Shown here: in pieces, positions 1-24,769 of the stretch
Position numbering within the stretch: the first letter of the stretch is position 1
Layout of the letters: every line of letters starts with the position of its first letter
Virus record (IMG/VR): IMGVR_UViG_3300019082_000012
Span: 1 to 24,769 of that record
Reading direction: 5' to 3' (one strand)
From: a virus
DNA length: 24,769 nucleotides
Translations under genes and position numbers: made by a program
Notes under the pieces: model-generated
The model's input: only the letters and a program-made list of their open reading frames with translations
The model's database searches: none
Told to the model about the DNA's origin: nothing

Positions 1-2
1 AT

Positions 3-485
3 CCCGGTTTTTGCATCGTCGGCTCCACTCAAACAGCGGACAACATCTGTGGCGCGGCGGCTTCGGTCCCGCTTTCAACGACGTACACCGTGAACTCGGC
101 CACGATGACGGCTTGTGCTTCGAGTTGCGGAAGTTCGCAGCCCGGACCGCTTTTCATCCTCCGCACCTCGCAGGGTGGATTCGGATTGCAGACGATCTTA
201 GGCTGCATGTGGACCTTCACGCCCACAGGCGCGGCTGTTTCAGGCGCGGTGAGCGCTTGTTCTTCGGTTCTCCCGAGCAATCTGCAGACTGAAGTGAATG
301 CCGCGATCGCCGCGGGAACGTGGATCGAGCAGCCGATCAATCGCGCTTTCCCTGCCAGCTACTCGGCGACGACGATTCTCAACCAATTGCTCGACCTGCA
401 GCTCGCGGCACAGGTAGCGCTCGCTGCGGCGACGGCGCCCGGCAGCGATGCCGGCCTCGAGTGCGACGTGACTGGATGCAACTAG
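3..485 (+). CDS. Phage structural protein, 5'-truncated, function unknown
   Basis: The reading frame is open from the first complete codon of the window at base 3 to the TAG at 483-485, so the start lies upstream and about 160 C-terminal residues are visible. The sequence is rich in Ala, Thr and Ser. It has a hydrophobic, probably helical stretch near the C-terminus (TTILNQLLDLQLAAQVALAA) and ends in a short Cys-containing tail. I do not recognise the family. It ends 9 bp before the first tail-tube gene and is in the same direction. In siphovirus order this is the place of a neck, tail-terminator or small structural protein; that is inference from position only. A GTG at 90 could be an internal start, but nothing favours it over simple truncation. 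Confidence 0.6.
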   Translation, partial: PGFCIVGSTQTADNICGAAASVPLSTTYTVNSATMTACASSCGSSQPGPLFILRTSQGGFGLQTILGCMWTFTPTGAAVSGAVSACSSVLPSNLQTEVNAAIAAGTWIEQPINRAFPASYSATTILNQLLDLQLAAQVALAAATAPGSDAGLECDVTGCN

Positions 486-494
486 CTTCCGGAA

Positions 495-923
495 ATGCCT
501 TCGACTGCTTATCTCGGCTACGGTTCGAAGCTTTACCAGTCGACCGATGGCGTCACCTTCGTCGTGACCGCGCAGCTCAAGAAATTCGCGCCGGCCGGCT
601 CGAAGCAGACCATCGTCGACCAGACGAACCTGCGATCGCCGGGGCCGTTCACGCAGCCCTTCCCTGCCCAGGTCGATACAGGCGAGATCGAACTCGAGGG
701 CATCTACGCGGGAGACTCAACGCAGGCAACGCTTGCCCAGCTCCACGGGCAGATGGCGCTCGGGTATTTCAAAGGCGTTCTCAGCGACGGCACGACGTGG
801 GCGTTCAGCGCGTACGTCAGTGAATTCAAGCCCTGGGATGTGACCTACAACAAAGCCATCGTGTTCAGCGGCAAGCTGCGCATCGCCGGCGGCATCGCTC
901 CGCCCTCGGGACCAACGATCTAG
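495..923 (+). CDS. Tail tube protein, copy 1
   Basis: This 142-aa protein is the size of a siphovirus major tail (tube) protein. It shares a scaffold with the next gene: AQLKKFA near residue 30, an NLxSP motif near residue 50, then DG, and FKPxDVxYNKAxxFSGxLxIxG near the C-terminus. That alternating hydrophobic pattern fits the beta-sandwich of tail-tube subunits, which stack as hexamers around the tape measure to form the DNA conduit. The ATG at 495 follows the previous stop by 9 bp, and a GGAAATG context gives a weak ribosome site. The next gene is a diverged paralog, so this one may be a minor or specialised tube subunit (initiator ring, or a decorated form). The function is inferred from size, paralogy and position before the chaperone and tape-measure genes. 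Confidence 0.65.
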   Translation: MPSTAYLGYGSKLYQSTDGVTFVVTAQLKKFAPAGSKQTIVDQTNLRSPGPFTQPFPAQVDTGEIELEGIYAGDSTQATLAQLHGQMALGYFKGVLSDGTTWAFSAYVSEFKPWDVTYNKAIVFSGKLRIAGGIAPPSGPTI

Positions 924-964
924 ACCCTCTTCACAAATTCTGAAGTTCACCACAGGAGAAAACC

Positions 965-1399
965 ATGACCACCACTGCATATCCCGGACGCGGATCCACG
1001 CTCGCCAACGGAGGCACGGCCGGCAGCAGCTACACCACACTGGCGCAGCTCAAGAAGTTTGCCTTTTCCGGACTGAAGGCCGAGAGCGATGACATCACCA
1101 ATCTCTCGTCTCCGACGATCAACAAAGAATGGCTGAAGACGATCGTCGACAGCGATAACGTCACATTCACCGGCGTTCTCAATCCGGCAGACCCGACCTA
1201 CGAGTCGCTGCTCGCGAACCTCTACACCGCCGGGCAGGCCGCCACGAACTACTGGCAGATCACGCTCACCGATGGCTCGGTGCTGACCTTCCAGGGCTTC
1301 GTTCTCGACTTCAAACCGGCCGACGTGGAGTACAACAAGGCGCTTTCGTTCACCGGGACGCTGAAGATCACCGGCCAGGTCACCGCGGTCTGGACCTAG
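965..1399 (+). CDS. Tail tube protein, copy 2 (probable major tail protein)
   Basis: A 144-aa paralog of the preceding product. It keeps AQLKKFA, an NLSSP motif and FKPADVEYNKALSFTGTLKITG at equivalent positions and has diverged in the middle. It has the better translation signal of the two: AGGAG a few bases before the ATG at 965, in a short gap that follows the previous stop. The stronger ribosome site suggests the more abundant subunit, hence the main tube protein; this is inference. Major tail proteins self-assemble on the tape measure during tail morphogenesis in the host cytoplasm. The leftward gene directly downstream breaks the otherwise continuous rightward late operon. Confidence 0.68.
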   Translation: MTTTAYPGRGSTLANGGTAGSSYTTLAQLKKFAFSGLKAESDDITNLSSPTINKEWLKTIVDSDNVTFTGVLNPADPTYESLLANLYTAGQAATNYWQITLTDGSVLTFQGFVLDFKPADVEYNKALSFTGTLKITGQVTAVWT

Positions 1400-1402
1400 C
1401 CC

Positions 1403-1783
1403 TTAGCTCGCCTCTTTGAGGCGCTTCTGCGGCGGCAGGATCTCGCCTTCGGGCAACGCGGCCTGGTAGAGCAGTTCCCCACGCCGTTTCTGCAGCTGCT
1501 CCCATCCGGCCTGTGCCACGTCGGGATCCGCTCCGACGAGGTCGAGCAGGACCTTGAAGATGGCGAGATCGAACGGAGCGGTTCTCGATGGCTCTTTTTC
1601 GACGCCGGCAACGCGATAGGCGCACTGCGGGCAGAGAAAAAGCCGCTCCGATTTCGAGGTGCGGCGCTTCCCCATCCCAAGCGTCTGGGCAAAGCAGGTG
1701 AGGGCGACCGCCTTTTCGGCGGGTTGGATCTCGCGCAGGCAGCGCGAGGAACAGCAGATCTGTAATTGGCGTGGACGGCCCAT
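1403..1783 (-). CDS. Leftward Cys-rich moron protein (zinc-ribbon-like), unknown function
   Basis: A 126-aa protein on the strand opposite to the surrounding tail genes. I take the ATG at 1783 because AGGAG lies about 9 bases upstream; the open frame continues upstream to 1888 but without such a signal. The N-terminus MGRPRQLQICCSSRC gives clustered cysteines, and CPQC follows near residue 54, so a zinc-binding fold is plausible. A basic linker (MGKRRTSKSER) separates the two clusters. The C-terminus is predicted helical and charged. An isolated leftward gene with its own signals inside a late operon is the signature of a moron, often expressed in the lysogen. The palindrome pair just upstream (1802-1838) supports separate regulation. 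It could be a small DNA- or RNA-binding regulator; the sequence does not prove that. Confidence 0.6.
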   Translation of the reverse strand: MGRPRQLQICCSSRCLREIQPAEKAVALTCFAQTLGMGKRRTSKSERLFLCPQCAYRVAGVEKEPSRTAPFDLAIFKVLLDLVGADPDVAQAGWEQLQKRRGELLYQAALPEGEILPPQKRLKEAS

Positions 1784-1801
1784 CGGCAACGCTCCTAAAA
1801 C

Positions 1802-1815
1802 GTTTGTTAACAAAC
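1802..1815. promoter_or_regulatory. Perfect palindrome GTTTGTTAACAAAC (operator candidate, site 1)
   Basis: A 14-bp perfect dyad lies 19 bp upstream of the leftward start at 1783. The same 14 bases recur once more in the window at 19381-19394, and both copies are followed by TA. On the leftward strand TGTTAA inside it could act as a -10 element, with TTGTTA of the neighbouring site as a -35 at 17-bp spacing. Both elements are weak, so the promoter reading is tentative; the palindrome itself is certain. Confidence 0.65.
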
Positions 1816-1823
1816 TAGCACGG

Positions 1824-1838
1824 CTTTGGTAACAAACT
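1824..1838. promoter_or_regulatory. Imperfect copy of the palindrome (operator candidate, site 2)
   Basis: CTTTGGTAACAAACT matches the perfect site and its flanks (GTTTGTTAACAAACT) at 13 of 15 positions. It lies 22 bp away centre to centre, about two helical turns. Paired dyads at that spacing are typical of cooperative repressor binding in temperate phages. Confidence 0.5.
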
Positions 1839-1987
1839 CCGGGCGCCGCTGGCGTGCGGAGGTGCGGGTGAACCTTTTCAGTCAACATCCGCGCCGGCCA
1901 GTTACGAAGGTGCGGTTCGAGGAGCGCCTAAAGGCCAACGCGGCCCGCGGCTGCGATACGCTTCAGTCGAACAGGAGAATTCCCCCC

Positions 1988-2365
1988 ATGCACTACCAGA
2001 ACGGCGAAGTAGCAAAACACGGCGACCTGATCATCCGGCACGACGCGTACTCGGACGCTGCCGGCATCCTCACCAACATCACGCCGAACTCTGACGGAGG
2101 CACCTGCAACGGCCAGTTATTGGCTGTTGCGACGCGCCAGGCCGGCACAGAAGCGTGGTTCCCCGTCATTGGTAATCAGAGCGCCTGGCACGTCACGCTG
2201 AAGGAATGCAACAGAGTCAGCGTGCAGGACCTGTTCGCGGAGAAGGAAGCCGATCCGGCGCCCGCGGCCGTCGTTCCGATCGCTCCCACTGTGCCGGGAA
2301 CCACGGGCAGTTCTGGCATCATCGTGCTTACGCCGAGCACCGGGGCGCCTCAGGCGACGAGCTAG
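1988..2365 (+). CDS. Small phage protein in the tail module, unknown function
   Basis: A 125-aa product. The ATG at 1988 is chosen because AGGAGAA lies about 10 bases upstream; the frame is open further upstream through the regulatory region, which argues against an earlier start. Residues 1-85 look like a small beta-rich domain (GDLIIRHDAYSDAAGI, CNGQLLAVATR, WHVTLKECNRVSVQDLF). The last 40 residues are Ala/Pro/Thr/Ser-rich low complexity. The pattern CNGQLLA followed by VTLxEC recalls a widespread family of short phage proteins without assigned function. It sits 6 bp before the chaperone gene and is probably co-transcribed with it. Confidence 0.65.
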   Translation: MHYQNGEVAKHGDLIIRHDAYSDAAGILTNITPNSDGGTCNGQLLAVATRQAGTEAWFPVIGNQSAWHVTLKECNRVSVQDLFAEKEADPAPAAVVPIAPTVPGTTGSSGIIVLTPSTGAPQATS

Positions 2366-2371
2366 TTCTCT

Positions 2372-2851
2372 ATGGCTGACCTCATTTCTGAAGAGATCAC
2401 TGGCGCGGCGGTGAGTGTCTCGATCGCCGGCCTCGAGTGCATCGTTTCCTACCCGATGCACAACATTCTCCTGCTCAAAAAGCAGACCGGCCTCTCGCTC
2501 TTTGCCCCCGAGATCTGGGACAAGCTCGACTTCGAAGCCGACTCCGAGGCCTGGACCGCCTGCCTGTGGGCAGGCCTGCACGTGCGCCATGAGGATGGCT
2601 CCTGGACGTCGCCCTTCACCCTTGAGCAACTGAATCGGCCCGGAGTGATCGGCCTGCATAACGCAGTGACGGTGCACAACGCAATGTTCCGCGCGCTTAC
2701 CCACTGGATGCCGCGGAAAAAGGCGACCGAGGCTGAGGCCCCTCCAGATGGCGCCCCGGCCGAAAAAAAAATTCTGACGGCGACGGCTACATTGCCCGAC
2801 TCTGGGTCTGCGCTCAACGCCGTCTCGGGCTCGGCCGAAACGAGTTCCTAG
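2372..2851 (+). CDS. Tail assembly chaperone, unshifted (gpG-like) form
   Basis: A 159-aa product lying between the tail-tube and tape-measure genes, where siphoviruses encode a tail assembly chaperone in two forms. Near codon 131 the frame-0 codons gaa aaa aaa att form a run of nine A (2763-2771), which contains an ideal A-AAA-AAA slippery heptamer. After the slip site the unshifted frame gives 27 more residues of Ser/Ala/Thr-rich sequence and stops at 2851. The phage lambda counterpart is gpG, with gpGT made by the shift. These chaperones keep the tape measure soluble and recruit tail-tube subunits. The assignment rests on position, on the slippery site and on the following open -1 frame, not on recognised sequence motifs. 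Confidence 0.72.
   Translation: MADLISEEITGAAVSVSIAGLECIVSYPMHNILLLKKQTGLSLFAPEIWDKLDFEADSEAWTACLWAGLHVRHEDGSWTSPFTLEQLNRPGVIGLHNAVTVHNAMFRALTHWMPRKKATEAEAPPDGAPAEKKILTATATLPDSGSALNAVSGSAETSS
2763..2771 (+). promoter_or_regulatory. Programmed -1 ribosomal frameshift site (A9 slippery run)
   Basis: Nine consecutive A residues lie in frame as ga[A AAA AAA] att. This fits the X-XXY-YYZ rule, because both tRNA-Lys can re-pair after slipping back one base. The -1 frame is then open from 2770 to 3192. I could not assign a downstream stimulatory structure with confidence. Confidence 0.75.
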
Positions 2852-3192
2852 CGGTCTCGCCGCGCGAGCTCGCGCTGCTGTTCGAAGAGCAGGCCGCGAT
2901 CCGCCGGGAAAGCTGGATGCCGGCGGCGCTCGTCGCGAGCGTGCTCGCGAACATCCACCGGCCAGAAGACGCCGAGCCGTTCACGATTGCAGACTTTCTT
3001 CCGGGCGCTCCCGCGCGCAAGAGCGAAGACGAAGAAATGCGCGAGTTCATCGACGAGATCCAGAGCGACAAAAAATTTGAGCCGCCTCCGCCCGAGCAGC
3101 TGGCTGCGTTCAAGCGGTCGATGGAAACAAATTTTTCGAACGTTAAGCCTTCGAACGTCAAGCTATGCTCGACATCAACGGCCGCGAAGTAG
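2770..3192 (+). CDS. Tail assembly chaperone, -1 frameshift extension (gpT-like part of the fusion)
   Basis: Read in the -1 frame after the A9 run, this segment adds 140 residues to the first 133 of the preceding gene, giving a product of about 273 aa, close in size to lambda gpGT. The joined sequence runs KKNSDGDGYIARLWV and then LAVSPRELALLFEEQAA, with no stop until TAG at 3190-3192. The first in-frame ATG is at 2917, well inside the conserved-looking part and without a good ribosome site, so independent translation is unlikely. The T-like tail of such fusions is what binds the tail-tube subunit. Its end overlaps the next gene by 28 bp. Confidence 0.72.
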   Translation, partial: NSDGDGYIARLWVCAQRRLGLGRNEFLAVSPRELALLFEEQAAIRRESWMPAALVASVLANIHRPEDAEPFTIADFLPGAPARKSEDEEMREFIDEIQSDKKFEPPPPEQLAAFKRSMETNFSNVKPSNVKLCSTSTAAK

Positions 3193-3365
3193 AGGAAGGG
3201 CGCCTCGGCAAGCTGCTCTGCGAAGTCCTGAGCGCGGATCCCGACGAAGGGCTCCGCGTGCGGATACTGAATTCAGAAATCGAACTGCTGATCGGTTGCA
3301 AGCAAGACGAAGCCCTGGGAGGCCTAATCGCCGACTCCGAGTTCGCGATGCTCGAAGAACAATAG
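3165..3365 (+). CDS. Small acidic phage protein, unknown function
   Basis: A 66-aa product starting at ATG 3165 inside the end of the frameshift extension and ending 4 bp before the next gene, so translational coupling is likely. It is acidic (many Glu and Asp) with alternating hydrophobics (LGKLLCEVL, LRVRILNSEIELLIG) that suggest a small alpha/beta fold. I do not recognise it. Its position between the chaperone and the gp10-like gene points to a tail or head-tail accessory role, by context only. Confidence 0.5.
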   Translation: MLDINGREVEEGRLGKLLCEVLSADPDEGLRVRILNSEIELLIGCKQDEALGGLIADSEFAMLEEQ

Positions 3366-3369
3366 CCGA

Positions 3370-3933
3370 GTGGAAACCACTTTTCATCTCGAAGGCCTTC
3401 CCGAGTTCGCGCAGAAGCTCGACTCGATCGCGACGGTTGTCTCCGGCCCGATCGCCAGACACGGCCTTGAAGCCGGCGGCGAAGTGATCGCCGACCAGGC
3501 GCGCGCGAACGTTCACAGGCTTACCGGACTGCTCGCCGGCGACGTCGTTGTCGTTGTGCGTGTGCACCAGGAAGCTGGCGAGAGCTATGCGCTGATCGGC
3601 CCGGGCTGGGATCCGGAAGCGTTTCGCCGGACGAAGCAGCGCCGCGGCCGCTGGGCAAACGAAGCGCCGGCGCCGGACCAGACAACGAATCCCGGCCTCT
3701 ATGGCAAGTTCCTCGAAACCGGACACCGCGAGCCCGAGCATGGCCTCGCACACAATCTCGAATACCAGAGGGCGCGGCGCGCGGCTCATGGCCGGATCAA
3801 CACGGCCGAGTTTGGAACGCTGGCCACGCCGCCCTATCCCTGGCTCGGCCCAGCGCTCGATGCACGCGGCGAGCAGGCACTCGAAGTCTGCGCCGAAACC
3901 ATGCGCGGAGATCTTGAAGGATTGAATTTGTGA
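3370..3933 (+). CDS. HK97 gp10-like tail completion / minor tail protein
   Basis: A 187-aa product starting at GTG 3370. The N-terminus (FHLEGLPEFAQKLDSIA, then a helix with GGEVIADQARANVHRLTGLLAGDVVV) and the later block YGKFLETGHREPEH followed by TPPYPWLGPALDARGEQAL match the layout of the HK97 gp10-like family. Those proteins have an N-terminal helical part, a central YxxFxExG motif and a C-terminal P-x-PWLxPA segment. Family members act at the head-tail interface or in tail completion. Here the gene lies after the chaperone, not before the tube genes, so its order is shuffled relative to HK97. Its stop overlaps the next start (GTGA). Confidence 0.7.
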   Translation: METTFHLEGLPEFAQKLDSIATVVSGPIARHGLEAGGEVIADQARANVHRLTGLLAGDVVVVVRVHQEAGESYALIGPGWDPEAFRRTKQRRGRWANEAPAPDQTTNPGLYGKFLETGHREPEHGLAHNLEYQRARRAAHGRINTAEFGTLATPPYPWLGPALDARGEQALEVCAETMRGDLEGLNL

Positions 3934-4247
3934 TCATGCCGCCCCTATCGGACGACGTAGCGATCAAACACCTTCGCGGGAATACGGCCTTCGAAGCCTT
4001 GCGGGATCTGCTCGGCGACGACATGAAGGCCCTTACGGCCTTCGAAGCCTTGCGGGATCTGCTCGGCGACGACATGAAGGCCCTTACGGCCATGCACGAG
4101 GAACATATTTTCGTGAACAACTGCGACGTGCCACTTCCGTTCGGCAAGGAATTCGCCGCTCGGGTTCGCGGCTACTTGGTTTCACTCAATCTGGAGTGGA
4201 ACCAGAAGAACCTGCAGGACGCGGTCTCGGCTTCTCTGACTGACTAA
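3930..4247 (+). CDS. Small phage protein with an internal 17-residue duplication
   Basis: A 105-aa product if GTG 3930 is used (overlapping the previous TGA); ATG 3936 is the alternative. It contains two identical copies of TAFEALRDLLGDDMKAL, encoded by a perfect 51-bp tandem repeat. The unit is a short amphipathic helix rich in Leu and Asp. The C-terminal half (VPLPFGKEFAARVRGYLVSLNLEWNQ) looks globular. No family is recognised. It directly precedes the tape measure (3-bp gap), a common place for a small tail-assembly factor; that role is inferred. Confidence 0.55.
   Translation: MIMPPLSDDVAIKHLRGNTAFEALRDLLGDDMKALTAFEALRDLLGDDMKALTAMHEEHIFVNNCDVPLPFGKEFAARVRGYLVSLNLEWNQKNLQDAVSASLTD
3983..4084 (+). 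repeat. Perfect 51-bp tandem duplication (2 copies)
   Basis: Copies at 3983-4033 and 4034-4084 are identical, and the first bases of a third copy (TACGGCC) follow at 4085. The period is a multiple of three, so the duplication is in frame. Absence of any difference, even at third positions, points to a recent event or an assembly artefact. Confidence 0.9.
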
Positions 4248-4250
4248 CCA

Positions 4251-6746
4251 ATGTCGACACTCAACGTAGGTGCGATGGCGGCCCGGCTGGGCCTGGACCC
4301 TTCAGAATTTCTGGAGAAGATGAAGGGCGTCGAGGGCTTTGCCTCCGGATCCGGCCAACGCATCGCTGCGGAAATGAAACGCACCTCGCGCGAGGGCGCC
4401 GAATCTCTGCGCCTGATCGATGAGGCCCTGGGCGTGCATCTCTCGCGTCCAGTGACGCGTCTCGTCTCGCAGGAGTTCCCTGCCCTGGCCGCAGGCCTGC
4501 AGTCCATCCTGGGCGGAGCCGTGTTCGGCGTGATCGCAATCGCCGGCGTCGAGGCGTTCGACAAAGTAGCGAAAAAGATCGAGCAGGCGCAAAAGGCGCA
4601 GGAAGCCTATCGCGAGTCGACGGAAAAGCTGAAGACTACTTTCGATGAAATGATGGCCGGCTACGAGAAGAGTGCCGCCGAACGCGGACTCACGGGGATC
4701 GACAAGAAAGCGTTCGAGATCGACACGCACTCGCTCAGTGAAGCGCGACGCCAGCTCGACGAGTTGAGCAAGGGAGCGGAGGACTCGGCGAAGAAAGGCG
4801 CCGAGGCCTCTGGCCTCTGGAGTCGTTCCCTTGCCGCCATCGGAGACGCGATCCACGTCGTCTTTACATCGAGCGCGAGGCTCGGGGTGGAAGAGACGAA
4901 CAAACAATTTGCAGAAATCAGGAGGCAGTTGGATGCGATCGCGGTTGCCAGTAGCGCTAATCCGACGAAAGGACTGAAAGATCAGCTCGCTGAGGTCGAG
5001 GAAGAGGCCCGAAAAGCTGCGGCTGCGATCGCAGCTCTGGTCGAGGATCAAAAACGAACACTCAACGTCTATAGCGGCCCAGGCGCGGGGCCGGCCATTT
5101 TGCACCCCGACCACAGCGGAGAAATCGCCGCGCAACAGGCGCAGCTAGATCTCATCACGAAGCAACGCCAAGTGCTGGAAGCGATCCTCGCCGACAATGC
5201 TGCAGGCAAGGCTGCGGCCGCAGCGTCGGAGGCTTCAGCGCAGCTGGAAAAGCAACAGACGGCCATGGAGAGCTTCTATCGCGAGGTGCAGGGCAGCTAC
5301 TCGAAGCTCACTCCGATCGCGAATCCATTGGTGAAGGTCGAAGCGGATCTCGAAGAGATGCGCATGAAGGCCGACAACGATTTCGCGGCGCTCGCGGCCT
5401 CCGGGGCGAACGCTCTCGAACTGCGGCTCGCGCGGCAGCGGCTCGACGAGTTCACGAGTTATTTACATCAGAAGATGGCCGAGGCCCGCAAGGATTCCGA
5501 TCTCTGGGCCTCCGAGCAAGCGCTTCCGAACGCGCTGACGATCGCGCCGGCGGGACCGATGGCAGCGTTGCCCACCGCGGCGCCGTCGACTCCAGCTCTC
5601 AGCATGGCTCCCATGCGCGCGGACCTCGCTGAACTTGAGAAGGTGCAGACCGACGCGAATGCAGCCTGGGCGAAAGCCGGCCAGGTGCTCCAGTCGATCG
5701 AGTCTCCTGCGGAAAAAGTTCAGATCGAGCTGGAGACGCTGCGCACGTTGCTCGACCAGGGCCGCATCAGCGAACAGCAATACAACGCAGCCGTCGCGCT
5801 GACCAGCGAGCAGCTCACGAAGGCCGCGATCCATGCGCGCGAGCTGCAGGAGCAATTAGAGAAGCTCGAAAAAGATAGCACCTCGGCCAGTTCGGGGATG
5901 AAGGCGTTCCTAACTCAGATCCAGCTCACGGGCAGCGAGAACGGCCGCGCTGCTTTCAACTTACTAAGTCAGGGGCTCAACAGCTTCGAAGATGACACCG
6001 TGAAGATACTCGAACACGGGCGAGTTAGTTGGCGGAAGTACTTCGAAGATCTGGCGGCGATGGCTCTGAAGTTTATGGAGACGAAGACGATCAGCCAGAT
6101 CGGAACTCAGCTCGAAGCTGCTGTCGTCACCCATCGCAGCACGAACATTGGGCCACAGGGCGCCATCTCCAGTTTCGATCAGCGAATGCTTCAGCAGGAA
6201 TTGCCCTTGCCCCAGGCGCTTCCGCCGGCAGGGTCTCTCAGCGCCGCAGGAGCTAGTGTTCCCGGCGCTGCCAGCAGCACCGCGAGCATGACCAGCGCCG
6301 GAACAACTCTCACCACGGCCGGCACCACGCTCAGCACCGCGGGCACCAGTCTTTCCGCGGCAGCCGCGGCACTGAACGCCGCGGCGGCCAGCATGAGTGC
6401 GACCGGAGCCGCCGCGGGCGCAAGCGGCGCGGCTGATGCCGGAGGGATCTCGAGCTTCGCAGGTTTTTTTGCCGGCGGCGGCGACGTCATGCCCGGCCAG
6501 GACTTCATTGCCGGAGAAGCGGGACCCGAGCTGATCCACGCCGGGAGCGCTGGGGCGAATGTAAGTCCCAATTCAAAGCTCGGCGGCGGAACGATCTACA
6601 ACGATTTCAGGGGCACGGTGATGACGGATGACCTGATGCGGCGCGCCGAAGGGATGCAGGCCATCCAGCACAGCGAGAAACGTATGATGGCCGCGATCCC
6701 CACTCTGCAGCGCGAGATCAACCTGCGCCAGCGGACGAACCGCTAA
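4251..6746 (+). CDS. Tape measure protein
   Basis: At 831 aa this is the second-longest gene in the window, placed after the tail chaperone as expected. The N-terminal 75 residues (GLDPSEFLEKMKGVEGFASG) are typical of tape measures and are followed by a hydrophobic segment around residues 76-100 (GLQSILGGAVFGVIAIAGVE). Long stretches are helical and charged (residues about 100-260 and 440-560). Around residues 660-730 there is a Thr/Ala/Gly/Ser-rich repeat with TTAGTTLSTAGTSLSA spacing. The C-terminus carries FAGGGDVMPGQDFIAGEAGPE, the Gly-rich GGG-x-V-x-PGxxxxxGExGPE signature found near the end of many tape measures. It sets tail length and is ejected with the DNA. By the usual 0.15 nm per residue the tail would be about 120 nm. 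Confidence 0.88.
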   Translation: MSTLNVGAMAARLGLDPSEFLEKMKGVEGFASGSGQRIAAEMKRTSREGAESLRLIDEALGVHLSRPVTRLVSQEFPALAAGLQSILGGAVFGVIAIAGVEAFDKVAKKIEQAQKAQEAYRESTEKLKTTFDEMMAGYEKSAAERGLTGIDKKAFEIDTHSLSEARRQLDELSKGAEDSAKKGAEASGLWSRSLAAIGDAIHVVFTSSARLGVEETNKQFAEIRRQLDAIAVASSANPTKGLKDQLAEVEEEARKAAAAIAALVEDQKRTLNVYSGPGAGPAILHPDHSGEIAAQQAQLDLITKQRQVLEAILADNAAGKAAAAASEASAQLEKQQTAMESFYREVQGSYSKLTPIANPLVKVEADLEEMRMKADNDFAALAASGANALELRLARQRLDEFTSYLHQKMAEARKDSDLWASEQALPNALTIAPAGPMAALPTAAPSTPALSMAPMRADLAELEKVQTDANAAWAKAGQVLQSIESPAEKVQIELETLRTLLDQGRISEQQYNAAVALTSEQLTKAAIHARELQEQLEKLEKDSTSASSGMKAFLTQIQLTGSENGRAAFNLLSQGLNSFEDDTVKILEHGRVSWRKYFEDLAAMALKFMETKTISQIGTQLEAAVVTHRSTNIGPQGAISSFDQRMLQQELPLPQALPPAGSLSAAGASVPGAASSTASMTSAGTTLTTAGTTLSTAGTSLSAAAAALNAAAASMSATGAAAGASGAADAGGISSFAGFFAGGGDVMPGQDFIAGEAGPELIHAGSAGANVSPNSKLGGGTIYNDFRGTVMTDDLMRRAEGMQAIQHSEKRMMAAIPTLQREINLRQRTNR

Positions 6747-6973
6747 CGAGTGATCGCCCAGAGCACGATCGCGAGCCCCACCGGCAACGCGAGAAACCAG
6801 AGCACCAGGTTGCGAAGTAGATAGCGGGCATCGGCCGAGATTTCGGTTCGTGGGTTGAACGGCTTTGACTCTATCTCTTCAGTCTGGGTCGCTCGAAGTC
6901 TCTGTTCTTCGCGCTCTTCCGCCTCGACTGCGGCAGGCGGCCGTGCATCCATCCATTGCTTTAACGAACTCAT
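6743..6973 (-). CDS. Leftward small membrane protein with a C-terminal anchor (moron)
   Basis: A 76-aa product from ATG 6973; the open frame extends to 7036, but that would pass through the promoter. The N-terminal two thirds is hydrophilic with an acidic helix (EAEEREEQRLRATQTEEIE). Residues about 52-75 form one transmembrane segment (LLRNLVLWFLALPVGLAIVL) ending in a short basic tail, so it should be anchored in the inner membrane by its C-terminus. It converges on the tape-measure gene (4-bp overlap) and has its own promoter. A leftward membrane protein inside a late operon suggests a lysogenic-conversion function such as superinfection exclusion. This is inference; no family is recognised. 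Confidence 0.6.
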   Translation of the reverse strand: MSSLKQWMDARPPAAVEAEEREEQRLRATQTEEIESKPFNPRTEISADARYLLRNLVLWFLALPVGLAIVLWAITR

Positions 6974-6983
6974 AGTGCCCCCA

Positions 6984-7012
6984 GAAGTACCGCGCCCGGC
7001 GCGGGAAGTCAA
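6984..7012 (-). promoter_or_regulatory. Leftward moron promoter with a dyad in the spacer (copy 1)
   Basis: On the minus strand, TTGACT (7007-7012) and TACTTC (6984-6989) are separated by exactly 17 bp. The spacer contains CCGCG-N5-CGCGG (6990-7004), a perfect 5-bp dyad. Transcription would start near 6977, only a few bases before the ATG at 6973. The promoter at 17648-17676 matches it at 24 of 29 positions. Confidence 0.7.
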
Positions 7013-7034
7013 TAGCCCGAAGGAGTAACTCAAC

Positions 7035-8156
7035 ATGTCAGGCTGGAACGGAATTTTCTACAACGGGATCTGGTGCTGCGGCGTGGACTTCCTGCCCACG
7101 GGCGCGCTCGGCGCGAACTCGGTTTTCAATTCCACGAGCGGCGCCACCATCGGCCCCACCTATGCCCGCTTCACGGGCAAGGGCGCCCAGCTCAATTCCA
7201 ACACCTACAACGGCGGCTATCTCGGCAAAGCCCTGGGCGTCAACCTCGCCTCGATGTACCTCGGCTTCTCGTTCGAGTCGACCGGCCTTCCGAGCTCCGG
7301 CCTTTTCATCATTGCGACTTTCTACGACGCCACCGCGGGCGGCGCGCAAGTTTCGCTTTGCTACAACTCCTCGGGCGAGCTCGGCTTCTACACCGGCAAC
7401 GGCCTGCTCAGCTACGATCCCTCGATGACTCTATTGACCGGCTCGACGCTTTCGGCCGTCAACACGATCATCCCGAACTCATACTGTTACATCGAAGTCT
7501 TCCTCACCATCAACGCCGGCTCGGGCGTCCTGCAGGTGAACGTGAATGGCCCGAGCGTGCTCAGCCTCTCCGGCCTGAACACGCGCAGCACGGCGAACTC
7601 CTGGGTCAACTATGTTTACCTCGGCTCTGGCCAGACCAGCGGCTATGGCAACAACCACAACATCGACGACATCTACATGCTCGACACCACGGGCGCGGCG
7701 CCGTTCAACACTTTCCTCGGGCCTGGCAGAATTCAGACGGACGGCCCGACCGCGGACAGCGCGACCTCTGGCCTCAACGCCTGGTCATACACCACGCCGC
7801 CGGGCACGGATTACGGCTGCTGTGCCAACATCCCGGCCAACGCCACCCAGTACTGCTACGACTCGAACCCCGGCGATCGCATGAGCTTCAAGTTTCCATC
7901 GCTCGCCACGGCGAAAGTGTTTTTCCTCAACACCTGGTTCAGCGTGCAGGAGGATGCGAGCGGCACGCGCACGATCGTGCCGATCTTCCGCAATAACTCC
8001 ATTGACCAGGTGGGGCCTTCGGCAATCTCTCTCGCCACCAGTTACAGCTACTACAACCAGATCTCTACGCTCGACCCGAACACCGGTTCTGCCTGGTCGA
8101 GTGAAAGCGTCGCGACCGCGGCCGGCTGCGAGATTGGGCTGAAGGTCGCGAGCTAA
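7035..8156 (+). CDS. Lectin-like (LamG/concanavalin-like) phage tail surface protein
   Basis: A 373-aa product with GAAGGAG upstream of ATG 7035. Residues about 10-220 are beta-rich and follow a concanavalin/LamG-like pattern seen in many phage surface proteins: YARFTGKGAQL, YLGFSFESTGLPSSG, a GELGFYTGNG strand, SYCYIEVFLTINAGSGVLQVNVNG, and a closing IDDIYMLDTTG. The last 150 residues form a second, Cys-containing beta domain (CCANIPANATQYCYDSNPGD) of unknown type. Such proteins usually coat the tail and bind cell-surface glycans. Glycan binding here is inferred from fold resemblance. Codon use and GC are like the neighbouring late genes. Confidence 0.6.
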   Translation: MSGWNGIFYNGIWCCGVDFLPTGALGANSVFNSTSGATIGPTYARFTGKGAQLNSNTYNGGYLGKALGVNLASMYLGFSFESTGLPSSGLFIIATFYDATAGGAQVSLCYNSSGELGFYTGNGLLSYDPSMTLLTGSTLSAVNTIIPNSYCYIEVFLTINAGSGVLQVNVNGPSVLSLSGLNTRSTANSWVNYVYLGSGQTSGYGNNHNIDDIYMLDTTGAAPFNTFLGPGRIQTDGPTADSATSGLNAWSYTTPPGTDYGCCANIPANATQYCYDSNPGDRMSFKFPSLATAKVFFLNTWFSVQEDASGTRTIVPIFRNNSIDQVGPSAISLATSYSYYNQISTLDPNTGSAWSSESVATAAGCEIGLKVAS

Positions 8157-8164
8157 GCTCCCCA

Positions 8165-9349
8165 ATGCCGAATGCAGATTGCGACCAGCTTGTACGCGAA
8201 GCCTTTGCTCAAGACACTCGTCACGCCTGCGTTGACCAACTTGTCCGCGAAGCCTTTGTCTCGCTGCAGGGTTCGAACGCCGTCGCCGACCAGGTCGTCC
8301 GCGAGGCGTTCGCCGTCGACGCTCCGCACGCAAATGCGGACCAGATCGTCCGCGAGGTTTGGGGCTATGACGTGCCGGCGGCCAGCTGCGACCAGATCGT
8401 CCGCGAAGCGTTCGTTGTTCTCACCCCTTTTGCCGGTCCATCTATGCCACTTGTCTACCCTCTGACCATTCCCACCGCGCTCGGAGAATCGAAAGCCGAT
8501 CTCACGAAGTTCGACGCCATCGGCGAATTCATTTCCGAATTCACCGGCAACGCCGAGCAGCAACAGTGGCAGGACCAGCACTGGGAGCTCGCGCTCGAAT
8601 GGCCGGAGATGAACTGGGCGCAGTTCGCCGCCTACGACGCATTCATCGGCGCGCTGCACGGCAAGCTGGGAAGCTTCCTCTGGGGTCCTCCTCTCGCCAC
8701 CGCGCCGCGCGGATCGGGGAGTGGGGCCCCCGTGCTGGGCACGGGCAATGCCGCCGGATCCGGCGCGTTGGTTACAACCGGGTGGGCCGCAAGCGCAAGC
8801 GGGCTGCTGCTGCCAGGCGATTTTCTGCAGGTCGGGCCTTATCCTCTGCCCATCGTCTTCGTCCAGGTCACCAGCTCCGGCGTCCTCGAAATTCTTACGA
8901 GCGTGAACTGGTCACTAACGCTGCAGACGCTGCTGACCGGCAACAACGTCAGCTTCGCCGGCCTGACCGGAGCGACATGGCTCAACGGCGCGGTGCTGCA
9001 GGTGGGATACATCACGAACGAAGGCGTGGGCTATGGAACCCTGATCACGATGGCCACAGTGCCTCCGAACATGCCGATTCCCTACAGCGCTGGTGACGAC
9101 ACCGGCAACGTTACTTTCGGCGCCGCGCGACTCTACCAGTACGTCGACTCATCTCCGCTCTCAAGCGATAGCGGCGGCAACGCTACCTTCGATATTTTCC
9201 CATGCGTGCGCGAAGCCCTGCCCGCGGGCACCCAGATTTCTCTGCTGAATCCGCAGGGAACCTTCCGCCTGGCCGACAACCGCCGCACAACTTCGGCCGA
9301 TGAGCGGAAGCTACTCAAGTTGAAGCTGAAATGCCGCGAGGCCTTCTAA
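8165..9349 (+). CDS. Distal tail protein (GTA gp12 / DUF2460-like position) with N-terminal DQ[LVI]VREAF repeats
   Basis: A 394-aa product. Residues 7-83 hold five copies of an eight-residue motif D-Q-[LVI]-V-R-E-[AV]-[FW], starting at 7, 24, 42, 59 and 76, so the period is 17-18. Similar short periodic linkers are known in tail fibre and lectin proteins. Residues about 95-180 (LTIPTALGESKADLTKF, EFTGNAEQQQWQDQHWELAL, and GALHGKLGSFLWGPP) look like the distal-tail core, which resumes at about 340-394 with GTFRLADNRRTTSADERKL. Residues about 236-336 are an inserted domain also found in the tail-tip protein. Position and the next three genes suggest the gene-transfer-agent gp12-like role of joining tube to baseplate; this is not proven. 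Confidence 0.55.
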   Translation: MPNADCDQLVREAFAQDTRHACVDQLVREAFVSLQGSNAVADQVVREAFAVDAPHANADQIVREVWGYDVPAASCDQIVREAFVVLTPFAGPSMPLVYPLTIPTALGESKADLTKFDAIGEFISEFTGNAEQQQWQDQHWELALEWPEMNWAQFAAYDAFIGALHGKLGSFLWGPPLATAPRGSGSGAPVLGTGNAAGSGALVTTGWAASASGLLLPGDFLQVGPYPLPIVFVQVTSSGVLEILTSVNWSLTLQTLLTGNNVSFAGLTGATWLNGAVLQVGYITNEGVGYGTLITMATVPPNMPIPYSAGDDTGNVTFGAARLYQYVDSSPLSSDSGGNATFDIFPCVREALPAGTQISLLNPQGTFRLADNRRTTSADERKLLKLKLKCREAF

Positions 9350-9525
9350 TGCCGGATCCTGCACTCGAAGCCGCGGCCAAGCGCGCCTATACGGCCTTCG
9401 TCGAGAGCGCGAAACAATTTCTTCCTCCAGGCGTGCAGCCGTGGAGCTCGGTCGCTCATGGCGTGCGTGAAGCATGGATCGCGGCCGCGGCGGCTGCCAG
9501 AAACGACCATGCCCCGCAATCTTAG
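9349..9525 (+). CDS. Small tail-module protein, unknown function
   Basis: A 58-aa product whose ATG at 9349 overlaps the TAA of the distal-tail gene (taATG). The sequence is a short helical, Ala-rich protein with a PPGVQPWSSVAHGVREAWI core. It overlaps the next start by 17 bp, which indicates tight coupling within the baseplate operon. I do not recognise it; a tail-assembly accessory role is only positional inference. Confidence 0.5.
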   Translation: MPDPALEAAAKRAYTAFVESAKQFLPPGVQPWSSVAHGVREAWIAAAAAARNDHAPQS

Positions 9526-10486
9526 CCCCGCCGTCGTCTCCGCAATCAAGGCGCCGCAAAAGCGCATGGCATGGTTTGCCGAACTCGTATTCGCGAACCA
9601 GACCATCTACGTCTGGACCGGGCTCGGCGGCATCACGCCTACAGGCCCAGCATGGGATTCGGGCGCGACGTTTCCTTACGGCCAGCAGTTCACCGGCGTC
9701 GGCTGGCTCGGCAGCATTTCGAATTTGCCGCAGACGAGCCAGCTCACGGCTGAGAACATGCGGCTCACGCTCTCGGGCATTCCAACATCCCTCGCCGGCG
9801 ACGCCATCAATGCCGTGCGCCTGTTCGGCAGCGTCACCATGTGGCTTGCGTTTCTCGATACCTCGAACAACGTGATTCCCGATCCGCTGCAGATGTGGCA
9901 AGGCGCGACCGACGTGCCCACGCTGAGCGACGGCGCCGATACCTGCACACTCGACCTCACGGTTGAAAATTCGCTGCTCGCGTTGAATCTCGCTTCCAAC
10001 CGGCGATACACGACACTCGATCAGCAGCTCGACTTTCCGGGCGACGCCGGCTTCGAAATGTTGTCCGCGATGCAGGATCTCTATCTGCCATATCCGGATG
10101 GAACGCTCAACGGCAGCCACAACATCGGAGGCACGAGCGACCTCGGAAATGCGCCGAGCGGCTGCAACGTGCTTACTCTGACGCCTTCCGGAGCGCAGAA
10201 GCTCAGTCTTACTGGATCGCTGCAGATGACGGCCGTCGCGCAGTTTTCGAGCGGCCCCTGGTCCGTCGCCGGCGGCGGTCCTGGATTTGAAACGGTCACG
10301 AGCGCGGGTTTGTGGACGACCAGCGACCCGCTAGTGGCGACAGTGACGAACGGAACGCTCGCCTGGGTCCCCGAAGGATCCTGGGGAGTAGGCGGCGGTC
10401 TGGTCTCGGCGCGCGGCCGCGGCAACTGCACCATCACTTTCTTTTTCGGCATGGTCTCAGGATCGCTCACGATTTCAGTCGCATGA
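9509..10486 (+). CDS. Baseplate hub-type tail protein (DUF2163/GTA gp13-like) with a C-terminal Ig-like domain
   Basis: A 325-aa product from ATG 9509 (the frame is open 51 bp further upstream, but the upstream peptide lies inside the previous gene). Residues 1-220 follow the pattern of BR0599/DUF2163-type tail proteins, with alternating strands such as FAELVFANQTIYVWTGLG, NMRLTLSGIPTSLAGDAINA and CTLDLTVENSLLALNLASNR. Residues about 222-325 resemble a bacterial Ig-like (Big2) domain, with LTGSLQMTAVAQFSSGPWSV, a TSDPLVATVTNGTLAW strand pair and the ending GSLTISVA. Ig-like domains on phage tails are thought to stick weakly to cell-surface polymers. Its stop overlaps the ATG of the next gene. 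Confidence 0.6.
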   Translation: MPRNLSPAVVSAIKAPQKRMAWFAELVFANQTIYVWTGLGGITPTGPAWDSGATFPYGQQFTGVGWLGSISNLPQTSQLTAENMRLTLSGIPTSLAGDAINAVRLFGSVTMWLAFLDTSNNVIPDPLQMWQGATDVPTLSDGADTCTLDLTVENSLLALNLASNRRYTTLDQQLDFPGDAGFEMLSAMQDLYLPYPDGTLNGSHNIGGTSDLGNAPSGCNVLTLTPSGAQKLSLTGSLQMTAVAQFSSGPWSVAGGGPGFETVTSAGLWTTSDPLVATVTNGTLAWVPEGSWGVGGGLVSARGRGNCTITFFFGMVSGSLTISVA

Positions 10487-10911
10487 TGAAGCGCGTACAA
10501 AATTGGCCGGCCTTGGTGCCGGCGCACACTCTGCCCACCCGCGGCCGCACTTTTGAGTGGGGGCGCTGGGACTGCGCGCTGGCTGTCTGCGACGCGATCC
10601 GCGCACTCACCGGCGTCGACCCGGGCGCGGAGTATCGCGGAACCTATTCGACGGAAGCGGAAGCTCAGGCTCTGATCGCGAAGTTCGGAGATCTCGGAAA
10701 CTTCGCCGCGACTATTGCAGCCCAGCATGGAATGCAGGAAGTTGCGCCGCGCCTGGCGCGCCGCGGCGACGTCGTCTTCGTCGACAACAGCACTGCAGAA
10801 GGCGCGCTTGGCCTGGTCGATCTAAGTGGAACCTGCGCCGCCTGCGTTAGCCAGGAAGGCTACAGGCGCGTTCCCATGCGCCGCTGGAAGCGCGCCTGGC
10901 GCGTCGGTTAA
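10483..10911 (+). CDS. NlpC/P60-like tail peptidase (DUF6950/GTA gp14-like)
   Basis: A 142-aa product beginning at ATG 10483 (ATGA overlap with the previous stop; ATG 10486 is an alternative). The N-terminal FEWGRWDCALAVCDAI places a Cys at residue 31 in a W-D-C context typical of the NlpC/P60 papain-like nucleophile. RRGDVVFVDN and GALGLVDLSG follow in the order seen in this phage family. A clear catalytic His is not obvious from reading alone, so activity is uncertain. Such peptidases sit at the tail tip and open peptidoglycan cross-links during DNA entry. It lies between the hub and tail-tip genes, exactly as in the gp12-15 series of gene-transfer agents. Confidence 0.65.
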   Translation: MMKRVQNWPALVPAHTLPTRGRTFEWGRWDCALAVCDAIRALTGVDPGAEYRGTYSTEAEAQALIAKFGDLGNFAATIAAQHGMQEVAPRLARRGDVVFVDNSTAEGALGLVDLSGTCAACVSQEGYRRVPMRRWKRAWRVG

Positions 10912-10914
10912 CTC

Positions 10915-13578
10915 ATGTCTCGAACTATTGAAGAAATCGGAATGATCGCCGGCGGCCTCGCGATGGCGTTCATGGCCGGCCCACTCGGCGTCGAGGTTTT
11001 TCAAAATCTCGTCGTCTGCAACATGATGATCGGCGTCGGCCTGACGACCGCCCTCGCCGGCACGGTTGGCTTGCTCGCTTCAACGCCGCAGCAGCCTTCA
11101 AGCCTTTCGCCGCAGGGCCAGCTTCCGATTCAGACGCCGAACCCGCTATGGCGCATCGTCTACGGGCTCTTCCAGTTCGGAGGTACCGTCACTTTTGCCG
11201 ATGGACCTTTCGACGATTGGGTCGGGACCGTCGCCGAGGAACCGCCGGAAAACCAGTACATGCAGTTCGTGCACACTCTCTGCGCTCACCAGATCGCGGG
11301 CTTCGTTTCCGTCGTTCTCGACGGACAAACTTTTAACTTCGGCACCGACCTGGTGCAACTGACTTCCGCGAACCAGGTTGTCGTCAACGGCATTGGCCAG
11401 GCCATCTTCTGCGGTCCTGTTGGCGCCTGGGGTTTCATCGATCTCTGCAATCCCTGGTGTGGAGTGATCTGGTTCGAGTTCGATGCGGGAAACCCCAATT
11501 CGAACGGAGCGTGGCCTTATCCCTTTCCCTCGCTGCTTTACGGTTATGAGCAGCTCGTCGGCTACGGCCGGTATTTCGTGACCGGTTCTCCGCGCTGGAC
11601 ATCTGCCTGCCTGCAGCAGGGCCGAGCCAAGGTCCACGTGGGGATGCACTACGAGCCTTACACAAACGAACCGCAGGGCGGCCAGAACGGCGGCCCGCAC
11701 CCTTACGTGCTGGGCAGTGGACGCGTCCCGACCATCGAATTCAAAATTCTCGGCCGCATCATCCGGGACTTCCGCATTCAAACGGCATGGCAGGCCTCGA
11801 CCGTTTTCGCGAAGTACAGCTATGTCATTGCTCTCGGCGCGTCGGGCTCCTTCTGCGTCTTCGTGCAAACGAACTCTGCCGGGACGAGCGGGGCTACAGC
11901 TCCAGCCTTTTCCGGCATCGCCGTCGGCTCTACGGTGAGCGATGGCGGCTGCCTCTGGTTGAATGCTGGGGCGCCCACGTATGCCCTCGGCTGCAATAGC
12001 TTCTTCACCCCAACGTTCCTCAACAACCCAGCCTCCAACAAGCTGCAGAAAAACATTCTGATGGCCGATGCCTGGGGCGGCGGCCTCTCCTACGGCCCAC
12101 TGTCTGAAGGCGGCGAGGTGATCGAAGCTCCGATCGGTTATCTGCAATACGCGGGCTCTTCAACATTTGCCAGCGGAGCCAGCGAGCCGGCCTGGGCCAC
12201 GACGGTGGGAGGAACAACTGTCGATGGCAGCGGGACATGGACGTGTCTCGGCCGCTCGATGTACGCGACCGTGCTGCCTGATTCTGATGGAACGGAAAAC
12301 GAGGGCGGCTTTTCGAATCCCGCGCTCGTCATCGCCGACTATCTAACTACGCCGCGCAATCAGTTTGGGCTCGGCGTGCCGCCTCCTTCCGGCAGCTTTG
12401 TGCAGGGCGGCTCTTTGTTGCTTCCTATCGCGAAGATCTACGTCGGCGCAGGCGTTCTATACATTTACACCGCCGCTACCTTTTCCCCAGCTCTTGCGGC
12501 GGCGCTCACTGCTGCTGCTCTCGCCTTCTCTGGCGCAACGGCTGCGACCTGGATCAATGGGCAAGTGCTTCAGGTCGCCTCGGCGACCGATTGGTTCATC
12601 GGAAGCACCTCGGTTGGAACCTTTCTCACGATGGCAACGACGCCGCCCGGCATGCCTACCAACTATGGCCCCGCGGGCGATACTGGCAACGCCATTTTCG
12701 GCTTCGCGCAATCCATCAATGCCCCGCTCAGTTCCGACAGCATTGAGACGATCGTCGCCGCGGCCAACATCTGCGACGAGCCGCAGGCGATCGAAGTTTT
12801 CAGCGATGGCACCACGCTCTACGAACGCAGCTACAGCTGCAACGGATGCTTCGACTCGAGCTCCGCATACGGCGACGTGCTGAAAGCTCTCGCGCTTTCG
12901 ATGGCCGGCTACGTCGTCCCGCCCGGAGACTGCTGGCGCGTTTATGCGGGAAGCTACCAGCCTCCGCTGCTCGCGCTCAGCGACGCCGATGCGCGCGGGC
13001 CGATTAAGGCCGAGATCCGGCTCTCTGCGCGCGACAGTTGCAACGGAGTGAAGGGCCAATACATTCCGAAGTTTGTTCCGATCAATCCGCTGGGCTCGCT
13101 TTCGAGCTCGCCGGCCAGCGCCGCCTGGAAGAAAACCGACTTCCCGCCCGTGCAGCGATCGCAGTACATCGAGGAAGACGGTGGCGTGATTTTGTGGTCT
13201 GACATTTCGCTCGACTTCACCCTCTCGCTGTGGATGGCGCAGCGCATCGCGCGCATCGTTCTCGAGCGCACGCGGCGCCAGATCACGGTATCGCTGCCGG
13301 CGAAGTCGACGCCGCTGCAGCTGCTCGCCGGCGATACGGTCACGTTCACGCATCCGCGCTGGGAAGGCGTCACGCCTCCAATGCCCACTGTCTTCTTCGT
13401 GGCTCACCTCGGTGCGCGCACGGAAGACTCAGATGGATCTCCGGCGGTCGGCGTTGACCTGGTGCTGCGCCAGACGGATGCGAACGTGTACATGTTCCAG
13501 GGCCCAAGCTCCCCCACCAACTTTGGAGATTATTCGCCTTACGGCCAGACCGGCATCGGCGCCGGCAACGCGGAGTAA
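10915..13578 (+). CDS. Tail tip / host specificity protein (gpJ or GTA gp15-like)
   Basis: The largest gene in the window (887 aa). The N-terminus is a hydrophobic, Gly-rich segment (residues about 1-60), as in many tail-tip proteins. Residues about 290-350 and 407-447 each carry the repeat G-x-SG-xxx-P-x-[WF] followed by G-x-TV-x-DG and a Trp, a motif common in phage adhesin regions. Residues about 509-609 hold the inserted domain shared with the distal-tail protein. The C-terminal third has NGVKGQYIPKF, a DxP segment, YIEEDGGVILWSDI, LWMAQRIARIVLERTRRQI and LLAGDTVTFTHPRW, in the order typical of gpJ-type central tail proteins. It should contact the host surface and plug the tube. The gene follows the peptidase with 3 bp between. 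Confidence 0.75.
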   Translation: MSRTIEEIGMIAGGLAMAFMAGPLGVEVFQNLVVCNMMIGVGLTTALAGTVGLLASTPQQPSSLSPQGQLPIQTPNPLWRIVYGLFQFGGTVTFADGPFDDWVGTVAEEPPENQYMQFVHTLCAHQIAGFVSVVLDGQTFNFGTDLVQLTSANQVVVNGIGQAIFCGPVGAWGFIDLCNPWCGVIWFEFDAGNPNSNGAWPYPFPSLLYGYEQLVGYGRYFVTGSPRWTSACLQQGRAKVHVGMHYEPYTNEPQGGQNGGPHPYVLGSGRVPTIEFKILGRIIRDFRIQTAWQASTVFAKYSYVIALGASGSFCVFVQTNSAGTSGATAPAFSGIAVGSTVSDGGCLWLNAGAPTYALGCNSFFTPTFLNNPASNKLQKNILMADAWGGGLSYGPLSEGGEVIEAPIGYLQYAGSSTFASGASEPAWATTVGGTTVDGSGTWTCLGRSMYATVLPDSDGTENEGGFSNPALVIADYLTTPRNQFGLGVPPPSGSFVQGGSLLLPIAKIYVGAGVLYIYTAATFSPALAAALTAAALAFSGATAATWINGQVLQVASATDWFIGSTSVGTFLTMATTPPGMPTNYGPAGDTGNAIFGFAQSINAPLSSDSIETIVAAANICDEPQAIEVFSDGTTLYERSYSCNGCFDSSSAYGDVLKALALSMAGYVVPPGDCWRVYAGSYQPPLLALSDADARGPIKAEIRLSARDSCNGVKGQYIPKFVPINPLGSLSSSPASAAWKKTDFPPVQRSQYIEEDGGVILWSDISLDFTLSLWMAQRIARIVLERTRRQITVSLPAKSTPLQLLAGDTVTFTHPRWEGVTPPMPTVFFVAHLGARTEDSDGSPAVGVDLVLRQTDANVYMFQGPSSPTNFGDYSPYGQTGIGAGNAE

Positions 13579-13678
13579 GTCGAGTAACTCGCGTGCTCCA
13601 TTCCCGTCAGAAGCTTAGAGCCTGGTGGTGGCTGTACCTTCTGCCGCTCTGGCGGGGCTGGATGAGAAAGGCAAAGCG

Positions 13679-14089
13679 ATGACGCTGCTCGATCAGTTAG
13701 TCCGCGATGAGGGAGTAAGGCTCTTCCCCTACGTCGACACGGTCGGGAAAATCACGATCGGCATCGGCCGCAACCTGAGCGATGGCGGGATCTCGCGCCA
13801 GGAGGCAATACAGTTGCTCGCAAACGACGTCGAGAACGCCGCAGCGCACCTACAGCGGGCGCTCCCCTGGACTCAAGGCCTCGATGACGTTCGCCACGCG
13901 GCGCTGGTGAACATGACCTTCAACATGGGCATCGGGCGGCTCTGCGATTTTACGAAGATGATTGCTGCACTTCGCGTCGAGGACTGGAAAACGGCGCGAA
14001 ACGAAATGCTCGACTCCCAATGGGCGAAGCAGGTAGGGGCGCGCGCTCAACGGCTCGCAATCCAGATCGAAACAGGAGTTTGGCAATGA
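13679..14089 (+). CDS. T4-type lysozyme (GH24 endolysin)
   Basis: A 136-aa muramidase that cleaves the N-acetylmuramic acid to N-acetylglucosamine bond of peptidoglycan. From ATG 13679 the catalytic triad is Glu11 (RDEG), Asp20 (PYVD) and Thr26 (KITIGIGRNLS), the same spacing and numbering as T4 lysozyme. The frame is open upstream to GTG 13625, but the T4-like numbering and GAGAAAGG before 13679 favour the later start. The usual hydrophobic core motif around NMTFNMGIGRLCDF and the terminal W are present. No signal peptide or signal-anchor is visible, so it is a cytoplasmic endolysin that needs a holin. It opens the lysis cassette. Confidence 0.9.
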   Translation: MTLLDQLVRDEGVRLFPYVDTVGKITIGIGRNLSDGGISRQEAIQLLANDVENAAAHLQRALPWTQGLDDVRHAALVNMTFNMGIGRLCDFTKMIAALRVEDWKTARNEMLDSQWAKQVGARAQRLAIQIETGVWQ

Positions 14090-14286
14090 AACTTAGTAAC
14101 AACGTCGTTTTCCAAGGTCTCGCGATGATCGTGCAGTACGGCAATCAGGCGAGTGGCTTCGTCCCCCCGAAAGCGCAGGTCTGGGTCGGTCTCGTGGTTG
14201 GACTTGCGCAAGCGGCCGTGGCCTGGCGCGCGCAGTTCTTCAATCCTGACGGCACGCCGGCGACGACCGCCTACGTGAAAAAGTAA
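14086..14286 (+). CDS. Small membrane protein of the lysis cassette
   Basis: A 66-aa product; ATG 14086 overlaps the lysozyme stop (ATGA) and has CAGGAG about 9 bases upstream. One hydrophobic segment (QVWVGLVVGLAQAAVAWRAQFF, residues about 33-55) is flanked by a hydrophilic N-terminus and a short C-terminal tail ending in KK. Size, hydrophobicity and coupling to the endolysin make it a holin or holin-modulator candidate. The family is not recognised, and the next gene is an equally good holin candidate. Confidence 0.6.
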   Translation: MKLSNNVVFQGLAMIVQYGNQASGFVPPKAQVWVGLVVGLAQAAVAWRAQFFNPDGTPATTAYVKK

Positions 14287-14610
14287 ATGGACCCGTTTCA
14301 GGGACTCGCCGATTTTGTTCTCGGCAAACTAAAACAGTCCGCGATCGCGCTCTGGCTGCGATTTCTCTTCGAGATCCTGTTCAGTGCGATCGTCTCTTTC
14401 CTGCTGATCGCGGGATCGGTGCTCGTCTCGTCGCGCAGTTGGGCGCTGGCTGTGGGCTCCGGAGCGATCAGCGCGGCAGTGGTCATGACCGTAGTCTTCC
14501 GCAAGGAAACTTCTCGACTAACTCGCGGGATGTTCGTCGTCTTGCCCGCGCTCGAAGCCAACAAGGAACTCACCACCGACTTACAAACCATTCAGAAACC
14601 GGAGAAATAA
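14287..14610 (+). CDS. Two-TM membrane protein, probable holin
   Basis: A 107-aa product starting directly at the preceding stop (0-bp gap). Two transmembrane segments are clear: residues about 20-48 (LWLRFLFEILFSAIVSFLLI) and 52-71 (WALAVGSGAISAAVVMTVVF). They are followed by a charged cytoplasmic tail (RKETSRLTRG, then KELTTDLQTIQKPEK). Two membrane passes plus a charged C-terminus, next to an endolysin, fits a class II-type holin that permeabilises the inner membrane. Proof of function is not in the sequence. Confidence 0.6.
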   Translation: MDPFQGLADFVLGKLKQSAIALWLRFLFEILFSAIVSFLLIAGSVLVSSRSWALAVGSGAISAAVVMTVVFRKETSRLTRGMFVVLPALEANKELTTDLQTIQKPEK

Positions 14611-14611
14611 C

Positions 14612-14929
14612 ATGAAGGTCGCAACTCTAGAAACCGATGTCCTCGACATCGCGAAGAAGGTCAAGGAAGGGCTGGCAGCGGCAGAGGGCGATGCCGTCAA
14701 GGTCGCCTCGTTCATAGAAAACAATCAGAGCGAGATCACCGCTCTCGCCAGCCTCGGGGGTGCCGGCACAGCCGCTGTTACCAACGTGGCGCTGGGTCTA
14801 CTGAATACGGTCATCACGGCCGTCAAAGGAGCGGGCGCCGCGGGCGCGGCGAACGGGCTCAGCGTGAGCCTGGACGCGGCAACCATCGCCGAAGTGGAAG
14901 CCGCGATCGCTGCGATCGAGAAGCTCTAG
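14612..14929 (+). CDS. Small Ala-rich helical protein after the lysis genes
   Basis: A 105-aa product with GGAG before ATG 14612, one base after the previous stop. The N-terminal half is an amphipathic helix (TDVLDIAKKVKEGLAAAEGD, then KVASFIENNQSEI). The middle (LASLGGAGTAAVTNVALGLLNTVITAVKGAGAAGA) is moderately hydrophobic and Gly/Ala-rich, not a classic membrane anchor but possibly membrane-active. It is the last gene of the rightward late block before a 420-bp interval. It could be a holin accessory or an unrelated late protein; the family is not recognised. Confidence 0.6.
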   Translation: MKVATLETDVLDIAKKVKEGLAAAEGDAVKVASFIENNQSEITALASLGGAGTAAVTNVALGLLNTVITAVKGAGAAGAANGLSVSLDAATIAEVEAAIAAIEKL

Positions 14930-15349
14930 CGGTGTTACCAAGGTGCGGCGGCTGGAGTCGCAAGCGGAACAGATCGACCAGGCCTTCCCCGGCCGCGCCT
15001 TGGGGCGCGAACCCCTGGGAGGCCCTGCCTGAAGCGCCGGGGGATTGACGTTTATATTTTGGGCGGGGGAGTGGCGGAGATTTCGTGAGCCATTTGGACG
15101 ATATCGGAAGGCCGCGCGCTGAAGATGTTTCGACTTCCCGGACGTGTGCACGTGAAGTGCACGTCTCCCGAGGCTTCGCCGTGGATTTCGAGGATTCTAG
15201 CCAAGGCCGGCGGCTTGTTTTGGGCCAACCTTACTAGCACCATTTGCCCGAGAGAAACGTGCATGCCACGAAGGTCCATGACGGAAACTCTACCATGAAG
15301 CTCCTAATTGCCGTCGTCCAGTGCTCCCACAATCTGAAGGAACGAGCGC
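14930..15349. other. 420-bp interval after the late operon
   Basis: No rightward gene is convincing here. It contains small GC-rich hairpins (for example GCGCC-TTGG-GGCGC at about 14995-15008) but no hairpin with a clear T run, and one possible leftward gene (15052-15279, listed separately). The right edge supplies the ribosome site for the gene at 15350 (GAAGGAAC). Confidence 0.5.
15052..15279 (-). CDS. Possible leftward small protein, unknown function
   Basis: A 75-aa open frame in an otherwise empty interval, leftward like the other moron genes of this phage. The sequence has an ordinary globular composition (MHVSLGQMVLVRLAQNKP, LARILEIHGEASGDVHFTC, ARPSDIVQMAHEI) and suggests a small beta-barrel. 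ATG 15279 has only a weak GTAGAG about 12 bases upstream; ATG 15264 is an alternative. No promoter of the kind found at the other leftward genes is visible, which is the main reason for doubt. Confidence 0.4.
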   Translation of the reverse strand: MDLRGMHVSLGQMVLVRLAQNKPPALARILEIHGEASGDVHFTCTRPGSRNIFSARPSDIVQMAHEISATPPPKI

Positions 15350-15853
15350 ATGAGCACAGCTATCGCCGTTGAAGTAAAAGCTCCACTGCCCGCCGAGGTC
15401 GATGCGCGCGCGGAAGCGTTCCACGCGATCGCAACCTCGATCGCCGAGAAAAACGAGAAGCTGAAGGAACTCCGCAAGCGGCTCAGCGACTCGGAGATCG
15501 CGCTGATCGAACTGGTGCGATCGTTCGGCGGACCTCACGCCGCGAAGTCGAAGATCCTGCACGGCATCGTGTGGGAAATGGTCGCGACGTTTTCGAAATT
15601 CACCGCTGAAGACTCGGTTGCGATCGAGCGTTTTCGGCTCACGCTGGTGAGCGCGAAAAAAGGGCGGCTCCTGAAAAAGCTTTTCGATCGTGACGTCCGC
15701 TGGACCATGAAGTCCGGCGCCGGCCAGACGCTCGCGGCCGAGAACCTGGCGCCCAGGCTGAAAGCGGAACTGCTGGGGCTGCTTCTGCTATGCTCCTCCA
15801 CAAAGGACAAGAAGCCCTCGCTCGACGTCCGCCAGAAAAAGAAAACCGCTTAG
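15350..15853 (+). CDS. Coiled-coil basic protein upstream of the integrase, unknown function
   Basis: A 167-aa product from ATG 15350, with GAAGGAAC about 10 bases upstream. Residues about 30-60 form a likely coiled coil (AEKNEKLKELRKRLSDSEIA). The middle and C-terminus are basic and helical (RFRLTLVSAKKGRLLKKLFD, then VRQKKKTA at the end), which would suit nucleic-acid binding. A strong intrinsic terminator follows 30 bp after the stop, so it is the end of its transcription unit. Its place next to int would fit an excision or regulatory factor, but there is no recognisable Xis-type winged helix, so this is only a possibility. Confidence 0.6.
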   Translation: MSTAIAVEVKAPLPAEVDARAEAFHAIATSIAEKNEKLKELRKRLSDSEIALIELVRSFGGPHAAKSKILHGIVWEMVATFSKFTAEDSVAIERFRLTLVSAKKGRLLKKLFDRDVRWTMKSGAGQTLAAENLAPRLKAELLGLLLLCSSTKDKKPSLDVRQKKKTA

Positions 15854-15885
15854 ATCTGTCGATCGTTCTCCCCGCTCTCCACCTC

Positions 15886-15922
15886 GCCCGGACCGGCCCC
15901 GCAGCCGGGCCGGGCTTTTTTT
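15886..15922 (+). terminator. Intrinsic (rho-independent) terminator
   Basis: An 11-bp GC stem, GCCCGGACCGG (15886-15896) pairing with CCGGGCCGGGC (15905-15915) with one mismatch and an 8-nt loop, is followed at once by seven T (15916-15922). It lies about 30 bp after the coiled-coil gene and separates it from the integrase gene. Confidence 0.85.
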
Positions 15923-15989
15923 GCGGCCGTTGGTCGTAATCCCAACGGCATCTAGCGCGGACCTTGCACGCGGCAGCGATAGTAACAAC

Positions 15990-17054
15990 ATGCGAGGAAC
16001 GGGGACGCTCTACCGGCAGCGGGGAAGCCGCTTCTGGTGGATGCAATATTTCGACCACGGGCAACGCTTTCGCGAATCCACGGCGCGCGAGCGCTACAAA
16101 GACGCCCAGGACGTCCTCAAGAATAAACTCCTCACGATCGGCGACGGTCCCTCCATGCAATCCCCGCGCCTCACCGTCGCCGGGCTCTATGCGGCCATTG
16201 AACGCGACTACGCGACGAATGGCCGCAAGAGCCTTCATCACCTGCAGGGCCTCTGGAAAAATCACCTAGAGAACTTTTTCGGCGCGATCGCGGCCGCGGA
16301 TCTCAAAAGCTCGCAGATCTCCGAGTACATCGGGCAGCGCCGCGCCGCCGGCACCGCCAACGCTTCGATCAATCGCGAGCTCGCCGCGCTGAAGCGCATG
16401 TTTAAGCTCGCCGTCAAAGAGAGTCGCCTGAAGGCTTCTCCCTACATCGGGCTCCTCGAGGAGCGCAACGTGCGGAAAGGTTTTCTGCGCGACGCGCAGT
16501 ACGATGCCCTGGCGCGCGAGACGGCGAAGGCTGGGCTGTGGCTGCGGGCGATGTTTGAAGTCGCCTACACTTTCGGCTGGCGCAAAAGCGAGCTCACCGA
16601 GATGCGCGTGAACCAACTGGATCTCGTCGAAGGCACGATCGAGCTGAACCCTGGGGAAACCAAAAACGACGAAGGGCGCCTGGTGCTGATGACGGCGCGG
16701 ATCCGCGCCTTACTCACGGAGTGTATTACCGGCAAGGAAGGTTCGGACCTGGTCTTCACCCGGGCCGACGGCAAGCCGGCGGGAAACTTCCGCCGCGCCT
16801 GGGCGCGCGCGTGCAGTGATGCTGGCGTCCCCGGGTTGCTGTTCCACGACCTTCGCCGCACCGCGGCTCGGAACATGCGGCGAGCCGGAATCCCAGAGAA
16901 GGTCGCGATGCGGATATTGGGGCAGCGCACCAGGTCTGTTTTCGAACGCTATAACATCGTGGACGCCGCCGATCTTAAACTGGCCGTGGCTGCGCTGGAG
17001 CGCCCCGCTGTGGCAGCGCTGGGAGCCGAGCCAGGGCAAGAGGCCACGCTTTAA
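15990..17054 (+). CDS. int: Tyrosine recombinase / phage integrase
   Basis: A 354-aa integrase taken from ATG 15990, where the family-like MRGTGTLYRQRGSRFWWMQY arm-binding start begins; the frame is open 69 bp upstream but overlaps the terminator. A SAM-like core-binding domain covers residues about 55-150 (LKSSQISEYIGQRRAAGTAN, then a helix with LAALKRMFKLAV). The catalytic domain shows Arg198 (GWRKSEL), His286 and Arg289 (HDLRRTAARN) and the nucleophile Tyr321 (SVFERYNI). The second histidine of the usual GHxT motif is Gln312 here (LGQRTRS), a non-standard residue at a position that is normally His or Trp. It should catalyse site-specific integration and excision between attP and attB. Confidence 0.9.
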   Translation: MRGTGTLYRQRGSRFWWMQYFDHGQRFRESTARERYKDAQDVLKNKLLTIGDGPSMQSPRLTVAGLYAAIERDYATNGRKSLHHLQGLWKNHLENFFGAIAAADLKSSQISEYIGQRRAAGTANASINRELAALKRMFKLAVKESRLKASPYIGLLEERNVRKGFLRDAQYDALARETAKAGLWLRAMFEVAYTFGWRKSELTEMRVNQLDLVEGTIELNPGETKNDEGRLVLMTARIRALLTECITGKEGSDLVFTRADGKPAGNFRRAWARACSDAGVPGLLFHDLRRTAARNMRRAGIPEKVAMRILGQRTRSVFERYNIVDAADLKLAVAALERPAVAALGAEPGQEATL

Positions 17055-17069
17055 CGAACCCTTCCCAGA

Positions 17070-17115
17070 GGCCCGAAAAGCCGCCGTTTTTCGCCTCCGC
17101 GGAGGCCTTCGGGCA
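17070..17115. terminator. Nested inverted repeats downstream of int
   Basis: GCCCGAA (17071-17077) pairs with TTCGGGC (17108-17114) and encloses the perfect 14-bp palindrome GCCTCCGCGGAGGC (17093-17106). A five-T run precedes the inner palindrome, not the outer end, so it is not a textbook rho-independent terminator. It may end int transcription or be part of the attachment region. Confidence 0.4.
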
Positions 17116-17163
17116 GCCATAGAAGCGGCAGAGACCAGCCATTTACGCGGGAAAACTGCGGGG

Positions 17164-17189
17164 TGACTGTGATTGTTAATCAGATGTCA
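17164..17189. other. AT-rich imperfect dyad, candidate attP core
   Basis: TGAC-N2-TGATT-GTT-AATCA-N3-GTCA forms an imperfect dyad of two 4- and 5-bp arm pairs around a 3-bp centre, about 110 bp after the integrase stop. It is a local AT-rich island in GC-rich DNA. Short imperfect inverted repeats around a central overlap next to int are typical of crossover cores. No second copy is available in the window, so this is a guess from structure and place. Confidence 0.3.
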
Positions 17190-17222
17190 CGGGCGAGCCG
17201 CCGTCCCATTTTCCGGCCCCTC

Positions 17223-17624
17223 TTACCAGGACCCGACAATCTTCCAGTGCTCGCGGAACTCCTTGTGGTCGACTGGGCGCACATACCTGATCCAGACGTC
17301 CGGCTGGCTGCTGGCCTCAGAGCAGTCCTGGCACGATTTTTTTACCGCCATCTCTGCATCGTACTCGCCGGGAGCCAGGATGTTGCATCCGCTGTGGTTT
17401 TCGTAGCACTTCAGCAGCGCATGTTCGCCGTTGATGATGGCGTTGGTCATGGTCGCCTTCACCGTCGTGTATTCGCCTTTGAAGATGAAACCGCCTTCTA
17501 CATGTTTTTGGAATCCGTGACTCTGTTCGGCGATCGTAATCTTCAAAGAGGTGAGGTTCTTCTTCGCCGCAGCCAGTGGAGGGATAACAGAGAGCGTGAG
17601 AAATAGAATGAGGGTTGTTTTCAT
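17223..17624 (-). CDS. Secreted Cys-containing protein (moron)
   Basis: A 133-aa product from ATG 17624 with GAGG about 12 bases upstream. The N-terminus MKTTLILFLTLSVIPPLAAA is a clear Sec signal peptide with cleavage expected after Ala-Ala-Ala near residue 20. The mature part is about 113 aa, beta-rich, with four cysteines (LLKCYENHSGC, then SCQDC) that could form disulfides outside the cytoplasm. It has a promoter nearly identical to that of the leftward membrane-protein gene at 6743-6973. An exported phage-encoded protein with its own promoter beside the integrase fits lysogenic conversion or modification of the host envelope. The family is not recognised. Confidence 0.65.
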   Translation of the reverse strand: MKTTLILFLTLSVIPPLAAAKKNLTSLKITIAEQSHGFQKHVEGGFIFKGEYTTVKATMTNAIINGEHALLKCYENHSGCNILAPGEYDAEMAVKKSCQDCSEASSQPDVWIRYVRPVDHKEFREHWKIVGSW

Positions 17625-17647
17625 GGAGTCAGTCCTCGGGACTCCAT
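17623..17647. promoter_or_regulatory. Inverted repeat overlapping the transcription start
   Basis: ATGGAGTC (17623-17630) and GACTCCAT (17640-17647) are perfect 8-bp arms around a 9-bp centre. They span the predicted transcription start (about 17641) and the start codon of the leftward secreted-protein gene. It could be an operator or, if the transcript starts slightly upstream, a hairpin that masks the ribosome site. Confidence 0.5.
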
Positions 17648-17676
17648 GTAGTACCGCGCTTGCCGCGGAAAGTCAA
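17648..17676 (-). promoter_or_regulatory. Leftward moron promoter with a dyad in the spacer (copy 2)
   Basis: On the minus strand, TTGACT (17671-17676) and TACTAC (17648-17653) are separated by 17 bp. The spacer has CCGCG-N5-CGCGG (17654-17668). It matches the promoter at 6984-7012 at 24 of 29 positions although the genes served are unrelated, which marks a shared regulon. Confidence 0.72.
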
Positions 17677-17695
17677 GGGTTTGGGATCATGGTGC

Positions 17696-18529
17696 ATGGC
17701 CCCCATGGCCCCCAAACTCCTCAAACCCGATCAGTTGGCGGGAATAGAGGAAAAGCTAAAACGGGCCGACGAGAATATCCTCAATCTCGGCGTCGAGATC
17801 AACGCTTTCGTCAAGGACAGCCCCGACACGGGTGCTGCTGAGCCCAAGGGAAATAAGACTCAGCAGTGGGTTAACTTCCACAAAGATCGAGTCATCCCTC
17901 CGCGATTCGGCACGCTTGCGGGCGAGATCGTTCACCATTGGAGTTCCTGCTTCGATCACATCGCATGGGGTCTCTCCAGTGATAAGTACAGGAGAAAGCA
18001 TCCGACTCTGATTGCTTTTCCGATTCTGGTCAGACCTCCGAATGAAAGAGGACAGGCCCGTTACGACGGAAACATAGAGGGGATCGCCAACAGCACCGCA
18101 CGTAGACTCATCGAAGATTTGCAGCCACACAAGAGTGCGAATCCTGCTGACGAACCACTTGCCATCATCCATGAGTTGGACCGTGTGGACAAGCACCACA
18201 CGCTCGTCCTGGTTGTCCCGAGCTTCGACGCACAGCTCGTCATTCCCCGGAGATTTGTCCTCGGGAGAGTTATCGGCGCTTTTGTACCCAATGAGGATGC
18301 GTTTCCCGCCGAGCCTACAGACAGTGGCAAGCTCCAGATTTCCAGACAGGTAGCGTTCGCGGAGTTTGGTCAGCGGAAAAACCAAGCGGTTGTTCCATCG
18401 CTCACGCATCTCTCGCACGAAGTCAGAAACATATGTCAAGGGATAATTACCTCTGCGATTGTACGTCAGAAGCTCACCGTGACTCGTCGGCCGAACGTGG
18501 CGCAGACTTCGCAAAAGCGCAGCCAGTAA
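17696..18529 (+). CDS. Rightward 277-aa protein of unknown function (moron or cargo)
   Basis: ATG 17696 or 17705 is the likely start; the frame is open further upstream through the promoter of the leftward gene. Residues about 10-40 form a charged helix (LAGIEEKLKRADENILNLGV). The core has PPRFGTLAGEIVHHWSSCFDHIAWGLSS and then LIEDLQPHKSANPADEP followed by IHELDRVDKHHTLVLV. The order G-E-I-H-x3-S-x2-DH-x-AW, then LQP and DKHH recalls a widespread unnamed protein family of scattered distribution. The conserved His, Asp and Lys are suggestive, but no catalytic role is known to me. GC looks lower than in the tail genes, which fits recent acquisition. It overlaps the methyltransferase gene convergently by 64 bp, so its C-terminal end may be ragged. 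Confidence 0.6.
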   Translation: MAPMAPKLLKPDQLAGIEEKLKRADENILNLGVEINAFVKDSPDTGAAEPKGNKTQQWVNFHKDRVIPPRFGTLAGEIVHHWSSCFDHIAWGLSSDKYRRKHPTLIAFPILVRPPNERGQARYDGNIEGIANSTARRLIEDLQPHKSANPADEPLAIIHELDRVDKHHTLVLVVPSFDAQLVIPRRFVLGRVIGAFVPNEDAFPAEPTDSGKLQISRQVAFAEFGQRKNQAVVPSLTHLSHEVRNICQGIITSAIVRQKLTVTRRPNVAQTSQKRSQ

Positions 18530-18984
18530 GCCATCTCTCGATCGATGCCGATCGCGCGCCGGCCGACCTTCATTGCGGCCAGCAGCGTAGTGCCACAGCC
18601 AGCGTACGGATCGAGCACAACACGGTCCTGACACAGGGCACAAGGCCTTCTGGTCATCGCCACCAGCTTGGCCATTTCGTCGACCGGCCGCTGGTTCGGG
18701 TGCGCGGCCGTTCGTTGCGGCGCGAGTTGGGGCAGAAAATGCTTCTCTCCGCGCCAGATGTAGCCGTTCTCTGGATTGGTGAGCACGAGTGCATCAAACT
18801 CGACCAGGCCGAGCCGCTTCAGCATCTCGTTGCACTGCTCGGCGGTTCTGATCGTGTAGGGCGGATCGGTGATGACCACGTAGTCGTCATCGGGCAGCCG
18901 CGGAGTCACGTCACCGCAGTCGCCAAGGCAGAAGGCGATCTGTGGGGCGAAGAGATCTTGCAGGTTTTGGCGACCGATTTTCAC
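18466..18984 (-). CDS. Compact DNA methyltransferase (N4-cytosine or N6-adenine type)
   Basis: A 172-aa product from GTG 18984, overlapping the HU stop (GTGA), so the two are translationally coupled. Motif IV is TDPPY at residues 39-43. HPNQRP (95-100), in place of the common HPTQKP, and DPYAGCGTT (125-133, the AdoMet-binding FxGxGTT motif I) followed by GRRAIGID come after it. The order IV then I is that of beta-class amino-methyltransferases. It is much shorter than most orphan enzymes, with little room for a target recognition domain between the motifs. It probably methylates phage or host DNA against restriction or as a regulatory mark. Its target sequence cannot be told, and there is no partner nuclease. 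Confidence 0.82.
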   Translation of the reverse strand: MKIGRQNLQDLFAPQIAFCLGDCGDVTPRLPDDDYVVITDPPYTIRTAEQCNEMLKRLGLVEFDALVLTNPENGYIWRGEKHFLPQLAPQRTAAHPNQRPVDEMAKLVAMTRRPCALCQDRVVLDPYAGCGTTLLAAMKVGRRAIGIDREMAYWLRFCEVCATFGRRVTVSF

Positions 18985-19265
18985 GAGCGCGATCGGTTCA
19001 CCAGTTTTTTCAGCTCGGCGCCGGCTTTGAACTTCACCACCTTCGCGGCGGGGATCGTGAGCGTTCTTCCGGTCTGCGGATTGCGGCCCTTGCGGCTACT
19101 GCGATGCGCGACGGAAAACGTCCCGAGGCCGATCAGCATCACTCGGCCACCTCCGCGCAGGGTTTTCGAGACCGATTGGATCATTGAGTCGATCGCGGCG
19201 CTGGCCTGGGCGTGAGAGAGATTGCCGTCGGCAGCGACGCGGCTTGCCAGATCTGTTTTGTTCAT
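18981..19265 (-). CDS. HU/IHF-family DNA-binding protein
   Basis: A 94-aa protein with the whole HU fold in order: MNKTDLASRVAADGNLSHAQ (helix-turn-helix dimerisation part), AIDSMIQSVSKTLRGGGRV, GLGTFSVAHRSSRKGRNPQTG (beta arm with the conserved GRNPxTG tip), then IPAAKVVKFKAGAELKKLVN. Length is normal. AGGAGG lies about 11 bases before ATG 19265. HU bends DNA without sequence preference and helps integration, replication and packaging. Here it is the first gene of a leftward two-gene operon with the methyltransferase. Its promoter lies at 19289-19316 and carries the box shared with the early promoter. Confidence 0.92.
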   Translation of the reverse strand: MNKTDLASRVAADGNLSHAQASAAIDSMIQSVSKTLRGGGRVMLIGLGTFSVAHRSSRKGRNPQTGRTLTIPAAKVVKFKAGAELKKLVNRSRS

Positions 19266-19288
19266 AGGGTCGAGTTCCTCCTGACGCC

Positions 19289-19316
19289 ATCTTCAACGGC
19301 CGCCGCTGAGAGTCAA
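19289..19316 (-). promoter_or_regulatory. Promoter of the HU-methyltransferase operon
   Basis: On the minus strand, TTGACT (19311-19316) and GAAGAT (19289-19294) are separated by 16 bp; the -10 is weak. Immediately upstream of the -35 lies TTTTCGC (19317-19323), giving TTTTCGCTTGAC, the same 12 bases as at the rightward early promoter. The predicted start, about 19282, is at the AGGAGG ribosome site. Confidence 0.6.
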
Positions 19317-19380
19317 GCGAAAAACGCGGCAGCCGCAGTGACAGAGCCGTTCTCGACACCGCGACGAGGGCTAGACGCGA

Positions 19381-19394
19381 GTTTGTTAACAAAC
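19381..19394. promoter_or_regulatory. Perfect palindrome GTTTGTTAACAAAC (second copy in the window)
   Basis: Identical over 14 bp, plus the following TA, to the site at 1802-1815, about 17.6 kb away. It lies 116 bp upstream of the HU start. A GCGAAAA half-site follows at 19404-19410. It is likely bound by the same regulator as the sites at 1802-1838. Confidence 0.65.
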
Positions 19395-19573
19395 TAAATA
19401 CGGGCGAAAACGCGCGCCGATCTCAGAGGCTACGGGTCTCAGTCTTTGTCGCGGATACTCACTGCGGGTTCTCGGTTTTTTCTTGCTCTCCTGCTCTCTT
19501 TTCCGCGCCCGCGCTGCCCGTCTCGCGCGCAAATGTTGGGACGACGAATTGCTTCGCCGCTCCTCAGGCGAGG

Positions 19574-19740
19574 TTTCTCGCTGTCTCGCTGTCTTGCTTT
19601 TCGGAAATAGGCGCGCGTTTTTGGCGCGCCTCCGAGTCGGTTTCTTGTTCGTTGCCCCCTCTTCGCTTTCTCGCTCTATCCTAGGTTTCTCGCTTTCTCT
19701 GGTTTCTCGCTCTCTCTTCGCTTTTTCGCTTTCTCGGGGG
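19574..19740 (+). repeat. Pyrimidine-rich tract with TTTCTCGCT repeats
   Basis: Exact TTTCTCGCT lies at 19574-19582, 19667-19675, 19686-19694 and 19703-19711. Close variants are at 19582-19590 (TGTCTCGCT) and 19722-19730 (TTTTTCGCT). Between the copies the strand is dominated by C and T. Repeated short direct motifs in a strand-asymmetric non-coding tract can be iterons of a replication origin, a regulator array or an early RNA leader. Confidence 0.6.
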
Positions 19741-19754
19741 TCTGCTCTGCACGA

Positions 19755-19777
19755 ATTTTCGCCTTTTCTGCGAAAAT
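19755..19777. promoter_or_regulatory. Inverted repeat ATTTTCGC-N7-GCGAAAAT
   Basis: Perfect 8-bp arms around a 7-bp centre. They share the GCGAAAA/TTTTCGC half-site with the dyad at 19862-19878 and the HU promoter. Operator candidate. Confidence 0.6.
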
Positions 19778-19861
19778 CGGGACCAGATTAGTAACAAGGG
19801 GGGGGGCGAAGGCCAATGTTTACACCGTTTCGAGTGTTGGAGATGGCCTGGATTTGCACAG

Positions 19862-19878
19862 GCGAAAAAACTTTTCGC
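19862..19878. promoter_or_regulatory. Inverted repeat GCGAAAA-AAC-TTTTCGC at the early promoter
   Basis: A perfect 7-bp dyad with a 3-bp centre, ending exactly at the base before the -35 hexamer TTGACA (19879-19884). A protein bound here would contact or block RNA polymerase. Confidence 0.65.
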
Positions 19879-19907
19879 TTGACAGGGTAACCCGGATTAC
19901 ATTACGG
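19879..19907 (+). promoter_or_regulatory. Putative rightward early promoter
   Basis: Consensus -35 TTGACA (19879-19884) with ATTACG (19901-19906, 16-bp spacer) or TTACGG (17-bp spacer) as a weak -10. The start would be near 19913, two to three bases before ATG 19916, so the first message may be nearly leaderless. The weak -10 suggests dependence on an activator. Confidence 0.55.
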
Positions 19908-19915
19908 TTCCCGGC

Positions 19916-20239
19916 ATGGACCAACTTTGCGAGTGCGGCTGCGGACAGAAATTTGAACCGAAGTTCCCATGGCAACGCTTCTACTCGCGGCGCTGTAAGA
20001 CTCGCGCGGCTGTGCGCCGACTCAGGGCGCGACGATCCGGCCATTCCTCCCCGCCCAGCGGCGGAGGCCCCGGCGGCGGCCTGCACGTCGCCTACATGGG
20101 CGAAGGGCTGAGCATCACGCGAGAGGACCGGTTACCTGTTATCAGACATAAGAAGCCGGCCAAATCGGCTCCCGCCCCTCTCCCGATGTTCCCTGAAAAT
20201 CCAAGCGCCGGAGGCAGCCGTGACCCAATCGCTGACTAA
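19916..20239 (+). CDS. First early gene: small Cys-rich basic protein (zinc-finger-like)
   Basis: A 107-aa product from ATG 19916, the first gene after the putative early promoter. The N-terminus MDQLCECGCGQKF, followed by FYSRRCKTRAAVRRLRARR, gives Cys residues in a C-x-C-x-C...C arrangement with a strongly basic helix. It resembles short zinc-binding proteins that recur in phage early regions and recalls the CGCGxxF...FCSxxCR fingers. The rest (residues 45-107) is Pro/Gly-rich and probably disordered. Nucleic-acid binding is inferred. No ribosome site is visible, which agrees with a nearly leaderless message. It overlaps the next small gene by 20 bp. Confidence 0.6.
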   Translation: MDQLCECGCGQKFEPKFPWQRFYSRRCKTRAAVRRLRARRSGHSSPPSGGGPGGGLHVAYMGEGLSITREDRLPVIRHKKPAKSAPAPLPMFPENPSAGGSRDPIAD

Positions 20240-20375
20240 GTCGACACGATGGTCGCAGAAGCAGCGCCGATCGCGGCGATGCACATCCTGTGGCAAACCT
20301 TCGGAAGAATTCAGCCTGTGCCCGTCCCACCGCATCGAGCAGACGCAGCGGATGAGGCAACGGAGGGCCGCATGA
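20220..20375 (+). CDS. Tiny zinc-ribbon protein (51 aa)
   Basis: GTG 20220 opens a 51-residue frame that ends at TGA 20373-20375 and overlaps the end of the previous gene by 20 bp. Its core is CTSCGKPSEEFSLCPSH, a C-x2-C...C-x2-H zinc-ribbon pattern, framed by basic ends (QKQRRSRR and QRMRQRRAA). The motif makes it more than a chance frame despite its size. The role is unknown; small zinc ribbons of this sort are frequent in early regions of phages and could bind DNA, RNA or a host protein. Confidence 0.5.
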   Translation: MTQSLTKSTRWSQKQRRSRRCTSCGKPSEEFSLCPSHRIEQTQRMRQRRAA

Positions 20376-20423
20376 TCCGCTCGCTGCTTAAGGCCCTCTT
20401 GACCCCGGTGCTACAAGCGCTGC

Positions 20424-20753
20424 ATGGCGAGCGCTTCGGTTTCGAAGTTCGTCCAGCGAATTCTTTCCCGGTTGGAACGTGCCGAGGGGCACGAACCCAA
20501 TCCCAGCCTGCAGGCCGACTACCGCATCGCCTGGATCACCGTGCTTCGCGCATCGAGAGGCGACCCCCTTCCCAGCGTGAGCGCGTCCTACGCAGTTCTC
20601 GGCCTGCACCCTACCAAAGTCTGGCCAGCGGTCCTGGCGCGCCGCAAAGCGCTGCTCGGGCCACTCTACGAAGCGTTCTACGGGGCAAGCTGGCCACCCA
20701 AGAAACCGGCGCAAGCGGAGCGCGATCCGCGCCCGGCGGAGCGCACCGCGTGA
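20424..20753 (+). CDS. Early-region protein, unknown function
   Basis: A 109-aa product from ATG 20424; no good ribosome site is visible. The frame is closed by a stop 24 bp upstream, so no earlier start in this frame is likely. Residues 5-85 appear helical and globular (SKFVQRILSRLERAEGHEPN, ADYRIAWITVLRAS, VWPAVLARRKALLGPLYEAF); the C-terminus is Pro/Arg/Glu-rich. I do not recognise it. A competing frame from ATG 20372 gives a Pro/Arg-rich peptide and is less convincing. A hairpin follows at 20776-20798. Confidence 0.5.
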   Translation: MASASVSKFVQRILSRLERAEGHEPNPSLQADYRIAWITVLRASRGDPLPSVSASYAVLGLHPTKVWPAVLARRKALLGPLYEAFYGASWPPKKPAQAERDPRPAERTA

Positions 20754-20775
20754 GAGCGTCTCCCTAAAAAGCAAA

Positions 20776-20798
20776 CGGCGCGGTTCGTGGCCGCGCCG
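20776..20798 (+). terminator. GC-rich hairpin between early genes
   Basis: CGGCGCGG (20776-20783) pairs perfectly with CCGCGCCG (20791-20798) across a 7-nt loop. No T run follows (the next bases are CCCAATTTC), so it may be an attenuator or processing site rather than a full terminator. Confidence 0.4.
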
Positions 20799-20834
20799 CC
20801 CAATTTCACCGACACCACCCCGGAGAGAACCTAG

Positions 20835-21173
20835 GTGCCATCGATAGCCGTAGCATCCCACAATCCGACGCCCGCGCCAAGAGAAAATTTGCTCCCTGTT
20901 TTGAGCGAGTTGCGCCGGGACCACTCGCGGCATGTGGAAAACTTCCCCGCGCCTTCTCTCCGGAAAACCGGCAAGGTCAAATGGCACGCCACGAAGAAAA
21001 ACTTCACCTACGTCACCATGGCCGACGGCCAGGACGTGTTCCTGCACCAAGATGACTTCGACGGCGACTGGCCTCCGCCCTACCACAAAAGCGTCGAATT
21101 CGATCTGCTCGAAAATAACCATCCCCGCTGCAAGTTCAGGGCGAAGGAAGCAAGGCTGCTGGGGGCGCGATGA
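20835..21173 (+). CDS. Cold-shock-domain-like small protein
   Basis: A 112-aa product from GTG 20835 with GAGAGAAC upstream. Residues about 45-110 follow the cold-shock pattern: KTGKVKWHATKKNFTYVTMA, then DGQDVFLHQDDFDGDWPP, VEFDLLENN and AKEARLL at the end. In bacterial CspA the first nucleic-acid motif is KGFGFI; here it is KNFTYVTM, so one aromatic is kept and the motif has drifted. DVFLH matches the second motif (VFVH). The N-terminal 44 residues are an extra, Pro-rich extension. It probably binds single-stranded DNA or RNA and may act as a chaperone or antiterminator during early infection; that role is inference. It overlaps the next gene by 4 bp (ATGA). Confidence 0.65.
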   Translation: MPSIAVASHNPTPAPRENLLPVLSELRRDHSRHVENFPAPSLRKTGKVKWHATKKNFTYVTMADGQDVFLHQDDFDGDWPPPYHKSVEFDLLENNHPRCKFRAKEARLLGAR

Positions 21174-21667
21174 CCGAACAACTCAAACTCGCGGTGAAGG
21201 TTGCGCGCTCGCTCGGGATGCCAGAGACGTGGGCCAACCTGCGGACGATTGAAATCGCGCTGATCTGCGAGACGGCCTTCAGTTCGATTTCGCTACAGGA
21301 AGCGTCGGAGTTGATCGTCGCCTGCGCTAAGAATTTTCGCGTGGGGCCGAACGACTACCGGATGATCCGCTACCTCCCCATCAACCGCTTTTGGTTCGAG
21401 GATTCCATCTGGCGCTACACGTTCGACTATGCGACGTGGAAAGCAGACCGCCCGGACGAAGTGGCGCGGAGAGCAGCTGAAAACCGGCGCGAGGAAGCGA
21501 TCCGCGCGGCGATTGTGGGCCGGTGCACGGGCTGCCAGCGCCCCCGATTCCAAAGCGACAAGTGGATTGATTTTTGTTGCGACGGTTGCCGCGAAGACTA
21601 CGAGGGCCGCGTAGCTCGCCGGGATCGGATCGTGAAAGAGCATCGGCAATTGGAGGCAACCGCATGA
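21170..21667 (+). CDS. Early protein with a C-terminal zinc-binding motif, unknown function
   Basis: A 165-aa product coupled to the cold-shock-like gene (ATGA overlap) and, by the same overlap type, to the next gene. The N-terminal 100 residues are helical with a conserved-looking block (WANLRTIEIALICETAFSSI, then MIRYLPINRFWFEDSIWRY). The C-terminus has CTGCQRPRFQSDKWIDFCC with DGCREDYEG, a C-x2-C...C-C-x2-C ribbon. Such a protein could be a DNA-binding replication or regulatory factor. The family is not recognised. Confidence 0.65.
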   Translation: MTEQLKLAVKVARSLGMPETWANLRTIEIALICETAFSSISLQEASELIVACAKNFRVGPNDYRMIRYLPINRFWFEDSIWRYTFDYATWKADRPDEVARRAAENRREEAIRAAIVGRCTGCQRPRFQSDKWIDFCCDGCREDYEGRVARRDRIVKEHRQLEATA

Positions 21668-21927
21668 CCGTAAGATTCGACGCCGCATTCCTCGATCGCC
21701 GCATGTCGGAGCACCAGCGCTGGCAGCACGATGTGCTGAAGGAGCTGCTCGACGAAGTGTTGAACGAAATGGCGGAAGTGATCCAGGCGCCGGCGTTCGC
21801 GAAGCGGGCGAAGGCCCAGAGCTTGCCTTTTCCTGAGCCTCGCGGGCCCGTGCGGAGGCAGCGGTATGCAGAAAAAGACGGCACGGAATTTTCAAGTCCT
21901 CGCGCCGTCACTCGTGCAGTTCGGTAG
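21664..21927 (+). CDS. Early small protein, unknown function
   Basis: An 87-aa product from ATG 21664, overlapping the previous stop by 4 bp. Residues 1-45 form a charged helix with heptad-like spacing (RRMSEHQRWQHDVLKELLDE, then VLNEMAEVIQA), so a coiled coil or oligomerisation helix is likely. The C-terminal half is basic and Pro-rich. A 91-bp gap separates it from the next gene. I do not recognise it. Confidence 0.55.
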   Translation: MTVRFDAAFLDRRMSEHQRWQHDVLKELLDEVLNEMAEVIQAPAFAKRAKAQSLPFPEPRGPVRRQRYAEKDGTEFSSPRAVTRAVR

Positions 21928-22018
21928 CGAGGGAGACCCTCCAGGCCGCCTCGCTTTTTGTAGCTTACATCGATTCAAGCTTCGCTGCACCAAGGCGAAT
22001 GAGAAAGGGGAGCCGCCG

Positions 22019-22312
22019 ATGGCAATGACGCAAGGATTTTTCGAGTACGTCGGAGACATCGCTCCGCTCGAAACGCAGGTCCAGTTCATGCGGATCTGCG
22101 AGAAGTGCCAGTCGGAACAGATCTTCATCGCCGGCTGGGAATGTGACGCCGGCTTAGTGGGCTACTGCATCGGTTGCGGCGATGAGCGGATCGCGCCCTT
22201 CACACGCAGCAGCACAGGTTTTGCCACGGACATGAAGGGGGCAGCGGACGCGGAAGCTGCCTCCGGATTACGACCCGGGGCGAGAGGACGGCGCCGGGAA
22301 AAGGAACGGTAA
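22019..22312 (+). CDS. Early zinc-ribbon-like protein, unknown function
   Basis: A 97-aa product from ATG 22019 with GGGGAG just upstream; the open frame to 21866 overlaps the preceding gene and lacks a site. It contains ICEKCQSEQ and, about 25 residues later, YCIGCGDE, a C-x2-C...C-x2-C zinc ribbon in a beta-rich context (IFIAGWECDAGLVGY). The C-terminus is basic (RPGARGRRREKER). Neighbouring genes carry similar Cys pairs, so it belongs to the same early group. The function is unknown. Confidence 0.6.
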   Translation: MAMTQGFFEYVGDIAPLETQVQFMRICEKCQSEQIFIAGWECDAGLVGYCIGCGDERIAPFTRSSTGFATDMKGAADAEAASGLRPGARGRRREKER

Positions 22313-22389
22313 CTACTTCTGACAGGCGCAGGGGATCGCCCCGCAACTTAAACGCATTCGTGCTCAACGTTTCACCAGAGGACCCTCCA

Positions 22390-22605
22390 ATGAACGCTTT
22401 GCTAGATCACGACTTTGAAACCGGCCGTCGTCGTCGCCGGCTCTCTTTTTCACAAGCACTCAGGTTTCTCCCATTGAGCTGGGGGAAAAAGCGGCGCTTT
22501 GAAAAGCGTCGCGCTGCGGCACGAGCAGCGAAGGCGGGAGCGGTCCCCAAACCCGCTCCCGCTGCCATCATGCCATGGACAGCGCAGGGAGTTCGCCGTG
22601 TGTGA
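22390..22605 (+). CDS. Early basic protein, unknown function
   Basis: A 71-aa product from ATG 22390 with AGAGGA about 10 bases upstream. It is extremely rich in Arg and Lys (GRRRRRLSFSQALRFLPLSW, then KKRRFEKRRAAARAAKAG). Composition suggests a nucleic-acid- or membrane-binding peptide rather than an enzyme. No family is recognised. A GGGG-ATCG-CCCC hairpin lies in the gap before it. Confidence 0.45.
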   Translation: MNALLDHDFETGRRRRRLSFSQALRFLPLSWGKKRRFEKRRAAARAAKAGAVPKPAPAAIMPWTAQGVRRV

Positions 22606-22622
22606 GCGGAAGGAGCAATCAA

Positions 22623-22820
22623 ATGTCTGAACACTTCACGCGCAGCACGATCTCCGCGGCTTTCTGGTGCAGCAAGTGCCAGGGCCACACGCAACACCGC
22701 ATCGATGACGGCCGCAAAGGGCCGTGCCTCGACTGCATTGCCAAGCTGGAACGCGAGCACATCGCGAACCCAAAGCCGATCCCGGCGGCACAACGCTCGC
22801 TGTGGGGAGAGGTTTTCTGA
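22623..22820 (+). CDS. Small zinc-finger phage protein
   Basis: A 65-aa product from ATG 22623 with AAGGAG about 10 bases upstream. FWCSKCQGHTQHRIDDGRKG and then PCLDCIAKLE give C-x2-C-x14-C-x2-C, a treble-clef or ribbon-type site. Standalone proteins with W-C-x2-C-x3-T-x-H and a second Cys pair are common in phage genomes, without known role. The last base of its stop is the first of the next start (TGATG). Confidence 0.65.
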   Translation: MSEHFTRSTISAAFWCSKCQGHTQHRIDDGRKGPCLDCIAKLEREHIANPKPIPAAQRSLWGEVF

Positions 22821-23017
22821 TGGGCACCTATCCCACGAAGCCCATCGAACGCGGCGACTATGTGCGTCTCCGCGCCTTACCGGCCGACTGCGAACCGACG
22901 CCGATCCTGGTCACCCTGGTGCTCACAAGCGGGATGATTCGCCTGCTCGATCGCAGCGGGTACTACGCGGCGCATCTGTTCGTGGTGGTCGATCCGCCAC
23001 AGGAGAAAAGCGCATGA
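22820..23017 (+). CDS. Early small beta-rich protein, unknown function
   Basis: A 65-aa product starting at ATG 22820 on the stop of the zinc-finger gene, so its translation is coupled to it. Alternating hydrophobics (GDYVRLRALPADCEPTPIL, then VTLVLTSGMIRLLDRSGYYA) suggest a small beta-barrel such as an SH3-like or OB-like fold. It ends in the next start (ATGA). No family is recognised. Confidence 0.55.
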   Translation: MGTYPTKPIERGDYVRLRALPADCEPTPILVTLVLTSGMIRLLDRSGYYAAHLFVVVDPPQEKSA

Positions 23018-23217
23018 GCAACCACGAGCAGGAATATTTCGACGCGCTGAGACAGATCGCTCGCGAGTTTCATCCCTCCGAATGGTTTGAAGCGAACGCG
23101 GGAAAAGCTTACGGAGTTTCGCCGCACGAAGCGCTGGAGATGGCTTACGACAACATCCAATTTTGCGCCGCGAGCGCGATTCGAAGAAGGCGACGTCCAA
23201 AAAAGGGGGGCGCATGA
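23014..23217 (+). CDS. Early small protein, unknown function
   Basis: A 67-aa product from ATG 23014, coupled on both sides by 4-bp overlaps, with AGGAG about 10 bases upstream. It is helical (NHEQEYFDALRQIAREFH, then VSPHEALEMAYDNIQ) with a very basic C-terminus (RRRRRPKKGG). Such an acidic-then-basic layout suits a small adaptor protein. Not recognised. Confidence 0.55.
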   Translation: MSNHEQEYFDALRQIAREFHPSEWFEANAGKAYGVSPHEALEMAYDNIQFCAASAIRRRRRPKKGGA

Positions 23218-23459
23218 AGTGCAAATTCTGCGGCTGCACTGACAAGAATCCGTGCGCGATACCTATCTGCGAAGGCCCGAACCTTGAGCCGATGCTCGCC
23301 ACGGAAAGCAACATTGCGGTCGGCGTGATGGCCTGCGGCTGGCTGCTCGATGAGCCGGGCAACGCTGTATGCACTGCCCCGGCCTGCGTCGACAAAGCCT
23401 ACGCCGAAGCCGAGCTCCTGGCTGACCAACTTCACTTTTTCATCGGGAGGACCGCATGA
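23214..23459 (+). CDS. Small Cys-rich phage protein (MKCKFCGC type)
   Basis: An 81-aa product from ATG 23214 with a strong AAAGGGGGG site. It starts MKCKFCGCTDKNPC, a dense Cys cluster (C-x2-C-x-C-x5-C), and has a later Cys pair in CTAPAC. The opening resembles a frequent short phage protein with a C-x2-C-G-C-T/S signature followed by W or F. A metal site is near certain by composition, its role unknown. It overlaps the next gene by 4 bp. Confidence 0.6.
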   Translation: MKCKFCGCTDKNPCAIPICEGPNLEPMLATESNIAVGVMACGWLLDEPGNAVCTAPACVDKAYAEAELLADQLHFFIGRTA

Positions 23460-23764
23460 CCGCTCTAGAAACTGTTTCGAATCTTCGCGCCGAGGGCGCG
23501 ACCGAGGCCATCGAAATCTTCCTGTTCCTCGCCAACCACGCGCACGAGCTGCGCACCGCCGACGGCCAGAGGATGAACGACGCCACCGACTTCACCGCGT
23601 TCCTGCGCGAATTCGCCGAAGCGCTCGCGCCAGCAAAGCCCCCGAAGCTTGCTTGTCACGATACCTGCCCACGCTGCGGCCACATTCACCAGGGCGAAGA
23701 GGAGTGCGGAATGTTCATGGGCGCGAGCGCGGGATTTTGCCGTTGCGAAGTGCAGGCCGCGTGA
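23456..23764 (+). CDS. Early protein with a C-terminal Cys-rich motif
   Basis: A 102-aa product from ATG 23456. Residues 1-60 are helical and acidic (ATEAIEIFLFLANHAHELRT, then DFTAFLREFAEALAP). Residues about 67-100 hold CHDTCPRCGHIHQGEEECGM and a final FCRCEV, which gives a probable zinc cluster. The helical N-terminal part plus ribbon suggests a protein-protein adaptor. The family is not recognised. Confidence 0.55.
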   Translation: MTALETVSNLRAEGATEAIEIFLFLANHAHELRTADGQRMNDATDFTAFLREFAEALAPAKPPKLACHDTCPRCGHIHQGEEECGMFMGASAGFCRCEVQAA

Positions 23765-23779
23765 AGTGAGGAGGTTCGC

Positions 23780-23983
23780 ATGACCGAACTGCTCAAGCTC
23801 CGCGAAGAAATGCTGGCGATGGCCGCGGCGCGCCCGCGAATGCGCTGCAGCACGCTTTGGCTGCTCGTTGTGCTCGGGATCGCGCTGTGTGGCCATCCCT
23901 GGACCGGCGCCTGGTTCGCCCTGCCTTGGCTAGTTCATCGGCGCTGGGAGATTACTCTCGACAGAGAAAGGCCTGTTCGATGA
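23780..23983 (+). CDS. Small membrane protein, early region
   Basis: A 67-aa product from ATG 23780 with GAGGAGG about 9 bases upstream. A charged amphipathic N-terminus (TELLKLREEMLAMAAARP) is followed by one long or two short membrane segments at residues about 25-51 (LWLLVVLGIALCGHP and GAWFALPWLV). It ends in a charged tail. Small early membrane proteins of phages often affect host membrane potential or exclude superinfecting phages; this is only analogy. It overlaps the next gene by 4 bp. Confidence 0.55.
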   Translation: MTELLKLREEMLAMAAARPRMRCSTLWLLVVLGIALCGHPWTGAWFALPWLVHRRWEITLDRERPVR

Positions 23984-24504
23984 AGCCGCCGTGTGCTAAA
24001 CATTTTGAATGGACGTTTTCCAGTCGAGTGCGCGAGCGGAAGTGCTCGAACTGCCCAGTGAGCACGACTGGCTATCTGACGCTCAGCAGCGGAGTGCGTA
24101 AGCCGTTGTGTTCTGCCTGTTTTCTCGTTTCTGCGAAGACTGCGGCTCTGGATGTGGGCCGCAGTTCTAAAATCACAACCGGAGTCCACCAAATGAAAAA
24201 CCCTATCTATCGCCAGGGAGACGTCCTGATTCGGCGCATCAAGAGCCTGCCGACGCAAAAGGCTCAAACGCGGCTGACCGGGATCCTTGCCTATGGTGAA
24301 GTCACCGGGCATGCCCATCGCCTCGAAGACCTGGCGCGTGCCGAAGTCCTCGAAGTTGGCAAAGGATTATTCCTTCGCGTGGGCGCTGAAGGAGTCCGCA
24401 TCGTCCATGAAGAGCACGCTCCAGTGAGCCTGCCGGCTGGAGATTACGAAATCGAAATTCAGCGCGAGTACACGCCGGCGGAGATCCGCAATGTCGCTGA
24501 CTGA
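23980..24504 (+). CDS. Fusion of a Cys-pair domain with a phage GEVTGHAHR-type domain
   Basis: One frame of 174 codons from ATG 23980. Residues 1-71 hold KCSNC and LCSAC, a probable zinc site, and a linker. From Met72 the sequence is MKNPIYRQGDVLIRRIKSLP, then ILAYGEVTGHAHRL, IVHEEHAPVSLPAGDYEIEI and QREYTP. That is a well-known standalone phage protein of about 100 aa with conserved GEVTGHAHR and HEEH motifs. An internal ATG at 24193 has CGGAG upstream, so the domain could also be made alone. The two halves may be an in-frame fusion or two genes joined by loss of a stop. The function of the His-rich domain is unknown. Confidence 0.6.
   Translation: MKPPCAKHFEWTFSSRVRERKCSNCPVSTTGYLTLSSGVRKPLCSACFLVSAKTAALDVGRSSKITTGVHQMKNPIYRQGDVLIRRIKSLPTQKAQTRLTGILAYGEVTGHAHRLEDLARAEVLEVGKGLFLRVGAEGVRIVHEEHAPVSLPAGDYEIEIQREYTPAEIRNVAD
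24193..24504 (+). CDS. Alternative internal start: standalone GEVTGHAHR domain
   Basis: ATG 24193 is preceded by ACCGGAG at about -10, a proper ribosome site, and begins where related phage proteins begin. It would give a 103-aa product in the same frame as the longer fusion. Both forms may be translated. This entry records the alternative start, not a separate locus. Confidence 0.55.
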   Translation: MKNPIYRQGDVLIRRIKSLPTQKAQTRLTGILAYGEVTGHAHRLEDLARAEVLEVGKGLFLRVGAEGVRIVHEEHAPVSLPAGDYEIEIQREYTPAEIRNVAD

Positions 24505-24769
24505 GGTCACGCTCCTCGATCAGTTCACCGAGGCCTGCAATTATCCAGGGATCATCGACCCGGACGGAGTGGAGCGGGCACTGCGAAAATATGTTTCAGC
24601 GCTCGGCGTAGATCGCAAGATCGAACAGCTTAAAGAGGGATGGAGCATCTACGATCACCCCTCGCTTTTGAAAACCATATCGGAGATCGTTGATCGTGTC
24701 GCACGCGCCGCACTCGACGCACTCGACGCACGCGCCGCACGCGACGCACTCGACGCACTCGACGCACGC
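24491..24769 (+). CDS. Early gene with an Ala-Leu-Asp-Arg repeat tail, cut by the window end
   Basis: Starts at ATG 24491 (overlapping the previous gene by 14 bp) and is still open at the last base, so the C-terminus is missing. Residues 1-70 are globular (LLDQFTEACNYPGIIDPDGV, then ERALRKYVSALGVDRK). From residue about 71 it turns into repeats of ARAALDALDARAARDALDAL type. Such Ala/Asp/Arg helical repeats occur in several uncultured phages. The role is unknown; a long charged helix or spacer is likely. Confidence 0.6.
   Translation, partial: MSLTEVTLLDQFTEACNYPGIIDPDGVERALRKYVSALGVDRKIEQLKEGWSIYDHPSLLKTISEIVDRVARAALDALDARAARDALDALDAR
24698..24769 (+). repeat. Codon-level repeat of GCACTCGAC units
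   Basis: The end of the window is built from 9-bp units close to GCACTCGAC or GCACGC, in frame, which yields alternating Ala, Leu or Arg, and Asp. The unit is incomplete at the edge. Such arrays expand and contract easily, so the length may vary between isolates. Confidence 0.75.

Follow-up and report, generated by a model that had tools for sequence, protein, structure and literature searches.

What does the intergenic region between divergent genes of an uncultivated tailed phage control, and through which elements? The question is raised by 650 bp (positions 19266-19915) of viral record IMGVR_UViG_3300019082_000012, of which we analysed a stretch of 24,769 nt, called the window below. A previous reading made from the letters alone (the sequence-only reading) had seen here a dense array of the heptamer GCGAAAA and its complement, running at both ends into the -35 elements of divergent promoters, and had proposed a switch in which one protein acts on both operons. 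We compared the region with its counterparts in related phages and with other loci of the same genome.

The phage and its relatives

A longer record, IMGVR_UViG_3300037843_000337 (41,257 bp; G001), covers the whole window with 4 differences, and the phage genes include a tyrosine integrase, terminase subunits, a tail protein and an endolysin. Plasmid matches of the integrase all fall below 60% identity. The nearest relative, IMGVR_UViG_3300035696_000121 (39,331 bp; G002), aligns across much of the genome; the control regions of the two agree at 73.8% in alignment, and the ends of the G002 record overlap by 100 bp within this region. Elsewhere in the window, the open reading frame listing gives a predicted protein with an adjacent duplication, TAFEALRDLLGDDMKAL being present twice (3930-4247), and from 24491 onward (G001 32850-34127) a predicted 425-aa protein carries a long ALDALDARDAR-type repeat.

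Wider relatives were collected in two ways. Alignment of a 109-aa early protein (A1) gave 21 viral loci, 19 of them with a recognisable first gene; L127 and L138, in which no first gene was recognised, were kept out of all promoter counts. The same protein found no match by tblastn of the phage collection. A scan with the stem-loop pattern TTGCTTYGCCGC-N4-ACAGGCRRG returned 9 stretches, 6 of them in further contigs, L157, L160 and L161 being already in the set. The near-duplicates L119, L129, L130 and L133 are left out of the 21-locus DnaA-box count and included in the 25-locus promoter count, and L133 alone is omitted from the count of repeated 7-mers. Features of the window are collected in Table 1.

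Table 1. Elements and genes of the early control region and of the p126 locus, in window coordinates
Feature	Position	Strand	Remarks
p126, Cys4 protein	1403-1783	-	no PHROG match, sub-threshold Pfam match; preceded by tandem palindromes
Tandem candidate p126 operators	1802-1837		GTTTGTTAACAAAC at 1802-1815, imperfect CTTTGGTAACAAAC at 1824-1837
N6/N4 DNA methyltransferase-like protein, 172 aa	18466-18984	-	same cassette as HU
HU-family DNA-binding protein, 94 aa	18981-19265	-	cassette not in G002
TTTTCGCTTGAC box, putative -35 of the leftward HU gene	19312-19323	-	lies left of the part well aligned with G002
16-bp perfect palindrome AGTTTGTTAACAAACT	19380-19395		candidate p126 operator; 16/16 identical in G002
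GCGAAAA site	19404-19410	+	8 bp beyond the 16-bp palindrome; kept in G002
300-bp stretch with the highest pyrimidine content in the 41-kb record, with TTTCTCGC-type repeats	19472-19771	+	69.7% versus 50.1 +/- 3.6%
Stem-loop CTTCGCC-GCTCCTCA-GGCGAGG	19552-19573	+	in 7/19 related loci; C-G to T-A double change in two
GC-rich hairpin AGGCGCGC-GTTTTTG-GCGCGCCT	19609-19631	+	identical in G002
GCGAAAA site in pyrimidine repeat stretch	19723-19729	-	not conserved: CTTTCGC in G002
Dyad ATTTTCGC-N7-GCGAAAAT	19755-19777		kept in G002, stem there one pair longer
DnaA-like box ATTTGCACA	19852-19860	+	8/9 match to TTWTNCACA; 64 nt before ATG
Dyad GCGAAAA-AAC-TTTTCGC (GCGAAAA-N3-TTTTCGC)	19862-19878		abuts -35; left half is GCGAAGG in G002
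Early promoter TTGACA-N18-TACGGT	19879-19908	+	-10 followed by N7 and ATG
First early gene, 107 aa, zinc-finger-like	19916-20239	+	ATG 7 nt past -10; related to the zf-CGNR-like proteins of relatives

The early promoter and its first gene

The putative promoter at the right end of the region has close counterparts, TTGACA-N18-TACCGT-N9-ATG in G002 and TTGACA-N18-TACAGT-N7-ATG in a third phage, G003 (L120). For the wider set, we called a promoter when a TTGACA-like element (at least 4/6) and a TATAAT-like element (at least 3/6) were separated by 16-18 bp and followed within 7-10 nt by the ATG. By script, 18 of 25 loci have such a promoter and seven do not (L122, L131, L136, L137, L158, L159, L162), a count that was not blind: a promoter pattern had guided the choice of start in L120, L130 and L133, a TTGAC-plus-ATG filter had done so in L123, L126, L128, L129, L132 and L135, and the six stem-loop-derived contigs had their starts picked by eye. 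A strict promoter scan of both strands between 19200 and 19960 listed no promoter. A transcription start about 7 nt after the -10 would fall at the ATG, and the early transcript would thus be leaderless.

The gene that begins there encodes a member of a family of short proteins (57-141 aa in the eight that were aligned). Seven of these eight match zf-CGNR (PF11706) at E<=1, the best at 1.9e-8, whereas the window's own protein has no Pfam match at this threshold; the family also shows a weak sequence match to 3h0n. At other loci, as judged by eye, the first-gene slot is occupied by a ribbon-helix-helix-like or another small protein.

Symmetry is also present within the promoter itself. In the window, the spacer contains an imperfect dyad, GTAA-CCCGGA-TTAC (19887-19900), and perfect inverted repeats with arms of 8-9 bp lie inside the spacers of L123, L126 and L132, where they start at -32 to -30. 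By eye, GTAA follows the TTGACN hexamer by 2 nt in 7 of 11 CGNR-like loci (L118, L119, L120, L123, L126, L132, L135) and is missing at this place in L128, L129, L164 and L165.

A DnaA-like box at a set distance

The DnaA-box consensus is TTWTNCACA, and the box used by the host of this phage may differ from it. With gene starts as first set, 9 of 19 loci have an exact TTWTNCACA within 160 bp upstream, where shuffles would give 0.3. For L121, L122, L131 and L137, the start was then moved from an upstream GTG to the next in-frame ATG, which shifted the boxes of L122, L131 and L137 from -45, -46 and -58. With the moved starts, 10 of 21 non-duplicate loci (L122, L126, L131, L132, L135, L136, L137, L162, L163, L165) have an exact box whose first base falls between -66 and -62. 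The window itself has only the 8/9 match and enters the count when one mismatch is allowed (11 of 21); the background per such interval is 0.00037 for exact boxes and 0.0021 with one mismatch. Within one mismatch, the remaining 10 loci, G003 among them, have no box at -66 to -62, and L123 and L124 carry an exact one on the opposite strand, at -84 and -85. Among the six contigs that were found by a different motif, the stem-loop, three have the exact box, at -64 or -65. The loci are related and thus are not independent trials. In our view, a DnaA-type site near the early promoter is probable.

Pyrimidine tract and hairpins

Between the palindrome and the box, the region contains a pyrimidine tract and two hairpins (Table 1). 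Both hairpins are present in the 7 of 19 loci that have the first, which also occurs in the 6 further viral contigs. Two of the 13 predicted pairs show a pair-keeping double change, one per hairpin, and one or two sequences fail to form some of the predicted pairs; these changes are weak evidence for an RNA structure, and Rfam gave 0 matches at E<=5 between 19000 and 20300. The stretch from 19552 to 19631 is possibly a structured RNA or DNA element.

Could the region then be mainly the replication origin of the phage? Host DnaA would bind at the box, the pyrimidine tract and the hairpins would aid opening or priming, the repeats would be iteron-like, and the promoter would supply transcriptional activation of the origin. 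An origin would account for a DnaA-box consensus whose position is constant in roughly half of the relatives, for the position of the pyrimidine tract and for the conservation of the hairpins. In addition, a PHROG scan of early genes, the majority of them without a hit, turned up no replication protein, which suggests reliance on host initiation. However, the window holds a single near-match box rather than a cluster, the box keeps its distance to the promoter wherever it is present, and cumulative GC skew has no extreme at the region. The GCGAAAA copies are irregular in both spacing and orientation, whereas an iteron origin has regular direct repeats, which were not found here. We therefore consider it unlikely that the region serves mainly as an origin, the chief competitor of our own reading, and we read the box, the promoter and the dyads as parts of an early control region.

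The GCGAAAA array

The array described by the sequence-only reading is real. All seven GCGAAAA/TTTTCGC sites lie where they had been placed (19317, 19404, 19723, 19756, 19770, 19862, 19872), and the 650-bp region exceeds chance as claimed, dinucleotide-preserving shuffles giving a mean of 0.68 copies, a maximum of 5 and never 7 in 5000 trials. When any 7-mer may be chosen, 4 of 1000 shuffles reach a count of at least 7, so that the excess is real but milder than the figure for the chosen word. A count across the genome, which had been proposed as a check, also shows the local excess: G001 has 14 sites, 7 of them in the control region, and the whole 24.8-kb window has 13 against 8.0 +/- 2.7 in whole-window shuffles. 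Both pairs that had been called perfect dyads are indeed perfect inverted repeats (Table 1). The half-site orientation of one is opposite to that of the other, their spacers measure 7 and 3, and thus the two are not copies of one rigid operator. The 12-bp box said to be shared by the two -35 elements occurs exactly twice in the window, in the leftward box of Table 1 and at 19872-19883 (+); for the left (HU) promoter, no convincing -10 was seen by eye.

Much of the excess could be a by-product of slippage in pyrimidine-rich simple repeats (TTTCTCGCTTT) instead of a set of binding sites. Repeats of the TTTCTCGC type occupy 19571-19595 and 19664-19735, and other repeat words lead in relatives, AAAGCGA and AGCGAGA in G002 and TTCTGCT, ten times, in L132. 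Site 19723, which is not conserved, lies within such a stretch and may derive from it. However, shuffles that preserve dinucleotides do not produce seven copies, six of the seven sites lie outside the repeats (though 19756 and 19770 fall within the pyrimidine-rich 300 bp), and two pairs are perfect dyads, one of which is kept with its stem in G002. Slippage as the source of most sites is accordingly an explanation that we judge improbable, and we continue to treat the dyads as candidate operators.

How far does the array extend beyond this phage? G002 keeps four of the seven sites (19404, 19756, 19770, 19872); of the others, 19862 reads GCGAAGG, 19723 reads CTTTCGC and 19317 is without counterpart. 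Leaving out 19317, 39 of 42 GCGAAAA bases are identical in G002 against 169 of 212 in the flanks, and with it the figures are 39 of 49 against 187 of 252, a conservation difference that is modest at best. The sequence-only reading had named conservation in relatives as decisive for the array, and here it fails beyond G002. In fact, 23 other loci, three of them near-duplicates of others, are hardly enriched, with 7 copies in 13.8 kb upstream of the early gene and 63 in 193 kb elsewhere (0.51 versus 0.33 per kb). The function of GCGAAAA thus rests on two related phages. Single TTTTCGC copies stand directly upstream of the DnaA-like box in L126, L132 and L165. A scan of viral contigs for TTTTCGC-N-TTTT-NN-GCGAAAA found G001, G002 and L115.

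L115 appears to be an unrelated phage contig, in which TTTTTCGCATTTTATGCGAAAAA, a look-alike of the window dyad, stands ahead of a TTGAC promoter. Operator arrays particular to each lineage were considered but not borne out: of 18 regions ahead of the early gene, three (G001, G002, L132) contain a 7-mer repeated beyond shuffle expectation. At a comparable place, L135, L136 and L162 carry tandem dyads of the form GYGAC-N5-GTCRC (a script found 4 in L135 and 3 in L136; four were counted by eye in L162), and the repeated 7-mer count flagged neither L135 nor L136 despite them.

The leftward cassette and the proposed two-operon switch

Whether the sites serve both operons can be judged in part from G002: a search of this genome for HU, the methyltransferase and the left box gave no match to any of them. 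As seen by eye, the HU and methyltransferase cassette (~17302-19345) is swapped in G002 for an AT-rich open frame of ~139 aa, which stops just before the palindrome, the junction lying just left of it. Homologues of HU number 485 in bacterial genomes, all 80 that were kept bearing Bacteroidota-type names, and 453 records of the phage collection contain one, each below 60% identity. In a DNA comparison of the right arm (window 17001-24769, E<=0.01), L094, L098, L101, L102 and L114 gave no match, L111 one 81-bp match within the HU gene and L112 one match over the 109-aa gene.

Since G002 holds four sites without HU, methyltransferase or left box, the array can stand without the leftward operon. 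What stands of the proposal that one protein acts on both operons is the local excess and a right box that runs into the -35 with a recurring geometry; shared control through the sites is not supported, the two boxes being identical, as expected of divergent promoters with shared operators, yet the left one and its operon being missing in G002. Identical boxes and seven sites between divergent genes would suit a single phage repressor that binds GCGAAAA at both ends and represses the HU and early operons, but we hold this to be very unlikely, as the left box lies within the swapped cassette, relatives carry the early promoter without the array, and HTH_3 (PF01381) was found at E<=1 in neither G001 nor G002 (control genomes were positive in 14 of 14 cases).

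HU and the methyltransferase, neither of which is found in G002, are rejected as the GCGAAAA binder, and so is p126, the palindromes before its gene having a different sequence. We infer that the GCGAAAA dyads form an operator set around the early promoter that is private to this phage and its nearest relative.

A palindrome shared with the p126 gene

The most operator-like element of the interval, the 16-bp palindrome, had been missed by the sequence-only reading. The 14-bp core of this palindrome recurs at 1802, before the leftward p126 gene in the tail module, and it does likewise in G002 and L094. Is p126 the protein that reads it? Homologues of p126 are found in 14 further contigs, and GTTTGTTAACAAAC lies just upstream of the p126 start in the window, G002, L094, L136, L137 and L162. 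Other lineages have palindromes of their own at this place: GTTTCTTAAGAAAC in L132, GTTTATTAATAAAC in L165, ATTGGTACCAAT in L163, GTGCTAGCAC in L131, L135, L123 and L164, and AGCCGGTACCGGCT in L112. L121 has non-palindromic GTTTCCAAAAC-like repeats.

Of the 11 homologues scanned, 10 have a palindrome of at least 10 bp in the 90 bp ahead of the p126 gene, L121 having none; random stretches of the same loci equal it in 0.5-5.4% of cases for eight of them and in ~11% for L135 and L123. Most homologues carry a pair of palindromes shortly ahead of the start, separated by 10-22 bp. A tandem-pair score equalled by at most 1% of random stretches was obtained for 9 of 15 upstream regions; the score is weaker in L131 (2.3%) and L135 (4.3%) and zero in L112, L123 and L121, and G002 was left unscored.

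The palindromes are confined to p126 in the L136, L137 and L132 records (41-46 kb) and in the 11-kb fragment L094, and L131 has one further copy ~320 bp away. As palindromes elsewhere mostly stay with p126, G001 and G002 are the only ones in which an extra copy was seen within the early control region. In G003, an additional copy of that phage's own palindrome lies ~270 bp ahead of the integrase.

Protein and palindrome also appear to vary together to some degree. Within the close p126 subfamily, a G at base 5 of the half-site goes with R at residue 40 (7 homologues), a C with M (L132) and an A with Q (L165). This tracking is suggestive only: the R/G cases are related by descent, and R is also found in more distant homologues whose operators are unrelated. 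A fold search of PDB and BFVD with the AlphaFold model of p126 (mean pLDDT 78) returned nothing at E<=0.001. From the recurrence of the palindromes before its gene, p126 probably regulates its own expression, and 19380-19395 would be a second p126 operator.

A proposed compound early control region

What, then, does the region do? The parts that last are the early promoter, the probable DnaA-type site and the palindrome shared with the p126 gene. We envision that they belong to the early-operon control of an uncultivated, integrase-bearing tailed phage, a compound region that joins a leaderless promoter, a DnaA-like input, a spacer dyad, GCGAAAA operators and a p126 operator, and we place middling confidence in this model. 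At its core, transcription from a sigma70-type promoter would begin at the ATG of the small zinc-finger gene, or beside it, and yield a leaderless mRNA. An activator such as host DnaA would sit at the box ~60 bp upstream, and RNA polymerase would be blocked by a repressor on the spacer dyad, between -35 and -10. Extra operators, private to the lineage, would be provided by the GCGAAAA dyads at -160 and next to the -35, for a protein that tunes the same promoter, and p126, the Cys4 protein that probably regulates its own gene, would act on the palindrome as on a second operator. The elements, their spacing and their conservation are read directly from the compared genomes. From them we infer which protein pairs with which DNA, where transcription starts and in what direction each effect goes.

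Parts of this model have counterparts in known systems. Bacillus phage AR9 is a jumbo phage that encodes its own RNA polymerases, whereas the promoter here would be of the sigma70 type; leaderless mRNA is reportedly among the abstract terms of a paper on AR9 (PMC5312081). Autoregulated phage repressors with tandem operators are a general kind of regulator, and p126 homologues likewise mostly have two palindromes before their start; unlike such repressors, p126 is without PHROG or fold match and is a candidate DNA-binding protein. In a lambda-type CI/Cro switch, a phage helix-turn-helix repressor would be expected, in contrast to the HTH_3 result for G001 and G002. The likeness to the lambda early control/origin region lies in an early promoter with operator-like dyads. 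In one lambda report, host DnaA is described as acting on transcription at the origin, and the DnaA-box-like sites are placed downstream of pO (PMC3985674); here, the DnaA-box-like site lies upstream, at about -60, and the first gene would be leaderless. At the level of literature listings, no report of this arrangement of DnaA box, leaderless early promoter and CGNR protein in phages came up, and literal GTTTGTTAACAAAC gave no match in literature text.

A wider proposal, which we offer tentatively and regard as less likely to be right than wrong, is that this phage group has a switch without a recognised helix-turn-helix repressor. Host DnaA, bound ~60 bp upstream, would gate the leaderless promoter, the zinc-finger first product would act on the dyad in its own spacer, and p126 would represent a new family of Cys4 DNA-binding proteins that read lineage-specific tandem palindromes. 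If this is true, early expression in an uncultured phage group would be tied to the replication initiator of the host through a fixed distance between site and promoter. There would also be an undescribed family of small regulators, whose operators can be read from sequence. Thus, protein-operator pairs would become available for testing, and control regions could be found in metagenomic phages in which no repressor is recognised.
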